From: Bacteroidales bacterium
GTDB taxonomy: Bacteria; Bacteroidota; Bacteroidia; Bacteroidales; UBA932
Direction: 5' to 3'
Length of the DNA: 61,984 nucleotides
Assembly (NCBI GenBank): GCA_017428245.1
Contig: JAFRRF010000037.1
Span: 1-61,984 of the forward strand
The notes beneath the pieces were generated by a model. It was not told the origin of the DNA and searched no databases. It saw nothing but the letters and a program-made list of their open reading frames with translations. Each line of letters opens with the position of its first letter. Position 1 is the first letter of the stretch. The position numbers were made by a program, and so were the translations under genes. Shown piece after piece: positions 1 to 61,984 of the stretch.

Positions 1-2
1 CT

Positions 3-683
3 CTCCGCAAATTGGTGAAGCAGATGTGCGACAAGCCGGAAACGGTCCGGTATCTCAGGGAGTATCGACTGCGCAACATGGTTTACAACGAGTTGATCGA
101 TGAACTGACCCGGTTGAATCAGGAAAACAAGTTCCTGATGTCCATCTCGGACGAAGAGATCGAGGCCTATATCCGGAAAAACGTCCAGAAGACCAAGTCC
201 GCTACGCCTGCGCTGGTTGCCGGTGTCTGGGAAGCGCAGACAAACGCAGCGACGGAGACGTTCTGGTTCAAGCCGGACCACACATCGGACGTTACGGTCG
301 CGTTTGTCGCCGTGGCGGAATTCCGCGTGGAATCGGAAGACCGGGAGGTCCGGATGGATGTGCCGGTTTCCTATCGGATGGTTGGAGAATGGGAGCTTGA
401 GGGAGATGTTTTGCATACGGTCCTTAAACCCGGGAATTGTGAAATCCTGTCGATTGACCTGAACCTGGACGGGCTGTCGGAAGCGGCCCGTGCGAAAGGA
501 GAGGAGTGGCTGGCGGCTTATCGTCAGCAGTTGAACGAGTATCTGCAGGTCTTAAGCGATGATATGCGGGCGAATGTCTCGTTCGACCTCACAGGCGATC
601 GGATGTTCTGGGAATATCAGGTATCCTCTTCGACCAGCCAGCCCGAAGCGGTCCGTGTGCAATTGGTCCGGAAGCCGCAATAA
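3..683 (+). CDS. Hypothetical protein, 5' partial
   Basis: The reading frame is open to the left edge of the window, so the true start is probably upstream; the first in-window start-like codon is TTG at 12. About 225 residues are visible. The first 60 are charged and helical, and the rest reads as alternating beta strands, rich in Val, Glu and Asp, which could be a lipocalin-like fold. I see no catalytic motif and do not recognise the family. The stop lies 9 bases before a Tat-exported protein on the same strand, so it probably belongs to the same operon of exported enzymes. Confidence 0.7.
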   Translation, partial: LRKLVKQMCDKPETVRYLREYRLRNMVYNELIDELTRLNQENKFLMSISDEEIEAYIRKNVQKTKSATPALVAGVWEAQTNAATETFWFKPDHTSDVTVAFVAVAEFRVESEDREVRMDVPVSYRMVGEWELEGDVLHTVLKPGNCEILSIDLNLDGLSEAARAKGEEWLAAYRQQLNEYLQVLSDDMRANVSFDLTGDRMFWEYQVSSSTSQPEAVRVQLVRKPQ

Positions 684-692
684 TATTATGAT

Positions 693-2252
693 ATGAAGCG
701 ACGGGATTTTCTGAAAACGGCCCTGGCGACTTCGGCGGCTGTGGGGCTTTCTCCGGTCCTGGAGGGCTGGGTGCCGGTCCATAACTGGACCGGGTATGAT
801 TTCGGCCCGGGGCCTGCGGTCCGCGACCGTCTGTACCAGGGTCCGTTCGGCTGCTATGAACCGGACAACTTCTACGGCGGCTGGTGCTACCAGTCCACCC
901 AGCCCGGCAAGCAGCTGATCAACTGCATGGGAATGGGGTTGATTACGTATATCTCCGGGGATTTCGGCGCGCCGCTCGTGCCCGGAAAGACCCTGGAAGA
1001 GACCATCGACGGGCTGTTCCGTTTCCCGCTGGGCACCAAAGTGTACATCCGCCCGAACTGGCGGCATATCCAGAAGCGGGAAGGGAAGCTGGAATTCGAC
1101 GACTACTGGAAGATCACGATGGAGAAGTCGCTCCAGTATGACAAGCGCGTGGGCATCCGCGTGATGCTCAACAATCCCGACATCCTGGAAAACGCGCTGC
1201 CCGACTTCGTGCTGAAAAAAGTGCCGCTCCATAAACTGAAGGGCTCCTGGACGGGCAATCCGTCGCAGGTGCGCTACCAGCACGAGCATCTCCAGCCGGA
1301 GTACAACGACTACCTGATCGGCTATTTCGAGGAGATGCAGAACCTGCTGGCCGAACAGTACAACGGCGGCCCCGAGATCGAGATGGTGGACACGCATCAT
1401 TTCGGGCTGTGGGGCGAAGGCCATGCCTGGCCGTACGACGGGCATAATTTCAAGTCACGGAAAGAGGCGGAGGAGAAGCTCCTGAAGATGTATGAGATCC
1501 AGCAGAAGGCCTGGACGAAGGTGCCGCTGGTGACCAATGTCCAGCCCGACTACAACCGGGTGGGCCATTCATCGGTCATCGACCGCTCCGTCCGCGACGG
1601 CAACTGGCTGCGTCGCGATTCAATCCTCGTGCAGAACGAGTGCATCGACGCGCTGAGCAACCGCCCGGCCTGGGTGGCGAATTTCTGCGAGGGCGCGATG
1701 AGCTCCGGCAACGGGACCGACTATCCGGTCGATGCCGACGGTTTCGCCCGGGGCGATGTCATCATCTCGCACGTGAAAGACCTGAAGGCGAACTACTATT
1801 CTCTCTGGACCTTCCACGCCATCAATCCCGACAATCTCTGGGCCTATTACAAGAAATACCCGGATGCGTTGAACGACCTGGCCCAGCGCATCGGCTTCCG
1901 GGTCCGTCCGTCCTGGATCTGGCGTTCTTCCGATCCCGACGGACGCGAAAATCTGATTTTCGGTATGGTCAACGACGGCATCGCCGGCGTGCCTGGCGTG
2001 TTGCGCCTGACCGTGTTTACCGACGACGGCAGCGTGGAAACGGGCGGCTGCCTCGATGCCGGTTTCCCGCATCCGAAGGGCATCCGGGAAGCGATGATCA
2101 CGCTGCCCGAAGGTGTCTCGGCCAACAGCGGCCGCCTGAAACTCAGGGCGGAAATCGAAGTGAAGGGTGTCCGTTATCCGGTACCCATCGCCGCGGCGCA
2201 CGGGGTCAATCCCGACGGGTCGCTCAACATCATCAGAAACGTGAACGGATAA
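693..2252 (+). CDS. Tat-exported glycoside hydrolase-like TIM-barrel protein (copy 1)
   Basis: A 519-residue protein starting MKRRDFLK, a twin-arginine signal followed by an Ala/Gly-rich hydrophobic stretch to about residue 25. The middle (about 80-400) has the look of a glycosidase TIM barrel, with conserved aromatic and acidic patches such as FGLWGEGHAWPY, where the Glu is a candidate catalytic residue. The last 110 residues look like a beta-sandwich. The pattern resembles DUF4832-type putative glycosidases, but substrate and activity are unknown. It is 9 bases downstream of the previous gene and its TAATG stop/start overlaps the next gene, a close paralog. Function is inferred; export is well supported. 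Confidence 0.75.
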   Translation: MKRRDFLKTALATSAAVGLSPVLEGWVPVHNWTGYDFGPGPAVRDRLYQGPFGCYEPDNFYGGWCYQSTQPGKQLINCMGMGLITYISGDFGAPLVPGKTLEETIDGLFRFPLGTKVYIRPNWRHIQKREGKLEFDDYWKITMEKSLQYDKRVGIRVMLNNPDILENALPDFVLKKVPLHKLKGSWTGNPSQVRYQHEHLQPEYNDYLIGYFEEMQNLLAEQYNGGPEIEMVDTHHFGLWGEGHAWPYDGHNFKSRKEAEEKLLKMYEIQQKAWTKVPLVTNVQPDYNRVGHSSVIDRSVRDGNWLRRDSILVQNECIDALSNRPAWVANFCEGAMSSGNGTDYPVDADGFARGDVIISHVKDLKANYYSLWTFHAINPDNLWAYYKKYPDALNDLAQRIGFRVRPSWIWRSSDPDGRENLIFGMVNDGIAGVPGVLRLTVFTDDGSVETGGCLDAGFPHPKGIREAMITLPEGVSANSGRLKLRAEIEVKGVRYPVPIAAAHGVNPDGSLNIIRNVNG

Positions 2253-3814
2253 TGAAGCGCAGGGATTTCCTCAAGGTCGGCCTGGCGGCGGGAGCCGCCG
2301 CCGGTCTCGCGCCCAGCCTGAAGGCCTGGGTGCCGCAGCACAATTGGCACAAGTACGATTTCGGTCCGGGTCCGGAAGTCAAGGACCGGCTCTATCAGGG
2401 TCCGTTCCCCTCCTACGCACCGGAAGATTATTTCGGCGAGGAGCCTGAAGTGGTCCAGTATACGATGCCCGGCAAGCAACTGCTCAATGCCTTCGGTATG
2501 GGTATGACCACCTATATTTCCGGCGACTACGGCGCGCCCCACGTGCCGGGGGAATCGTTGGAAACGACCATCGACAAACTGTTCCGTTTCCCGCTGGGGA
2601 CCAAGGTCCATATCCGCCCGAACTGGCGCCACATCCAGAAGAAGGCGGGGAAGCTGGATTTCGACGACTATTGGAAGATCACCTTCGACAAGGCCGCGCA
2701 ATATGGGAAGCGGGTGTGCTTCCGGGTGATGCTCAACAATCCCGATACGCTCGAGAACGCGCTGCCCGACTATGTCCTGAAGAAAGTGCCGCTCGACCAT
2801 CTGAAAGGGGAGTGGAAGGGCGATCCTTCGCAGCCCCGCTTCCAGCACGGGCACTATCAGCCGCGTTACAACGAGTACCTGATCGGGTATTTCGAAGAGA
2901 TACAGCACCTGCTGGCCGACCGCTACAACGGCAGCCCGCTCGTGGAATTCGTGGACACGCATATGTTCGGCTTCTGGGGCGAAGGCCACGCCTGGCCGTA
3001 TGAGGGGCACAATTTCGCGAACCGCAAGGAAGCGGAAGATACGTTCCTTCGGCTGTACGAGATCCAGCAGGCCGCGTGGACGAAGGTGCCGCTGGTGACC
3101 AACGTCCAGCCCGACCATAGCGGCGTGGGCAACTCCACGCTCGTGGACCGGTCGGTCCGCGACCACAACTGGCTGCGCCGCGACACGATCCTCGTGGACA
3201 GCGAGAGCATCGAACAACTGTGCAATCGTCCCGCCTGGACGGCGGCCTTTGTAGAGTGCGCGATGACGCGCGGCGACGCCTCCACCATCAAGCTCGATCC
3301 GTACGGCCGCCCCACGGGCGACGACGTGATCCTCCACGCCAAGGATGCCGGCGCCAACTATTATTCGCTCTGGAGTTTCCACAGCATCTGCGCGGAAAAT
3401 CTCGAGGCGTATTACCGAAAATATCCCGAAGCGCTGGACGACCTGGCGGGCTGTATCGGCTACCGCGTACGGCCGTCCTTCATCTGGCACGGCAAGGACA
3501 AGGAAGACCTGGATTTCCTGATTATCGGAATGACGAACGACGGCATCGCCGGTGTCCCCGGCGTGCTTCGGCTCACGCTCTTTACCGACGACGGGGAAGT
3601 GTACGTGAGCGGCTGCCTCGACGCGGGGTATCCCGACGTGGAAGGCGTCCGTTCCGGAATGATGTACCTGCCGAAGGGATTCGACTGGAACTGCGGCCGG
3701 CTCCGTCTCAAGGCGGAACTGGAAGTCAAAGGCGTCCGGTATCAGGTGCCTTTCGCCGTGGCGGAACCGCTCAATCCCGACGGGTCGCTGACCATCAAGA
3801 AAAATAATCGATGA
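2252..3814 (+). CDS. Tat-exported glycoside hydrolase-like TIM-barrel protein (copy 2)
   Basis: A 520-residue paralog of the preceding gene, similar along its whole length (same MKRRDFLK start, RPNWRHIQK, VMLNNPD, GFWGEGHAWPY, C-terminal DGIAGVPGVLRLT). The frame is open further upstream, but the start at 2252 is clear: it overlaps the previous stop as TAATG and supplies the twin-arginine signal. The tandem arrangement points to a local duplication. Differences lie mainly around residues 40-60 and 310-340, which could change substrate preference. It is followed by an ATGA overlap with the histidine phosphatase, so translation is probably coupled. Probably periplasmic; exact activity unknown. 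Confidence 0.75.
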   Translation: MKRRDFLKVGLAAGAAAGLAPSLKAWVPQHNWHKYDFGPGPEVKDRLYQGPFPSYAPEDYFGEEPEVVQYTMPGKQLLNAFGMGMTTYISGDYGAPHVPGESLETTIDKLFRFPLGTKVHIRPNWRHIQKKAGKLDFDDYWKITFDKAAQYGKRVCFRVMLNNPDTLENALPDYVLKKVPLDHLKGEWKGDPSQPRFQHGHYQPRYNEYLIGYFEEIQHLLADRYNGSPLVEFVDTHMFGFWGEGHAWPYEGHNFANRKEAEDTFLRLYEIQQAAWTKVPLVTNVQPDHSGVGNSTLVDRSVRDHNWLRRDTILVDSESIEQLCNRPAWTAAFVECAMTRGDASTIKLDPYGRPTGDDVILHAKDAGANYYSLWSFHSICAENLEAYYRKYPEALDDLAGCIGYRVRPSFIWHGKDKEDLDFLIIGMTNDGIAGVPGVLRLTLFTDDGEVYVSGCLDAGYPDVEGVRSGMMYLPKGFDWNCGRLRLKAELEVKGVRYQVPFAVAEPLNPDGSLTIKKNNR

Positions 3815-5115
3815 CGAATATGAATACTTCCATCCGTAACCTGCTCCTGTGCCTGCTTTTCGCTACAGTGCCGGGTGCCGTGCTTTTCGCCCAGGAAGAC
3901 CCGCAGTGGGCGAAGCAAGACGTTCTTTCCGAGGCCAGCCGCTGGGGCGGTACTTTCGGCCTGTATCCGGAAGGACAGCCCCTTCCGCCGCGTCCGCCGA
4001 AGGGATACAAGCCTTTTTATCTCAGCCATATGGGCCGTCACGGCTCCCGTTTCGTCGATGGCTCGGACTTCTATCCGGGGATGTACCGGATCTGGAAGAC
4101 GGCGGACGAAAAGGGCTACCTGACGCCGGAAGGGAAGCGCTTCTTCGAGGCCTATGCCCAGGTATATCCCCGGATGCTCTATCACGAAGGCATCCTGACG
4201 ATGAAGGGCCAGCGGCAGCACCGGCAGATCGCCGGCCAGATCTACCGGAACTATCCGGAGATTTTCCGGGGACAGACGCAGCTCGTGGCGCTCTCGACGG
4301 AATCGTCGCGTGTGATCGTGAGTATGCTCTGCTGCCTCGACGAACTCTCCGACCTCGACCGCGACCTGACCGTCCTGGTGGACTATGGCCGTCCGTATTA
4401 TTCGATGCTCATTCCGGAGAGCCATTCCAATCCGAATTACAAGCCGATGGAGCCTTTCACGAAGGAGGCCATAGGCAAGTACGAGCAATTTGCCAAAGCG
4501 GTCTTCGATGAAGAGGCCGTGATCGGACGCTGGTTCACTTCGACCGAGGATATCGGACTGGACCGCGAGTCGTTCATGTACGACATGATGCAGCTGGTGT
4601 CCGACTGCAGCAACCTCGATTTTGCCGTACCGGAGGCGCTGACCGACGTTTTCACGCCCGAAGAGCGGTACGCGATCTGGCGGGTCCAGAACTACAGCGA
4701 CTATATGTATACGGGCGTGGCGCCCGGCGTGGACCGGCGTCGCTTCCTGGAAATGTCGGTCGCTGCCAAGGACATCATCGACCGTTTCGAAGAAGACCAG
4801 GAGAACGGCATCTCGATCCGGATGCGCTTCTCGCACGACACGGCCCTGGCGCCGCTCATTTCCTATCTCGGTGTGAACGGAATGGATGCGATGATCGACA
4901 ATCCCTACGATGTCGAGAAGGTGTGGCGGAGCTATGACATCCCCATGGCCTGCAATTTCCAGCTCGTCTTCTTCCGCAGCCGCCGGGCGCCCGACGAGAT
5001 CCTCGTCCAGGCGCTGCTCAACGGATTCTGTGCCACGCTGCCGCTTCCCGAAGTGGCGCCGGGCTTCTACCGCTGGTGTGATTTCAAGGCCAAATTCGGC
5101 GAACTGGCCATTTAA
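3811..5115 (+). CDS. Histidine phosphatase superfamily protein, branch 2 (exported)
   Basis: A 434-residue protein with an N-terminal signal peptide ending near the Ala-Gln at 27-28. The branch-2 histidine phosphatase signature is present: SHMGRHGSRF with catalytic Arg76-His77, and the distal SHDT motif with His342-Asp343 acting as proton donor. Branch-2 members include acid phosphatases, phytases and MINPP-type inositol phosphatases; which substrate is used here cannot be told. The start at 3811 overlaps the upstream stop (ATGA); an alternative ATG lies three codons downstream. Its position between putative glycosidases and a GH31 enzyme suggests that the cluster handles a phosphorylated glycan or glycoside, which is only an inference. 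Confidence 0.85.
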   Translation: MTNMNTSIRNLLLCLLFATVPGAVLFAQEDPQWAKQDVLSEASRWGGTFGLYPEGQPLPPRPPKGYKPFYLSHMGRHGSRFVDGSDFYPGMYRIWKTADEKGYLTPEGKRFFEAYAQVYPRMLYHEGILTMKGQRQHRQIAGQIYRNYPEIFRGQTQLVALSTESSRVIVSMLCCLDELSDLDRDLTVLVDYGRPYYSMLIPESHSNPNYKPMEPFTKEAIGKYEQFAKAVFDEEAVIGRWFTSTEDIGLDRESFMYDMMQLVSDCSNLDFAVPEALTDVFTPEERYAIWRVQNYSDYMYTGVAPGVDRRRFLEMSVAAKDIIDRFEEDQENGISIRMRFSHDTALAPLISYLGVNGMDAMIDNPYDVEKVWRSYDIPMACNFQLVFFRSRRAPDEILVQALLNGFCATLPLPEVAPGFYRWCDFKAKFGELAI

Positions 5116-5127
5116 AGAAAACGTGTT

Positions 5128-6711
5128 ATGAAAAGAGTTCTGACCGTCCTGCTTCTCCTGCTGGCCGGCGCGCTGTCCGCCCGGGAGGCGAAGGTGGCCA
5201 TGCTCCCCGGGGAAAGATGGTGGGGCTGCGTCACGGACCTCGGTGTCCGGATGCCTTTCGATGCTTCCACGGACTTCGCCTTCGACCTGGCCCGGCAGAA
5301 TTTCAACAACCAGACGACGCCGCTGCTCCTTTCCGACAAGGGGCGGTACATCTGGTGTGACAAGTCCTTCGCTGCCGTCATTTCGAAGGGAGAAATCAGG
5401 ATTACGCCGCACCACGGCGGCACCGTAATCTGCAAGCAGGCCGGAACGACGCTCCGGGAAGCCTTCCTGGCTGCTTCCGCCGCTCATTTCGCGCCCAGCG
5501 GAACGATTCCGCCGGAGATGTTCCTCAATAAGCCCCAATACAACACCTGGATCGAGTTGGTCTACGACCAGAACCAGGCGGACGTGCTGAAGTATGCCCA
5601 CGGCATCGTGGACAACGGCTTCCCGCCGGGCATCCTGATGATCGACGACAACTGGCAGAAATATTATGGCAGCACGGAGTTCCGGCCGGACCGTTTCCCC
5701 GATCCGAAGGGGATGGTGGACGAACTGCACGCCCTGGGTTTCAAGGTGATGTTGTGGATCTGCCCCTTCGTGTCGCCCGACAGCCAGGAGTATCGGATGC
5801 TGCGCCGGAAAGGCTATCTGGTGATGGATGCCCGGCGCGACCGTCCCGCCATCCTCGACTGGTGGAACGGACTCAGCGCCTGCTACGACCTGAGCAATCC
5901 GGAGGCGTATGCGTATTTCAAGAAGACGCTGACCGATCTGCAGGAGCAGTACGGGATCGACGGCTTCAAGTTCGACGCCGGCGATCCGGAGCGCTACCTG
6001 CAGGAAGATACCCGTCCATTCGACGGGAAATCGTTCGATACCGACCAGACGATGCTCTGGGCCAAACTGGGCCTGGAGTTCCCCTACAATGAGTTCCGCG
6101 CCTGCTGGCGGATGGGCGGCGACGCCCTCGTCCAGCGCCTCGGCGACAAGTCCTATTCCTGGCAAGCCGTCGCCAGCCTCGTCCCGGATATGATTGCGGC
6201 CGGTTTACTGGGACATATCTATACCTGTCCCGATATGATTGGCGGCGGCGAATTCGGCAGCTTCCGGAACGTGGACCAGGGCAAGATGGACCAGGAACTG
6301 ATTGTCCGTTCCTGCGAGATCCACGCACTGATGCCGATGATGCAGTTCTCGGTGGCGCCCTGGCGTGTCCTCGATGCGGAGCATCTGGCCATCTGCCTGA
6401 AGTACGCCCGGCTGCACGAGGAGCTCGGCCCATACCTGGTGGAGCAGGCGAAGCTCGGCGCGCAGACCGGCGAGCCCATCGTCCGGAGCATGGAATATGC
6501 GTTCCCGGGCCAGGGCTTCGAGACCTGCATCGACCAGTATATGCTGGGCGACCGCTATCTCGTCGCACCGATGATGACGCCCGGCACCACCCGGTCCGTC
6601 CAACTCCCGAAAGGCCGTTGGGTGGACGAGAACGGCAAGGTATATAAAGGCGGAAAAACCTATGAACTGGAGGTTCCGCTCGACCGGGTGCCCCGTTTTA
6701 CGCGGAAATAG
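5128..6711 (+). CDS. Glycoside hydrolase family 31 protein (MYORG-like)
   Basis: A 527-residue protein with a classical signal peptide (residues 1-18). The segment IDGFKFDAGD carries the GH31 nucleophile, Asp283, in the form typical of the MYORG/YihQ-like branch rather than the classical WxDMNE form. The upstream LMIDDNWQ and the VMLWICPF strand fit GH31 barrel strands. The second carboxylate is probably in the VPDMIAAG/CPDMIGGG region. Family members cleave alpha-glucosides, alpha-galactosides or sulfoquinovosides. It is the last gene of the forward cluster and converges with glsB, leaving only 10 bases between the two stops. Confidence 0.85.
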   Translation: MKRVLTVLLLLLAGALSAREAKVAMLPGERWWGCVTDLGVRMPFDASTDFAFDLARQNFNNQTTPLLLSDKGRYIWCDKSFAAVISKGEIRITPHHGGTVICKQAGTTLREAFLAASAAHFAPSGTIPPEMFLNKPQYNTWIELVYDQNQADVLKYAHGIVDNGFPPGILMIDDNWQKYYGSTEFRPDRFPDPKGMVDELHALGFKVMLWICPFVSPDSQEYRMLRRKGYLVMDARRDRPAILDWWNGLSACYDLSNPEAYAYFKKTLTDLQEQYGIDGFKFDAGDPERYLQEDTRPFDGKSFDTDQTMLWAKLGLEFPYNEFRACWRMGGDALVQRLGDKSYSWQAVASLVPDMIAAGLLGHIYTCPDMIGGGEFGSFRNVDQGKMDQELIVRSCEIHALMPMMQFSVAPWRVLDAEHLAICLKYARLHEELGPYLVEQAKLGAQTGEPIVRSMEYAFPGQGFETCIDQYMLGDRYLVAPMMTPGTTRSVQLPKGRWVDENGKVYKGGKTYELEVPLDRVPRFTRK

Positions 6712-6721
6712 CAGGCGCAGG

Positions 6722-7774
6722 CTATAGCTTCCGGCCGGCTTTCTTGAGCATGCGCTTTACCTTGCGGTTGCGCTTGGCCAGCCAGTTGTTGACCATTTCT
6801 TCTTCGGTTTCGGGGACGTCCTGAACTTTCTTCTGGCGCCTTTTTTCGTGGAAGAACCGGAGATAGGCCCCGATATGGCGCTGCTTCTTTTCGTGGTAGA
6901 TCGCATCGAACGGGAGCAGGACTCCGGTGTCTTCGATGTTGTCCATCAAGTGATTTACCGCCGTACCGAACATCAGCATATCGGAAGTGACGGAAAGATA
7001 GGCGGTCATATTGGGCGGGATGGTGACGCCCCGCATTTTTGCGGCGTTCTTCAGCAACAGATAATCTTCCGCGGGGTCTTCCTTGTGGATGACCAGATCC
7101 ATCAGTTCAGGATCGGAATTGGGCAGCAGCGCCTGGTCGTCCCAGGGGCGGACCAACTCTTCTTTGTCCCCGAAATGCTTCCAGAGGAAATGGTAGATCA
7201 GGTCGCGGGAAATGTGGTCGTATGAAGGATAGATGGTGATCTTGCCGAAGAAGTAAAGCAGGTTGGGATGCTTCATGATGATCGCCACCAGGCCGTCCCA
7301 CAGATTGTCGAGGGCGAAGATGGATCTTTTGCCGTCCTTGGAGGGAACCACGAAATTGCGGCCGAGTTCTATCACGTGCGGCAGGTAATCGTCGATGAAT
7401 TTCTGCGAGAAACGGAACTGATGGGAACTGGCCAGGACGGGCTGGCCGTTCTCGTCGAATGTCGCATCCGAGCCGAAGAGGAAACGGTAACCGCCGATAA
7501 TGGCCTCTTCGTCCGGATCCCAGACGATCAGCTGCTTGTAGGGTTTCTCCATCTTGTCGTATTCATCGAGGTCCAGTTCGTTGCCCGTAGAGCCGCCGGC
7601 ATCGCGGAATACGAATTCGCGCAGGCGGCCGATTTCCGTGACGACATTGGGGGAATCCTGCCAGGTTACGATGTAGAGTTCGTTATGCCCCTTGTTGGTG
7701 TCTTCCAGTTTCTTGGACGGGGTGAGTTCCGCCTTGAGCAGTTCGACGGGAACGGGGTCGATGATTGTTTTCAT
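6722..7774 (-). CDS. glsB: GNAT-type N-acyltransferase of glycine/ornithine lipid synthesis (GlsB/OlsB-like)
   Basis: A 350-residue cytoplasmic or membrane-associated protein with the acyl-homoserine-lactone-synthase-like GNAT fold seen in OlsB and in GlsB of Bacteroides. Characteristic segments are LREFVFRDAG, IIGGYRFLFG, VIELGRNFV and FFGKITIYPSYD. By family it N-acylates an amino acid (glycine in Bacteroides, ornithine elsewhere) with a 3-hydroxy fatty acid. The start at 7774 (MKTIIDPVP) was chosen because residues further upstream overlap the partner gene. It follows glsA by 13 bases on the same strand; the pair together would make the diacylated lipid. The C-terminus is Lys/Arg-rich. Confidence 0.85.
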   Translation of the reverse strand: MKTIIDPVPVELLKAELTPSKKLEDTNKGHNELYIVTWQDSPNVVTEIGRLREFVFRDAGGSTGNELDLDEYDKMEKPYKQLIVWDPDEEAIIGGYRFLFGSDATFDENGQPVLASSHQFRFSQKFIDDYLPHVIELGRNFVVPSKDGKRSIFALDNLWDGLVAIIMKHPNLLYFFGKITIYPSYDHISRDLIYHFLWKHFGDKEELVRPWDDQALLPNSDPELMDLVIHKEDPAEDYLLLKNAAKMRGVTIPPNMTAYLSVTSDMLMFGTAVNHLMDNIEDTGVLLPFDAIYHEKKQRHIGAYLRFFHEKRRQKKVQDVPETEEEMVNNWLAKRNRKVKRMLKKAGRKL

Positions 7775-7787
7775 AGGATGGGGAGTT

Positions 7788-8645
7788 TCAATCGATAGAG
7801 GATGGCCAGGGATTGGAAACGATGCCGGCCATTTCGAGCATGGTTTTGTGGGCAAGATCGCGTATGCGTGCCGTCTCTTCCTTCCGGGGTGCCTTGGGGT
7901 CCGGGATGATGGGATCGCCTACGTGGATGGTAATCAGCGGCTCTCCATTGCCGAACCATTTGCGCCATCCGGTGCGGGGCCGGAATGAAATCACCATCGG
8001 GATGACAGGGAGGGCATATTTGTAGGAAAAATTGAAGGCGCCCGTTTTGAAGGGCCTGAGCGGCGAATAAAACTTCCAGCTGCAGCTTTCGGGGAATATA
8101 TGAATCCATTTCTTCCGCTCGTGAAGCTCTTTCATGGCTTCGTCGAATTTGCTGAGTCCGCTGAACGTCTCGGGGATGGGGATGCCGCCTACATATTTCA
8201 TCTTGAAGCCGTCCTTTCCGTTGAAAGGTTCCGCATACATCGGAATCCAGGCCATGCGGTAGCGCATCGCCTGCAGCACGCAGACCATATCCCACCGGTG
8301 CACGTGATTGCATACCGTCATCACCCCTCCGGCAAAGAGTTTCCGGTTCCGGCGGATTTTCTCGCGGCCTTCGATCTTCAGGCCGAAGCGGATCCGGTTC
8401 AGCGGAAAGCCGACAATCCAGACAATCAGATAGACAAGCGTATGGAGGAACTTGAATTTCAGCGATTTGTCCAGATATGCGTATGTCCCGTCGAAATTTA
8501 TTTCCTTGTTTTTCCCGCGGATGGGGGCCATCCGCGTAAACGGATTCTCCCCGGAGAATTCCTCTACCGGCTCGGGAACGTAGACATCTTCCCGTACCTT
8601 GAAGTTCCGGTACGCGGGGCCGAATGATGAATAGTCTTTTACCAT
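7788..8645 (-). CDS. glsA: 1-acyl-glycerol-3-phosphate acyltransferase family protein (GlsA/OlsA-like O-acyltransferase)
   Basis: A 285-residue PlsC-superfamily acyltransferase. The catalytic NHxxxxD box is NHVHRWD (residues 113-119), the substrate-binding box is FPES near 184-187, and a membrane segment lies around residues 66-85. In Bacteroides the adjacent GlsA adds the second acyl chain to the N-acyl amino acid made by GlsB; the coupling here suggests the same role. It is the promoter-proximal gene of the pair and has its own -7 box 18 bases upstream. Which amino acid is acylated cannot be told from sequence. Confidence 0.85.
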   Translation of the reverse strand: MVKDYSSFGPAYRNFKVREDVYVPEPVEEFSGENPFTRMAPIRGKNKEINFDGTYAYLDKSLKFKFLHTLVYLIVWIVGFPLNRIRFGLKIEGREKIRRNRKLFAGGVMTVCNHVHRWDMVCVLQAMRYRMAWIPMYAEPFNGKDGFKMKYVGGIPIPETFSGLSKFDEAMKELHERKKWIHIFPESCSWKFYSPLRPFKTGAFNFSYKYALPVIPMVISFRPRTGWRKWFGNGEPLITIHVGDPIIPDPKAPRKEETARIRDLAHKTMLEMAGIVSNPWPSSID

Positions 8646-8662
8646 AGGGTTTGTAGTCTTTA

Positions 8663-8670
8663 CAAAAATA
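8663..8670 (-). promoter_or_regulatory. Promoter -7 box of glsA
   Basis: TATTTTTG on the minus strand matches the Bacteroidota -7 consensus TAnnTTTG and ends 17 bases before the glsA ATG, giving a leader of roughly 13-14 bases. No clear -33 TTTG is seen. It sits in a 50-bp gap shared with the divergent promoter for the 8696 gene. Confidence 0.55.
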
Positions 8671-8682
8671 ACAAGAATTCTT

Positions 8683-8690
8683 TATCTTTG
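8683..8690 (+). promoter_or_regulatory. Promoter -7 box of the outer-membrane protein gene
   Basis: TATCTTTG fits TAnnTTTG exactly. Only five bases separate it from the ATG at 8696, so transcription would start at or next to the start codon and the mRNA would be leaderless or nearly so. An upstream T-rich element near 8659-8663 may serve as the -33 region. Confidence 0.6.
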
Positions 8691-8695
8691 TATGT

Positions 8696-9277
8696 ATGAA
8701 AAAGATTCTGTCGTATGTTTTGGCGGCGGCGATGGTCCTTGCCCTTGCCGCGCCGGTGAAGGCGCAGTCGATCGGGCGCCTGCATCAGAATGAGTTTGCC
8801 CTTTCTTACGGGCAGATCAGTTTTCCCCAGACGATATATGTGCTCGGCGAGGTCCTGGGCGTTGCCTTCAGCCTGGGCCAGTTCGCTCCGGAGGACACGA
8901 AGTTCTATGGCCAGTTCGGGGTTGAGTACACCCATTGGGTCGGCAGAAGCGTGGGTCTGGGCCTGATGGCGGCGTGTGATTATATGACCTCGACCGTCAA
9001 TGGAGGGGAATCGCCCGGTTACAATCTGTTCGTCGTTTCGGCGCTTCCCGTTTTCAAGGCCTCGTGGTTCAACTATCCGCACGTGGGAATGTATTCCAAG
9101 ATCGGGGCGGGTGTGTCCGATTTTATCGGACTGGACAGCGAGCATCAGCACCAGTTCGTCTTCGCTTTCCAGTTGTCTCCGGTCTGCGTCGATTTCGGCG
9201 GGGAACATTTCCGGGGATTCGTGGAAATCGGCTATGGCGCGCAGGGGCCCTGCGGCGGTGTCAAATATGTCTTTTAA
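8696..9277 (+). CDS. Predicted small outer-membrane beta-barrel protein
   Basis: A 193-residue protein with a clear signal peptide (MKKIL start, cleavage near VKAQS, residues 22-24). The mature part has alternating amphipathic strands rich in Gly, Phe and Tyr and ends in Val-Phe, as expected for an eight-stranded porin-like barrel inserted by BAM. No named family is recognised. The first ATG is chosen because it provides the signal peptide. The gene converges with the PatB-like gene; both stop codons sit in the same TTTTAAA stretch. Confidence 0.75.
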   Translation: MKKILSYVLAAAMVLALAAPVKAQSIGRLHQNEFALSYGQISFPQTIYVLGEVLGVAFSLGQFAPEDTKFYGQFGVEYTHWVGRSVGLGLMAACDYMTSTVNGGESPGYNLFVVSALPVFKASWFNYPHVGMYSKIGAGVSDFIGLDSEHQHQFVFAFQLSPVCVDFGGEHFRGFVEIGYGAQGPCGGVKYVF

Positions 9278-10536
9278 ATGACTTTGCGGATGCGGGACAG
9301 GGCTTCTTCCACGATGCTCCGGGGACAGCCGACATTGAGCCGTACGAAGCCTTCTCCGCCCGGGCCGTAACCGGCACCGTTGTTGACCACGACGCCGGCC
9401 TTTTCATTGAACAGGTCGATCAATGCGTCTTGCGGAAGGTTCAGCGCGCGGCAGTCCAGCCAGACCAGGAACGAGGCTTCGGGGCGGATAGCCCGGATGC
9501 CGTCCGATCCGTCCAGTGCGCTGACAACGGTCTCGATATTATCCTCTATATAATGCTTCACTGCCTCGAGCCAGTCGGGCTCGTGGGTATAGGCTGCGAT
9601 GGTCGCTTCGATCGTGAAGATCGACGCTTCCCGATTCTTGCAGTTTTCCAATGTGGCGTGAAACCGTTCCCGCTTTTCCGGGTCGGGGATGATGCAATAG
9701 GCCGTTCCGGTTATTCCGGGGATGTTGAAGGCTTTGGTGGGGGAGCCGAAGCCGATGCCGATGCGTGCCGCGGTTTCGCTGACGCTGCAGAACGGGATAT
9801 GATGCCGGCCATACAGCGTGAGGTCGCCGTGGATTTCGTCGGAAAGGACGATGACACCGTGCCTGTCGCAAATCTCCGCCAGACGGGCAAGCGTTTCCTG
9901 CGGCCACACGATGCCGACCGGGTTGTGCGGGTTGCAGAGCACCAGGATCTTCGTCCTGGCGTCGAACAGGCGTTCCAACCCCTCGAAATCCATCTCGTAA
10001 CGGCCGTCGCGGAAGATCAGGGGATTGTCTGTCACGACACGCCCCAGGCGCTCGGCGTACGACTTGAAAGGGTCGTAGACGGGCGGCTGGACGATTACCT
10101 TGTCGCCCGGTTCCGAGAAGGTGAGGTAGGCCTGGCAGATCGAGGCGATGACCCCCGGGCAGTATTCCACCCATTCCGTAGGCACGTCGAATCCATGCCG
10201 GGTCTTTTCCCACCCGGCAATGGCTTCGAAGAATTCATCAGGTCCGTAGGTATAGCCCAGCACGTCACGGTCGAGCCGACGGCGCATGGCTTCGCTGACA
10301 TATGGCGCGGTGCGGAAATCCATATCGGCGATCCACATCGCCAGTTTTCCGTCTACGGCCCGGCGCTGCTTGATGCTCCAGGTTCCGGAGCGGTCGATCA
10401 GCTCGTCGAAGTTCCAGGCCGCAGCCGCCGGCTTCTTCGGCGTACACCCTTCCAGGGCGGAGCCGAGTACACCTACGGGAAGGACGGAGGCCAGTCCGGC
10501 CGCCGCCGCTCCTTTAAGAAAAGATCTGCGTTTCAG
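9274..10536 (-). CDS. PatB/MalY-family PLP-dependent C-S lyase with N-terminal Tat/lipoprotein signal (CTG start proposed)
   Basis: The frame from its only plausible ATG (10338) begins at MWIADMDF, which in PatB/MalY proteins is about 30-40 residues into the domain. Translating the open frame upstream to the stop at 10558-10560 recovers the missing family segment (FDELIDRSGTWSIKQ) preceded by KRRSFLKGAAAAG, a twin-arginine signal, and a possible lipobox LEGC (Cys31). No ATG, GTG or TTG exists there; CTG at 10536 gives a 420-residue protein and lies 5 bases after the stop of the upstream gene. PLP lysine is in SPTKAFN (Lys268), with CNPHNPVG and DEIHGDL also present. Family activity is cystathionine or cysteine beta-lysis releasing H2S or thiols. 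Export of a PLP enzyme would be unusual. Confidence 0.75.
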   Translation of the reverse strand: MKRRSFLKGAAAAGLASVLPVGVLGSALEGCTPKKPAAAAWNFDELIDRSGTWSIKQRRAVDGKLAMWIADMDFRTAPYVSEAMRRRLDRDVLGYTYGPDEFFEAIAGWEKTRHGFDVPTEWVEYCPGVIASICQAYLTFSEPGDKVIVQPPVYDPFKSYAERLGRVVTDNPLIFRDGRYEMDFEGLERLFDARTKILVLCNPHNPVGIVWPQETLARLAEICDRHGVIVLSDEIHGDLTLYGRHHIPFCSVSETAARIGIGFGSPTKAFNIPGITGTAYCIIPDPEKRERFHATLENCKNREASIFTIEATIAAYTHEPDWLEAVKHYIEDNIETVVSALDGSDGIRAIRPEASFLVWLDCRALNLPQDALIDLFNEKAGVVVNNGAGYGPGGEGFVRLNVGCPRSIVEEALSRIRKVI

Positions 10537-10541
10537 GGTAA

Positions 10542-10826
10542 CTAGGCTTTTTTCTCCTTAAAATCGTCGATCTTGGCTTTGGCCTTGTCGCCGAGATCCC
10601 TTGCTTTTTCCGCGGCCTTTTCGCCCAGGTCCTTGGCTTTTTCGCCCAGATCCTTGGCTTTTACGGAAGCCTTGGCATAGAGTTCCTTTGCGTCTTCTTT
10701 CGCTTCGGCATAGGCTTTTTCCAGTTTTTCCTTGGCCTGGTCGGCCTTGTACTGGATTTTTTCAGAGAAGGTTACTTTCCCGTCGCCGTTGAGGTCCATA
10801 GGGTTCTTGGGGGTTTCTTCACTCAT
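10542..10826 (-). CDS. Small EF-hand protein with LEA/apolipoprotein-like helical repeats
   Basis: A 94-residue protein without a signal peptide. Residues 11-22 form a canonical 12-residue EF-hand loop (DLNGDGKVTFSE, ligands at positions 1, 3, 5, 7, 9, 12). The rest is a long Lys/Glu/Ala helix with repeated KAKDLGEK units, like LEA-type or amphipathic repeat proteins. An ATG nine codons upstream was rejected because the -7 box at 10851-10858 would overlap it. The stop lies 5 bases before the proposed start of the PatB-like gene, so the two are probably co-transcribed. Function unknown; calcium binding is plausible. Confidence 0.7.
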   Translation of the reverse strand: MSEETPKNPMDLNGDGKVTFSEKIQYKADQAKEKLEKAYAEAKEDAKELYAKASVKAKDLGEKAKDLGEKAAEKARDLGDKAKAKIDDFKEKKA

Positions 10827-10850
10827 TGCAGTAGTACTTTGATGTTTTGA

Positions 10851-10858
10851 CAAATTTA
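10851..10858 (-). promoter_or_regulatory. Promoter -7 box of the EF-hand/PatB-like operon
   Basis: TAAATTTG on the minus strand, an exact TAnnTTTG match, ending 24 bases before the ATG at 10826. The divergent L-cysteine desulfidase gene starts 70 bases away on the other strand with only a degenerate box near 10895-10908. Confidence 0.55.
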
Positions 10859-10928
10859 GTCTTTTTTGGTGGAATTATACGGGTAAATGTCGTTTATTTT
10901 GTATATTTAACATTCAAAACCGTGCAAA

Positions 10929-12230
10929 ATGACAGATCTGCATACCCGTGAGCGCATCCTTGCGCTGATCCATAAAGAAGTCGTTCCGGCCATCGGCTGT
11001 ACCGAACCCATGGCCGTGGCGCTCTGTACGGCCCGCGCCGTGGAACAACTGGGCTGCCGGCCCGAAAAGATCGAAGCGCTGCTGAGCGCCAATATCCTGA
11101 AAAACGCAATGGGCGTGGGCATTCCCGGGACGGGGATGACCGGTCTTCCGATCGCCATCGCGCTGGGCGCGCTCATCGGCAGGAGCGAGTACAGTCTCGA
11201 GGTGCTGCGCGACCTTTCTCCCGAGTCGCTGGAGGAGGGGAAACGTTTCATCGGAGAAGACCGCATCGATATCGACTTGAAAAAAGGGATTTCCGAGAAG
11301 CTGTATATCGAGATCGTCGTATCGGCAGGGGACCGGCAGGCGACGGCCGTCATCGCCAAGGGGCACACGAACTTCATTTTCGTGGAGAACGGTCGGATGG
11401 ACGATGCGACGCTGAAGCGGCTCCTTCCCGCCGATGCCGCCCGGGAGGAGGATGACGGGGACATAGCGCTCAATCTCAAACTGGTCTATGATTTCGCCAC
11501 CAGTGCGCCGCTCGACGAAATCCGTTTCATCCTGGAAACACGCGATTACAATATGCGTGCGGCCCGGGAAGCCATCAAGGGCAACTACGGACATAATCTG
11601 GGAAAGACCATCGACCGTCCGCTTTCGAAGGGCATTCTGGGCAACAGCATCTATTCGCATATGATTTCCCGTACGGCGGCGGCCTGCGACGCCCGGATGG
11701 GCGGGGCGATGATTCCCGTGATGAGCAACTCGGGCAGCGGCAACCAGGGCATCTGCGCCACCAACCCGGTCTGCGTGTTTGCGGAGGAAAATGAGAATAC
11801 GGAAGAGGAACTGATCCGGGCCCTGACGCTGAGCCACCTGACCGCCATCTATATCAAACAGTCGCTGGGCCGTCTCTCCGCCCTCTGCGGTTGCGTGGTG
11901 GCCAGCACGGGAAGCAGCGTGGGCGTCACCTACCTGATGGGCGGCGACTATACGCATTGCTGCGCGGCCGTGAAGAATATGGTGGCCAATCTGACCGGCA
12001 TGATCTGCGACGGGGCGAAACCTTCGTGTGCGCTGAAACTCACCTCGGGCGTCTCGACCGCCATCCTCTCCGCCCTTCTTGCGATGGAAGGGAAGTGCGT
12101 CACTTCGCAGGAGGGCATTGTCGACGACGACATCGACCGTTCGATCCACAACCTGACGGCCATCGGGGCCGATGCGATGTGCATTACCGACGAGATGGTG
12201 CTCCGGATAATGACTTCCAAGGGATGTTGA
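10929..12230 (+). CDS. L-cysteine desulfidase (CdsB/CyuA, UPF0597 family)
   Basis: A 433-residue member of the L-serine dehydratase alpha-like family that includes YhaM/CyuA. It is expected to hold a [4Fe-4S] cluster and convert L-cysteine to pyruvate, ammonia and H2S in the cytoplasm. Supporting segments are VVPAIGCTEP (Cys24), the glycine-rich GVGIPGTGMTGLPIA, SNSGSGNQGI, and the later cysteines in LSALCGCVV and YTHCCAAVKN. It is transcribed divergently from a second putative C-S lyase, so this 3-kb segment looks dedicated to cysteine/thiol breakdown. The DUF6377-type regulator gene starts 4 bases after its stop. Confidence 0.88.
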   Translation: MTDLHTRERILALIHKEVVPAIGCTEPMAVALCTARAVEQLGCRPEKIEALLSANILKNAMGVGIPGTGMTGLPIAIALGALIGRSEYSLEVLRDLSPESLEEGKRFIGEDRIDIDLKKGISEKLYIEIVVSAGDRQATAVIAKGHTNFIFVENGRMDDATLKRLLPADAAREEDDGDIALNLKLVYDFATSAPLDEIRFILETRDYNMRAAREAIKGNYGHNLGKTIDRPLSKGILGNSIYSHMISRTAAACDARMGGAMIPVMSNSGSGNQGICATNPVCVFAEENENTEEELIRALTLSHLTAIYIKQSLGRLSALCGCVVASTGSSVGVTYLMGGDYTHCCAAVKNMVANLTGMICDGAKPSCALKLTSGVSTAILSALLAMEGKCVTSQEGIVDDDIDRSIHNLTAIGADAMCITDEMVLRIMTSKGC

Positions 12231-12234
12231 TGCG

Positions 12235-13872
12235 ATGAGGCGGCCGTGTTCCTTCCTGCTCCTTTCGCTGCTGGCACTCACGGTGTCGGCGGCGTGTGGC
12301 AGAACGGACCGGCTGGACCGTCCGACGCGGCAGCTGCTCGATGAACTGGACGGTTATGTTTCGGCCCGGAATGTCTATGTGGCCCGCAAGCTCGACCGGA
12401 TGGACGCCCTGCGCAAGCTGGCACAGGGAATTTCCGATCCGCTGCTGCGCTACGAGACGGAGATGAATATCGCTTCCGAGTATTTCCCCTTCAGTTTCGA
12501 CTCGACCCAGCATTACCTCAAGCACTGTCAGGAACTGGCCTCGGAGCGCCTCCGGGATCCCGACCGTTTCAATGCGGCCTCCATCCGGCTCGGGCATCTC
12601 TATGCCAAGGCGGGCAGTTATATGGAAGCGTACAATCTTCTCTACGAGCAGATCGATACGGCTTCGCTTTCGCCTGAGCTGAAGACGGACTATCTGCTGA
12701 CATTGTATGATTTCAGTATGGATCTGGCCGGCAATTCCGGTATGGTGGAACGGCTGAACATCGCCGATGCCGCTTCGTTCCGCCCTGCGTTGTATGAACG
12801 GCTTCCCAGGGATTCCGAATCCTGGCGCAGCATTTTGCGGGACGATTTTTTCGCACAGGGACGCTATGCGCAGGCCGACAGCGTGGGACACCTTCTGCTT
12901 GCCTCCACGAAACCCGATGAACACGCCTATGCCATCTATGCCTTTTACCTGTCGGATATCGCCGACAGGGAGGGCCGTTCCGCCGACCGGCTGACCTGGC
13001 TGGTCCGTTCCGCCGAGAGCGACCTGATCAATGCCGTCAAAGACTACGCGTCGCTGACGATGGTGGCCCAGAGCATCCTTCCCGTCGATATCGACCGTTC
13101 TTTCCAGTATCTCCGCATCGCGCAGGAGGATGCGCTGTTTTACAACGCCAAGCTCCGCCCCTGGCAGATTTCCCGTTTCCTGATCCAGGTGCAGGATGCT
13201 TATTCGAGCCGGCAGGTGCGGATGCGGCGTTTCGCCGACTGGGCGTCCATCCTGCTGGCGGTCCTGGTCATTGCGCTGTCGGTCATCTCCTGGTTCTATG
13301 TTTCCCGTTCCCGTAAGCTTTCCCAATTGCAGAAGCAGCTGGAAGAGAGCAATGCACAGCTGATGGCGGTCAACGAAGCGCTGAACGGGTTCAACCGGCA
13401 GATTTCCTCGTCCGACCGGATGAAGGAGAGCTTCATCATTTCTTTTCTGGAGAGTTTCTCCAACCAGATCCATCTTTTCCGTACCGAAGACAACCGGATC
13501 CGCAACCTGGTCAAGCGGGGACGGACCGATCAGCTGCTCAAGGATGCCGGTCTCTCCGAAAGGGCGGAAAAGGCGCGTGAAGATTTCTACAAGACGTTCG
13601 ATACCACGTTCCTGGCGATGTATCCCGCTTTCGTGGAGCAGTTCAACCAGCTGCTGCGGGAAGAGGCGAGGGTCACGCCGCCCAAAGGCCGCCTGAACAC
13701 AGAGCTCCGGATCTTCGCGCTCATCCGTCTGGGCGTGGACGATTCGCGTCGTATCGCCACGATGCTCGACTATTCTCCGAGCACGATCTACAACTACAAA
13801 GTCTCGGCGAAGAACAACGCCATCGGTGACCGCGATTCGTTCGAAGAGCGTGTGAAAAAGATCGGAAAGTAG
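12235..13872 (+). CDS. Membrane-anchored DUF6377-type transcriptional regulator
   Basis: A 545-residue protein: N-terminal signal or anchor (residues 1-21), TPR-like helical repeats to about 320, a transmembrane helix (FADWASILLAVLVIALSVISWF, about 331-352), a short coiled coil (LQKQLEESNAQL), and a C-terminal region ending in a helix-turn-helix (RIATMLDYSPSTIYNYK). This layout is typical of DUF6377 regulators beside SusC/SusD pairs in Bacteroidota: the periplasmic part senses a sugar and the cytoplasmic part binds DNA. The susC gene follows after 215 bases, so it is the likely regulator of this locus. It starts 4 bases after the cysteine desulfidase and may be co-transcribed with it. Confidence 0.82.
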   Translation: MRRPCSFLLLSLLALTVSAACGRTDRLDRPTRQLLDELDGYVSARNVYVARKLDRMDALRKLAQGISDPLLRYETEMNIASEYFPFSFDSTQHYLKHCQELASERLRDPDRFNAASIRLGHLYAKAGSYMEAYNLLYEQIDTASLSPELKTDYLLTLYDFSMDLAGNSGMVERLNIADAASFRPALYERLPRDSESWRSILRDDFFAQGRYAQADSVGHLLLASTKPDEHAYAIYAFYLSDIADREGRSADRLTWLVRSAESDLINAVKDYASLTMVAQSILPVDIDRSFQYLRIAQEDALFYNAKLRPWQISRFLIQVQDAYSSRQVRMRRFADWASILLAVLVIALSVISWFYVSRSRKLSQLQKQLEESNAQLMAVNEALNGFNRQISSSDRMKESFIISFLESFSNQIHLFRTEDNRIRNLVKRGRTDQLLKDAGLSERAEKAREDFYKTFDTTFLAMYPAFVEQFNQLLREEARVTPPKGRLNTELRIFALIRLGVDDSRRIATMLDYSPSTIYNYKVSAKNNAIGDRDSFEERVKKIGK

Positions 13873-13902
13873 TTTTCCGGCTTCCCGAATCACTACTTTT
13901 TT
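13866..13902 (+). terminator. Possible rho-independent terminator after the regulator gene
   Basis: Perfect 8-bp inverted repeat AAAGTAGT (13866-13873) and ACTACTTT (13892-13899) running into a six-T tract (13897-13902). The stem is AT-rich and includes the regulator's stop codon, so strength is uncertain. Confidence 0.45.
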
Positions 13903-13923
13903 GACCTTATTTGATTAGGTCAA
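13901..13923. promoter_or_regulatory. Inverted repeat upstream of susC, candidate operator
   Basis: TTGACCT (13901-13907) and AGGTCAA (13917-13923) form a perfect 7-bp dyad with a 9-base spacer; a related half-site TTTTGACTTT follows at 13941-13950. It lies about 80-100 bases upstream of the susC -7 box. It could bind the neighbouring regulator; no binding evidence is visible beyond the symmetry. Confidence 0.4.
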
Positions 13924-14002
13924 TATTCTCATATTCAGTCTTTTGACTTTTCTAATCCACTACTTGTTCGTTCTCGTGCGCGGGAGGTGTTTGGAAACGT
14001 TA

Positions 14003-14010
14003 TAAATTTG
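14003..14010 (+). promoter_or_regulatory. Promoter -7 box of susC
   Basis: TAAATTTG matches TAnnTTTG; the ATG is at 14088, giving a leader of about 70 bases. No good -33 TTTG at the usual 19-21 base spacing, which fits an activator-dependent promoter. Confidence 0.6.
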
Positions 14011-14087
14011 TAAAGCATAAGTTTGAAAGAACTTCATTCGATCCTTTACACAATTAATAACCAAACGCCAACTAAAGACTGAAGCGT

Positions 14088-17000
14088 ATGAAAAAAATTG
14101 CTACCCTAATCCTTGCATTAGGATTGAGTCTGGCCGCTTTCGCCCAGAGCATCACCGTTACGGGTGTTGTGCTGGATGAAGCCCGCCAGCCGATTGTCGG
14201 CGCTTTCATCGTCGAACAGGGGACGACAAACGGCACCTCGGCCGGTGTGGATGGTGATTTCACCCTCCGCGTGAATCCGGGTGCTGTCTTGGAAGTGTCC
14301 TGCATCGGCTATGTGACCCGCACCGTCACAGCTTCCCAGGCACAGCCGCTGGAAATCATCCTTGCGGAAGATGCCGAGATGCTCGACGAAACCGTGGTGG
14401 TAGGTTACGGTGTCCAGAAGAAGAGCGTCGTGACCGCCTCCATTTCCAAAGTGGACGGCGACGCCCTCAACAAGGTCCGCGCCTCCACCGTCAATGACGC
14501 CATCAAGGGCAAAGTCTCGGGTGTCCAGATCACCCAGGCTTCCGGCCAGCCCGGTTCCGGTTCCCAGATCAAGATCCGCGGTATCGGTACCGTCAACAAC
14601 TCCGACCCGCTCTATATCGTGGACGGAATGCCGGTCGACGGCGGAATCGACTACTTGAACCCCAATGACATCAAATCCGTGGAAATCCTCAAGGATGCGG
14701 CTTCCGCCGCCATCTACGGTGCCCGCGCCGCCAACGGCGTCGTCCTGGTGACGACCCGCAACGGCGAGAAGGGTCAGGCCACCATCAATTACAACGGCAG
14801 CTACGGCTGGCAGAATCCCTGGCGGAAGAAGGAAGTCCTCAATGCCAAGGAATATATGGTGATCATGAACGAAGCCCGCATCAATGACGGCGGCGCTCCG
14901 CTCTATTCCGCGGCCGAAATTGCCGCAGCCGGTGTCGGCACCGACTGGCAGGACGAGACCTTTAATTATAATGCCCCGATCACGCAGCATCAGCTGTCCG
15001 TGAGCGGCGGTACGGAAAAGGCTACCTATTTCGTCTCTGTGGGCTACTTCAAGCAGGACGGTATTGTGGGTGGCAACTACGGCAAGTCCAATTATGACCG
15101 TCTTTCCCTGCGTTCCAACAACACCTACATCCCGTTCGAGACGAAGGAGCGCAACTATCTCAACAAACTCACGCTGACGGCGAATATCGCTTACTCGAAC
15201 ATCAGCGCGACCGGTATCACCACCAACTCCGAGTTCGGTTCCGTGCTGGGTTCCGCCGTTGGTTTCAACCCCGCAATCCCCGTGTTCGCCGATGAAGCGA
15301 CGGCCGCCCGCATCCTTGCGGAGCATCCGACCGCCATCGTCGCCGCCGACGGCCGCGTCTATTCGCTGCCTCCGACGGGCTATCAGGAGCTTACCAACCC
15401 GGTGGCCAACCTCGATACGCCGTCGAACACCCTCTACAAAACCCATAAGTTCGTGACCAACTTCGGCGCCGAACTGCAGATCCTGCCGTTCCTCAAGTTC
15501 AAGAGCAACTTCGGCACCGACCTTTCGTTCTGGCGCAACCGCGGTTACGGTTTCGAGCAGTACAAGAGCTCGATGAACCAGACGCTCACCAGCTGGGTGA
15601 ATATGGGTATGAACGAAGGCCTCCGCTGGCAGGTCGAGAACTACTTCACCTACGACCAGGCTGTCGGCCGCCATCATTTCACGGCCGTCCTCGGCCAGTC
15701 GGCGATGAGCTATTCCTATACGTATGTGTCGGGTACCGACTACAACCTCAAGGAGACCAACCCGAACATGGCCTACATCGACTCGGCCATCGGCAGCACC
15801 GACGATGAGCGCACGAGCGGCGGCACCGGCGGCTACGACTACCAGCGTCTGGCTTCCTACTTCTTCCGTTTCGACTACAACTTCGACGAGCGCTATATGC
15901 TGGAATTCACCGTCCGTCGTGACGGTTCTTCCCGCTTCGGCCCGGGCCACAAGTGGGCTACCTTCCCGGCCGTTTCTGCAGGTTGGAACATAACCAACGA
16001 ACCCTGGTTCCGCGACGGCCGTCCCGACTGGATCAACCAGCTCAAGCTCCGCGCCAGCTGGGGTAAGAACGGTAACGAGAACATCGGTAACTTCCGTTAT
16101 GCTTCACTGATGGATACCGGCCAGGAATACTATTTCGGTATCGGTTCCCTCGCTTACGGCAATATGTACTCGGGCGCTTCTCCGGCCGCACTGGCCAACC
16201 CGACCATCCGCTGGGAGGAATCCGAGCAGATCGACGTCGGTTTCGACGCCCGCCTGTTCGGCGACCGCCTGAGCTTCGGCTACGACTTCTACAACAAGCG
16301 CACGAACGGTATGCTGATGGATAAGCCGATCCCGTCTTATGTGGGCCAGGGCGCGCCGATGTCCAACCTCGGTGACATGCGCAACTGGGGCCACGAGTTC
16401 GAACTCGGCTGGCAGCACCAGGTGGGTGACTTCCACTATTCCGTCAACGCCAACGCTTCGCTCCTCCGCAACCGCCTGATCAACCTGGGCAACGAGTCCG
16501 GCGAGGCCGTGTACCAGAGCAACGGCGCTTCCGGTATCGGCGACTACGTGAAAGGTTCCAACGGTATGGTCTGGCCGTATTTCTACGGTATGAAGACCGA
16601 CGGCATCTTCCAGAACTGGGACGAAGTCAACGCCTATAAGAACAAGGACGGCGGCCTGATGCAGCCCAATGCACAGCCCGGTGACGTGAAGTTCGTGGAC
16701 TACAACGGCGACGGCTATGTGAACGACGACGACCGTACGATGATCGGCAAGGGTATGCCCGACTGGACCGCCGGTCTGACGATGACGGCCGACTGGAAAG
16801 GCTTCGACGCCTCCCTGTTCTTTCAGGGTTCCTTCGGCAACGACGTCTTCGACTACTGCATGCGTGGTGACATCCCCGCTCAGAACCGTCCCGGCTGGGT
16901 GCTGGACCGCTGGATCGGCGAGGGTACCTCGAACAAGATTCCGCGTATGACCAACGCCAACCCGAACCAGAACTGGCGTTCTTCCGACCTCTGGGTGAAA

Positions 17001-17243
17001 GACGGCTCCTTTGTCCGCCTGAAGACCGCCCAGATCGGTTACACGCTTCCCGCCAAACTCCTGAGGTCCATCTTCATCAAGAACTTCCGCGTGTATGTGG
17101 CCGGTGAAAACCTGCTCACCTTCACCAAGTACGAGGGCTTCGACCCGGAAATGGCATCCGACGGCTATACGACCATTGGCGTGGACCGCGGCATCTACCC
17201 GCAGGCCCGCACCATCACGGTCGGTGCTTCCATCACTTTCTAA
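14088..17243 (+). CDS. susC: SusC/RagA family TonB-linked outer-membrane transporter
   Basis: A 1051-residue outer-membrane protein. Order: signal peptide (1-20), carboxypeptidase-regulatory-like beta domain (about 22-95), TonB box (ETVVVGYG, 101-108), plug domain with the family signature (IRGIGT, PLYIVDGMP, DIKSVEILKDAASAAIYGARAANGVVLVTT), then a 22-strand barrel ending in an aromatic-terminated strand (ASITF). With the SusD partner it imports oligosaccharides across the outer membrane using TonB energy. It is the first structural gene of the locus, 12 bases upstream of susD. The downstream enzymes suggest a beta-glucan ligand. Confidence 0.96.
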   Translation: MKKIATLILALGLSLAAFAQSITVTGVVLDEARQPIVGAFIVEQGTTNGTSAGVDGDFTLRVNPGAVLEVSCIGYVTRTVTASQAQPLEIILAEDAEMLDETVVVGYGVQKKSVVTASISKVDGDALNKVRASTVNDAIKGKVSGVQITQASGQPGSGSQIKIRGIGTVNNSDPLYIVDGMPVDGGIDYLNPNDIKSVEILKDAASAAIYGARAANGVVLVTTRNGEKGQATINYNGSYGWQNPWRKKEVLNAKEYMVIMNEARINDGGAPLYSAAEIAAAGVGTDWQDETFNYNAPITQHQLSVSGGTEKATYFVSVGYFKQDGIVGGNYGKSNYDRLSLRSNNTYIPFETKERNYLNKLTLTANIAYSNISATGITTNSEFGSVLGSAVGFNPAIPVFADEATAARILAEHPTAIVAADGRVYSLPPTGYQELTNPVANLDTPSNTLYKTHKFVTNFGAELQILPFLKFKSNFGTDLSFWRNRGYGFEQYKSSMNQTLTSWVNMGMNEGLRWQVENYFTYDQAVGRHHFTAVLGQSAMSYSYTYVSGTDYNLKETNPNMAYIDSAIGSTDDERTSGGTGGYDYQRLASYFFRFDYNFDERYMLEFTVRRDGSSRFGPGHKWATFPAVSAGWNITNEPWFRDGRPDWINQLKLRASWGKNGNENIGNFRYASLMDTGQEYYFGIGSLAYGNMYSGASPAALANPTIRWEESEQIDVGFDARLFGDRLSFGYDFYNKRTNGMLMDKPIPSYVGQGAPMSNLGDMRNWGHEFELGWQHQVGDFHYSVNANASLLRNRLINLGNESGEAVYQSNGASGIGDYVKGSNGMVWPYFYGMKTDGIFQNWDEVNAYKNKDGGLMQPNAQPGDVKFVDYNGDGYVNDDDRTMIGKGMPDWTAGLTMTADWKGFDASLFFQGSFGNDVFDYCMRGDIPAQNRPGWVLDRWIGEGTSNKIPRMTNANPNQNWRSSDLWVKDGSFVRLKTAQIGYTLPAKLLRSIFIKNFRVYVAGENLLTFTKYEGFDPEMASDGYTTIGVDRGIYPQARTITVGASITF

Positions 17244-17255
17244 TCTTAAAGGCTG

Positions 17256-18815
17256 ATGAATATGAAACTCTATAAATTCTTTGCGATTGTCGCCATTGCC
17301 GGCCTGGTGCTCACCAGCTGCGGCGAGGAATTCCTTACGGCCCACACGACCCATCAGGGCGCGGCCGGCGCGGAAGCCACCGAGAATGCGATCCTGTCTT
17401 ATCTGACGGCGACCTATCAGCCGCTTCTGATGGACTCCTACGCAAACTACAACTACAATCACATCCTGCTGCTGTCCGACCTGCGCAGCGACGACATCTA
17501 TAAAGGCGGCGGCGACGCCGGCGACCAGTCGTGGATGTATCACCTGTCTCTCTTCCAGATTCCCGCATCGGAGAGCCCGACCGGCATCTGGTCCCTGTAC
17601 TACACGGCTATCGCCCGTGCCAACAATACGCTGATGGCCATCGACAACGCCGTCGGTTTCGACAGCGACGCAGCCAAGCGCAAACTGGCCGGCTACAAGG
17701 CTGAGGCCCACTTCCTGCGGGCCTATTACCTCCACCACCTGTGGAAACTCTACGGCAACATTCCTTTCTTCACCGAGCCGCTCGAAGATCCGTTCATGGC
17801 CCGTCAAAAGAACGCCGACGAGATCTATCAGGACATCATGACCGACATCGCCGCCGCCGAGACGGCCGCTGCCGAAGCCGGCGACGAGTTCCCGATGTAC
17901 ACCAACGGTACGATGAAGCAGGCGCGCACCAACCTGGCCGCCCTCTATATGCTGAAAGCCCGCGTGGTGATGTACCAGAAAGACCAGTCGAAGTACAGCG
18001 AAGTCGCTTCCAATATGGCATCCATCATTACCAGCGGCCGCTACGGCCTGATCGGTTTCGACGCCCTTTGGACCGGCGCCGACGAGAACGATTTCTCGCC
18101 GGAGTCCATCTTCGAGAGCAACCAGATCTCCGACGGCAAGCGTGACTGGGGCAGCGCCTGGACCGGTTGCGGTACCAACCTGCCGGCCTACATCTCGCCG
18201 AACGAACTCAATGATCCCGTGTTCTGCGGCGGCTGGGGCTTCGGTCCGGTCCGTCAGGCTACCTGGGATATGTTCGAAGACGGCGACGTGCGCCGCGAGG
18301 GTTCCATCAACAAGTTCGCCGACGGCACCTATGGCCCGCGTTTCCAGAACACCGGCCTCTTCCAGAAGAAGTATGCCGCCCGTACGGCGCTCCGTTCGCC
18401 GATCGGCACCGTGGACCTCAACTATCCGAACAACCTGATCATCTTCCGCTACGCCGAGACGCTGCTCAACTATGCCGAGCTCGTCGGAACCCTGGGCGCT
18501 TCGCCTGCCGGCGGCATCACCCCGCAGGACTGCCTCGACCAGATCCGCAGCCGCGCCGGCCTGGGCTCCATCCCCGCGACCCTCGAGAACATCAAGTCCG
18601 AACGCCGCAAGGAATTCGTCGGCGAAGGCATGCGCTTCTGGGACCTCATCCGTTGGGGTGACGCCGCCAGCGTGCTTACCGAGAATGACGCCGCTTTCCA
18701 GAGTGTCCGTACGTTCGATCCTTCCAAGGACAAGTACCTCCCGATTCCGCAGAGCGAAATGAGCCGTACCGCCGGTACGGGCGAATTCGAACTCAAGCAG
18801 AATCCCGGCTACTAA
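17256..18815 (+). CDS. susD: SusD/RagB family surface glycan-binding lipoprotein
   Basis: A 519-residue lipoprotein: signal MNMKLYKFFAI with lipobox LTSC and Cys22. Family features include the N-terminal helical TPR region, RAYYLHHLWKLYGNIPFF, and the C-terminal ERRKEFVGEGMRFWDLIRWG with YLPIPQSE, all typical of SusD. It forms the lid of the SusC transporter at the cell surface and captures the incoming glycan. Two ATGs two codons apart are possible starts; both leave the lipobox intact. Confidence 0.96.
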   Translation: MNMKLYKFFAIVAIAGLVLTSCGEEFLTAHTTHQGAAGAEATENAILSYLTATYQPLLMDSYANYNYNHILLLSDLRSDDIYKGGGDAGDQSWMYHLSLFQIPASESPTGIWSLYYTAIARANNTLMAIDNAVGFDSDAAKRKLAGYKAEAHFLRAYYLHHLWKLYGNIPFFTEPLEDPFMARQKNADEIYQDIMTDIAAAETAAAEAGDEFPMYTNGTMKQARTNLAALYMLKARVVMYQKDQSKYSEVASNMASIITSGRYGLIGFDALWTGADENDFSPESIFESNQISDGKRDWGSAWTGCGTNLPAYISPNELNDPVFCGGWGFGPVRQATWDMFEDGDVRREGSINKFADGTYGPRFQNTGLFQKKYAARTALRSPIGTVDLNYPNNLIIFRYAETLLNYAELVGTLGASPAGGITPQDCLDQIRSRAGLGSIPATLENIKSERRKEFVGEGMRFWDLIRWGDAASVLTENDAAFQSVRTFDPSKDKYLPIPQSEMSRTAGTGEFELKQNPGY

Positions 18816-18830
18816 TGGTCAATCCCCAAA

Positions 18831-20735
18831 ATGTCAATCAAGATGAAAAATATCTTCAAATTCAGCCTGATCCTTGCCATTGCGGGAGCCTTCCTCTTCT
18901 CCTGCGCCCCGCTGGACAAGGATGACTACAAGCTCGGCGACCCCGTGAGCGAGAGTGCGCTCTCCTTCACCGCTTCGCCTTCCGCTTCCACGCCGAACAT
19001 CATTGTTCTGAAGAACACCTCCACGGCCGCGGGTGTGGCCCTCTGGGATCTTGGAAACGGCTCCAACGCCAAAGGCGACGAAGTCTCGGTTTCCTATCCT
19101 TTCAAGGGTGACTATACGGTCTCGATGTCCCTCTATACGCCCGGCGGCAGCGCCACCATCTCGAAGGTGATCAGCATCGCCGACGACGATTACGGCTTGC
19201 TCGACACGCCCGGCTTCAACGCCCTGACCGGCGGCGCCAATGCCGTCGACGGCAAGACCTGGGTTTTCGCGAAGTATACCAACGGCCACTTCGGCGTGGG
19301 CGACATCAACGCCGCGCCCGAGGTGAACGGTCCCGCCTGGTGGCAGTGCCCGCCGAGCGGCAAGGACGGCTGCTCCCTCTATGAGAACGAGTATACCTTC
19401 ATCCAGAAGGGCACCAAACTCATCTGGAAGAACAACGGTAATATCTACACCAACGAAAACGGTATGAATCACCTCGGCATCCCCGGAACGCCCAATGCCG
19501 CCGTCGGCGACTTTGACGTGCCGTACGTGCCTGCCGACAACCTGACCTTCTCGCTCGACGAAGACAATATGACCCTGACCCTGGGCGGCAACGCATTCCT
19601 CGGTTTCTATACGGGTGTGAGCGTGTATCACATCATTCGCCTGACCGAGCACGAGATGTATCTGTGGTGCGGCAGCGAGGCCGAGCCCGGCAACGCCTGG
19701 TATTTCATCTTCGTCCCGAAAGACGAACTGAAGGAACCCGATCCGGAACCGATTATCCCGCCGGATCCGAAACCCGAACCGGAAGAGGCCTGGTTCCGCC
19801 CGAACGCGGAAACCAACCTGCTCCGCACGGCTGTCGATTATGAGAGCTGGTTCAGCGGCGCTGACTGGGCCGGTGGCCTGGAACCCGGTATCTCGGTGAA
19901 GAACAACATTACCATCACGGTGCCCGACGGCATCGGCGGCGGCGAGTGGATGGGCCAGTTCAAGATCCGCACCCACATTCCGGCTGCGGCCCGCGAGCGT
20001 TTCGACTTCAGCTGCAACATTGCTGCGACGAACCCCGGCACCGCCACGGTGAAGATGACGGCTGCCGACGACCCGGGCGACGACGAGTTCTTCTACGAGG
20101 GCAATGTCGGCGTGAACGGTTCCACGTTGTTCGAGTCGGCCGACCATATGCTCAACAAGGATACCGAGAGCATTCTGCTGGTCTTCGACTTCGGCCGCTT
20201 CCCGGCCGGTACGGTGATCACGCTCTCCGACCTCTGCCTCCAGAAGCACATCCCGCTGAGCGACAAGCCTGAGGTGGTGAACCTCTGGCCTGCCGCCAAT
20301 ATGACCACTTCGTACTGGTTCAGCGGTCCGGCGTGGGACGGCCTCCTGACTCCGGAGTTCACGATGCTCGAAGGCAACGGTTTCGAACTGACCGTGCCCG
20401 AGGTCGGCGGTTCGGAGTGGATGGGCCAGTTCGCCCTCCATACGGATATCCAGCTGCTCGCTTCGCACGAATACGAGCTTTCCTGCAATGTCACGGCCAC
20501 GAACGGTTCGCAGTTCACGATGAAACTGACGAACGATCCCGAGGACGATGCCAAGGTCTGCTTCTACGACAATGCTCTCAATATGAAAGAGGGTACTGTG
20601 AAGATCCGCAAGGCCGGCTTCAAGCCTGCATCCGCGGATGTCGAGGCTGCGATGCTGATCTTCGACTTCGGACGTACGCCGGCCGGCACCAAGATCACGG
20701 TGACCGATATCGTGCTTCAGGAGTACATTCAGTAA
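18831..20735 (+). CDS. Surface glycan-binding lipoprotein with PKD-like domain and two tandem CBM-like modules
   Basis: A 634-residue lipoprotein (lipobox LFSC, Cys25). Order: PKD-like domain (about 40-120, ALWDLGNGS, YPFKGDYTVSMSLYTPGG), a middle beta domain (about 125-298) rich in Trp and Tyr, a Pro/Glu/Asp linker (about 301-319), then two tandem modules (about 320-478 and 480-634) that are recognisable duplicates (shared WFSG..W.G, GEWMGQF or SEWMGQF, LVFDFGR.PAGT). This is the surface glycan-binding protein position of a PUL, right after susD. The modules resemble CBM4/9-like binding domains. The start may instead be the ATG four codons later. It overlaps the GH16 gene by TAATG. Confidence 0.85.
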   Translation: MSIKMKNIFKFSLILAIAGAFLFSCAPLDKDDYKLGDPVSESALSFTASPSASTPNIIVLKNTSTAAGVALWDLGNGSNAKGDEVSVSYPFKGDYTVSMSLYTPGGSATISKVISIADDDYGLLDTPGFNALTGGANAVDGKTWVFAKYTNGHFGVGDINAAPEVNGPAWWQCPPSGKDGCSLYENEYTFIQKGTKLIWKNNGNIYTNENGMNHLGIPGTPNAAVGDFDVPYVPADNLTFSLDEDNMTLTLGGNAFLGFYTGVSVYHIIRLTEHEMYLWCGSEAEPGNAWYFIFVPKDELKEPDPEPIIPPDPKPEPEEAWFRPNAETNLLRTAVDYESWFSGADWAGGLEPGISVKNNITITVPDGIGGGEWMGQFKIRTHIPAAARERFDFSCNIAATNPGTATVKMTAADDPGDDEFFYEGNVGVNGSTLFESADHMLNKDTESILLVFDFGRFPAGTVITLSDLCLQKHIPLSDKPEVVNLWPAANMTTSYWFSGPAWDGLLTPEFTMLEGNGFELTVPEVGGSEWMGQFALHTDIQLLASHEYELSCNVTATNGSQFTMKLTNDPEDDAKVCFYDNALNMKEGTVKIRKAGFKPASADVEAAMLIFDFGRTPAGTKITVTDIVLQEYIQ

Positions 20736-22099
20736 TGGACAGGATGCTGTACATACTGTCAGTCTTATTTCTGCTGGTTTCCTGCAATCCGGTTCCGACA
20801 CCTGTGCCGGAACCGGATCCGGAACCGGTAATCAACTTTTCGGCCGCCGAACTGGTCGCCGCTCCGGAGGGGGGAGAAGCGTCGCTCAAGGTGACGGCTT
20901 CCGCGACCTGGAGCGTGGAAACGGACGGCCAGGGCTGGTATTCCCTGGTATCCGCACCGCAGATCTATTCGGGTGAGAGCATCCTGAAAATCTCCGCGGA
21001 ACCGAACTACACGACGGCCGCCCGTTCCGCCACGCTGCGTTTCAAATGCGGGGAGAAATCCGCCTCGCTGAAACTGTCGCAGGCATTCTTCGTCCCTGAA
21101 CTGACTTTCGAACAGTCCGAGGTGACAGGTGAGGGTGCCGGCGGCGCCGTCGTCGTCAAAACGACGGCCAACGCTTCCTGGACGCTGGATGAAAACGATC
21201 TGGATTACTGGTTCACGGTCTCACCCAAGACCATTTCCCGTGGCGAAGGTGAACTGAAGGTGACCTTCAACCGGAGTTACGTGGAGCAGAAGCGCTCGAA
21301 AAAGATCCATTTCCGCAGCGGCGAACACGAAAAGGTGCTTACCGTCACGCAGAAGGAAGGGGAGTCCGTTCCCACGGGAGCCTATGTCCCGGAGGGTTAC
21401 GAACTTGTCTGGCAGGACGACTTCTCGGAGGCCTCTTCCGAACTGGTGACGAAATGGCGTTACGAGAACTGGGCGCCCGGTTTCGTGAACCACGAACTCC
21501 AGCGCTATGTCCCGGACGACCGGCGTACTTCCTATACGCAGGACGGCTCCCTGTACATCGTGGCCCGCAAGGACGGCGGACAGGTAATCTCGGCCCGGAT
21601 GAACAGCCGGGAATCCTGGCTGTACGGCTATTTCGAGGCGGCCATCTGGCTGCCGAAAGGAAAGGGCACCTGGCCCGCGTTCTGGATGATGCCCGACGAC
21701 CAGTCCAAGGGCTGGCCCGCCTGCGGCGAGATCGACATCATGGAGGAGGTCGGCGTGGATGCCAACATCACCTCTTCGTCCATCCACTGCGAGGCATACA
21801 ATCACGTCAAGAATACGCAGAAAACGGCCAGCCGGACAACCCCGGGCGCGGAAAACGAATACCACGTCTATGCGCTCGAGTGGACGGAAGACTATATCAA
21901 GTCTTATGTCGACGGGGTCCTGCTGCTGGAATTCCGCAATGACAAAGCGGGCCGGGAAAGCACCTGGCCCTTCAACAAGAAGTTCTTCCTCATCTTGAAT
22001 CTCGCATGGGGCGGCGACTGGGGCGGTTATGCCGGCGTTGACGAGAATGCGCTCCCGTGCACGATGAAGGTGGATTATGTACGCGTCTATAAAAAGTAA
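20735..22099 (+). CDS. GH16 beta-glucanase lipoprotein with two BACON domains
   Basis: A 454-residue lipoprotein (MDRMLYILSV..., lipobox LVSC, Cys17). Two BACON-type beta domains (about 32-118 and 120-206) precede a GH16 domain (about 220-454). The catalytic motif GEIDIMEEVG gives nucleophile Glu332, Asp334 and acid/base Glu337, in the laminarinase-like arrangement with the inserted Met. Expected activity is endo-beta-1,3-glucanase at the cell surface. The frame is open upstream to 20333, but the start at 20735 is chosen for the TAATG overlap and the lipoprotein signal. It is followed after 9 bases by GH3. Confidence 0.92.
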   Translation: MDRMLYILSVLFLLVSCNPVPTPVPEPDPEPVINFSAAELVAAPEGGEASLKVTASATWSVETDGQGWYSLVSAPQIYSGESILKISAEPNYTTAARSATLRFKCGEKSASLKLSQAFFVPELTFEQSEVTGEGAGGAVVVKTTANASWTLDENDLDYWFTVSPKTISRGEGELKVTFNRSYVEQKRSKKIHFRSGEHEKVLTVTQKEGESVPTGAYVPEGYELVWQDDFSEASSELVTKWRYENWAPGFVNHELQRYVPDDRRTSYTQDGSLYIVARKDGGQVISARMNSRESWLYGYFEAAIWLPKGKGTWPAFWMMPDDQSKGWPACGEIDIMEEVGVDANITSSSIHCEAYNHVKNTQKTASRTTPGAENEYHVYALEWTEDYIKSYVDGVLLLEFRNDKAGRESTWPFNKKFFLILNLAWGGDWGGYAGVDENALPCTMKVDYVRVYKK

Positions 22100-22108
22100 C
22101 TTCTGACA

Positions 22109-24352
22109 ATGAATAATATCCGAAACCTGATCCTTTCGTCGCTGCTGCTGTTGCTGGTGTCCTGCTCGGGCCAGAAAGTCTCCACCGTGGGTTCCACGGC
22201 AGACATCGAAAGCCGCGTGGACCGGCTTCTCGCCAGGATGACCCTCTCCGAGAAGATCGGCCAGATGAACCAGGTATCGGCCGGCGGCGAAATTTCCAAT
22301 TATGCCGACGCGCTGCGCGAAGGGAAGATCGGATCGATGCTCAACGAGGTGGATCCGGTGAAGATCAACGAATACCAGCGCATCTGCGTCGAGGAGTCGA
22401 GGCTGGGCATTCCGCTGCTGATCGGCCGCGACGTGATCCACGGATTCCATACCGTTTTCCCGATTCCGCTGGGCCTGGCGGCGACGTTCGACCCCGAACT
22501 CGTGGAAGCGGGCGCACGGATCGCCGCAGTCGAAGCGACCGGGCAGGGTATCCGCTGGACCTTCTCGCCGATGCTCGACATCGCCCGGGATCCCCGTTGG
22601 GGCCGGATGGCCGAGGGAAGCGGGGAAGATACGTATCTGGATGCCCGTATGGCCGAGGCGATGGTCCGCGGCTACCAGGGAAGCTTGTCGGATCCGACAT
22701 CCATGGCCGCCTGCATCAAGCATTTCGTGGGCTACGGCGCCGCCGAAGGCGGCCGCGACTACAACAGCACCTTCCTGACGGAACGGCAGCTGCGCAACGT
22801 CTATCTTCCGCCGTTCGAGGCGGCCGTCAAGGCCGGCGCGATGACGCTGATGACCTCGTTCAACGACAACGACGGTGTGCCTTCCACGGGCAACACGTTC
22901 ATCCTCAAGGATGTGCTCCGCGACGAATGGGGCTTCGACGGCCTGGTGGTGACCGACTGGAATTCCATGGGCGAGATGATCGCGCACGGGTTCGGCACCG
23001 ACCACAAGGACGTGGCCTGCAAGGCTGTGAATGCCGGCGTGGATATGGATATGATGACCTTCGGTTTTATCTCCCATCTGGAGGAACTGGTCCGCAGCGG
23101 TGCGGTGAAGGAATCCGTCATCGACCAGGCGGTCCGCAATATCCTGCGCGTGAAATTCCTGCTGGGCCTGTTCGAGAATCCCTACGTGGACGTGGAAGCC
23201 GGCGCTTCCGTGCAATATGCAGCGGAGCATCTGGACGCCGCCCGCCGGAGCGCCGAGGAATCGGCCATCCTGCTGAAAAACGACGGTGTCCTGCCGCTCA
23301 ATGCCGACCGGATCCGGACGATCCTGGTCACCGGTCCGATGGCGGATGCCCCGCACGACCAACTAGGTACCTGGAGTTTCGACGGAGACAAAGGGCACAC
23401 GGTCACGCCGCTCCGGGCGCTTCAGGAGCGTTTCCCCGGCAAGGTCGTCTATGTACCGGGCCTGGCTTACAGCCGTGAGAAGCGCAGCCGCTTCGACGAT
23501 GTCGTGGCCGCTGCCCGCCGCGCCGACGTGGTTCTCGCCTTCCTGGGCGAGGAAGCCATTCTCTCGGGCGAGGCGCACTCTCTGGCCGACATCAATCTGA
23601 TCGGATCGCAGAGCGAACTGCTGGCCGCCCTGAAATCGGCCGGCAAGCCCGTGGTTGCCACGGTGATGGCCGGGCGCCCGCTGACGATCGGACGCGACCT
23701 GCCTTCCTGCGATGCGATGCTCTATTCGTTCCATCCCGGGACGATGGGCGGTCCGGCGCTGGCCAATATCCTCTTCGGTGACGTGAATCCTTCGGGCAAG
23801 ACGCCCGTCACCTTCCTCCGTACGGTGGGGCAGGTTCCGATGTATTATTCGCACAATATGACCGGCCGGCCGTACAACGGAGAGAAAATGCTCTCCGAGA
23901 TCGATATGGAAGCGGGACAGACCTCCCTGGGGAATACGTCCTATTATCTGGACTACGGCGCCTATCCGCTCTTCCCGTTCGGATATGGCCTGAGCTATAC
24001 GACCTTCCGCTATTCGGACATCTCGCTGGATGCGGAAACGTATCCGGCAGACGGCACGCTCACCGTGACGTTCACCCTGTCGAACGACGGGAATTTCGAC
24101 GGAACGGAGGTGGTGCAGGTCTATGTCCGCGACAGGGTCGGTTCCGTGACGCGTCCCGTGAAGGAGCTGAAGGCTTTTGAGCGGGTAAACCTCAAGGCCG
24201 GCGAGAGCCGCAGCCTGAGCGTGCGGATTCCGATAGCCGAACTGGCTTTCTTCGGCCTGGACGGTGTGAAGAAAGTGGAGCCCGGCGACTTCCAGCTCTG
24301 GGTGGCCGGCGACAGTGCCTCGGGTGAGCCGGTTTCTTTTAAAGTACAATGA
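22109..24352 (+). CDS. GH3 beta-glucosidase lipoprotein (BglX-like)
   Basis: A 747-residue enzyme with lipobox LVSC (Cys19). The GH3 N-terminal barrel shows FSPMLDIARDPRWGRMAEGSGEDTY, KHFVGYG and the nucleophile in VVTDWNSMGE (Asp283). The C-terminal GH3_C domain and a fibronectin type III-like domain (about 655-740) follow, the full architecture of periplasmic BglX-type exo-beta-glucosidases. It would release glucose from oligosaccharides made by the GH16 enzyme and imported through SusCD. It lies 3 bases before the CotH gene. Confidence 0.94.
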   Translation: MNNIRNLILSSLLLLLVSCSGQKVSTVGSTADIESRVDRLLARMTLSEKIGQMNQVSAGGEISNYADALREGKIGSMLNEVDPVKINEYQRICVEESRLGIPLLIGRDVIHGFHTVFPIPLGLAATFDPELVEAGARIAAVEATGQGIRWTFSPMLDIARDPRWGRMAEGSGEDTYLDARMAEAMVRGYQGSLSDPTSMAACIKHFVGYGAAEGGRDYNSTFLTERQLRNVYLPPFEAAVKAGAMTLMTSFNDNDGVPSTGNTFILKDVLRDEWGFDGLVVTDWNSMGEMIAHGFGTDHKDVACKAVNAGVDMDMMTFGFISHLEELVRSGAVKESVIDQAVRNILRVKFLLGLFENPYVDVEAGASVQYAAEHLDAARRSAEESAILLKNDGVLPLNADRIRTILVTGPMADAPHDQLGTWSFDGDKGHTVTPLRALQERFPGKVVYVPGLAYSREKRSRFDDVVAAARRADVVLAFLGEEAILSGEAHSLADINLIGSQSELLAALKSAGKPVVATVMAGRPLTIGRDLPSCDAMLYSFHPGTMGGPALANILFGDVNPSGKTPVTFLRTVGQVPMYYSHNMTGRPYNGEKMLSEIDMEAGQTSLGNTSYYLDYGAYPLFPFGYGLSYTTFRYSDISLDAETYPADGTLTVTFTLSNDGNFDGTEVVQVYVRDRVGSVTRPVKELKAFERVNLKAGESRSLSVRIPIAELAFFGLDGVKKVEPGDFQLWVAGDSASGEPVSFKVQ

Positions 24353-24355
24353 CGG

Positions 24356-25930
24356 ATGAGGCAGTTTTTTAGGTTAGTTGTTTTGTTGGGAGCGCTGCTG
24401 CTTTCGGTGTCTTGTGTCGAGACACCGAAAGCAGAGCTGCGCTCTGTTACGGTTGACCGGGACACATTGATGCTGCCCGTCGGCGGCACGGCTGAATTCC
24501 TCTTTACGGTAAACGAAGCGGACTATGCATTCGATATCGGGAAGGACGTCGTCCTGTATCTGGCCAAGGGACAGTTTCTCGCTTCGCAGGATTTCCGCCT
24601 GAGCCGCGTCGAAAAAGACTCCGTTCCGGGCCGCTACCGTGCGTTTGTCACCGATACGGGGAAGAGCGACGATTATGTCTCGGAAGTGTGTCTGGGCGTC
24701 AAATTGCCGGAGGGTAACTTCAAACTTTCTCCCACATTCCTCTGTATCGGAGAATTCGCCGGCCCGATGGGCCGGGCCCGCAAAACCGGCCTGCCGCTTC
24801 TCTATGTCGATACGGAGAACGGTGCCAAGATCGTTTCAAAGGAAGATTATGTAAAGGCTTCTGTGAGCCTGGAGGAGGGGGGACGCGCAGGCGAAGCCCT
24901 GTCCTGCAATATCCGGGGCCGGGGCAACACCACCTGGTGGTGGCCCAAGAAACCCTATCTGCTCAAGTTCGATTCGAAGGTTTCGTTCTTCGGGTTCCCC
25001 GCCCACAAGCGCTGGGTGCTGCTGGCCAATTTCATGGACCGCACCATGATGCGCAACCTTGTATCGATGAAGGTGGCTTCGATGACATCCCTGGCCTGGA
25101 CCCCGCGCTGTCAGAGCGTGGAGCTGGTGCTCAACGGTGTCCATCAGGGCAACTATCTGCTCATCGAGCAGGTTCGTGTCGACAAGAACCGGGTGAATGT
25201 CGGCGACGACGGTTACCTGTTCGAATCGGATTTCCACTACGACAACGAGGTCCAGTGGATGGATCCCCGTGGACGCTGTGTCCAGTTCGGAAGCGGCATT
25301 CCCTTCGGGATCAAGTCGCCCGATTCCGACGACATCACACCGGCCCAGATCCAGACCGGCAAGGATCTGATCGCCCGTACGTCGGAAGCCATCTACGGGC
25401 CGGATTTCCGCGATCCGGAGAAGGGTTATGCGGCGTACATCGACGTGGATTCGTTCATCGATTACTGGATCGTCTTCGAAGTGATGGGCAATCACGAGCT
25501 GGGCAATCCCGGCAGCGTGTACTATCACTGCAAGCCGGACGGCAAGCTGGTGGCCGGACCGTGCTGGGATTTCGACTGGGGCGTGCTGTCGTACAACACC
25601 TCTCCTCAGGCCCGTACCGGCCTGATCAACCGGGGTGCCTGCTGGTATGCGCGTCTGTTCGAGGATCCCGCTTTCGCCGCGCGCGTCCGTACCCGTTTCG
25701 GCGAACTGCTTCCGCAACTCCAGACTATACCTGCCTATATCGATGAACTGGAAGCGAAACTGACACTCTCCGCCCAGGAGAACTTCAAACTCTGGAATCC
25801 GGCCGAAGACGCCTCGCAGAATGGCGGGCGGATCATCAACGGCGACGAAAACCTGACTTTCCACGAGGCCGTGGCCCGTCTCCGTTCAATCTACGAGGAA
25901 CGCCTTTCGGTCATTCAAAAGAACCTGTAA
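24356..25930 (+). CDS. CotH kinase family lipoprotein
   Basis: A 524-residue lipoprotein (lipobox SVSC, Cys20). After a beta domain (about 25-125) comes a CotH kinase region with its usual motifs: IRGRGNTTWWWPKKPYLLKF, GVHQGNYLLIEQVRVDKNRVN and the acidic PCWDFDWG near residue 405, which should hold metal-binding aspartates. CotH proteins are atypical protein kinases known from spore coats; in Bacteroidota they often appear in glycan loci as secreted proteins of unknown role. Between GH3 and GH30 and overlapping GH30 by TAATG, it clearly belongs to the locus. Its target is unknown. Confidence 0.85.
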   Translation: MRQFFRLVVLLGALLLSVSCVETPKAELRSVTVDRDTLMLPVGGTAEFLFTVNEADYAFDIGKDVVLYLAKGQFLASQDFRLSRVEKDSVPGRYRAFVTDTGKSDDYVSEVCLGVKLPEGNFKLSPTFLCIGEFAGPMGRARKTGLPLLYVDTENGAKIVSKEDYVKASVSLEEGGRAGEALSCNIRGRGNTTWWWPKKPYLLKFDSKVSFFGFPAHKRWVLLANFMDRTMMRNLVSMKVASMTSLAWTPRCQSVELVLNGVHQGNYLLIEQVRVDKNRVNVGDDGYLFESDFHYDNEVQWMDPRGRCVQFGSGIPFGIKSPDSDDITPAQIQTGKDLIARTSEAIYGPDFRDPEKGYAAYIDVDSFIDYWIVFEVMGNHELGNPGSVYYHCKPDGKLVAGPCWDFDWGVLSYNTSPQARTGLINRGACWYARLFEDPAFAARVRTRFGELLPQLQTIPAYIDELEAKLTLSAQENFKLWNPAEDASQNGGRIINGDENLTFHEAVARLRSIYEERLSVIQKNL

Positions 25931-27387
25931 TGAAAATCCGCATTGCACTCATCCTGCTTGCCGCCGTCTGTGCGGCGTTTTCCTGCCATCAGCCCGTTCC
26001 GCCCGAACCCGGGCCGGTGGAAGGCGCCGTCAAGGTCTATACGACCAATACTTCAGGCCTTCGCTTCCAGGAAAGCAGTGCGGCGCTGGGAGCACCCGAA
26101 AAAAGCGATTTCAGCGTTACGCTGACCGGCGAGACCTTCCAGACGGTGGAAGGTTTCGGTTTTGCCGTCACGCAGGCCAGTTGTTTCAATCTGCTCCGGA
26201 TGCCGGAGGCGGACCGCGCGCAGTTCCTGACGGAGATGTTCAGCCGGAAGGAGGGCCTTGGCTCTTCGCTGATCCGTGTCTGCATCGGCGGCTCCGACTT
26301 TTCGCTCGATGAATTCACCTGGTGCGACAAACAGGGCCTCGAGAATTTCGCCGTCCATCCGCTCGACGTGCAATATCTGTTCCCGATCCTCGACGAGATC
26401 TTCGCCATCAATCCCGACGTGAAGATTATTGCTTCGCCCTGGAGCTGCCCGCGCTGGATGAAGATGGACGATGGCGGCAGGACGCCCTTCGACAGCTGGA
26501 CCTCCGGCCGCCTGAATCCGGTGTGCTATGAAGAATATGCGAATTATTTCGTGCTTTGGATCAAGGAGATGGAGCGCAGGGGCTATCCCATCTATGCCGT
26601 CACCCTGCAGAACGAGCCGCTGAACCGGGGCAATTCGATGTCGCTCTATATGTCGTGGGAGGAGCAGCGCGATTTCCTGCGTGATGCCGTCGGGCCCGCT
26701 TTCGCCGCCGCCGGCCTCAAGACGAAGGTGCTGCTTTTCGACCACAACTACAATTTCGACAACATTGCTTCGCAGGTCGATTATCCGCTCCACATCCTGG
26801 AGGATCCCGCCGCCGCCCGCTATGCGGCCGGGTCGGCCTGGCACAACTATGGCGGCAGCGTGCGCACGCTGGACCGCGTTCACGAACTGTTCCCGGACAA
26901 GGACATCTTTTTCACCGAAGCTTCCATCGGAACGTGGAACTACAATTATGAAAAGTGCCTGATCGACGATTTCCGCGAGATCTTCCTGGGGACGCTCTCC
27001 CGCTGGGGCAAAGGTGTCACATACTGGAACCTGATGCTCGACGACAAGCGCAGCCCGTACCGGCCCGGCGGCTGTTCCACCTGTTTCGGCGGCGTGACCA
27101 TTTCATCGTCCACTTATTCCTACGGGTCGATCGACCGCAGTTCACAGTACTATCAGGTGGCCCATTGCTCCAAGGTGCTGCAGCCCGACGCTGTCCGGCT
27201 CGGGACGCAGGGGTATACGAACCGCGGGCTGACATATCAGTGGTACCGTAATCCGGACGGTTCCTACGCCGTCCTCCTTCTCAACGAAAACGCCGTCGAA
27301 GCCAAGGTAGTCTTCACGACCGACCGGAGTTCCGTCACCTGCAAGGTGCCTCCGATGGCCATCCAGTCGGTACTGTGGAGCAATTGA
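25930..27387 (+). CDS. GH30 glycosidase lipoprotein, probable beta-1,6-glucanase
   Basis: A 485-residue lipoprotein (lipobox AFSC, Cys19). The GH30 barrel carries the acid/base Glu229 in TLQNEP and the nucleophile Glu330 in FFTEAS, together with VEGFGFAVTQAS, IIASPWSCPRWMK and AWHNYGG, all typical of the glucocerebrosidase/GH30 clan. The C-terminal 75 residues form the usual side beta domain. In glucan loci the GH30_3 members cleave beta-1,6-glucan; with GH16 and GH3 this implies a branched beta-1,3/1,6-glucan. The subfamily cannot be fixed by eye. It is the last gene of the locus. Confidence 0.92.
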   Translation: MKIRIALILLAAVCAAFSCHQPVPPEPGPVEGAVKVYTTNTSGLRFQESSAALGAPEKSDFSVTLTGETFQTVEGFGFAVTQASCFNLLRMPEADRAQFLTEMFSRKEGLGSSLIRVCIGGSDFSLDEFTWCDKQGLENFAVHPLDVQYLFPILDEIFAINPDVKIIASPWSCPRWMKMDDGGRTPFDSWTSGRLNPVCYEEYANYFVLWIKEMERRGYPIYAVTLQNEPLNRGNSMSLYMSWEEQRDFLRDAVGPAFAAAGLKTKVLLFDHNYNFDNIASQVDYPLHILEDPAAARYAAGSAWHNYGGSVRTLDRVHELFPDKDIFFTEASIGTWNYNYEKCLIDDFREIFLGTLSRWGKGVTYWNLMLDDKRSPYRPGGCSTCFGGVTISSSTYSYGSIDRSSQYYQVAHCSKVLQPDAVRLGTQGYTNRGLTYQWYRNPDGSYAVLLLNENAVEAKVVFTTDRSSVTCKVPPMAIQSVLWSN

Positions 27388-27421
27388 CGTTTTTTTTGTA
27401 TTTTTACAGAAAAATTACAAA

Positions 27422-29335
27422 ATGCGTCGTTCGATTTCCGCCCGGTTGAGTTTCTGGATCGTACTGGCTGCGGCATTGCTCTTTTTCGCAACGTCCCTGT
27501 ATCTTTCGCGTATCTGGCGTGTCGCCATCCGCAACGAAGTGGACAAGGATGCCGTCCAGATAATCGATAATGCGGGTTACCGCGTGGATGACATTCTCGA
27601 AGATGTCGAGCGGACGGCCAATGTCCTGTCGTGGTTCGTGACGCGCGACTTGCAGAAGCCCGGCTTCATGGTGACCCATTCGAACAACACGCTTCGTTAC
27701 GACTCGAAACTGAACAGTTGCTCCATTTCATTCGAACCCTGGTATTACCCCTCAAAAGGGGAGTTTTATTCCATTTTTTCCTGGCGGAAGTCTTCCGGAG
27801 AGGTTGTCTGGGAGCAGGAAGGTGACGCTGATTACCGTTATTTTGACAAAATCTGGTATCAGTTGCCCAAGCAGCGCGGCGAGGCCTGTTGGACGGATCC
27901 GTATAACGACGTCGTCGCGAATGACGACCCGGATATGAATACGGAGATGCTGGTATCGTACTGCGTTCCTATTTTGGACGGCGATACTTTTGTCGGATCG
28001 ATTTCACTGGACTTGACCTTACCGCAGATTTCTGCGGAACTGAAGAATATCAAGCCGTATGAGAATGCATTCTGCATCCTGATAGGCAGAGATGGAACAT
28101 ATCTGGTGCATCCGGACGAAGGAAAGTTGTTATACCATTCCATCTTCAGCGATGCGGACGAACTGGGAGCGCCCGAGATGCGGGAACTGGGCGAGGCTAT
28201 GCAGCGCGGTGAGAAGGGACGCTGGGAACTTATGTTGGACGGGCAGCTTTATTTTGTTTACTATCAGCCCATTCCGACGACGGGGTGGAGTCTCGGCATT
28301 TTTTGTCCCGAAAGCGAGGTTTTTTACGGATATGACCGCCTGCAGCGCAATTTGATTATGAGTCTTCTTGCCGCTCTGCTGTTGATGTTTTTGCTGTTCG
28401 TCTGGCTCATCCGGCGGCAGCTCGCCCCGCTCGGCAAACTGGCCAGTGAGGCCGACTACATCGCATCCGGCAATTTCGACCGGCCGCTGCCTTCCATCCG
28501 GCGGAACGATGAGATCGGCCAGCTGAACCGCTCATTCGGGAATATGCAGTCTTCGCTGGTCCGCCATATCCGGGAACTGACGGAATCTACGGCATCCCGC
28601 GAGCGGATGGAACGCGAACTGCAGATCGCGCGCAACATCCAGATGGGGATGGTGCCGCACGATTTTAATCTGGGGAAGAAAGTGGACCTCTATGCCTCCA
28701 TGGTCCCTGCACGTGAGGTGGGCGGCGACCTCTATGACTGTTTCGTCCAGGACGGCAAGCTCTATCTGTGCATCGGTGACGTGAGCGGAAAGGGGGTTCC
28801 GGCCAGCCTGTTTATGGCGGTGGCACGCGCCATGTTCCGCATCGTGGCCAGGGAGGGCGTCTCGCCGGCCGAAATCGCCCGGCGCATCAACGATACGGTA
28901 TCCGAGAAGAACGATCAGATGATTTTCGTGACGATGTTCCTGGCAGCCGTCGACCTGAATACCGGCGTGATGGAATACTGCAACTGCGGGCACAACGCCC
29001 CCGTGCTGTTCCCCGGCCCGGACAAGGCGCCCGCTTTCCTCGATTGCCTGCCCAACACCGCAATCGGCATTGCGAACGGTTTCAACTATGAAGGACAGCG
29101 GATCGACGATATGCGCGGCAAGATTCTGTTCCTCTATACCGATGGTCTCAATGAAGCGGAGAATTCTGAACACGAACAGTTCGGAAACGAACGGATGCTT
29201 GCCTGTCTGGGCGACGGCCCGTTCCTGGACGCCCGTACATTAATCGACCGCCTCAGCACGGCCGTGGCTTCGCACGTAGCCGACGCTGAGGCGAGCGATG
29301 ATCTGACGATGCTCTGCCTGCGGATTTACCGCTAA
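27422..29335 (+). CDS. Transmembrane sensor with Cache and HAMP regions and SpoIIE-type PP2C phosphatase domain
   Basis: A 637-residue inner-membrane protein. Transmembrane helices lie at about 10-30 and 311-331, enclosing a periplasmic dCache-like sensor (about 40-300). A HAMP segment (about 332-385) and a short coiled coil lead to a SpoIIE/RsbU-type Ser/Thr phosphatase (about 415-637) with metal-binding GGDLYD (434-439) and GDVSGKG (452-458). Such proteins usually dephosphorylate an anti-sigma antagonist or similar partner; no partner gene is adjacent. It is 35 bases after the PUL and probably independent of it. Confidence 0.9.
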   Translation: MRRSISARLSFWIVLAAALLFFATSLYLSRIWRVAIRNEVDKDAVQIIDNAGYRVDDILEDVERTANVLSWFVTRDLQKPGFMVTHSNNTLRYDSKLNSCSISFEPWYYPSKGEFYSIFSWRKSSGEVVWEQEGDADYRYFDKIWYQLPKQRGEACWTDPYNDVVANDDPDMNTEMLVSYCVPILDGDTFVGSISLDLTLPQISAELKNIKPYENAFCILIGRDGTYLVHPDEGKLLYHSIFSDADELGAPEMRELGEAMQRGEKGRWELMLDGQLYFVYYQPIPTTGWSLGIFCPESEVFYGYDRLQRNLIMSLLAALLLMFLLFVWLIRRQLAPLGKLASEADYIASGNFDRPLPSIRRNDEIGQLNRSFGNMQSSLVRHIRELTESTASRERMERELQIARNIQMGMVPHDFNLGKKVDLYASMVPAREVGGDLYDCFVQDGKLYLCIGDVSGKGVPASLFMAVARAMFRIVAREGVSPAEIARRINDTVSEKNDQMIFVTMFLAAVDLNTGVMEYCNCGHNAPVLFPGPDKAPAFLDCLPNTAIGIANGFNYEGQRIDDMRGKILFLYTDGLNEAENSEHEQFGNERMLACLGDGPFLDARTLIDRLSTAVASHVADAEASDDLTMLCLRIYR

Positions 29336-29350
29336 CAGAGCCCATCTCCT

Positions 29351-30643
29351 TTATTTAAGTCTTAAGAAGCTGTAGCCGAAGCGTTTGCAGGCGGCTTTCT
29401 CCAACTCTTCCCGGTCGTCGGGATGGGCGATGGCGATCAGCGTCTTGGCGCGCTGCGCCAGGTTCTTGCCGCGCAGGTAGGCGATGCCCCATTCCGTGGC
29501 CACATACTGTGTCTGGAAGCGGGTCGTCACCACGCCGGCACCGGGGGTAAGCGTCGGGACAATCTTCCCTTTGCCTTTGTTCGTACGCGAAGGCAGCGCG
29601 ATGAAGCACTTGCCGCCTTCCGACAGCGAGCATCCGTACATAAAGTCGTGCTGGCCGCCGACGCCCGAGAAGATCATCTCGCCGATCGAATCGGCGCAGA
29701 CCTGTCCCGTAAGGTCCACCTCCAGGGCGGAGTTGATGGCGCAGGCTTTCGGGTTCTGGGCGATCAGGAACGGGTTGTTGGTGTAGGCCACGTCGTAGAA
29801 TTCCATCGTCTTGTTGTGGTCGATGTATTCGTACATTTCCTTGGAGCCCAGGGCGAGGGCGGCGATGCTCACGCCCGGATGCACTTTTTTCAAGGAGTTG
29901 TCGATGACGCCTTCCTTCATCAGCCGGATCACGCCGTCGGTCATGGCCTCGGTGTGGAGGCCCAGGTGCTTGTGGTGACGGATGCCGCTTAGGATGGCGT
30001 TCGGAATGCCGCCGACGCCAATCTGCAGGCAGGCGCCGTCGGGAATCTCAGCCGCCACGTTGGCGCCGATGGCCTTCTCGATCTCCGTTGGTTCGCCGAA
30101 CTGCATCGCGATGGGCGGCACGTTGCAGCGGACCGCGGCGGTGATCTTGGATTCGTGGATCAGACAGCCGCCATAGAGGTAGGGGATCGCTTCGTTGACC
30201 TGCGCGATGACCACGCGTGCCGTTTCCACGGCCGCGACGGAGATGTCGCAGCCGATGCCGTAGCTGCAGAAGCCATTCTCATCGGGCAGCGAGCAGTTGA
30301 TGAACGCCACGTCGATGGGCAGTTCCCCCTTACGGAAGAGGGCCGGCACTTCGCTCAGGAAGCAGGGTGTCAGCGAGCCGTAACCCTGTGCCACATGCCC
30401 CCGCTGGTCAGCACATAGGAAGATGCTGTTGACCAGGAAAGAATCCTTGTATTCCGGCTTGCAGAACGGGGCCGGGCCTTCCGTGATGTTGAAGCCGGAG
30501 ACGATCTGCACGTCGCGCAGTTCGCCGGCACGGCGGGTAAGCGCTTCCTGCAGTAGCACGGGTACGGAGGTGCTGCCCTGGCAGCAGACGGTGTCACCGC
30601 TTTTAACGAGGCGGACGGCCTCGTCGGCAGTCATATAATTCAT
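29351..30643 (-). CDS. Acetyl-CoA hydrolase/transferase family CoA-transferase
   Basis: A 430-residue class I CoA-transferase of the Cat1/4-hydroxybutyrate CoA-transferase type. The two-domain layout is visible, with IGVGGIPNAIL and SGVGGQHDFMYG binding loops and the catalytic glutamate in NSALEVDLTGQ. Known members exchange CoA between acetate and butyrate, 4-hydroxybutyrate or succinate. Here it sits 6 bases after iorB in an IorA-IorB-CoA-transferase run, which suggests release of aryl-acetates from aryl-acetyl-CoA (inference). Confidence 0.87.
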   Translation of the reverse strand: MNYMTADEAVRLVKSGDTVCCQGSTSVPVLLQEALTRRAGELRDVQIVSGFNITEGPAPFCKPEYKDSFLVNSIFLCADQRGHVAQGYGSLTPCFLSEVPALFRKGELPIDVAFINCSLPDENGFCSYGIGCDISVAAVETARVVIAQVNEAIPYLYGGCLIHESKITAAVRCNVPPIAMQFGEPTEIEKAIGANVAAEIPDGACLQIGVGGIPNAILSGIRHHKHLGLHTEAMTDGVIRLMKEGVIDNSLKKVHPGVSIAALALGSKEMYEYIDHNKTMEFYDVAYTNNPFLIAQNPKACAINSALEVDLTGQVCADSIGEMIFSGVGGQHDFMYGCSLSEGGKCFIALPSRTNKGKGKIVPTLTPGAGVVTTRFQTQYVATEWGIAYLRGKNLAQRAKTLIAIAHPDDREELEKAACKRFGYSFLRLK

Positions 30644-30649
30644 AGGCGC

Positions 30650-31228
30650 TTACTTTTGGGCCGACGCCAGTCCCGCGTCGAAGGCTTTGATATTGGCTTC
30701 CACGATGGCTTCGCCCTTCCGGCCGAAGATGCGGCGGATTCCTTCGCGGAGTTTCTCCGGTTCCAGGATGCCCAGCACGGAGGCGGTGGCGCCCAGCAGG
30801 ACCATGTTGGCGCTGCGGGCCGAGCCGGCCTCTTTGGCGATGGCGTCCACGTCGATGGCGATGACGTGCGGAAGTTTGCCGAGTTCGCCCATCACGGCTT
30901 CCATCGCGGGATAGTCGGGGATGTTGACGAACGGGACGGTATTGGTGATGATCCAGCCGTCCGGCGCCAGGAACGGGACGTAGCGCAGGGCTTCCATCGG
31001 TTCGAGAGAGACCACCAGGTCGGCTCCGCCGCGCGGGATGAGGTCGCTGAAGATCGGTTCGGACGAGAGGCGGAGGTTCGACTGGACGTCGCCGCCGCGC
31101 TGGCTCATGCCGTGGACTTCGGCCTGTTTGAGGTGGAGCCCCTGTTCCAGGGCGGCCGATCCGATAACCGTGGCGATGGAGAGGATGCCTTGTCCTCCCA
31201 CGCCGGCAAGAATGATATCTTTTTTCAT
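30650..31228 (-). CDS. iorB: Indolepyruvate oxidoreductase subunit beta
   Basis: A 192-residue pyruvate:ferredoxin oxidoreductase gamma-type subunit. It begins with MKKDIILAGVGGQGILS, the usual glycine-rich opening of IorB, and contains AEVHGMSQRGGDVQSNLR and SARSANMVLLGA. With IorA it forms the enzyme that oxidatively decarboxylates indolepyruvate, phenylpyruvate and related aryl-pyruvates to aryl-acetyl-CoA using ferredoxin. It lies 4 bases after iorA. Length is normal for the family. Confidence 0.93.
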   Translation of the reverse strand: MKKDIILAGVGGQGILSIATVIGSAALEQGLHLKQAEVHGMSQRGGDVQSNLRLSSEPIFSDLIPRGGADLVVSLEPMEALRYVPFLAPDGWIITNTVPFVNIPDYPAMEAVMGELGKLPHVIAIDVDAIAKEAGSARSANMVLLGATASVLGILEPEKLREGIRRIFGRKGEAIVEANIKAFDAGLASAQK

Positions 31229-31232
31229 GGCG

Positions 31233-32828
31233 TTATTTCTTTGCGTGTCTTCTGGCGGTTTGGATGCATTCGCGGCGGCAGACGATCACGGAGACGCCGT
31301 GGTATTCGATTTCTTCCCGGATCACCTTTTCCATGTCGGGATAGTTCTTCGGCAGCGGAACGATGGTGCGGATATGGGCCGGATCCACGCCGAGGCCGGC
31401 GCAGATGGCTTCGATGCGGCCCGTTCCGGCGGAGTCCTGGCCGCCCGTCATGGCGGTGGTCAGGTTGTCGGAGATGCAGAGGGTGACGTCGGCCTTGCCG
31501 TTGACGGCGTCGAGCAGGCCGGTCATGCCGCTGTGGGTGAAGGTCGAATCGCCGATCACGCCCACGGCCGGCCAGCAGCCGCTGTAGGCGGCACCCTGGG
31601 CCATGGTGAACGAGGCACCCATTTCCACGCAGGTGTGGATGGCGTTGAAGGGAGCCATATAGCCGAGCGTGTAGCAGCCGATATCACTGAATACGCGGGC
31701 GGTGGGATAGTCTTTCTTGAGCACGTTGTTGAGGGCCGTGTAGAAGTCGCGGTGGCCGCAGCCCTGGCAGAGGGCCGGCGGACGCGAAGCGAGCACCTGG
31801 GCGGGTGCGAAGGTCTTGCGCTCGGGCAGGCCCAGGGCGCCGCGGACAGCGTCGGGCGAGAGTTCGCCGTCGCGGATCACGGCATTGTCGATGCGGCCGA
31901 TGACCTTCGTCTGGGTGGGGAACACGCCGCGCAGCATCGTTTCCACGAGCGGCTGGCCTTCTTCGAGCACCAGGATGGTCGGAACCATGGCGGCGAGCTT
32001 CAGGGCAAGTTCTCGCGGGAAAGGGTATTGCGAGATCTTCAGCACCGGATAGGGGCAGCCGTCGGGATAGTTCTCCATCAGGTAGTTGTAAGCGATGCCA
32101 CAGGCGATCACGCCCATCGAATGGTCGGGGCCGTCGGTCAGCCGGTTGAATTTGGAGACCACGGCGTCGGCTTCGCACTTCGCGTACAGTTTGATGAGTT
32201 CGCGGTTGCGGACGCGGGCGTTCACGGGCAGGGTGACCCAGCGTTTGGGGAACTCAGGGTAGTGAAGCTCATTCTGCGGGCGGATATCCTCCGCGGGCGT
32301 GACCACGGCCCGCGAGTGGGCCATGCGGGTGGTCAGGCGCATGATGACGGGGATCGTGTTTTCCTCGGAATAATCGTAGGCGGCGCGGGTCATCTCATAG
32401 GCTTCCTGCTGGGAAGACGGTTCGAAGACGGGCATCATGCCGAAAGTGCCCCAGAAACGGGAGTCCTGTTCGTTCTGCGAGCTGTGCATCGACGGGTCGT
32501 CACAGGCCGTGACGACCAGGCCGCCGTTGGCGCCCGTCATCGCCGAGCCCATCAACGGGTCGGCGCAGACGTTCATGCCCACGTGCTTCATGCATACGAG
32601 GGCGCGCTTGCCGGCATACGACATGCCCAGCGCGCCTTCCATAGCCGTCTTTTCGTTGCTCGACCAGACGTTGTGGACGTGCCGTTCCGTCGTTAGCGGG
32701 TGACCTTGAATATATTCGGTGATTTCGGTGGAGGGAGTGCCCGGATAGGCATACACGCCGCTGAGCCCCGCGTGCAGTGCACCGAGGGCGACGGCCTCAT
32801 CACCCAGGAGAAGTTGTTTATCAGCCAT
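31233..32828 (-). CDS. iorA: Indolepyruvate oxidoreductase subunit alpha, without the C-terminal ferredoxin domain
   Basis: A 531-residue TPP-dependent subunit. The N-terminal pyrimidine-binding domain starts LLLGDEAVALGALHAG and GVYAYPGTPSTEI; the C-terminal TPP-binding domain shows CQGCGHRDFY, SDIGCYTLG, GDSTFTHSG and DNLTTAMTGGQ. Classical archaeal IorA proteins are over 600 residues and end with a two-[4Fe-4S] ferredoxin domain; this one ends at CRRECIQTARRHAKK with no CxxCxxCxxxCP motif, so electrons would need a separate carrier. Whether that is normal for Bacteroidales I cannot check here. It lies 20 bases after the aldolase gene. Confidence 0.92.
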   Translation of the reverse strand: MADKQLLLGDEAVALGALHAGLSGVYAYPGTPSTEITEYIQGHPLTTERHVHNVWSSNEKTAMEGALGMSYAGKRALVCMKHVGMNVCADPLMGSAMTGANGGLVVTACDDPSMHSSQNEQDSRFWGTFGMMPVFEPSSQQEAYEMTRAAYDYSEENTIPVIMRLTTRMAHSRAVVTPAEDIRPQNELHYPEFPKRWVTLPVNARVRNRELIKLYAKCEADAVVSKFNRLTDGPDHSMGVIACGIAYNYLMENYPDGCPYPVLKISQYPFPRELALKLAAMVPTILVLEEGQPLVETMLRGVFPTQTKVIGRIDNAVIRDGELSPDAVRGALGLPERKTFAPAQVLASRPPALCQGCGHRDFYTALNNVLKKDYPTARVFSDIGCYTLGYMAPFNAIHTCVEMGASFTMAQGAAYSGCWPAVGVIGDSTFTHSGMTGLLDAVNGKADVTLCISDNLTTAMTGGQDSAGTGRIEAICAGLGVDPAHIRTIVPLPKNYPDMEKVIREEIEYHGVSVIVCRRECIQTARRHAKK

Positions 32829-32848
32829 AATATATGATACTGTTGGTG

Positions 32849-33505
32849 TTATTCTTTGCCGAAGACCGCTTCGTAGTCTTTGCGGAATTTTTCGATGCCC
32901 TGGTCGGTCAGGGGGTGTTTGGTCATCTGCTCGATCACCTTGTAGGGGACCGTGGCGATGTCAGCGCCGGCGAGGGCGCATTCCGTCACGTGCATCGGGT
33001 GGCGGATGCTGGCGGCGATGATTTCCGTGCAGATGTTGTGGATCTTGAACGCTTCGGCGACTTCCGCGATCAGATCGGTGCCGCGGACGCTGATGTCGTC
33101 GAGCCGTCCGACGAACGGGCTGACGAAAGCAGCGCCGGCGCGGGCGGCGAGGAGGGCCTGGTTGACGGTAAAGATGAGCGTCATGTTGACCTTGATGCCG
33201 TCGGCGGCCAGGGCGTGGCAGGCTTTGAGTCCTTCGACCGTCATCGGGATCTTGACGACCATGTTCTTGTGGATGGCAGCGATTTCGCGGCCTTCCCGGA
33301 TCATGCCTTCGGCATCGGTGGTGGTTGCCTTGACTTCGCCGCTGATGGGGCCGTCCACGATGGAGGCGATCTCCGCCACGACCTGCTTGAAGTCGCGGCC
33401 TTCCTTGGCAATGAGAGAAGGATTGGTGGTAACGCCGCAAATGACGCCCATGTCATTCGCTTTCCGGATGTCTTCGACGTTCGCCGTGTCTAAGAAGAAT
33501 TTCAT
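32849..33505 (-). CDS. fsa: Fructose-6-phosphate aldolase/transaldolase-like protein
   Basis: A 218-residue small transaldolase-family protein (TalC/FSA type). [20 protein letters not shown], and the Schiff-base lysine in MVVKIPMT (Lys85) are all present. It may act as fructose-6-phosphate aldolase or as a transaldolase of the pentose phosphate pathway; the two cannot be separated by eye. The frame extends upstream to 33661, but the start at 33505 matches the family and sits behind a -7 box. It is upstream of iorA on the same strand. Confidence 0.92.
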
Positions 33506-33534
33506 ATTTTGATGGTTTGGATTTGTCAATACTA

Positions 33535-33542
33535 CAAATTTA
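33535..33542 (-). promoter_or_regulatory. Promoter -7 box of the aldolase-iorAB run
   Basis: TAAATTTG on the minus strand, ending 29 bases before the ATG at 33505, an exact TAnnTTTG match. It rules out the longer upstream reading of the aldolase gene. Confidence 0.55.
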
Positions 33543-33678
33543 CAATGAATCGCCGTTTTTTGAAAATAATTGTGAAATTCGCGAAAGATTTTCCAACCTT
33601 TCGGCCGGGACTTCCGTCTAATGAATGAAACCGCCCGGGAAAGCGGCGGAAAGTTGAACACTGTATATTAGAATAGTT

Positions 33679-34119
33679 ATGGAAGACATTTTAGTACCGA
33701 TCTGCATTTGCGTCATCCTTCCGGTCCTGATTGTTTGGATGGTCATGCGCGCCAGAAAACATGAAACCGACAAGAAAGCGGAAATCATGCTCAAGGCCAT
33801 CGAGGCGGGCGTCCCCGTCGATATGGAACAGTTCAGCAAAAAGAAGACACCCGTATCCCTCAAAAAAGAAATGCTGGACAAATTTAACGGAGCTTGCATT
33901 GTATCGTTGTTGGGGGTGGTATTCCTTACCCTGGGTATCATTGCCCGCACGGATCCCGATTTCAAAGTTTTCAGATTCGGCCCCGACGAGTTGATGCTGC
34001 CTGCGGGAGGAATCATGATGGCCGTCGGTATCGGTCTCTTCATCTCCTACTTCGTGAGCAGGAAGATGCTGGCCAAGGAAATTGAAGCTGAGGAGAAGGC
34101 GCTGGAAGAGCAGAAGTAA
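33679..34119 (+). CDS. DUF6249-type two-helix membrane protein
   Basis: A 146-residue protein with an N-terminal helix (about 5-22), a basic cytoplasmic stretch (KHETDKKAEIMLKAIEAGVPVDMEQF), and two more hydrophobic helices (about 73-90 and 106-125), ending in an acidic helix. This layout matches DUF6249 proteins found next to ECF sigma genes in Bacteroidota. It is 6 bases before the sigma factor, so probably part of the same operon. Function unknown; a role in sensing or anchoring for the sigma system is possible. Confidence 0.75.
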   Translation: MEDILVPICICVILPVLIVWMVMRARKHETDKKAEIMLKAIEAGVPVDMEQFSKKKTPVSLKKEMLDKFNGACIVSLLGVVFLTLGIIARTDPDFKVFRFGPDELMLPAGGIMMAVGIGLFISYFVSRKMLAKEIEAEEKALEEQK

Positions 34120-34125
34120 CAGCGT

Positions 34126-34605
34126 ATGACCCGGGAGCGGTTCATCGACCTCGTGCGCGTGGAGCAGGAGCCCTTGAGAAGGTTCCTGCTTGCGCTGTGC
34201 AATGGCGATGCTGCCCTGGCCGATGACATCGCCCAGGACGCGCTGGTGCGCGCATATGTGGCCTCCGGGTCTTTCCTGGGACTTTCCAAGTTCAGCACCT
34301 GGCTTTTCCGCATCGCCTACAACTGCTACATCGACCACCATCGGAAAGCCCGTCTGGACGAAGTGCCCGTAGAAGCGGTGCTTGCCGTCCCGGCCGATGA
34401 AAGCACCGATGCCGCCTTCCGGTACCAGCAACTCTATCAAGCCCTGGAACGGTTGCCCGGGAAGGAGAAAGCCGCCATCGCCCTGTTTTACTTCGAAGAC
34501 CGGAGCATCAAAGAAATCGCTTCCATCCTCGATATGCCGCAAGGCACCGTCAAGTACCATCTCTCCCTGGGGCGGACCCACCTTAAACAGTATATCCGAT
34601 TATGA
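34126..34605 (+). CDS. ECF-type RNA polymerase sigma factor
   Basis: A 159-residue sigma-70 family protein of the extracytoplasmic-function group. Region 2 is seen in ALADDIAQDALVRAYVAS and FSTWLFRIAYNCYIDHHRK; region 4 in LPGKEKAAIALFYFEDRSIKEIASILDMPQGTVKYHLSLGRTHL, a helix-turn-helix. It overlaps the next gene by four bases (ATGA), the usual sigma/anti-sigma coupling. Its regulon cannot be inferred. Confidence 0.93.
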   Translation: MTRERFIDLVRVEQEPLRRFLLALCNGDAALADDIAQDALVRAYVASGSFLGLSKFSTWLFRIAYNCYIDHHRKARLDEVPVEAVLAVPADESTDAAFRYQQLYQALERLPGKEKAAIALFYFEDRSIKEIASILDMPQGTVKYHLSLGRTHLKQYIRL

Positions 34606-34970
34606 AAGAGATAGATGAATTCCTCCGTGAGAACAAGCCCGCGTTGAAAGACGATCCAACTTTCCTGCTGGAAACCCGCCGGCGCCTGGAACAAGTGGAA
34701 GGCATCAAGGCCGAAGTTGACCGCCAGCGCAGTCATGGCCGCGTCGCCCTGATCATTGCCTTGGCCGCCGGCCTCGCCCTGGGCGTGTTCGCCACGACAG
34801 TGGCTTTCCTGTATCCCGTTGATCTGCAATCCGTCGGCGACGGATTCCTGCAGAACGTCCGGGTCTTTCTGGAGACCTGGAAGCATTATTTGGTTTATCC
34901 GGTAGCTGCTCTCGCCGTAACACTCAGTCTGGTGCTCACCCTCGGCGGCAAGAAGACCGCCCGGCTATAG
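34602..34970 (+). CDS. Two-helix membrane protein, putative anti-sigma factor
   Basis: A 122-residue protein: a charged cytoplasmic N-terminus (about 1-45, DEFLRENKPALKDDPTFLLETRRRLEQVE), then two transmembrane helices (about 48-70 and 96-115). Position, start overlap with the ECF sigma gene and topology fit a small anti-sigma factor whose N-terminus holds the sigma. No zinc-binding HxxxCxxC motif is present. The last 6 bases overlap the convergent HAD gene. Confidence 0.7.
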   Translation: MKEIDEFLRENKPALKDDPTFLLETRRRLEQVEGIKAEVDRQRSHGRVALIIALAAGLALGVFATTVAFLYPVDLQSVGDGFLQNVRVFLETWKHYLVYPVAALAVTLSLVLTLGGKKTARL

Positions 34971-35633
34971 TTTCAGAATAATCTTCCGTAAATCCGCTAC
35001 ACTGTCGACAATGGGATAGGCGGCCAAGTCCTCCCGGGTGCGGTAGCCCCAGCTGACAGCCAGTGAATCGATGCCGCCGTTTTCTGCGGTATGCATATCC
35101 GTAGGGGAGTCCCCGATAAGAAGTGCTTCGGACCGCGAAACGTCTGCACGGGCAAGCGCTTCTTCCACAATCGCCGGATCCGGTTTCAGCGGAAAGCCCG
35201 GCCGGTTTCCGAGGATGGCCGCAAAGCGGATCTTCGGAAAGAACTCCCGGATCAGATGATCCGTTCCTTCCTGAAACTTATTGGAGACAACGGCCATTTT
35301 CACTCCGGCGGCGTTCAGTTCAGCAATCAGTTCCGGCATCCCCGGATAAGGCTTAGAGTAAACGTCTATATGGGCTGAATAATACGCCTTGAAATCGGCC
35401 AGCGCCTCATCGACAAGTGCCTCCCCGCCAGGCGTATCTTCAATCCGAACCCCTGAGGCCGTCAAAGCCTGCTTCACCAGGTTCCGTACACCGTGCCCCA
35501 CCATCCGGCGATAATCCTCCCTTCCGTGTGTCGGCAGCCCGCGGAGCCGCAAAGTATGGCTCACCGCCGCCCCCAGATCATCCAGCGTATCGATCAACGT
35601 CCCGTCAAGATCCCACAAAATCATTCTTTTCAT
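34965..35633 (-). CDS. gph: HAD-superfamily phosphatase, phosphoglycolate phosphatase-like
   Basis: A 222-residue HAD hydrolase of subfamily IA. Motif I is LWDLDGTLIDT with nucleophile Asp8 and Asp10; motif II is AVVSNK; motif III Lys is in FPLKPDP; motif IV is LLIGDSPTDM. Gph removes phosphate from 2-phosphoglycolate, but substrates of such proteins are hard to predict. A -7 box ends 4 bases before the first ATG, implying a leaderless or near-leaderless mRNA; a second ATG three codons later would also work. Confidence 0.88.
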   Translation of the reverse strand: MKRMILWDLDGTLIDTLDDLGAAVSHTLRLRGLPTHGREDYRRMVGHGVRNLVKQALTASGVRIEDTPGGEALVDEALADFKAYYSAHIDVYSKPYPGMPELIAELNAAGVKMAVVSNKFQEGTDHLIREFFPKIRFAAILGNRPGFPLKPDPAIVEEALARADVSRSEALLIGDSPTDMHTAENGGIDSLAVSWGYRTREDLAAYPIVDSVADLRKIILKL

Positions 35634-35637
35634 GCTT

Positions 35638-35645
35638 CAAAACTA
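35638..35645 (-). promoter_or_regulatory. Promoter -7 box of the HAD phosphatase gene
   Basis: TAGTTTTG on the minus strand, a TAnnTTTG match. It ends at 35638 and the ATG begins at 35633, so the transcript would start at the start codon. Confidence 0.5.
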
Positions 35646-36076
35646 CATCTTTTTGCCCACACTGCCAAAACAGCTCCCGTTTCTGCGCTGCCTTATCGGA
35701 CACTCGGCCCCAGAGAAATAAGTTTTCGCCAAAGTGTACGCAATCAGGGCTGTCCAGATGTTATATTTCGCAAACCTGCTGAAGACACTGGTCTTCCCGA
35801 GGTGGGTGTACGCAGGCGAAGTGCAAAATACGAAGTCTAGGGCCGGCCAGCTGAGGACACTTTGACGAAACGGGGTAGATGCGTATGATAATTGAAGCTG
35901 TCAGTACTGAAAACGGTTATCGAAATTGTTCTGGAGCGGAAGCATCAGTAAATCAGCTATTTGCGAAAGCTGATCCCCTCAAAATGGAGGGGGTTAACTT
36001 TTGTAATCTCCTGATAGTCAAATGTGTGCATTGCAGCGAAAAAGATGACGGCGCGGGCGGCTGAATGGGCCTTTTT
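35646..36076. other. Gene-free stretch with short repeats
   Basis: No convincing gene. Codon pattern is lost and base composition is more mixed than in the neighbours. Visible structure: the 9-mer GTGTACGCA twice (35734-35742 and 35806-35814), GGACAC at 35698-35703 and 35854-35859, and a 6-bp stem CCCCTC/GAGGGG around 35977-35994. A 61-codon ORF at 35879-36064 has no family-like features. It could be the remnant of a degraded mobile element or an undescribed RNA; nothing here proves either. Confidence 0.5.
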
Positions 36077-36113
36077 TGACGGTAGCGGTCCAAAAAATAT
36101 GATCTTACCGTCA
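36077..36113. promoter_or_regulatory. Perfect 8-bp dyad in promoter region, candidate operator
   Basis: TGACGGTA (36077-36084) and TACCGTCA (36106-36113) are exact inverted repeats separated by 21 bases. The right arm ends 8 bases before the -7 box at 36122, in the promoter spacer, where a bound repressor would block polymerase. Confidence 0.5.
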
Positions 36114-36121
36114 CTTATCGC

Positions 36122-36129
36122 TATATTTG
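36122..36129 (+). promoter_or_regulatory. Promoter -7 box of the zinc-ribbon gene
   Basis: TATATTTG, an exact TAnnTTTG match, 38 bases before the ATG at 36168. Confidence 0.6.
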
Positions 36130-36167
36130 TAAATAAAAATCTCCCTTGGCGGGAGAGGAAAAACCAG

Positions 36168-36461
36168 ATGACCATGGAAATGAAATTCTGTCAGAGCTGC
36201 GGCATGCCGCTCAGCGATGAAATCCTCGGCACGAATGCCGACGGAAGCAAGAATGAAGATTATTGCATCTATTGCTACAAGGACGGAGCGTTTACCAAGG
36301 ATTGCACGATGGACGAGATGATCGAGTTCTGCGCCCAGTTCGTGGACGAGGTGAACAAGAACCTGCCGAAACCCGTCACCCGGGAAGAATACATCGCACA
36401 GATGAAGCTGTATTTCCCGCATCTGAAACGCTGGCGTGCGGGCAGTGCCCCTGAGCAATAA
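36168..36461 (+). CDS. Putative zinc-ribbon domain protein
   Basis: A 97-residue cytoplasmic protein. FCQSCGMPL near the N-terminus and DYCIYCYKDG around residue 35 provide two CxxC pairs for zinc, matching the small putative zinc-ribbon family whose members start with FCQSCGMP. The rest is helical and acidic (CTMDEMIEFCAQFVDEVNK). ATGs at 36168, 36174 and 36180 are all possible; the first is taken. It is 10 bases before a TSCPD protein. Function unknown. Confidence 0.85.
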   Translation: MTMEMKFCQSCGMPLSDEILGTNADGSKNEDYCIYCYKDGAFTKDCTMDEMIEFCAQFVDEVNKNLPKPVTREEYIAQMKLYFPHLKRWRAGSAPEQ

Positions 36462-36471
36462 ACCCAAGATT

Positions 36472-36762
36472 ATGTTCGACGTAAAACTTTTATCCGACGA
36501 AATGGAAGGCGGGATCCGGAAAGCCGCTTTCCAGACTTGCGACGTGGTGTGCTCGTTGCAGATTGACATTGAACTGGATGGCGATACTATCCGGAGCGTC
36601 CGCTATACGGGCGGGTGCAACGGCAACACACAGGGTTTGTCGGCGCTGGTGGCCGGACGGAAAAAGGACGAGGTGATCGCCCTGCTGGACGGTATCAACT
36701 GCAAGGGTAGGGGCAGCAGCTGCCCCGACCAGCTGGCCCGGGCGCTGAAGCAGTTAAACTGA
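36472..36762 (+). CDS. TIGR03905-type TSCPD domain protein
   Basis: A 96-residue protein. YTGGCNGNTQGLSALVAGRKKDEVIALL and the C-terminal SSCPDQLARAL match the TSCPD domain also found at the C-terminus of vitamin B12-dependent ribonucleotide reductases; stand-alone copies have no known function. Three Cys are conserved-looking (Gly-Gly-Cys, Asn-Cys-Lys, Ser-Cys-Pro). The frame is open back to 36436, but the ATG at 36472 gives the family start MFDVKLL. It overlaps the convergent PhzF gene by 9 bases. Confidence 0.87.
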   Translation: MFDVKLLSDEMEGGIRKAAFQTCDVVCSLQIDIELDGDTIRSVRYTGGCNGNTQGLSALVAGRKKDEVIALLDGINCKGRGSSCPDQLARALKQLN

Positions 36763-37623
36763 GCCCCTGACGACAATCGCACAGGGCCCGCCGACACGGA
36801 TGTCGGGAACGCCGGCCCGAAGATCTACCGTAGTCTGAATGAGGGAAGGGCGGCCCATGGCTTCGCCCTGGAGGAAGGTGCAGCGACCTCCGTCGCGGAT
36901 GATTCCGTGATGGAAGAGATAGGCCGTGAGGGCGGCGTTGGACGTGCCGGTGGCGGATTCTTCCGGGATGTCATAGCGGGGCGCGAAATTGCGGACGTGG
37001 GCCGTGTAGCCGTCGTCCGGATCCATGGCGAAGGCGTGGACACCGATGACATCGAGCCGCTCGCTGAGCACATTCAGCGCATCCATGTCGGGTTTCAGGG
37101 CCTGCAGTGTGGTGACGTCGCGCACCGGCAGGAGGATGTCGGGCAGACCGGTGGAGAAGGTCTGGACCGGGAGCGTGCCCAGCGCATCGCGCGTCAGGCC
37201 GCCCATCGCGGCCAGCAGGTCTCTCATCAGCGGCGCTTCGTCGAAAGTCTGCACGAGTTGCGGCGAAGCCATCTGCATCATCACGGTCTTGCCTGCAACG
37301 ACTTCCAGGTCGCCCGCTTTCGTGTGGTTGAGGCAGCGGCAACCCTCCGGCACGAAGCCTTCCCGGAACAGCACCCCGAAACTTGCGATCGTGGCGTGGC
37401 CGCACAAATCGATTTCTCCGGCGGGCGTAAAATACCGGACCGTGAATTCCGTCACACCGTCGCGCCGCACGAAGGCGGTCTCCGAATAGCGCAACTCCGC
37501 GGCCAGCAGCCGCATCCACTCTTCATCCGGAAAAGCGGACCCCGGCTCCAGGAGCACGACACCGGCGGTGTTTCCGCCGAAGGGCTCCTCCGTAAAAGCG
37601 TCGACGATGTATAATTTCAGCAT
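36754..37623 (-). CDS. PhzF-family isomerase/epimerase
   Basis: A 289-residue PhzF-superfamily protein with the two-lobed diaminopimelate-epimerase-like fold. The N-terminus YIVDAFTEEPFGGNTAGVV, the catalytic glutamate in SETAF (Glu48), TPAGEIDLCGHATIA, and the C-terminal ESATGTSNAAL phosphate-loop-like motif are standard. Most members outside phenazine clusters have unknown substrates. The start at 37623 gives the canonical N-terminus; the longer frame to 37692 runs into the promoter region of mgtC. Confidence 0.9.
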   Translation of the reverse strand: MLKLYIVDAFTEEPFGGNTAGVVLLEPGSAFPDEEWMRLLAAELRYSETAFVRRDGVTEFTVRYFTPAGEIDLCGHATIASFGVLFREGFVPEGCRCLNHTKAGDLEVVAGKTVMMQMASPQLVQTFDEAPLMRDLLAAMGGLTRDALGTLPVQTFSTGLPDILLPVRDVTTLQALKPDMDALNVLSERLDVIGVHAFAMDPDDGYTAHVRNFAPRYDIPEESATGTSNAALTAYLFHHGIIRDGGRCTFLQGEAMGRPSLIQTTVDLRAGVPDIRVGGPCAIVVRGSV

Positions 37624-37695
37624 GGCGGAATCTGTTTTTTTGAATATTTTCCTAAATTTACAAGATAATCGAAGAATTACAAAAAAAGACAATAT

Positions 37696-38337
37696 ATGGA
37701 ACTCTCTCTGTCTCCTACCTTGGAATTCATCATCCGTCTGCTTGTTGCATCACTGATCGGTGCGATCATCGGTTTTGAACGGAAATACCGGGCCAAAGGG
37801 GCCGGTGTCGGAACGCACGTCCTCGTGGCCATCGGTGCGGCCCTGTTCATGATTGTTTCCCAGCACGGCTTTGCCGGCGCCAACCGCTTCGATGCGGCCC
37901 GTGTCGCGGCGGGCGTCGTTTCCGGTATCGGTTTCCTGGGTGGCGGCATCATACTCAAACAGCAGAACCGCGTCAGCGGTCTGACCACGGCGGCCGGCCT
38001 GTGGGTGACAGCTGCGATGGGTCTTGCCATCGGAAGCGGTTTGTATATCCTGGCAGGCAGCTGCGCGCTTATCGTCCTCATCTGGTCGTACATCACCAAT
38101 ATCCTTACCTACAAGTTGGGCAAGCGCCAGGTCTGCGTAGAGCTGGCATCCGACAGTCCGAATACACTTCAGGAAGCGCTCAAGTCTCTGGGTGAGGGCG
38201 TGGAGTCCTATTCCATATCCAAGAAAGATGACGTTTTCCGGATGACTGCCTGGCTGAACATCCCTCACAAAGCGTATCCTACCCTTGTCGAGAAGTTGAC
38301 GGCTCTTCCGGGTGTCCGGCTGGAGAGTCTGGAGTAA
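37696..38337 (+). CDS. MgtC/SapB family membrane protein
   Basis: A 213-residue protein with four or five transmembrane helices in the first 145 residues, including the family segments LIGAIIGFERKYRAKGAGVGTHVLVAIGAALF and GIGFLGGGIILKQ, and a cytoplasmic C-terminal ACT-like domain (about 146-213). MgtC proteins are linked to growth at low magnesium and to control of ATP synthase or phosphate uptake. It is transcribed divergently from PhzF and ends 4 bases before the convergent TonB receptor. Confidence 0.9.
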   Translation: MELSLSPTLEFIIRLLVASLIGAIIGFERKYRAKGAGVGTHVLVAIGAALFMIVSQHGFAGANRFDAARVAAGVVSGIGFLGGGIILKQQNRVSGLTTAAGLWVTAAMGLAIGSGLYILAGSCALIVLIWSYITNILTYKLGKRQVCVELASDSPNTLQEALKSLGEGVESYSISKKDDVFRMTAWLNIPHKAYPTLVEKLTALPGVRLESLE

Positions 38338-38341
38338 GTCC

Positions 38342-40711
38342 CTAGAAACGCAGGGCCACGTGCCCCAGGACTGTCAGGCCGGCGACAGGAATGAAGCCGA
38401 TCTGATAATACCGATTGTTGTCGGGATGTCCGCCACTGGCATAGATGGCGCTATAGACCCAGCCGCTCTGGGCGACGCGGGCGTTGAACAGGTTGTTTCC
38501 CTCGACACCGAGATCGATTTCTTTCAGGAAGCCGCGCAGGCGGAACGTGTAGCCCAGTGACAGGTCGCTGAGGCTGTAGGCCGGCAGTGAGCGGTCGGCG
38601 TTCTCCGTGTTGTCGAGATACATCCGGCTAACGAAGCCCGTGTGCCACTGTGCCCGGAATCCCTTGTAATGCAGATCGACGAAACCGTTGAGAATGGCAT
38701 CGGGCGAGTAGGCGAGGGCCGCGTCGTCATAGTGGATGACGGTGGTGCCATTGTCCCAGTCTTCCACGTATTCGTCGAAGTCGAGCAGGCGGTTGCGGCT
38801 CAGGGCGGCGTTGGCTTCGAGTGTGAGCCACGGCGTCGGATCCACGCCCGCCGTCAGTTCGATGCCGGTGCGGTAGGAATCGGGGATGTTGGTGGTGAGT
38901 GCTTCGCCGATGTCGCTCAGTTCGCCGGTCTGGACCAGCTGGTCGCGGTAGCGCATATAGTAGAGATTGACGCCGGCCCGGGCTGTGCGGCCGCCGAACT
39001 GGTAGCCGGCTTCGAAGTCATAGAGCCGCTCTGCCCGCGGTGCAGGATATTTCCCGTTGTCGGTGAAGTTGTTGCGCTCAGGTTCGCGGTGGCTCACGGC
39101 GACCGAGGCATAGGCCCGGTGCGGTCCGTGGCTGAAGTTCAGGCCGGCCTTGGGATTGAAGAAATCGTAGTGGACGTTTACGTCGAGCAGATGCTTGCCG
39201 GCCGTTCCGTCGCCGTTGTCGATGTATTTGTCGTTGTAGCCGTCGGTGCGGTAGTTCACGCGGCGGTATTGCACGTCGCCGAAGACGCTCCAGTCCGGAG
39301 ACAGCCGGTACGAGGCCTTGACGAAGGCGCTGCCGTCGAACTTGGCCGCGTCGGAGTCGTAATACCGGTAATCCCCGCCAGAGAGAATGCGCGCGGCAAG
39401 TTCCGTGTTGCCGACATAGGTCAGATAGCCGTAGTGGTTGCCCAGGAACTGCTGGGCGGAAAGGCCGGCGACGGCGTCCCAGGGCCCTTTCTTGTAGGTG
39501 AGGTTGGAGACGACGCCGAAGGTGTGTTGCGTGAGGCCTTTCTGCCGCACGAAGTCGCTGCGTTTGACGGTCTTGCCGGCGGCGTCCACAAAGTTGGGAA
39601 TGCCGTATTTGAGCAGTTTGTTGTTGTAGCGGAACTCGTCGTACCAGCCGTGGCCGCCGGTATAGTGGGCGCTCACGGATAGATTGAGGGCGTCGGAGAG
39701 CGATGCCGCCAGGTTCAGGATATGGTGGTTCTGCCAGAAGTTGTCGGTGGTGCGCGGCCAGAAAGAGCCGTCTCTCATCCGGTAGCGTTCCAGGCGATAG
39801 TCGAGCGGCTCGGCGCTGTTGATGATGAGCCTTTCATAGAGGGAGTTGTAGAGGCCGAGTCCGACATCGTAGAGGTCTTTGTAGGTCTTGATGCCCGTGT
39901 GCACGCGGTAGGTGCCGTCCATCAGCGAGAGATCGTCGTTGCCGGCCGTCACGCCGTTCCAGGCCTGCCCTGTGTTTTCGTAGTTGCCCACGAGTTTGTA
40001 GCCCAGACGCCATCCCCGTCCCAGCCAGGTGGCGCCGACGAGATAGCTGCCCGACTTGCCGTCGGTTCCGGGCAGGTAGCCGTCGGTCGAGGTATGGTAC
40101 CAGTTGCCTTCCAGGACGATGTGATTCCACAGGAGTCCCGACGACAGCGAGCCGCCGGCGTGGAAAGTGTTGTAGGAACCATAGGTGGCGGAGATTTCCC
40201 CGGTCGGAATGAGCGACGGGGCTTTCGTTCCCAGGGCGATCGTGCCGCCGAAGGCGCCGTCGCCGTTGGTCGATGTACCGACACCGCGCTGGATCTGCAC
40301 GCTGCTCAGGAGCTTGCCGTAGGAGTTCATGTTGGCCCAGAAGACGCTCTGGTCTTCCGGGGAGTTGAGGGGCACGCCGTCGAGGGTCACGTTGATCCGG
40401 CTGCCGCCCGCGCCGCGGATGCGCAGGTACGAAGTGCCGGTGCCCACGCCGTTTTCGCTCCAGGCAAGGATGCCCGGTGTCCGGGCGAACAGCATCGGCA
40501 GTTCCCGTCCCGAATTGGAAAAGCCCTGCAATTCGGCACGCTGGATGTTGGTCACGGCGAAAGGGGCGTCTTTCGATGCCCGCACGGCGCTGACGACCGT
40601 TTCCTGCAGATGTTCGACTTCCGTGGAGTCGGGTTCCTGTGCGAGGGCAGGGTGCACGGCGAAAGCCAGCCCGCAAGCGGCCAGCGCAGCGCAAATCATA
40701 CGAAATTTCAT
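38342..40711 (-). CDS. TonB-dependent outer-membrane receptor, probable thiamin/thiamin-precursor transporter
   Basis: A 789-residue outer-membrane receptor: signal peptide (1-24), TonB box region (LQETVVSAV, about 35-43), plug (about 48-165, ARTPGILAWSENGVGTGTSYLRIRGAGGSRINVTLDGVP), and a barrel ending in Arg-Phe. It lacks the N-terminal carboxypeptidase-like domain of SusC proteins and has no SusD partner. The decisive clue is the TPP riboswitch in its leader: Bacteroidota are known to place thiamin-uptake receptors under this control. It is transcribed alone; no PnuT-like inner-membrane carrier is adjacent. Confidence 0.88.
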   Translation of the reverse strand: MKFRMICAALAACGLAFAVHPALAQEPDSTEVEHLQETVVSAVRASKDAPFAVTNIQRAELQGFSNSGRELPMLFARTPGILAWSENGVGTGTSYLRIRGAGGSRINVTLDGVPLNSPEDQSVFWANMNSYGKLLSSVQIQRGVGTSTNGDGAFGGTIALGTKAPSLIPTGEISATYGSYNTFHAGGSLSSGLLWNHIVLEGNWYHTSTDGYLPGTDGKSGSYLVGATWLGRGWRLGYKLVGNYENTGQAWNGVTAGNDDLSLMDGTYRVHTGIKTYKDLYDVGLGLYNSLYERLIINSAEPLDYRLERYRMRDGSFWPRTTDNFWQNHHILNLAASLSDALNLSVSAHYTGGHGWYDEFRYNNKLLKYGIPNFVDAAGKTVKRSDFVRQKGLTQHTFGVVSNLTYKKGPWDAVAGLSAQQFLGNHYGYLTYVGNTELAARILSGGDYRYYDSDAAKFDGSAFVKASYRLSPDWSVFGDVQYRRVNYRTDGYNDKYIDNGDGTAGKHLLDVNVHYDFFNPKAGLNFSHGPHRAYASVAVSHREPERNNFTDNGKYPAPRAERLYDFEAGYQFGGRTARAGVNLYYMRYRDQLVQTGELSDIGEALTTNIPDSYRTGIELTAGVDPTPWLTLEANAALSRNRLLDFDEYVEDWDNGTTVIHYDDAALAYSPDAILNGFVDLHYKGFRAQWHTGFVSRMYLDNTENADRSLPAYSLSDLSLGYTFRLRGFLKEIDLGVEGNNLFNARVAQSGWVYSAIYASGGHPDNNRYYQIGFIPVAGLTVLGHVALRF

Positions 40712-40764
40712 GATAAATCCTTAATTGTAAATAATTTATACAATAAAGGGGAGATGGGAAGATA

Positions 40765-40842
40765 GCGGTTTCCTACGCGGGCATTACCCCGATCAGGTAG
40801 TGAGGGTATCATCTCAGCCGCAGCTTTTGCCGCAGCACCCCT
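40765..40842 (-). ncRNA. TPP (THI-box) riboswitch
   Basis: On the minus strand all core elements appear in order: GGGGTGC (40841-40835), CTGAGA (40817-40812), ATACCCT, ACCTGAT (40798-40792), GGGGTAATGC (40790-40781) and GCGTAGGA (40778-40771). The variable arm between GGGGTGC and CTGAGA can form its usual stem. It lies between a promoter at 40868-40875 and the receptor ATG at 40711. Binding of thiamin pyrophosphate should lower receptor expression. No T-tract terminator is seen after it, so control is probably at translation initiation. Confidence 0.95.
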
Positions 40843-40848
40843 TCGCCT

Positions 40849-40868
40849 GCACCCTGCAGACTGGGTGC
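40849..40868 (-). other. Hairpin at the 5' end of the riboswitch leader
   Basis: GCACCC/GGGTGC inverted repeat (40849-40854 and 40863-40868) with an 8-base loop. Given the -7 box at 40868-40875 the transcript would begin inside or just before this hairpin, so part of its first arm may not be transcribed. Confidence 0.4.
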
Positions 40869-40875
40869 AAAGATA
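40868..40875 (-). promoter_or_regulatory. Promoter -7 box of the riboswitch-receptor transcript
   Basis: TATCTTTG on the minus strand, matching TAnnTTTG, five bases downstream of the EamA stop. The upstream promoter half would lie inside the end of the EamA gene. Confidence 0.55.
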
Positions 40876-40879
40876 ACAA

Positions 40880-41812
40880 TTATTTCAGAGATTTACTGTG
40901 CTGGCCGGCCCAGATGACGCCGGCGAGGATGGCGGCGCAGCCGATGCCGGCGAGGAGCGTCATCCGCTCTCCGAGGAGGGCCATGGCGCTGAGCAGGGTG
41001 AAGACCGGGTTCAGATACACGTAATTGGTGGTGGTAACATTGCCCAGTTTGTCCATGGCCAGATTCCACAGGATGAAGCAGATCAGGGAAGCGACCAGGC
41101 CCAGGAACAGGAGATTGAACCAGACGGCCGTCTGCCCCAGGATGGCCGGCGCGAAGGAATCCTTGTATCCGCCCAGGAAGGGCAGGATGGTAAGCAGGCC
41201 ATAGAAGAACACCTTCCGTGTGGCGGTGACCGTTCCGTGGTCGCGCGTCATCTGGCTCATGAACAGGCTATAGACCGCCCAGCAGAGCGCGGCGGCGATG
41301 GCCAGCAGGTCGCCTCTGGCCGACAGTTGCAGCCGTGCCCCGTCGAAGACGACCATCGCCATACCCGACAACGCGAGAACCGTTCCTCCCACCAGTGGCC
41401 AGCCCAGCCGGACAGGTTCCAGCCCGTCCACAAAACGACCTTTTCCGAATCGTCGGTAAATCAGGGTGAAAATCGCCGTGAAAAGGGGCGCGGAGCATAC
41501 CAGGAAAGCGACGTTCGTGGCCTGCGTATAGGCCAGGGCAAGGTTTTCCGTCAGGAAATACAAGGAACCGCCCGACACGCCCAGAAGGAGGAAAACCAGT
41601 TCCTCCTTCCAGCCGTACCAGAGTTTCGACGGCTGACGCGAGAGGACGATATACAACCAGATGCCCGCATACGCCAGCATAAAGCGGACAAAGAAGATGG
41701 CGACCGGATGCATGCCGGCCCCGATCAGAACTTTCGTGCTGACAAAAGTGACGCCCCACACGGCCACGACGGCCAGGGTAAGCAAATGATATCGGAGGCG
41801 GTTGGCAGGCAT
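40880..41812 (-). CDS. EamA family (drug/metabolite) transporter
   Basis: A 310-residue integral membrane protein with about ten transmembrane helices in two EamA repeats (first about 8-140, second about 165-300). WGVTFVSTKVLI in helix 1 and LNPVFTLLSAMALLGERMTLLAGIGCAAILAGV in the second repeat are typical. Such proteins export amino acids, nucleobases or drugs; the substrate cannot be told. It shares a strand with the nuclease-like gene 6 bases upstream and the nitroreductase. Confidence 0.9.
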   Translation of the reverse strand: MPANRLRYHLLTLAVVAVWGVTFVSTKVLIGAGMHPVAIFFVRFMLAYAGIWLYIVLSRQPSKLWYGWKEELVFLLLGVSGGSLYFLTENLALAYTQATNVAFLVCSAPLFTAIFTLIYRRFGKGRFVDGLEPVRLGWPLVGGTVLALSGMAMVVFDGARLQLSARGDLLAIAAALCWAVYSLFMSQMTRDHGTVTATRKVFFYGLLTILPFLGGYKDSFAPAILGQTAVWFNLLFLGLVASLICFILWNLAMDKLGNVTTTNYVYLNPVFTLLSAMALLGERMTLLAGIGCAAILAGVIWAGQHSKSLK

Positions 41813-41818
41813 AGGGGA

Positions 41819-42469
41819 TTATTGTCGCTGGCGGTCGATGGCTTCCCGGTAGAAATCCTGCCGCTGCTCCTGGGACACCCGGTAGCGGATAAGCCGGGAA
41901 TCGTCTTTGAGCCCGTCGTCGAGGTTGCAGACGAACAGATCATCCACGTCGGCCAGATAGAGACGGTTGTAACGGATGTCCTGGTGCTTCTGCAGGGAGA
42001 GGGTATAGTTCATGGCCTTGACGGCTTCAGCCATCCCCAGGTTTTCGCGGGAAAAGACGAAGAGTCCCATCTCGTTGAAACGGCCGTAAAAGCCGTTGCC
42101 CACCTTGGCGACCTTGCTCTCCAGGATGCGGCGCAAGGGGAGGGCCATCGACCAGTAGAAGAACTCTTTCTTGCCGATGTATTTTCCGCCCTCCAGACCG
42201 AAGCCGTAGCCGTTTTCGAGAATCCGGTCGTAGTCGTCGGTGTGGTTGCCGGGCGAGATTCCGGCGAGGTCTTTCAGCAGGGCCTGCTCCGCCGCCTTGT
42301 TCTCTTCCATCGCCCGGGTCACTTCAATGCCGATACTCTTGCCGTCGGGCGACTGCAGGTCCGGCCGGTCACGGTTCACCAGACCGTCAAAGTCGCTTCC
42401 CAGCAAGGCGGAAAGCGAGACTTGGGCATATTGCTCGAAAAAACAGGTTCCGAACGTGCGACCGGCCAT
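41819..42469 (-). CDS. Hypothetical protein with PD-(D/E)xK-like motif
   Basis: A 216-residue protein of no named family I recognise. The segment DRPDLQSPDGKSIGIEVTRAMEE (about 34-56) reads like the core of a PD-(D/E)xK nuclease fold (PD loop, then a hydrophobic strand ending Glu-Val-Thr), although the usual Lys is replaced by Thr. Residues 60-100 are helical, followed by mixed alpha/beta. It has no signal peptide. The start overlaps the nitroreductase stop by one base, and EamA follows after 6 bases, so the three form an operon-like unit. Confidence 0.6.
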   Translation of the reverse strand: MAGRTFGTCFFEQYAQVSLSALLGSDFDGLVNRDRPDLQSPDGKSIGIEVTRAMEENKAAEQALLKDLAGISPGNHTDDYDRILENGYGFGLEGGKYIGKKEFFYWSMALPLRRILESKVAKVGNGFYGRFNEMGLFVFSRENLGMAEAVKAMNYTLSLQKHQDIRYNRLYLADVDDLFVCNLDDGLKDDSRLIRYRVSQEQRQDFYREAIDRQRQ

Positions 42470-43095
42470 CAGAAGAACTTCGCGATTTCGTCGAGTTCGC
42501 GGTGGACGGGTGTCCGCGGCTCTTCGGCCCGGTAGCCCAGCGAAATGACGGCGGTGATCATCTCATCGCCCGGGATGTGGAAATAGTCGCGGATCATATC
42601 GGCGTCGCGCATGCCCATGATCAGCGTATCGAATCCCATGGCACGGGCGACCAGCACGAGGTAGGCATTGCTCAGGCCGTTGTCGTAGGCACCCCAGAAA
42701 TCGCCCAGATCGTTGGTCTGCTGGCCGCGGAAGAACCCGGACTTGCCTTTTTCGAAGGTCGAGACGATGAGCACGGGCGCATTCTTGATCCGCTCCTTGT
42801 TGCCGCCGACCATATCCTGCACGGCCGCGACGGCTTCGGGGCTGATGGCTACATAATATTTGCTGGGCTGCTGGTTCGCCCACGAGGGAGCTTCCTGCGT
42901 CCGGGTCAGGAGCGTGCGGACTTCCGCTTCGGAAATCTTCTTCGTCGCATCGTAACTGCGGATGCTCCGGCGTGAGGTAAGCACATCGTTGAATGAAGGA
43001 AGTTTGGCCCCTTCGCCGGTACATCCGGCAACGGATATCAAGCTGAGCAGCATCGTCGCTGCTATGACAATTGTTCTGATTTTCATTGTATACAC
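42469..43095 (-). CDS. Nitroreductase family lipoprotein
   Basis: A 208-residue FMN-dependent nitroreductase fold with an N-terminal lipoprotein signal (IRTIVIAATMLLSLISVAGC, Cys25 from the first ATG). Family motifs: SRRSIRSYDATKKIS, the APSWANQQPSKYYV flavin-binding stretch, and the C-terminal SLGYRAEEP. Most relatives are cytoplasmic, so membrane anchoring outside the cytoplasm is notable; flavin loading and electron supply there are unclear. The start may be either ATG at 43095 or three codons later. Confidence 0.87.
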   Translation of the reverse strand: MYTMKIRTIVIAATMLLSLISVAGCTGEGAKLPSFNDVLTSRRSIRSYDATKKISEAEVRTLLTRTQEAPSWANQQPSKYYVAISPEAVAAVQDMVGGNKERIKNAPVLIVSTFEKGKSGFFRGQQTNDLGDFWGAYDNGLSNAYLVLVARAMGFDTLIMGMRDADMIRDYFHIPGDEMITAVISLGYRAEEPRTPVHRELDEIAKFF

Positions 43096-43120
43096 GTATT
43101 TTTCACAAAGATAGGATTTT

Positions 43121-44269
<1,149 letters not shown>

Positions 44270-44270
44270 T

Positions 44271-44278
44271 CAAATTTA
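44271..44278 (-). promoter_or_regulatory. Promoter -7 box of the CE1 esterase gene
   Basis: TAAATTTG on the minus strand, ending 16 bases before the ATG at 44254. The divergent UbiD gene starts at 44334 with only a degenerate box (TAAATTGC at 44301-44308). Confidence 0.5.
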
Positions 44279-44333
44279 CGCATTTTCCGGAATTTTTCCC
44301 TAAATTGCATTTTTCTGAGAAAATATTGGGAAG

Positions 44334-45938
44334 ATGTTCAACAGTCTGAAAGATTATACGAAGTTCCTGGAAGAGCGCGGCGAACTCCGGCGGATCCGGG
44401 AGTTCGTGGATCCGGTGCTCGAAATCGCCTGCGCTACCGATATCGAATCGAAGAAACCCGGCGGCGGCAAGGCCCTGTTGTTTGAGAATACCGGCACGGC
44501 TTTTCCCGTGCTGACCAATATGATGGGCTCTGAGGCGCGCATCCGCTATGCACTGGGCGTGGAGAACCTCGATGACATCGGCGCGAAAATCGACGAACTG
44601 GCCGGCAGTGTGCTAGGCTCCGGTCCCGGCTTTCTTGACAAGCTCAAGCTTCTGCCGAAACTCAACCGGGCAGCCTCGTGGATTCCCCGCGAGCACAAGG
44701 GCCATGCTCCCTGCCAGGATGTGGTGCAATATACCGCGCAGCTGAGCCAGCTTCCCATCCTCAAATGCTGGCCGCAGGACGGCGGACGCTTCATAACCCT
44801 CCCGCTTGTGAACACGGTCAGCCCGGTGACCGGCGTGCGTAACGTGGGCATGTACCGCATGCAGGTACTCGACGATGCCACGACCGGCATGCACTGGCAT
44901 ATGCACAAGACCGGCGCAAAACACCTGTCCGAATGTACGCACCGCCTGCCCGTGGCCGTCTGCCTGGGGGGCGATCCCGTCTATTCCTATGCCGCCACGG
45001 CACCGCTGCCGGAAGGTATCGACGAATACCTGCTGGCCGGCTTCCTGCGCGGCAAGCCTGTGGAGTTGGTGAAATGTTTCACGCAGGACCTGATGGTGCC
45101 CGCCGACTGCGACTTCGTGATTGAAGGTTATGTCCAGAAGAGCGAAGAGAAGTTTCTCGAAGGGCCGTTCGGCGACCATACGGGTTTCTACTCGCTGGAA
45201 GACCTGTATCCGAAATTCCACGTGACCTGCATCACGCACCGCTTCGACGCCGTCTATCCGGCCACGGTGGTGGGCATCCCCCCGATGGAAGACAAATACA
45301 TTCAGGAAGCTACCGAGAAGATCTTCCTGTCGCCCATCCGGCTGGCCATCGCACCGGAGATCGAGGACCTCTATCTTCCCGAAGAAGGCGTGGGCCACAA
45401 CTTTGCCATCGTCAAGATCCGCAAGCAATACGAAGGTCAAGCCTTCAAGGTGGCAAATGCGCTGTGGGGCGCGGGCCAGATGATGTTCAACAAGTTCCTC
45501 CTCGTTACGGACGAAGACATCGATATCCGCAACCGGGATGCCGTGTTCGGGACGATCTGCCGCAACGTGGACGTGCAGCGCGACCTGCTCTTCAGCCGCG
45601 GGCCGCTCGACGTGCTCGACCACACGTCTTCCGAGACGGGATTCGGCGGAAAACTCTGCATCGACGCTACCCGGAAGGAAAAAGTTTTCCCCGAACGACG
45701 GCTGGAACAGGTGGTCCAGGTGCTTTACGACGAGGCCGAGAAACATGCGTCGGGCTACCGGAAGCTATGGCTGCTGGGGGCGAACTGCGATCCGCTCCGC
45801 GACGGCCGTGTCCGCGACCATCTGATCCTGGATGCCACTTCGAAGAGAGGTGCTCCGGGCTTCAGGCGCCGTTGGCCCGACATCGTGTCACACGATCCGG
45901 AAATGATCGAACGGATGAAAGAACTTCTGAAAGACTGA
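44334..45938 (+). CDS. UbiD family decarboxylase, probable menaquinone-pathway enzyme
   Basis: A 534-residue UbiD-superfamily protein, the length of family members in menaquinone or ubiquinone biosynthesis. Typical segments: ALLFENTGTAFPVLTNMMGSEARIRYALG near the N-terminus, GMYRMQVLDDATTGMHWHMHKTGAKH (prenylated-FMN and metal site), and EGPFGDHTGFYSLEDLYP with the catalytic acidic residues. It should need prenylated FMN made by a UbiX protein, which is not in the window. The stop overlaps the next start as TGATG. Confidence 0.9.
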   Translation: MFNSLKDYTKFLEERGELRRIREFVDPVLEIACATDIESKKPGGGKALLFENTGTAFPVLTNMMGSEARIRYALGVENLDDIGAKIDELAGSVLGSGPGFLDKLKLLPKLNRAASWIPREHKGHAPCQDVVQYTAQLSQLPILKCWPQDGGRFITLPLVNTVSPVTGVRNVGMYRMQVLDDATTGMHWHMHKTGAKHLSECTHRLPVAVCLGGDPVYSYAATAPLPEGIDEYLLAGFLRGKPVELVKCFTQDLMVPADCDFVIEGYVQKSEEKFLEGPFGDHTGFYSLEDLYPKFHVTCITHRFDAVYPATVVGIPPMEDKYIQEATEKIFLSPIRLAIAPEIEDLYLPEEGVGHNFAIVKIRKQYEGQAFKVANALWGAGQMMFNKFLLVTDEDIDIRNRDAVFGTICRNVDVQRDLLFSRGPLDVLDHTSSETGFGGKLCIDATRKEKVFPERRLEQVVQVLYDEAEKHASGYRKLWLLGANCDPLRDGRVRDHLILDATSKRGAPGFRRRWPDIVSHDPEMIERMKELLKD

Positions 45939-46507
45939 TGAATATGAAAGCGGTCGCCGTTTACCTGGGTTCTGCACCCGCTTGCAAAGATATCTATAAA
46001 GGACTGGCCTACGAATTGGGCTGCCGCATCGCGCGCACCGGCCTGACACTGGTCTATGGCGGGGCAGCCGTCGGAACGATGGGCGCACTGGCCGACGGGG
46101 CGGCTGCGGAAGGCGGCCGTGTCGTAGGGGTTTTCCCCCGCGGCTTCCTCGGTACGAAGGAAGTCCGCGAAAGCGGCCTCGAAGTCGTTCAGCCCGGCCT
46201 CTCGGAGTTCATCGAGACGGCTGATTTTGCCGAACGCAAACAGGTGATGGAAGACCTGAGCGACGGCTGCATCGTCCTGCCCGGCAGCTTTGGGACCCTG
46301 GACGAGCTCTTTACCTACGCCTGCAACCGCGCCATCGACAAGCATATGAAGCCCATTCTCATCTTCAACTTCGAGGGCTATTACGATCCGCTGAAGCAGC
46401 TCCTGGCCAATATGCAGGAAGCCGGCTTTATGAAATCCTTCATGGCCAGCGCCATTACCTTCTGCGACACAATCGAGGAAATCGTCGAAGCCATCCGCCG
46501 GATATAG
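45938..46507 (+). CDS. LOG family protein (TIGR00730), putative nucleoside-5'-monophosphate phosphoribohydrolase
   Basis: A 189-residue Rossmann-fold protein. Early AVYLGSAPACKDIY, GLTLVYGGAAVGTMGALADGA, and the LOG signature in the form LPGSFGTLDELF (PGGxGTxxE family, with Ser for the second Gly) are visible; RKQVMEDLSDGCIVLPG precedes it. Family members split base from nucleoside monophosphate, as in cytokinin activation, though the bacterial role is often unknown. The start overlaps the UbiD stop; an ATG two codons later is also possible. It converges with the rhomboid gene, one base between the stops. Confidence 0.9.
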   Translation: MNMKAVAVYLGSAPACKDIYKGLAYELGCRIARTGLTLVYGGAAVGTMGALADGAAAEGGRVVGVFPRGFLGTKEVRESGLEVVQPGLSEFIETADFAERKQVMEDLSDGCIVLPGSFGTLDELFTYACNRAIDKHMKPILIFNFEGYYDPLKQLLANMQEAGFMKSFMASAITFCDTIEEIVEAIRRI

Positions 46508-46508
46508 G

Positions 46509-47120
46509 CTATCCGTGCAGCTGGTTCAGAAAGTGTGTGAAAATGTCGGGGCGGAGGAGGAGCGGGAACAACAGGCCGTAGACGGCGCCCCAGAAGTGGG
46601 CTGAGTGGCCGATGTTGTCGACGTTCTTCCGCGCCATGATGATGCAATAGACCAAATACAGCGGCGCAAAGATGTAGGCCGGAACCGGGATGGGAATCAG
46701 GTAGATGTAGATACCCATCCGGGGCTCGAACAGGATGGCGGCGAAGAGGATGGCCGACACGGCACCCGATGCGCCCACGGCGCTGTAGGAAGGATTGTCC
46801 CGGAATTTGATGAGATCGCCGATCGTCGAAACGATCAGCGCCGTCACGTAAAACACCACGTACAGAACCGGCCCCTTGTCCCCGAAGGCAGCGCCGAAAT
46901 ACTGCTCCACGATCCGCCCGAAGCAGTAGAGCGTAATCATATTGAACAGCAGGTGGCCCCATCCGCCGTGAACCAGTCCGTACGTCAGCATCTGGTGCCA
47001 CTGGCGGCGGTGCCAGACACCATAGGCGCTGAACTTCAGCGTCTCGAACAGCCCCGCCTGCGAGAAACAGATTACGCTGACGGCGGCTGTGACGATAATG
47101 ATGATGATCGTTATCATCAC
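46509..47120 (-). CDS. Rhomboid family intramembrane serine protease
   Basis: A 203-residue membrane protein with about six transmembrane helices. The catalytic serine is in GASGA (Ser118) and the histidine in GHSAHFWG (His175); HGGWGHLLFNMITLYCFG carries the conserved His and Asn (His56, Asn60) of helix 2. It cleaves membrane-spanning substrates within the bilayer. It overlaps the dehydrogenase gene by four bases at its start and is the last gene of a six-gene minus-strand run. Confidence 0.92.
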   Translation of the reverse strand: MMITIIIIIVTAAVSVICFSQAGLFETLKFSAYGVWHRRQWHQMLTYGLVHGGWGHLLFNMITLYCFGRIVEQYFGAAFGDKGPVLYVVFYVTALIVSTIGDLIKFRDNPSYSAVGASGAVSAILFAAILFEPRMGIYIYLIPIPVPAYIFAPLYLVYCIIMARKNVDNIGHSAHFWGAVYGLLFPLLLRPDIFTHFLNQLHG

Positions 47121-49954
47121 GCGTTCTTCCGGATCTCGACGCCGGCGGCTTTCGCAACAAGATAGACGATCGACTTGAAGACGATGCCGCTGTTGCGGGA
47201 AAGGCCGATTTCGCAGGTGCGGCTTGCGGCGAAACCTTCGTCGCAGCCGTCGACCTGGCGCTTGAGGTCACGCAGGCCGTGTTCGTTGAGTTCGGGGAAG
47301 AAAAAGCCGCGGTCGCCGGCGAAGCCGTCACAGTTGGAATCGACAACCACGACTTCACGCGCACAGCGCTCCGCGACACGTTTCAGGCACGGATCGACGC
47401 CCATCTTCTTGGCCGAACAGACCGCGAACAAAGCCACTTTCTCGTCCACGGGCTTGAGAGTCAAGTGTTCCAGGACGAATTTCTCGATGAACTCCGTGGG
47501 TTCGTACAGCGGCAGTTCGTCGCCGAAGTTTGACTTCATGGTATAGAGGCACGGGCTCATGTCGCAGAGGATCGGAATCCGGCCGCCGTCGGAGGCCTTC
47601 AACAGTGCCGCTTTCAAGTCGTCGGAAGCCTTCCGGCCAGCCTCCACGTAACCCTTGCTCGAGAAGAGCATTCCGCAGCAGAGCGCATCCATCTTTTCCG
47701 GATAGATGATTTGGAAACCGGCTGCTTCCAGCAGTGCCGCCGTCACCTGCGTGACTTCCTTTTCCTGGCTGTAGGCTTTCGTGGTGCCCATGCTCCGCGT
47801 GATGCACGACGGGAAATAAACCACCTTCCGCTCGCGTTCCTGCACAACGGCGGGAACGCGAAGCCGGGAGGCTCCGGTCGGCATATATTCATTCCAAAGC
47901 GGCAGGGCGCCGCCCGTGAGCTTGCGCAGGCCGCGCGCCATCGCACCGAATAACCGTTTGCCGAACAGCAGTCGCAGCGTGTTCAGGCATTTGAGCCCGC
48001 CGCGCAGGCAGGCGGTGACGCCGTCCATATGGCCGGCCAGCCACACCGCCCGCTTCTCGCCGCGCGGCGAATGGCCCTCGTGGCGCAGTTCCTTGATGAG
48101 TTTGCCGGCATCGGCCCCGACGGGGCAGTGCAGGTTGCAGAGCGAGTCGGTGGCGCAGGTCTGGTCGCCGGCGTATTTGTAGAGCTTCTGCATTTCGGCA
48201 GCCCGGTGCGGCTCTTCGCCGGAGGCGCGCAGGCGCTCGATCTCGCGGAATGCCGCCACGCGCTGGCGCGGCGACAACGTGAGCCCTTCGGCCACGCAAT
48301 AGCCCTCGCAGAAGCCACATTCCATACATTTGTCCACAATCTGGCGCGTGGAAGGAATCGGCTTCAGGTTCGAGATGTGCGCCATCGGATCGGTGTTCAG
48401 GATGACGCCCGGGTTGAGGATGCCCTTTGGGTCGAACAGAGCCTTCACCCGCTGCATCAGTCCGTAGGCCTGTCTGCCCCATTCATACTCCACGAACGGA
48501 GCCATGTTGCGGCCCGTTCCGTGCTCAGCTTTGAGCGAACCGTCGTAGCGGTCGACGACCAGCCGGACGATGTCGTCCATAAACTTCTTGTATTTCTCCA
48601 CTTCGGCGGCCGTCGAGAAGTCCTGGTTGAACATGAAGTGGAGGTTGCCCGCCAGGGCGTGCCCGAAAATCACGGCGTCGGCGTAGCCGTCGGCCGCAAA
48701 GACTTCGCGCAGCCGGACGGTGGCTTCGGCCAGATGCTCGATCGGGAAGCAGATGTCCTCGATAATGGCCGTTGTGCCGCTTCGGCGCAGACCTGCGACC
48801 GTAGGCAGCATCTCCTTGCGGAGCTTCCACATCGTGGCCTGTTCCCGCGCGTCGGTCGTGAAGGCGAAAGGGAGTTCCGTGGGGACGGAAGCGATGCCTT
48901 CCGTGATGGTTTTGACGCGGGTGTCCAGTTCCTCCGCTGAGGCGGCGCGCGTCTCGGCCAGGATCACGCAACTTTCCGGGCCGATGGTTTTCAGGAATTC
49001 GGGAATGCCGGGCGTCTGGTCGACGCTGCGCACGCCGGTGCGGTCGATCAGTTCGACGGCCGAAACGAGCCCCTGTTTCTTGAGGATCTGCACGGCTTCG
49101 CAGGCCAGGGCGATGTTCGTATAGGTAATCATCGCCAACGCCTTGTACTTGTGGTCGACCACCGTATTGTAGGTGATGTCGGAGATGAAGGCCAGCGTAC
49201 CTTCCGAACCGATGACCAGATGTTTGACAATGTCGATCGGGTCGCTGAAATCGACGAAAGCGTTGAGCGAGTAACCCGTCGTATTCTTGATCTTGTATTT
49301 GCGCCGGATACGTTCTGAAAGTTCAGAATCGGCTGCGATTTCAGCCGCAATGCCTGCAATGCCGGAGATGAACTCCGCGTGCGAATGGCGGAACGTCTCA
49401 CAGGAGGCGGGATCACCCGTGTCGAGCACAGTGCCGTCGGGCAGGATGATGCGGATGTCCGCCATCGTCTTGTAGGAGTTCTCGGAAGTTCCGCAGCACA
49501 TACCGCTGGCGTTGTTGGCAGCGATGCCGCCGATCATCGCGGAGTCAATGGAAGCCGGGTCCGGTCCTATCTTACGGCCGTATTTCACCAGATAGGTATT
49601 GGCCCGCCCGCCCCGGATACCCGGCTGCAGCCGGATTTTCCGGCCCTCATCGAGCACTTTCCAGTGCTGCCAGCCGTGCGAGACGATTACCAGGACCGAA
49701 TCGCTGATGGCCTGTCCCGAAAGCGAAGTGCCTGCCGCACGGAAAGTTACCGGGATGTTCAGCCGGTCGGCCTGCTGCAGGATGGCGGCGATTTCCTGTT
49801 CGTCCCGGGCACGGATCACGAGTTTGGGAATCAGCCGGTAGAAGGATGCGTCCGTACCGTAGGCCAGGGTGCTGAGTGCATCGTGAAACATGCGCTCCTT
49901 GGGGATAACCGCCAGGAGCGCCTCGTAAAACTGTTTATAGGCTCCGCTTATCAT
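47117..49954 (-). CDS. FAD-linked oxidase/Fe-S fusion protein, D-lactate or glycolate dehydrogenase type
   Basis: A 945-residue fusion. The N-terminal FAD-binding PCMH domain (about 35-260: PVTFRAAGTSLSGQAISD, GGIAANNASGM) and FAD-linked oxidase C-terminal domain (about 265-525: EHGTGRNMAPFVE, FDPKGILNPG) are followed by an Fe-S region near 540-615 (CMECGFCEGYC and CATDSLCNLHCP) and a CCG-type cysteine-rich domain (YFPSCITRSMG, LCCGMLFSSKG). Relatives oxidise D-lactate, glycolate or D-2-hydroxy acids and pass electrons to the quinone pool. It overlaps both neighbours by four bases. Confidence 0.92.
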   Translation of the reverse strand: MISGAYKQFYEALLAVIPKERMFHDALSTLAYGTDASFYRLIPKLVIRARDEQEIAAILQQADRLNIPVTFRAAGTSLSGQAISDSVLVIVSHGWQHWKVLDEGRKIRLQPGIRGGRANTYLVKYGRKIGPDPASIDSAMIGGIAANNASGMCCGTSENSYKTMADIRIILPDGTVLDTGDPASCETFRHSHAEFISGIAGIAAEIAADSELSERIRRKYKIKNTTGYSLNAFVDFSDPIDIVKHLVIGSEGTLAFISDITYNTVVDHKYKALAMITYTNIALACEAVQILKKQGLVSAVELIDRTGVRSVDQTPGIPEFLKTIGPESCVILAETRAASAEELDTRVKTITEGIASVPTELPFAFTTDAREQATMWKLRKEMLPTVAGLRRSGTTAIIEDICFPIEHLAEATVRLREVFAADGYADAVIFGHALAGNLHFMFNQDFSTAAEVEKYKKFMDDIVRLVVDRYDGSLKAEHGTGRNMAPFVEYEWGRQAYGLMQRVKALFDPKGILNPGVILNTDPMAHISNLKPIPSTRQIVDKCMECGFCEGYCVAEGLTLSPRQRVAAFREIERLRASGEEPHRAAEMQKLYKYAGDQTCATDSLCNLHCPVGADAGKLIKELRHEGHSPRGEKRAVWLAGHMDGVTACLRGGLKCLNTLRLLFGKRLFGAMARGLRKLTGGALPLWNEYMPTGASRLRVPAVVQERERKVVYFPSCITRSMGTTKAYSQEKEVTQVTAALLEAAGFQIIYPEKMDALCCGMLFSSKGYVEAGRKASDDLKAALLKASDGGRIPILCDMSPCLYTMKSNFGDELPLYEPTEFIEKFVLEHLTLKPVDEKVALFAVCSAKKMGVDPCLKRVAERCAREVVVVDSNCDGFAGDRGFFFPELNEHGLRDLKRQVDGCDEGFAASRTCEIGLSRNSGIVFKSIVYLVAKAAGVEIRKNA

Positions 49955-51459
49955 AACCAGGGAATCATTTCTTTCAGTTCAGTGGCCCGGATATCTTTCG
50001 CGATGATGATCCCTTCCGCATCCAGCAGGTAAAGGTGCGGGACGAATTCCAGGTCATAGAGATTGCGCATGTTGCTTTCGTCGTTGAAATCCTGCAGGCA
50101 GACCCAGCGGCAGGGAACACTCCGGACAAACTTCCGCCAGGTATCCTGCTGGGTGCCGGCATAGACCAGTTTGACCTTGATTCCCGCCTCGCGGAGTTCG
50201 GACGCCAGCGATTTGAGCGCCTTGATCTCTTCCTGGCACTGACGGCAGTCGATCAGGTGGAAGAGGACGAGGGTATAATCCTGCTTGCCATCGAGCAGAT
50301 AGGCGAGACGGCCCCGTTTGGTGCGCAGTTTCAGGTCGGTCGCACGGGCGCCGGCAGGATTGAGCCGGGCCTTCGCCAGTGCAGGGACAATGCGGTCGAC
50401 ATATTCGTCCGACCAGAATCCGGGCTCGCCGACGATATAGTTTTCGGCCAGATAAAGTGCTCCCTGCTGCTTCGGGAACTCATCGCTGCTGCGCAGATAA
50501 TCAAACAGATGCGAGAACACCTCGACATAAAGCGGCGGGTTCTCGCGCGTCCGGTCGGCGAAGGCGTCGATCATTCCTTCGACACTGGTGATGTCCAGCG
50601 GCTTGAGCGCGCCGAAAACATTGTCGAACAACTGTCTGTATTGAAGGGCGTGTGCATTTTCGATGCCGAGCATCCGGGCAAGCGCACCGGAGTCGAGACC
50701 GCGTCCGATGATGATGTTCTGCCTGTCAAGCAAAAACAGCATAGGCGTAGAGAGCACGCCATATTTCTTGTGATAACCCGATGCGGCTTCCGGGTCCCAC
50801 AGGTGGACGACAGTCACATCGGAACTGTCGATGCCGGAAAAGACCTCTTTGACATAGGCTTCCCACGCCGCACGGTCGCTTTGTGTGTAGATGGCGAATA
50901 GAGTGATGGGTTCGCCGTGGTAGTTGCGGGCCAGATCGGCCAGCAGCGGAGCCTCTTTCCTGCAGGTGGAACACTCCGTGTCGTAGAAGAAGAGGATCTT
51001 GTAAGGGGCTGCGACGGACCGTACATCGACGGGGTTCCCTTCGGCGTCTTCCATCAACAGGGCAGGCGCATCGCATCCTACAAGTGAACTTCGGTTGAAT
51101 TCGGCATAAGTGTAGAGAATGGGGTAGAGATTTTCATTCTCCAGTTTGAGCCGGCCGTTGAGAAACCAGTTGTCTGCAATGTGGACGGCCACGGCCTCGT
51201 GTCCCATTACGGGCGAATCGGTGAAAAAGTCGAAGGCGATGCCGGCCACTTTCGACTGCAACTCCGGCTGCTGTGTCCCGATCGAATCGATCAGCCGGTC
51301 GACGTCACGGTTGATGGCGCCTACCGGCTGTTCGATCAGGGATTGAAGGTAAGCGGTAACGGAGGCATGGGTCCGGAGCGTGTCCTGTGCGTCTTGTGCG
51401 GCGGCGCCGGAAAGGCTGCCGGACAACAGCAGGATGGCCAGGAAATACCGTACGCGCAT
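49951..51459 (-). CDS. Exported protein with two thioredoxin-like domains (DUF5106/TlpA-like)
   Basis: A 502-residue protein with signal peptide (MRVRYFLAILLLSG, cleavage near Ala-Ala-Gln at 22). After an N-terminal helical region comes a thioredoxin-like domain with active site DTECSTCRKEAP (about 190) and a second one near the C-terminus with DCRQCQEEIK (about 420). Both resemble TlpA/ResA-like periplasmic thiol oxidoreductases. The frame runs open to 51753 but the start at 51459 gives the signal peptide and sits 2 bases after coaD. Confidence 0.82.
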   Translation of the reverse strand: MRVRYFLAILLLSGSLSGAAAQDAQDTLRTHASVTAYLQSLIEQPVGAINRDVDRLIDSIGTQQPELQSKVAGIAFDFFTDSPVMGHEAVAVHIADNWFLNGRLKLENENLYPILYTYAEFNRSSLVGCDAPALLMEDAEGNPVDVRSVAAPYKILFFYDTECSTCRKEAPLLADLARNYHGEPITLFAIYTQSDRAAWEAYVKEVFSGIDSSDVTVVHLWDPEAASGYHKKYGVLSTPMLFLLDRQNIIIGRGLDSGALARMLGIENAHALQYRQLFDNVFGALKPLDITSVEGMIDAFADRTRENPPLYVEVFSHLFDYLRSSDEFPKQQGALYLAENYIVGEPGFWSDEYVDRIVPALAKARLNPAGARATDLKLRTKRGRLAYLLDGKQDYTLVLFHLIDCRQCQEEIKALKSLASELREAGIKVKLVYAGTQQDTWRKFVRSVPCRWVCLQDFNDESNMRNLYDLEFVPHLYLLDAEGIIIAKDIRATELKEMIPWL

Positions 51460-51461
51460 CA

Positions 51462-51950
51462 CTATGCCTCCTCTTCCCGCAATTTCAGGAATTTGTCGAT
51501 GTCCACGTTCTGCGGCAGGAAGCATTTGGCGCTTCCGCCATTGTTGAGGACGTCGCGGACGACTGTCGACGAGATGAAAGAATACTCGTGACCGGCCGGA
51601 ATGAAGATGCTCATGATGTCGGGGGCCATCTTTCGGTTGGCCTGGGCGATGACGCTCTCCATTTCGAAGTCGGTGGTGGTGCGCAGGCCGCGGATGATGC
51701 AGCTTACGCCCATCTGTTTGCAGAATTCGACGGTCAGACCGCGGTAGGAACACACTTCCACGTTCTCCATTCCCGCCACCGCGTCCTTGATGATCCGGAC
51801 GCGGAGGTCGGGATGGAAGAATCCGCTTTTGGCGCTGTTATAGCCTACGGCGACGATTACTCTGTCGAACATCTTGAGCGCGGAGCGCAAGATGTCCATA
51901 TGGCCGAGGGTAAAGGGATCGAACGATCCCGGAAACAGGGCTGTTCTCAT
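51462..51950 (-). CDS. coaD: Pantetheine-phosphate adenylyltransferase
   Basis: A 162-residue enzyme of coenzyme A biosynthesis, joining ATP and 4'-phosphopantetheine to form dephospho-CoA in the cytoplasm. The nucleotidyl-transferase motif is FPGSFDPFTLGH, followed by RGLRTTTDFEMESVIAQANRK and the ISSTVVRD loop. Length and motifs are standard. It lies 4 bases after the TMEM43-fusion gene and 2 bases before the double-thioredoxin gene, so is probably co-transcribed with both. Confidence 0.96.
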   Translation of the reverse strand: MRTALFPGSFDPFTLGHMDILRSALKMFDRVIVAVGYNSAKSGFFHPDLRVRIIKDAVAGMENVEVCSYRGLTVEFCKQMGVSCIIRGLRTTTDFEMESVIAQANRKMAPDIMSIFIPAGHEYSFISSTVVRDVLNNGGSAKCFLPQNVDIDKFLKLREEEA

Positions 51951-51954
51951 TGCG

Positions 51955-54930
51955 TTATCCGACAGAGGGGAGTTTTGCGTAAATGCCTTCGACCGTCATA
52001 CCCATGCCGAAGAAGCCCATCGGGGAACCGCTCAGGCGTTCGATGACGGCAAAGTCGTCGAAGAAACGGATTTTGTAGGAGAAGCCCGTATCCGAATTGT
52101 CGTCCCAGAGATAGTTGTAGAACTCAAGCGTCTCGCTGGGGGAGTTGGTAAACTTGTCGGTCGCCATGTTGTGCGACGGAGCAGGGCCGCTGTTGCTGAT
52201 CTCAAACTGGTAGTCCTCCCAGTTTTCGCCGCAACGGGATACGTTGAGGGAGCCGTCACCCGTGTCGCCTCCCTTGTCACTGTACTCGTATAGGCCCACG
52301 ATATCATCGGCCTTGGCCTTGAAACTGTAAGTTTTCAGGTCTTTGCGGGTAGCGGTCACTGGAATCTTGATCTCATCCATTCCCTTGACGATCGTAGCCG
52401 TGCAGGGGTTTTCGGCGGTATCCATATAGATATGCCAGGGAATCGTACCGTCCTTCTCCAGGGCTACGATGTGCCAGCTGGTCGAATTCTTGTCCTTGTG
52501 GCCCACGATGCGCACCGGGTCGCCGTCGAGGAAGGCTTCGCCGCGGAAGACGCCGTTGTCGTTGGTCCAGAGCATACGCAGCTCGCTGTCGCCGTTCTTG
52601 CCTTCGAAGCCGTAGTTCTGCCCCTGGTCGTCGCCGTAGTAAGTGAAAGTGCGGTGCTGGGTGGCTACCGTGCCTTCGAAATCTTCCAGTTTGTCAGTCC
52701 AGAACAGGTCCGGGGTATATTGCATGCCGAGTGTCCGGTCGGTCCAGTTGCCGAACGAGTCGAATTCCGTGAGATGCTCGGATTTCTCTTCCTCCACCTG
52801 GCCGAATTGCTGGGTGCGGAAAGTAATGCTCTTCAGGCTCTCGCCGTCGGGCGCCATTTCCAGGTCGAGCGTTTTGGCCGGGCGTGTGCTTTTGCCGGTA
52901 AACAGTTCACAATGGGTCAGATAACCCTGTTTGTTGTAAACTCCTTCGTAGGAATACTCCTTGTCGTAATTGTAGTAATTGCGTTGGTGGCGGCAGCCGC
53001 CGGCATCGGTGAAAGTCGTGTCGCTGAAGGTCAGGCGCGTTCCGTTTTCGTCGGTTTCATAACGCCGGGAAGCGAATGCCAGGCTATCTTTGCCGATCTT
53101 TTCATACGTGACGGCTTTCTTGCCGAGGTTGACCCACTCCGTCTCATTGACCCGGTCCCAGCCGTCCACGTCGTAACGGTAAGTCTGGATGTCGTTGACC
53201 TTTCCGTCATAGGAGGAAGTGGATTTCACCAGGCGGTTCTGGTCGTCGAATTCGTAGACAATCGTGTAGGTGGAATTGTTGTAGTTGTTCTCGGTGTGCG
53301 ACATCGTCTGGTTGCCGGCCCCGTCGTAACGGAAGGTGGTCGTGGAACGGACCGTTCCGTCTCCATCCAGCCATTGATTCCGGGCCACGTGGCCGTCGGC
53401 CGTGTATTCCGTCAGCTGGATGTTGTAGATTTCATCGTCCGTGCCCCAGACTTCTTTCGTGTACCGGCCCTGGGCGTCCTTTTCCGACAGCGCCTCGTTC
53501 AGGCTGTCTCCTTCGTCTTCGAAGGGAGAGTACTCTTTCTGGGCGACCAGTTTCCCTTTCTCGTCGAACTGATACTCCTGGTAGTACGGTTCGCCTTCCC
53601 CGTAGAAAGTCGTCACGAAGATCGACTTCACGGGGCCTTTAAAAACCGTGGAGAGATCCTGGGCTACAGGATTCTCTCCACGGGGTGTTACGTTGTCGCT
53701 GTTCTTGCAGCCGGCGCTCAGGCCGAGTGCGAGCACGAGGATCAGGACAGCGGCTACATCAGAGATTTTTTTTTTTCGGGAACGGCTTATGAGCCAGAAA
53801 ACCAGCGCGGCTGCAACGACCAGCAGGACTATCGACAGTACCGGCCGGTGTGCGACCCAGGCCAGCGCGATGACGATGGCGCTCCAGACCAGGCCGACGA
53901 TCGTGGCAACCAGACCGACGCCGGTCCCGATGATCCGCTGGATGAACGGGACGACGGCGAAGACCGTACTGAGGAAGCCCAGCAGACCCTTGAAGCCGGC
54001 AATCACCAGAACGATGCCCAGCAGACGGAGCAGCCAGAGTATCGTCTTGTTGGCCGATTTCTGGTGTTCGATCATATTTTCGGCGCTCACAGTGCCCATT
54101 TCCACTTTCGAGAATTGCTTTCCGTTTTTGGCGATAAAGCTCTCGAAAGTGCCGTTCACCACTTTCTGCAGCAGGGAGATGGTCTTGGGCGATGTGACCT
54201 GGGTGAAGGTGATCCGGACGTCGCCGATATGCGGCGTGCTGGGATCCGACCCGATATAGACCTGGTCGCCCGAGACGGTTACGACGACTGTCGAATCCGA
54301 AACGTTGGCAAGCAGTTGTTTCTTCTGTGCTTCCGTCAGCGACGGATAGACGGGTTCTTCACCCGAGATGCGCGAAACGATGCCCGCGGTCAGTTTGTAG
54401 GCGCCGAAACTCACGTTCGTCGCAGCCTGGTCCTGGTCTTCGATCACTCGCCACACAAAGTTCTTGCCCTGATAGTCGGGATCCTTGAATTCGTTGGAAT
54501 TGACGGGATCGCTGCACCACGCGGGTTCGTAGGTGTAGGTGGTCGTCGTCTCGGTGCTTCCGCCGAGTTTGTCCTTGCTTTCAGAACTGCTCTGCTGCCG
54601 CCACTGATAATACTCGACCGTCCGGGCGATCTTCAGTGCGTTGACCGCGATGCCGAAGGCGGCGTCGCGCAGCGTATCGGCGGTCAATGCCACACCGGTG
54701 GCGTGGACGGCTTTGCCTTCGAATGCGGGATCGAGAGTCGTGATGTCCGAAAGTTCGACGTAGTTTTTCTGGAAGTCTTTCAGGGCATCGCTTGCCTTGA
54801 CGGCGCGTCCTTCATTCCACCAGAGAATCACCGTACCGGCGATGATGAGGATAATCCCCCCGATGATTCCCTGAAAGGAATTCTTGACCTTGCTGCCGTA
54901 GCTCTGCCGTGTTGTTTCCTGATAAGCCAT
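51955..54930 (-). CDS. TMEM43-like membrane protein fused to a lipoprotein-like domain with YD-type repeats
   Basis: A 991-residue protein in two parts. Residues about 1-385 match the TMEM43 family: an N-terminal membrane helix (GIIGGIILIIAGTVILWWNEGRAVK), a soluble beta-rich region, and three helices at about 295-385. The second part begins right after KKK at about residue 387 and looks like a free-standing lipoprotein: helix VAAVLILVLALGLSAGC, then a long domain with YD/RHS-like short repeats (YQFDEKGKLV, YEFDDQNRLV, TEFDSFGNW). The junction coincides with an 11-base A tract (53766-53776). A change of one base stops translation within a few codons, so the fusion may be phase- or slippage-controlled, or an assembly error. 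Confidence 0.75.
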   Translation of the reverse strand: MAYQETTRQSYGSKVKNSFQGIIGGIILIIAGTVILWWNEGRAVKASDALKDFQKNYVELSDITTLDPAFEGKAVHATGVALTADTLRDAAFGIAVNALKIARTVEYYQWRQQSSSESKDKLGGSTETTTTYTYEPAWCSDPVNSNEFKDPDYQGKNFVWRVIEDQDQAATNVSFGAYKLTAGIVSRISGEEPVYPSLTEAQKKQLLANVSDSTVVVTVSGDQVYIGSDPSTPHIGDVRITFTQVTSPKTISLLQKVVNGTFESFIAKNGKQFSKVEMGTVSAENMIEHQKSANKTILWLLRLLGIVLVIAGFKGLLGFLSTVFAVVPFIQRIIGTGVGLVATIVGLVWSAIVIALAWVAHRPVLSIVLLVVAAALVFWLISRSRKKKISDVAAVLILVLALGLSAGCKNSDNVTPRGENPVAQDLSTVFKGPVKSIFVTTFYGEGEPYYQEYQFDEKGKLVAQKEYSPFEDEGDSLNEALSEKDAQGRYTKEVWGTDDEIYNIQLTEYTADGHVARNQWLDGDGTVRSTTTFRYDGAGNQTMSHTENNYNNSTYTIVYEFDDQNRLVKSTSSYDGKVNDIQTYRYDVDGWDRVNETEWVNLGKKAVTYEKIGKDSLAFASRRYETDENGTRLTFSDTTFTDAGGCRHQRNYYNYDKEYSYEGVYNKQGYLTHCELFTGKSTRPAKTLDLEMAPDGESLKSITFRTQQFGQVEEEKSEHLTEFDSFGNWTDRTLGMQYTPDLFWTDKLEDFEGTVATQHRTFTYYGDDQGQNYGFEGKNGDSELRMLWTNDNGVFRGEAFLDGDPVRIVGHKDKNSTSWHIVALEKDGTIPWHIYMDTAENPCTATIVKGMDEIKIPVTATRKDLKTYSFKAKADDIVGLYEYSDKGGDTGDGSLNVSRCGENWEDYQFEISNSGPAPSHNMATDKFTNSPSETLEFYNYLWDDNSDTGFSYKIRFFDDFAVIERLSGSPMGFFGMGMTVEGIYAKLPSVG

Positions 54931-54961
54931 TGTTGTTTAGGTTTTTTCGGGAATCCTACTG

Positions 54962-55648
54962 CTAGTTGAGCGTACCGGCTTCGGCCTGCTGGATCATATT
55001 CTCGTTTGCGGTGATGAAAATCTCGACGCGGCGGTTCTGCAGACGGCCTTCCTTGGTGCTGTTGTCAGCGACCGGCTCGAGGAACGAACGGCCTTCGACA
55101 GCCATGTGGTTCTTGACACCGATGTTCTTGAGATAGGTGGCAACGGACTTGGCCCGGTCGATGGAGAGCTGCTGGTTGTACTCGGCGGTACCGGTGTTGT
55201 CGGTGTGGCCGAGGATGGTCAGGTCGGTCTCCGGCAGGTCGGCCAGGTTGGCGGCGAACTTCTTGAGGGCTGCCTTGGAGGTTTCGTTGAGCGTGGAGCT
55301 GCTGGTGTTGAAGAGGATACCGCTTTCGAGCGTAACCTTGATGGCCGTCAGGTCATTGGCGTCGGTCACGGTCTCGACGTTGGCGTTTTCCATCGCGGCT
55401 GCCAGTTCGGCGGCCTTCTTGTCCATCTTGTTGCCGATCAGGGCACCGACGCCGGCGCCGACAGCCGTACCGATGGCTGCACCGATAGCCGCACCCTTGG
55501 CGTCCTTGCCGATCAGAGCGCCGATGCCGGCGCCGGCTGCTGCACCGGAGCCGCCGCCGATGGCGGTTCCCTTGGCGAGGTTGGACATGTTGCCGCAACC
55601 CGACAAAATGAGGGCGGCACAAATCAGAGAGGAAAGGATCTTTTTCAT
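54962..55648 (-). CDS. OmpA-family lipoprotein with glycine-zipper domain
   Basis: A 228-residue lipoprotein (lipobox LSGC, Cys18). A glycine/alanine-rich glycine-zipper region (about 25-75, IGALIGKDAKGAAIGAAIGTAVGAGVGALIG) could insert in a membrane, followed by an OmpA-like peptidoglycan-binding domain (about 105-215) with ILGHTDNTGTAEYNQQLSIDRAKSVATYL and NRRVEIFI. It should tether the outer membrane to the cell wall. Its -7 box lies about 48 bases upstream, and TMEM43 follows after 31 bases. Confidence 0.93.
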   Translation of the reverse strand: MKKILSSLICAALILSGCGNMSNLAKGTAIGGGSGAAAGAGIGALIGKDAKGAAIGAAIGTAVGAGVGALIGNKMDKKAAELAAAMENANVETVTDANDLTAIKVTLESGILFNTSSSTLNETSKAALKKFAANLADLPETDLTILGHTDNTGTAEYNQQLSIDRAKSVATYLKNIGVKNHMAVEGRSFLEPVADNSTKEGRLQNRRVEIFITANENMIQQAEAGTLN

Positions 55649-55695
55649 ACTCTTTTTTTTATGGTTAATAGATTGATTTTACTTTGTGTAACATA

Positions 55696-55703
55696 CAAAG
55701 TTA
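55696..55703 (-). promoter_or_regulatory. Promoter -7 box of the OmpA-family gene
   Basis: TAACTTTG on the minus strand, a TAnnTTTG match, ending 47 bases before the ATG at 55648. Confidence 0.55.
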
Positions 55704-55726
55704 AAAAAAAGAAAAACACGTGGCAT

Positions 55727-55760
55727 AAAAAAACAAAAAAAGTGCCGGGCGGCACTTTTA
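55727..55760 (-). terminator. Rho-independent terminator of the lon-ung operon
   Basis: On the minus strand, AAGTGCC/GGCACTT inverted repeat with a GCCC loop (about 55739-55758) is followed by a long T tract (read as A's on the plus strand, 55733-55741, and more after one C). It begins at the ung stop codon. Confidence 0.8.
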
Positions 55761-56426
55761 TCTTGTCCAGTCGATGGGTGAAAGCCCTTCCGAGACGAGG
55801 ATGCTGTTGGTTTTTGAAAAATGCCGGCATCCGAAAAAAGCGCCCCGGGCCAGCGGAGACGGGTGTGCCGCCTCCAGCACGGTGTGCCGCGACGTGTCGA
55901 TCAGATCCCGTTTCGAACGGGCAAAATTTCCCCAGAGCAGGAATACAAGGCCCTCCCGTTGCGCCGACAGCGTCCGGATCACCGCATCGGTGAACTCCGC
56001 CCAGCCGATCCGGCTATGGGAAGTGGGCTGGCCGGCACGGACCGTCAGCACGGCATTGAGCAGAAACACTCCCTGCTCCGCCCATCCCCGCAGCGACCCG
56101 TCCTTGTGCAGGGTCACGCCCAGGTCTGACTCGATCTCCTTGTAGATGTTGACCAGGGAGGGCGGCAGCGGCATCCCGTGCGGCACGGAGAAGGATAGGC
56201 CTTCGGCCTGTCCGGGACCGTGATAGGGATCCTGGCCGATGATGACGACTTTCACAGCGTCGAAGGGCGTCAGGTTGAACGCATTGAAGATCAGCGGACC
56301 CGGGGGATAGATCGTGCGGCCTTCCCGCTTCTCCCGATGCAACTGTCCGGCCAGTGCTTCAAAATAGGGCTTTTCGAATTCGGGCGCCAGAACGCGCTTC
56401 CAGCTTTCTTCAATCGTGACGTTCAT
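55758..56426 (-). CDS. ung: Uracil-DNA glycosylase
   Basis: A 222-residue family 1 uracil-DNA glycosylase that removes uracil from DNA to start base-excision repair. The catalytic water-activating loop GQDPYHG (Asp66), PPSLVNIYKEIESD, LLNAVLTVRAGQPTSHSRIGW and the HPSPLA minor-groove loop are all intact. The start at 56426 is chosen by family N-terminus; the longer frame to 56471 runs into lon. It lies 4 bases after the lon stop, giving a lon-ung operon. Confidence 0.96.
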   Translation of the reverse strand: MNVTIEESWKRVLAPEFEKPYFEALAGQLHREKREGRTIYPPGPLIFNAFNLTPFDAVKVVIIGQDPYHGPGQAEGLSFSVPHGMPLPPSLVNIYKEIESDLGVTLHKDGSLRGWAEQGVFLLNAVLTVRAGQPTSHSRIGWAEFTDAVIRTLSAQREGLVFLLWGNFARSKRDLIDTSRHTVLEAAHPSPLARGAFFGCRHFSKTNSILVSEGLSPIDWTR

Positions 56427-56430
56427 AAGC

Positions 56431-58857
56431 TTATTCCGTGTCGGCAAAAACGAAGGAAAGAACTTCTTCAATGTTTTCTACATAGTGGAAGTCAAGTCCT
56501 TCAACATAGAGTTGCTTGATGTCGCGGACATCCTTCTCATTCTCTTTCGAAAGGACGATCGTCTTGACGCCGGCCCGCTTGGCGGCGAGAATCTTCTCCT
56601 TGATGCCACCGACCGGAAGCACTTTTCCGCGCAGGGTGATTTCTCCGGTCATCGCGATATGGCTGCGGACGGCCTTCCCCCGGAGGGCGGAAGCCATCGC
56701 GCTGACCATCGTGATGCCGGCAGACGGGCCGTCTTTCGGGATGGCGCCTTCCGGGACGTGGATGTGCAGGTCTTTCTTGGCCAGATCCTTTGCCGTGATG
56801 CCGGCCAACTGGGGATGTGCCTTGATATACTGGTAGGCGATGGTCACGGATTCCTTCATCACGTCGCCCAGATTGCCGGTGGTCGAGAGAAGGCCTTTCC
56901 CTTCGCTTGGACTGCATTCGACGAAAAGGATTTCGCCGCCCATCTGGGTCCAGGCGAGTCCGGTCACCACGCCGGGGGCTTCGTTGCCTTCCTGGATATC
57001 GTGGAAATTGGTCGGCAGGCCGAGGTATTCTTTTACCTCGTCGGGACCGATGGTCTGCGGCAAGGACTCTTCCAGTGCGATTTTCTTGGCCGTGATTCGC
57101 GCCACCTTGGCGATCTGCTTGTCGAGTCCGCGCACACCGGATTCCCGGGTGTACTGGTCGATGATCGTCTCGACGGCCTCTCGGCTGAGCTGGAAATCCT
57201 TCTCCTCCAGGCCGTGTGCTTTCTGCTGTTTCGGGATCAGGTAACCCTGGGCGATAGCCACCTTCTCCTCGGCCAGATAACCCGATACGTTGATCATTTC
57301 CATACGGTCCTTCAATGCGGGGTGGATGCCGCTGATATCGTTGGCCGTGGTGATGAACAACACTTTCGACAGGTCGTAGTCGATGTCGAGGTAGTTGTCG
57401 TGGAAAGTGGTGTTCTGTTCGGGGTCCAATGCCTCGAGGAGGGCGGACGCGGGATCTCCGTGGAAATCTTCCGTCACCTTGTCGATTTCGTCGAGCACGA
57501 TGACCGGATTGGACGTGCCGGCCCGCTTGATGGTCTGGATGATACGTCCCGGCATCGCGCCGATGTAGGTTTTGCGGTGTCCGCGGATTTCCGATTCATC
57601 GTGCAGGCCGCCGAGCGAGATGCGTCCATACTGCCGGCCGAGGGCCCGTGCGATCGATTTGCCGAGTGAGGTCTTACCCACGCCCGGAGGACCGTAGAGG
57701 CACAGGATCGGGGATTTCATGTCGCCCTTGAGCTTAAGGACTGCCAGATATTCTATGATGCGTTCCTTGACTTTCTCCAGGCCGAAGTGGTCTTCGTCGA
57801 GCACCCGCTGGGCGTTCTTCATGTCAAGGTTGTCGGTGGAGACTTCGTCCCACGGCAGTTCGAGCAGGAAGTCGACATAGGCGTACTGCACATTGTAGTC
57901 GGCCGAATTGGGATTGGTATGCTCGAGCTTCCGGACCTCTTTTTCGAAAATCTCGGCCACTTTGGCCGACCATTTCTTCTCTTTCGCCCGTGCACGGAAA
58001 GCGGAAATGTCTTCTTCCTCCGAATTGATGCCCAACTCTTCCTGGATGGTCTTGAGCTGGTTGTTGAGGTAGTATTCGCGCTGCTGCTGGTCGATTTCCG
58101 ACTTGACCTTCTTCTGGATATCGTCTTTGATCTTGAGCAGGTCGATATGCTTGTTGAGGAGTTCCAGCAGTTTGAGCGCACGGTCGTGAAGGTCGTCGAT
58201 CTCGAGCAGTGCGACCTTGTCGGTAGGAGGGTCGATTTCTGCGCTTGAGGCGATGAAATTGACCGTAAAGTCATAGCCCTCGATGTTCTTGATGGCATAT
58301 CCCGCTTCCTGCGGAATATGGGGCGACAGTTTGACGATCTGGATAGCCGCATCCTTGATGGAACTTGTCAGTGCATCCATGTCATCATCGCCGGGTGCCG
58401 GGATGATCTCCCTGCGCCAGGATACTTCCGCCATCATATAAGGGGCGGTGATGTTGATCTGCCGTATGTTGAAGCGCCGCACGCCCTGGATGATGGCCGT
58501 GATGGTATTGTCGGGCATCTCGATGGTCTTGACGATGCGGCCGAGCGTACCGATTCCGTAGATGTCTTCCGGGGTGGGGTCTTCCACTTTCGCGTCGAGC
58601 TGCGTGACGGCGCCCAGCAGTTTCCCGGCACGGAAAACATCGTTGATCAGCTGGATGGATTTGGGCCGTCCCACCGTGACGGGGATGACCGTATTGGGAA
58701 ACAGGATGGCGTTGCGGAGCGGCAGGATGGGCAGTACGGAGGGGAGGTCCGCTTCCCGCAGATCTCCGCCGGGGTTCTCCAGGTTCATTACCGGAATGAT
58801 GTTCACTTCACTCCCGGATCCTCCGAAAATCTTCTGTAAAATATCGTTGTTATTCAT
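56431..58857 (-). CDS. lon: ATP-dependent protease La (Lon)
   Basis: An 808-residue Lon protease. The N-terminal substrate domain (about 40-240), the AAA+ ATPase with Walker A GPPGVGKTS and Walker B VIVLDEIDK, and the C-terminal protease domain with catalytic Ser712 in PKDGPSAG and Lys755 in GGIKEKI are complete. Lon degrades damaged and some regulatory proteins in the cytoplasm. The upstream promoter has no clear TAnnTTTG box, so it may use a stress-type promoter (inference). Confidence 0.97.
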   Translation of the reverse strand: MNNNDILQKIFGGSGSEVNIIPVMNLENPGGDLREADLPSVLPILPLRNAILFPNTVIPVTVGRPKSIQLINDVFRAGKLLGAVTQLDAKVEDPTPEDIYGIGTLGRIVKTIEMPDNTITAIIQGVRRFNIRQINITAPYMMAEVSWRREIIPAPGDDDMDALTSSIKDAAIQIVKLSPHIPQEAGYAIKNIEGYDFTVNFIASSAEIDPPTDKVALLEIDDLHDRALKLLELLNKHIDLLKIKDDIQKKVKSEIDQQQREYYLNNQLKTIQEELGINSEEEDISAFRARAKEKKWSAKVAEIFEKEVRKLEHTNPNSADYNVQYAYVDFLLELPWDEVSTDNLDMKNAQRVLDEDHFGLEKVKERIIEYLAVLKLKGDMKSPILCLYGPPGVGKTSLGKSIARALGRQYGRISLGGLHDESEIRGHRKTYIGAMPGRIIQTIKRAGTSNPVIVLDEIDKVTEDFHGDPASALLEALDPEQNTTFHDNYLDIDYDLSKVLFITTANDISGIHPALKDRMEMINVSGYLAEEKVAIAQGYLIPKQQKAHGLEEKDFQLSREAVETIIDQYTRESGVRGLDKQIAKVARITAKKIALEESLPQTIGPDEVKEYLGLPTNFHDIQEGNEAPGVVTGLAWTQMGGEILFVECSPSEGKGLLSTTGNLGDVMKESVTIAYQYIKAHPQLAGITAKDLAKKDLHIHVPEGAIPKDGPSAGITMVSAMASALRGKAVRSHIAMTGEITLRGKVLPVGGIKEKILAAKRAGVKTIVLSKENEKDVRDIKQLYVEGLDFHYVENIEEVLSFVFADTE

Positions 58858-58957
58858 AATGTCGTGTCAAAATGTCAGTTTTGGGGCGAAAAAGCGCCGG
58901 CAGGGTAAATTGTCAATAGTTATGCCAAACAAAAAACGAAAAAAAAAGGCAGTAGTT

Positions 58958-58988
58958 TTTGATAATTAAAAAAATACACCTATTTTTG
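58958..58988 (+). promoter_or_regulatory. Promoter of the HU gene
   Basis: Textbook Bacteroidota promoter: -33 TTTG (58958-58961), 19-base spacer, -7 TATTTTTG (58981-58988). ATG at 59032 leaves a leader of about 40 bases. Confidence 0.8.
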
Positions 58989-59031
58989 CAACCCTCAAAA
59001 CGAGATATGATTTATAAAATAATTAATTGTT

Positions 59032-59325
59032 ATGACAAAGGCTGAAATTGTAAATGAAATCGCCAAGAGCACCGGAATCGAACGGATCAAGGTGCAGAGT
59101 GTAGTGGAAGGCTTCATGGAAAGCGTTAAGAATTCATTGTCTGAAGGTGAGAATGTTTATCTCCGCGGCTTCGGCAGCTTCACGGTGAAGACCCGTGCGA
59201 AGAAGACCGCCCGCAACATCTCCAAGAATACGACGATCGTGATTCCTGCCCACAACATCCCTGCATTCAAGCCGGCCAAGACCTTTATCGCGAAAGTGAG
59301 CAAGGAGAACGAAGAAACCCTTTAA
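59032..59325 (+). CDS. HU-family DNA-binding protein
   Basis: A 97-residue HU/IHF-type nucleoid protein. MTKAEIVNEIAKSTGI starts the helical dimer part; the DNA-binding beta arm includes LRGFGSFTVKTRAKKTARN and ends IPAHNIPAFKPAKTF. It bends and compacts DNA as a dimer. It is followed after 12 bases by a tiny basic protein gene, a common order in Bacteroidota. Confidence 0.95.
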   Translation: MTKAEIVNEIAKSTGIERIKVQSVVEGFMESVKNSLSEGENVYLRGFGSFTVKTRAKKTARNISKNTTIVIPAHNIPAFKPAKTFIAKVSKENEETL

Positions 59326-59337
59326 AAATTAATAGCT

Positions 59338-59427
59338 ATGCCTAACGGAAAGAAGCACAAGAGACACAAGATGGCTACGCACAAGCGTAAGAAACGCCTG
59401 CGTAAGAACAGACATAAGAAGAAATAG
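59338..59427 (+). CDS. 29-residue bS22/COX24-like basic protein
   Basis: A short frame (ATG at 59338, TAG at 59425-59427) encoding 29 residues, about 65% Lys, Arg or His (starting MPNGKKHKRHKMATHKR). The spacing of KM, KKRLRK and NRHKK resembles the AURKAIP1/COX24 motif of the small ribosomal protein bS22, so it may be a ribosome-bound peptide. It sits 12 bases after HU and before a strong hairpin, so is probably expressed with HU. The family assignment is by motif resemblance only. Confidence 0.75.
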   Translation: MPNGKKHKRHKMATHKRKKRLRKNRHKKK

Positions 59428-59454
59428 GGTTGTCTCCGGTATTCTATTACACAT

Positions 59455-59492
59455 TAATCTAAAGCAGCCAGCGCGCTGCTTTAGATTATTTT
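59455..59492 (+). terminator. Strong hairpin, terminator of HU operon or RNase G leader element
   Basis: A perfect 14-bp inverted repeat, TAATCTAAAGCAGC (59455-59468) and GCTGCTTTAGATTA (59475-59488), with a 6-base loop and followed by TTTT. It fits a rho-independent terminator for the HU unit, but it lies only 17 bases before the RNase G/E start, so it could also act in that gene's leader. Confidence 0.75.
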
Positions 59493-59505
59493 CGTTTATA
59501 CCAGT

Positions 59506-61053
59506 ATGGACAAAGATCTGATTATTGATGTAGGACAGTCTGAGATCTCCATTGCGCTGTTGGAGAACAAACGTCTGATCGAACTTAACCGGGAGAAGAC
59601 GGAAGGCCGTGGCTACAGTGTGGGAGATGTCTATCTAGGACGGGTCAAAAAAATCCTGCCTTCACTCAATGCCGCGTTCGTCGATATCGGTGACGAGAAA
59701 GACGCGTTCGTGCATTATCTCGACCTGGGGCTCAATTTCAAGGCCTTCGACAGTTTTGTCCGTGGAATCAATCCCAACAGCGACTTCACGCAACTCTACC
59801 GGAACACCCGGATTAACGACATCCTGGAGAAAGAGGGCAAGATCGAGCGTTTCCTTTCGCCCGGCCAGCCCATTGCAGTCCAGATCGTCAAGGAACCCAT
59901 TTCGACCAAAGGTTCGCGCCTGACGGCCGAGATTTCCATTGCCGGCCGGAACCTCGTCCTTCTGCCGTTTGCCGACAAGGTCAGCATTTCGCAGAAGATT
60001 TCATCGCGGGAAGAGAAAAAGCGTCTGGAGCGGCTGGTCTACAGTATCCTCCCGCCGAATTACGGCGTAATCATCCGGACGGCGGCCGAGGGCAAGCGGG
60101 CGGCCGTGCTCGATGCAGAGCTCAAGAGCCTGATCAAGAAATGGGAAGACTCCTGGCCCAAACTTGCCAAGAATAAAGGCGTGCAGCTGCTCTTTACCGA
60201 GAACAGCCGTACCACCACCATCCTGCGCGACCTGCTCAACGACTCGTTTACCAATATCTATGTCAACGACGAGGCCGTTTACAAGGAGGTTGACGACTAT
60301 GTTACGATGATCTCTCCGGAGCAGGAGAAGATCGTCAAATTGTATAAGGGACACGAGCCCATTCTCGACCATTTCGAGGTGAGCCGCCAGATCAAGGGAT
60401 CTTTCGGAAAGATCGTCTCGATCAAGTCGGGCGCTTATCTCGTGATCGAACATACGGAAGCTTTGCACGTGATCGATGTCAACAGCGGCATCCGTGCCAA
60501 GCAGAAAGACCAGGAAAATAACGCGTTCGAAGTCAACAAGAACGCGGCGGAAGAAATTGCCCGTCAGCTTCGGCTCCGGGATATGGGCGGTATCGTCATC
60601 ATCGATTTCATCGATATGGACGACAGCAACCATCGGCTGCAGTTGTATAAGTATATGCAGGACCTGATGGCGGGCGACCGCGCCAAACATACCGTGCTTC
60701 CCCTTACGAAGTTCGGCCTGATGCAAATCACCCGTCAGCGGGTCCGTCCCGCTACGGAAATCAATACGACTGAGGTCTGCCCGACCTGTAACGGAACGGG
60801 CAAGGTGGGACCGACCATCCTGTTCGACGAAGCGGTTGAGCGTCAGCTCGCCTATTATACGAAAGAACGCGGTTTACGCGATTTCCTGCTTAAGGTGAGT
60901 CCGATTTTCGAGGCCTACCTGACCCGGGGCTTCAACAGCATCCGGCGGAAATGGTGCCGTAAGTATAGCTGCAAGATCAAGATCGTGGGTGACTCCGATT
61001 ATTCGATCCTGCAGGCGACCTGGTGCCGTCCGGACGGGGAACCGGTCGAATAG
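59506..61053 (+). CDS. rng: Ribonuclease G/E family protein
   Basis: A 515-residue endoribonuclease of the Rne/Rng family, length as for RNase G. The S1-like RNA-binding domain (about 38-125: VGDVYLGRVKKILPSLNAAFVDIG), the DNase I-like catalytic part with LHVIDVNSG and GGIVIIDFIDMDD (metal-binding Asp), and the zinc-link CPTCNGTGKV are present. It processes 16S rRNA 5' ends and mRNAs in other bacteria, which fits its place just upstream of an rRNA operon. Confidence 0.95.
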   Translation: MDKDLIIDVGQSEISIALLENKRLIELNREKTEGRGYSVGDVYLGRVKKILPSLNAAFVDIGDEKDAFVHYLDLGLNFKAFDSFVRGINPNSDFTQLYRNTRINDILEKEGKIERFLSPGQPIAVQIVKEPISTKGSRLTAEISIAGRNLVLLPFADKVSISQKISSREEKKRLERLVYSILPPNYGVIIRTAAEGKRAAVLDAELKSLIKKWEDSWPKLAKNKGVQLLFTENSRTTTILRDLLNDSFTNIYVNDEAVYKEVDDYVTMISPEQEKIVKLYKGHEPILDHFEVSRQIKGSFGKIVSIKSGAYLVIEHTEALHVIDVNSGIRAKQKDQENNAFEVNKNAAEEIARQLRLRDMGGIVIIDFIDMDDSNHRLQLYKYMQDLMAGDRAKHTVLPLTKFGLMQITRQRVRPATEINTTEVCPTCNGTGKVGPTILFDEAVERQLAYYTKERGLRDFLLKVSPIFEAYLTRGFNSIRRKWCRKYSCKIKIVGDSDYSILQATWCRPDGEPVE

Positions 61054-61082
61054 CGGCGACAATATATGTATATATATAAGGT

Positions 61083-61319
61083 ATGGCCAGAAAGAAACGA
61101 TCCAAGAAGCATAATCTCGCGCCGGGATTCCGGAGTGAGGAGAAGGCACGGCTGGTGCGCAACCGCCGCAAGGCGATTCTTTTCAACGAGAAGGAACTCT
61201 CCCTGATCGACCAGTATTGCGAGCGTTTCTCGATCCGGAACAAGTCTGCCTTTATGCGTGAAATCGTGATTTCACATATTCTGGAGCAGCTTGACGACAA
61301 TTATCCGAAACTTTTTTAA
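61083..61319 (+). CDS. Small ribbon-helix-helix-like protein
   Basis: A 78-residue protein with a strongly basic N-terminus (MARKKRSKKHNLAPGFRSEEKARLVRNRRKA) followed by ILFNEKELSLIDQYCERFSIRNKSAFMREIVISHIL, which reads as beta strand plus two helices of an RHH/MobC-like fold. It may bind DNA or RNA. It follows RNase G after 29 bases and precedes the rRNA promoters. No further identification. Confidence 0.75.
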   Translation: MARKKRSKKHNLAPGFRSEEKARLVRNRRKAILFNEKELSLIDQYCERFSIRNKSAFMREIVISHILEQLDDNYPKLF

Positions 61320-61335
61320 AAAAATTCGATAAAAA

Positions 61336-61365
61336 TTTGTTTTATCGAAATTTTGTGTACCTTTG
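61336..61365 (+). promoter_or_regulatory. rRNA operon promoter P1
   Basis: -33 TTTG (61336-61339), 18-base spacer, -7 TACCTTTG (61358-61365), followed by GCAGTCCC. Lies about 280 bases upstream of 16S. Confidence 0.75.
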
Positions 61366-61403
61366 CAGTCCCTTTCGGGAACGGAGTTGTTTGAACAGAC
61401 AGA

Positions 61404-61425
61404 TAATTGCTCTCCGGAGCAATTA
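61404..61425 (+). other. Hairpin between rRNA promoters P1 and P2
   Basis: Perfect 9-bp inverted repeat TAATTGCTC/GAGCAATTA with TCCG loop, located in the P1 transcript before P2. No T tract follows, so not a simple terminator. Confidence 0.55.
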
Positions 61426-61449
61426 AACCCAAAAAAATCGAAATTTTTT

Positions 61450-61480
61450 TTTGGCGATTAAAAAAAAGGTTTTACCTTTG
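61450..61480 (+). promoter_or_regulatory. rRNA operon promoter P2
   Basis: -33 TTTG (61450-61453), 19-base spacer, -7 TACCTTTG (61473-61480), followed by GCAGCCCG; nearly a copy of P1's core. Confidence 0.8.
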
Positions 61481-61642
61481 CAGCCCGTTTCGGAAGAGAC
61501 GGAAGTTCATTGAAAGAATAGGAAGAAACAAGTACAAGCAAGTACCGATTTTAACACGATTAAAATCAGAAAGAGCAGAGCGTTGATTCTTTTGGAAGAA
61601 TTGAAAGTTGCAGGGTCCGACTTGAGTTATATAGAAAATTAT

Positions 61643-61984
61643 ACAATGAAGAGTTTGATCCTTGCTCAGGATGAACGCTAGCGGCAGGCTTAACACATGC
61701 AAGTCGAGGGGCAGCGGGTGTAGCAATACATGCCGGCGACCGGCGCAAGGGTGCGTAACGCGTGAGCAATCTGCCCGTATCAGGGGGATAAGCGATGGAA
61801 ACGTCGTCTAATACCGCATAACACATTGGATGGCATCGTCTGATGTTGAAAGCTTCGGTGGATACGGATGAGCTCGCGAGACATTAGTTAGTTGGCGGGG
61901 TAACGGCCCACCAAGACCGCGATGTCTAGGGGAACTGAGAGGTTGGTCCCCCACACTGGAACTGAGACACGGTCCAGACTCCTA
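61643..61984 (+). rRNA. rrs: 16S ribosomal RNA, 5' part (cut by window end)
   Basis: The conserved opening GAAGAGTTTGATC followed by TTGCTCAGGATGAACGCTAG marks the 5' end of 16S rRNA; the mature end is set near 61643 by comparison with the E. coli start. About 340 bases are present, through the region before the first universal ACTCCTAC site. AGCGGCAGGCTTAACACATGCAAG fits Bacteroidota. The fragment is not enough to name a genus by eye. Confidence 0.97.

Follow-up and report, generated by a model that had tools for sequence, protein, structure and literature searches.

To our knowledge, PatB/MalY lyases are treated as cytoplasmic enzymes. In the consulted sections of a review devoted to them, the words periplasm, signal peptide, secreted and extracellular are absent (PMC11203769). 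Another related system is cyuPA of E. coli, where CyuA together with its importer CyuP allows cysteine to be used as sole carbon or nitrogen source (PMC9040844). On the translational side, the closest parallels are bacterial genes starting with GTG or TTG and coupled gene pairs, which share with the patB gene presented here a non-ATG start and a short gap after an upstream stop (PMC11445065, PMC10666635). Unlike those GTG and TTG codons, the CTG of patB lies outside the standard start set.

The window, that is, the whole stretch of 61,984 nucleotides of Bacteroidales DNA that was analysed, contains this patB gene close to a cyuA-like gene. Like the known PatB/MalY proteins (TIGR04350; PDB 6qp3, a PatB, 4dgt, and 1d2f, a MalY), its product keeps the whole domain and the active-site motifs. 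In contrast with 6qp3, it carries a predicted 30-residue Tat-lipoprotein signal and a linker before the domain; residue 49 of the window protein aligns with residue 2 of 6qp3, which therefore has no such N-terminal part. The locus resembles E. coli cyuPA in the presence of a cyuA-like gene and, because this gene neighbours patB, cysteine breakdown is a theme common to both. The partner of cyuA is different, however: the importer CyuP in E. coli and a predicted exported PLP lyase in the window. The features of the region are the following:

8696..9277, plus strand: convergent gene of 193 aa without family match; by eye the product looks signal- and beta-barrel-like
9274..10536, minus strand: patB-type gene for a C-S lyase; with the CTG as first codon it has 420 codons and a stop (43 aligned exported-type genes)
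9277..10410, minus strand: PatB lyase domain, residues 43-420 (TIGR04350)
9733..9735, minus strand: Lys268 in SPTKAFN, expected PLP lysine, aligned with APSKTFN of 6qp3
10336..10338, minus strand: first in-frame ATG, Met67, too far downstream for the full domain
10444..10446, minus strand: lipobox cysteine, residue 31, expected lipidation site
10447..10536, minus strand: predicted twin-arginine signal peptide, residues 1-30 (KRRSFLKG ... LEG)
10534..10536, minus strand: CTG at the homologous start codon
10542..10826, minus strand: gene of a 94-aa charged helical protein, YtxH-like below the Pfam cut-off (PF12732, 25.5 bits, cut-off 37.5), 5 nt upstream of the CTG
10558..10560, minus strand: in-frame stop TAA closing the patB frame upstream
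10851..10858, minus strand: TAAATTTG, similar to the Bacteroides -7 promoter box, which would drive a two-gene transcript
10929..12230, plus strand: cyuA-like L-cysteine desulfidase gene, divergent here (PDB 9fsl, 8.4e-37; PF03313)

A predicted exported PatB subfamily

The TIGR04350 model matches residues 43-420 of the product with 389.3 bits (cut-off 340) and all 23 members of our alignment A1 at 1e-60, and the nearest solved structure by sequence is the PatB 6qp3 (1.4e-96). K268, presumably the PLP lysine, is invariant in the 23 rows of A1, as are D233, N205, Y154 and R399, whose roles we assume from the fold-type I family.

The first-pass annotation had proposed that the gene hides an N-terminus with a Tat-lipoprotein signal, and the relatives strongly support this through their twin arginines, their cysteine and their aligned standard starts. 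The Tat signal model PF10518 passes its cut-off narrowly (23.1 against 22.7 bits) and matches 19 of the 23 members of A1 at E 0.01. Because RR stands at residues 3-4 in all 43 distinct aligned genes, this match is not a chance one. The lipobox of the window protein reads LEGC; Cys31 is invariant in the 23 rows of A1 and the lipobox cysteine is preceded by G, A or S in 43/43 genes, while E at lipobox position -2 is found in the window PatB alone. TatC, taken as the mark of a Tat translocase, is encoded in the own genome (1.9e-61) and in 14/14 genus genomes with an exported patB, but since it is also found in 37 of the 40 genus genomes overall, its presence is permissive and not discriminating. 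The aligned starts of the relatives, together with RR and Cys, fix the N-terminus and so argue that the predicted Tat-lipoprotein PatB is real. Judging from the sequence, the window PatB should, like its relatives, be a Tat-exported lipoprotein.

How widespread is this type? Exported-type genes are present in 14 of the 40 genus genomes, own genome included, the other 13 being 64-74% identical. The own genome carries one exported-type copy; in its PatB paralogue (45% identity) the match runs from the domain onwards. At E 1e-135 or better, a limit chosen to pick the exported type, 30 of the 398 genomes searched in the family match, and they belong to 4 of 25 genera, own genus included. Among the best 80 of 579 loci from a contig scan, 25 (L037-L061) match from query residues 1-8 and were taken as the exported type, with rumen or omasum named in the titles of 10. 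Inspection of 55 loci yielded 43 distinct exported-type genes including that of the window. In a quick tree these 43 form one group apart from eight cytoplasmic PatB rows (support 100), a ninth having been left out because of a stop and the long cytoplasmic branches being flagged as possibly misplaced; the window groups with eight genus rows including L006 (support 97, same tree). No description of a Tat-exported PatB was found among the matches listed for the literature searched. We consider the predicted exported PatB subfamily a solid result and a new variant of a known enzyme.

The first signal codon of the 43 genes is ATG in 39, TTG in two (L059:3001 and L128:1006), GTG in one (L043:3001) and CTG in the window, the codon of L060 having been assigned by hand with an upstream stop present. 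CTG is thus found at this codon in 0/42 distinct relatives. L043 has an in-frame GTG 18 codons upstream and L128 an in-frame ATG 13 codons upstream, so both genes may start elsewhere. For L059 there is no other in-frame start upstream of the TTG, so that at least one member of the subfamily tolerates a non-ATG start.

Reading frame and CTG codon of patB

The frame at 9274-10557 on the minus strand is open for 427 codons. Its upstream limit is the in-frame TAA at 10560-10558, after which the codons read GGA GAA AAA AGC CTA GTT ACC CTG AAA CGC AGA. Over the whole open frame there is no ATG, GTG or TTG ahead of the conserved domain. The sole NTG codon ahead of KRRSFLKG is the CTG at 10536-10534, separated by 5 bases from the TAG (10544-10542, minus strand) that ends the upstream gene. 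Reading the frame thus bears out what had been noticed at first, namely an open frame devoid of standard starts before the domain, with a CTG just past the upstream stop. The CTG, genuine in the assembly sequence, stands at the homologous start position, where no standard start is available, and would serve as the start codon.

The earliest in-frame ATG, GTG or TTG is the ATG at 10338 (Met67). As no standard start codon precedes it in the frame, the protein might begin there as a short cytoplasmic PatB. Nevertheless, the domain match begins at residue 43, so that a start at residue 67 would cost 24 modelled residues, of which seven positions are invariant in A1 and five in the 43-row alignment; the initial remark that this ATG cuts into the conserved domain was right. 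Relatives starting at MWIADMDF, for which a check had been proposed, were not what we found, as in 42/42 the signal begins with a standard start codon. For these reasons (truncated TIGR04350 domain, invariant positions lost, starts of the relatives) the start at 10338 was rejected and is the least probable of the readings weighed here. The 42 homologues with a matching N-terminus likewise reject the idea that this part of PatB is a chance or antisense artefact.

A start codon would also be dispensable if a -1 shift at GAG AAA AAA GCC fused the upstream protein to PatB. Indeed, the patB frame is -1 relative to that of the small gene, and six A stand in a row ahead of the stop of the latter. However, GAG AAA AAA GCC is not a classical slippery heptamer in this frame. 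Moreover, KEKK-like tails are present in homologues without patB behind them, the relatives have free-standing starts, and within the fusion the signal would be internal and should not direct export. Such a shift is very improbable.

Can ribosomes start at this CTG? In E. coli, initiation at all 64 codons has reportedly been measured in one study. One study of coupling puts the emphasis on overlaps and on very short gaps. Reinitiation in gene pairs of E. coli drops by 5-70% when the gap is +2 and by 40-80% when it is +14; in Haloferax it is substantially lower at a +13/14 gap, and beyond about 20-40 nt it is nearly gone (PMC10666635). The strictness of codon choice by ribosomes in reinitiation-type events is influenced by IF3 and RRF (PMC2268962), and CUG complexes do form in E. 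coli but are described as weak and inefficient (PMC11497404). The +5 gap of patB falls between the +2 and +14 gaps that still reinitiated in E. coli pairs.

Upstream of both genes, the TAAATTTG box, which we take to resemble the Bacteroides -7 box consensus, is kept in G032. The box was first spotted by eye and then counted, the 10-mer TAAATTTGTC occurring twice in the window against 0.02 expected; this 10-mer is also present upstream of a helical-protein homologue in L254. No sigma-70-type promoters were found in 9200-11000, and no special RNA structure at the patB start region (z 0.03). In the mechanism that we propose, the box would start a transcript probably comprising the small helical-protein gene and then patB. 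The CTG would be used mainly by ribosomes that, having ended the upstream gene at the TAG, reinitiate 5 nt on with low efficiency. PatB, with its twin-arginine signal and lipobox, would fold with PLP in the cytoplasm; the folded protein would be moved by Tat and lipidated at Cys31, and would then act on the periplasmic side by cleaving cysteine or its conjugates.

We also considered whether CTG starts are a habit of this genome. Comparison of 1,387,652 of the 2,365,349 own-genome bases with 795,639 bases of G037 gave 856 reciprocal-best open frames, 510 of which were dropped for overlap with a better-scoring frame; of the 346 left, an ATG start could be anchored in G037 for 154, the other 192 failing identity or anchoring limits. 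At the 154 anchored starts the own codon is ATG in 138 cases, TTG in two, CTG in one (patB), another codon in 13 and GTG in none. For 12 of the 14 rows with neither ATG nor TTG, an ATG, GTG or TTG lies within 10 codons, the two exceptions being patB itself and a row of L235 with TGT, which is doubtful. A lineage-wide CTG-start habit is thus not supported. The lineage is strict on ATG and therefore the CTG of patB is odd, which counts against an efficient start. A change from Met to CTG is in itself not rare, since no other codon replaces Met more often at internal columns (108 of 2097).

Rearranged surroundings and integrity of patB

In seven of 13 genus relatives (L006-L011, L016) patB is followed by the cyuA-like gene on the same strand. 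No cyuA was found within 1.5 kb of patB in L012, L013, L015, L017 and L018, and the surroundings of L014 end at the contig end. In the window cyuA still lies beside the patB region, but it is divergent and the 94-aa helical-protein gene stands in between. Homologues of this helical protein are found at E 1e-6 in 16/40 genus genomes including the own one, in varied contexts. By eye, the small protein (10542-10826, minus strand) contains an EF-hand-loop-like DLNGDGKVT followed by a lysine/alanine-rich stretch.

The gene order of G032 is cyuA, helical-protein gene, fucosidase gene (PF01120) and convergent 8696-type gene, and its exported patB is on another contig than this order. The patB flanks of the window match G032 on both sides (83% identity along 1.6 kb, 90% along 112 nt), so that patB fills the slot held by the fucosidase gene in G032. 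This collinearity with G032 on either side of patB makes a chimeric contig at the join unlikely. The stop codon of patB lies inside TTAAAAGACATATTTGA, a stretch shared with G032, where it forms part of the end of the convergent gene. In the window, the end of the convergent gene (8696..9277, plus strand) overlaps the patB stop; over the final 36 residues of its product, identity to L254 is 94%. As the stop lies in a shared stretch and 5 nt separate the first codon from the upstream stop, both ends of patB abut possible joins. Homology of the 8696-9277 gene to the G037 gene beside a helical-protein gene was not supported (E 0.038).

A recent loss of the start codon would fit these surroundings: patB would have been placed behind the helical-protein gene and its start turned into CTG by mutation or at the join, with the frame still undecayed. 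The context rearranged with respect to the relatives, the patB stop in sequence shared with the convergent neighbour, the two possible joins and the presence of CTG in only 1/43 genes and 1/154 starts all point in this direction. The state of the gene, on the other hand, does not. There is no stop or frameshift in the patB frame. In the 43-row alignment, where the first residue was entered as M, 92/457 columns are invariant in all rows, and the window has 0 private changes at otherwise invariant columns; this test is weak, because 25 of the other 42 rows also have 0 (26/43 with the window). Window and L006 differ at 85/67/213 sites at codon positions 1/2/3. For the window branch, the nonsynonymous/synonymous counts of private changes are 22/6, compared with 17/4, 25/6 and 15/5 on the similarly long branches of L013, L015 and L016, and with 5/6, 6/6, 5/10 and 5/1 on the shorter ones of L006, L011, L012 and L014; these counts, with saturated sites excluded, are small (28 changes on the window branch). 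Because the window counts resemble those of comparable branches and are not relaxed, constraint was held over most of the window branch, though a recent loss would leave no trace. Also, a random single change spoiling an ATG would presumably give CTG, the one remaining NTG, in about 1 in 7 cases. Overall the patB gene looks intact, and recent start loss is possible but on the unlikely side.

Finally, the true codon might be ATG. The CTG would then reflect an erroneous consensus or base call, or a minor strain variant, in an assembly of draft quality that comprises 62 contigs and has a listed contamination of 3.52%; CTG is one base from ATG. Yet the collinearity of the patB flanks in G032 speaks against a chimera of unrelated pieces, and a single-base error at precisely the start base would be improbable a priori. 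We give this explanation a small chance.

Weighing these arguments, we estimate at about even the chances that patB is a real exported C-S lyase gene translated via a coupled, probably weak CTG start, and we favour this over recent silencing, the alternative that the first-pass annotation had set beside it, and over base-call error. The CTG start is favoured by the standard start that 42/42 relatives have at this position, by the intact gene, by the CTG being the sole NTG codon, by the +5 gap and by the TTG of L059. It is disfavoured by the poor performance of CUG in E. coli (PMC11497404), by the lack of any other CTG in the 154 starts and of structure at the start region, and by the position of patB outside the patB-cyuA arrangement of seven relatives, which fits a displaced gene losing function. 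More tentatively, and with the balance somewhat against it, we suggest a broader reading: patB, once behind a translated small gene, was freed of the need for a standard start and its CTG is used by termination-reinitiation, in a subfamily that shifts cysteine-conjugate cleavage and sulfide release to the periplasm of gut Bacteroidales.

Possible role and neighbouring genes

Since a Tat-lipoprotein form of PatB is predicted in 14/40 genus genomes and in three further genera of this family, cysteine compounds may be cleaved in the periplasm of gut Bacteroidales, in some of them alongside a cytoplasmic desulfidase. H2S or thiol release by the exported PatB may fairly be expected outside the cytoplasm, in line with the first-pass annotation. 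The CTG of patB can serve as a natural experiment on whether a non-standard start codon is offset by coupling to an upstream gene, and it is a reminder that start-codon rules in automatic gene calls can cut off signal peptides.

Some minor observations concern other genes of the window. Beside cyuA, a DUF6377/SusR-like regulator is encoded at 12235-13872 on the plus strand (SusR model 396.4 bits, below the cut-off of 480), and a regulator of this kind is also found downstream of cyuA in L038, L040 and L046. Two overlapping genes at 6722-8645 on the minus strand suggest glycine-lipid synthesis: one encodes a GlsB glycine N-acyltransferase (NF053696, 376.5 bits, cut-off 300), the other a PlsC-type acyltransferase (PF01553). 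A family 31 glycoside hydrolase gene (5128-6711, plus strand) adjoins a histidine-phosphatase-like gene (3811-5115, plus strand).
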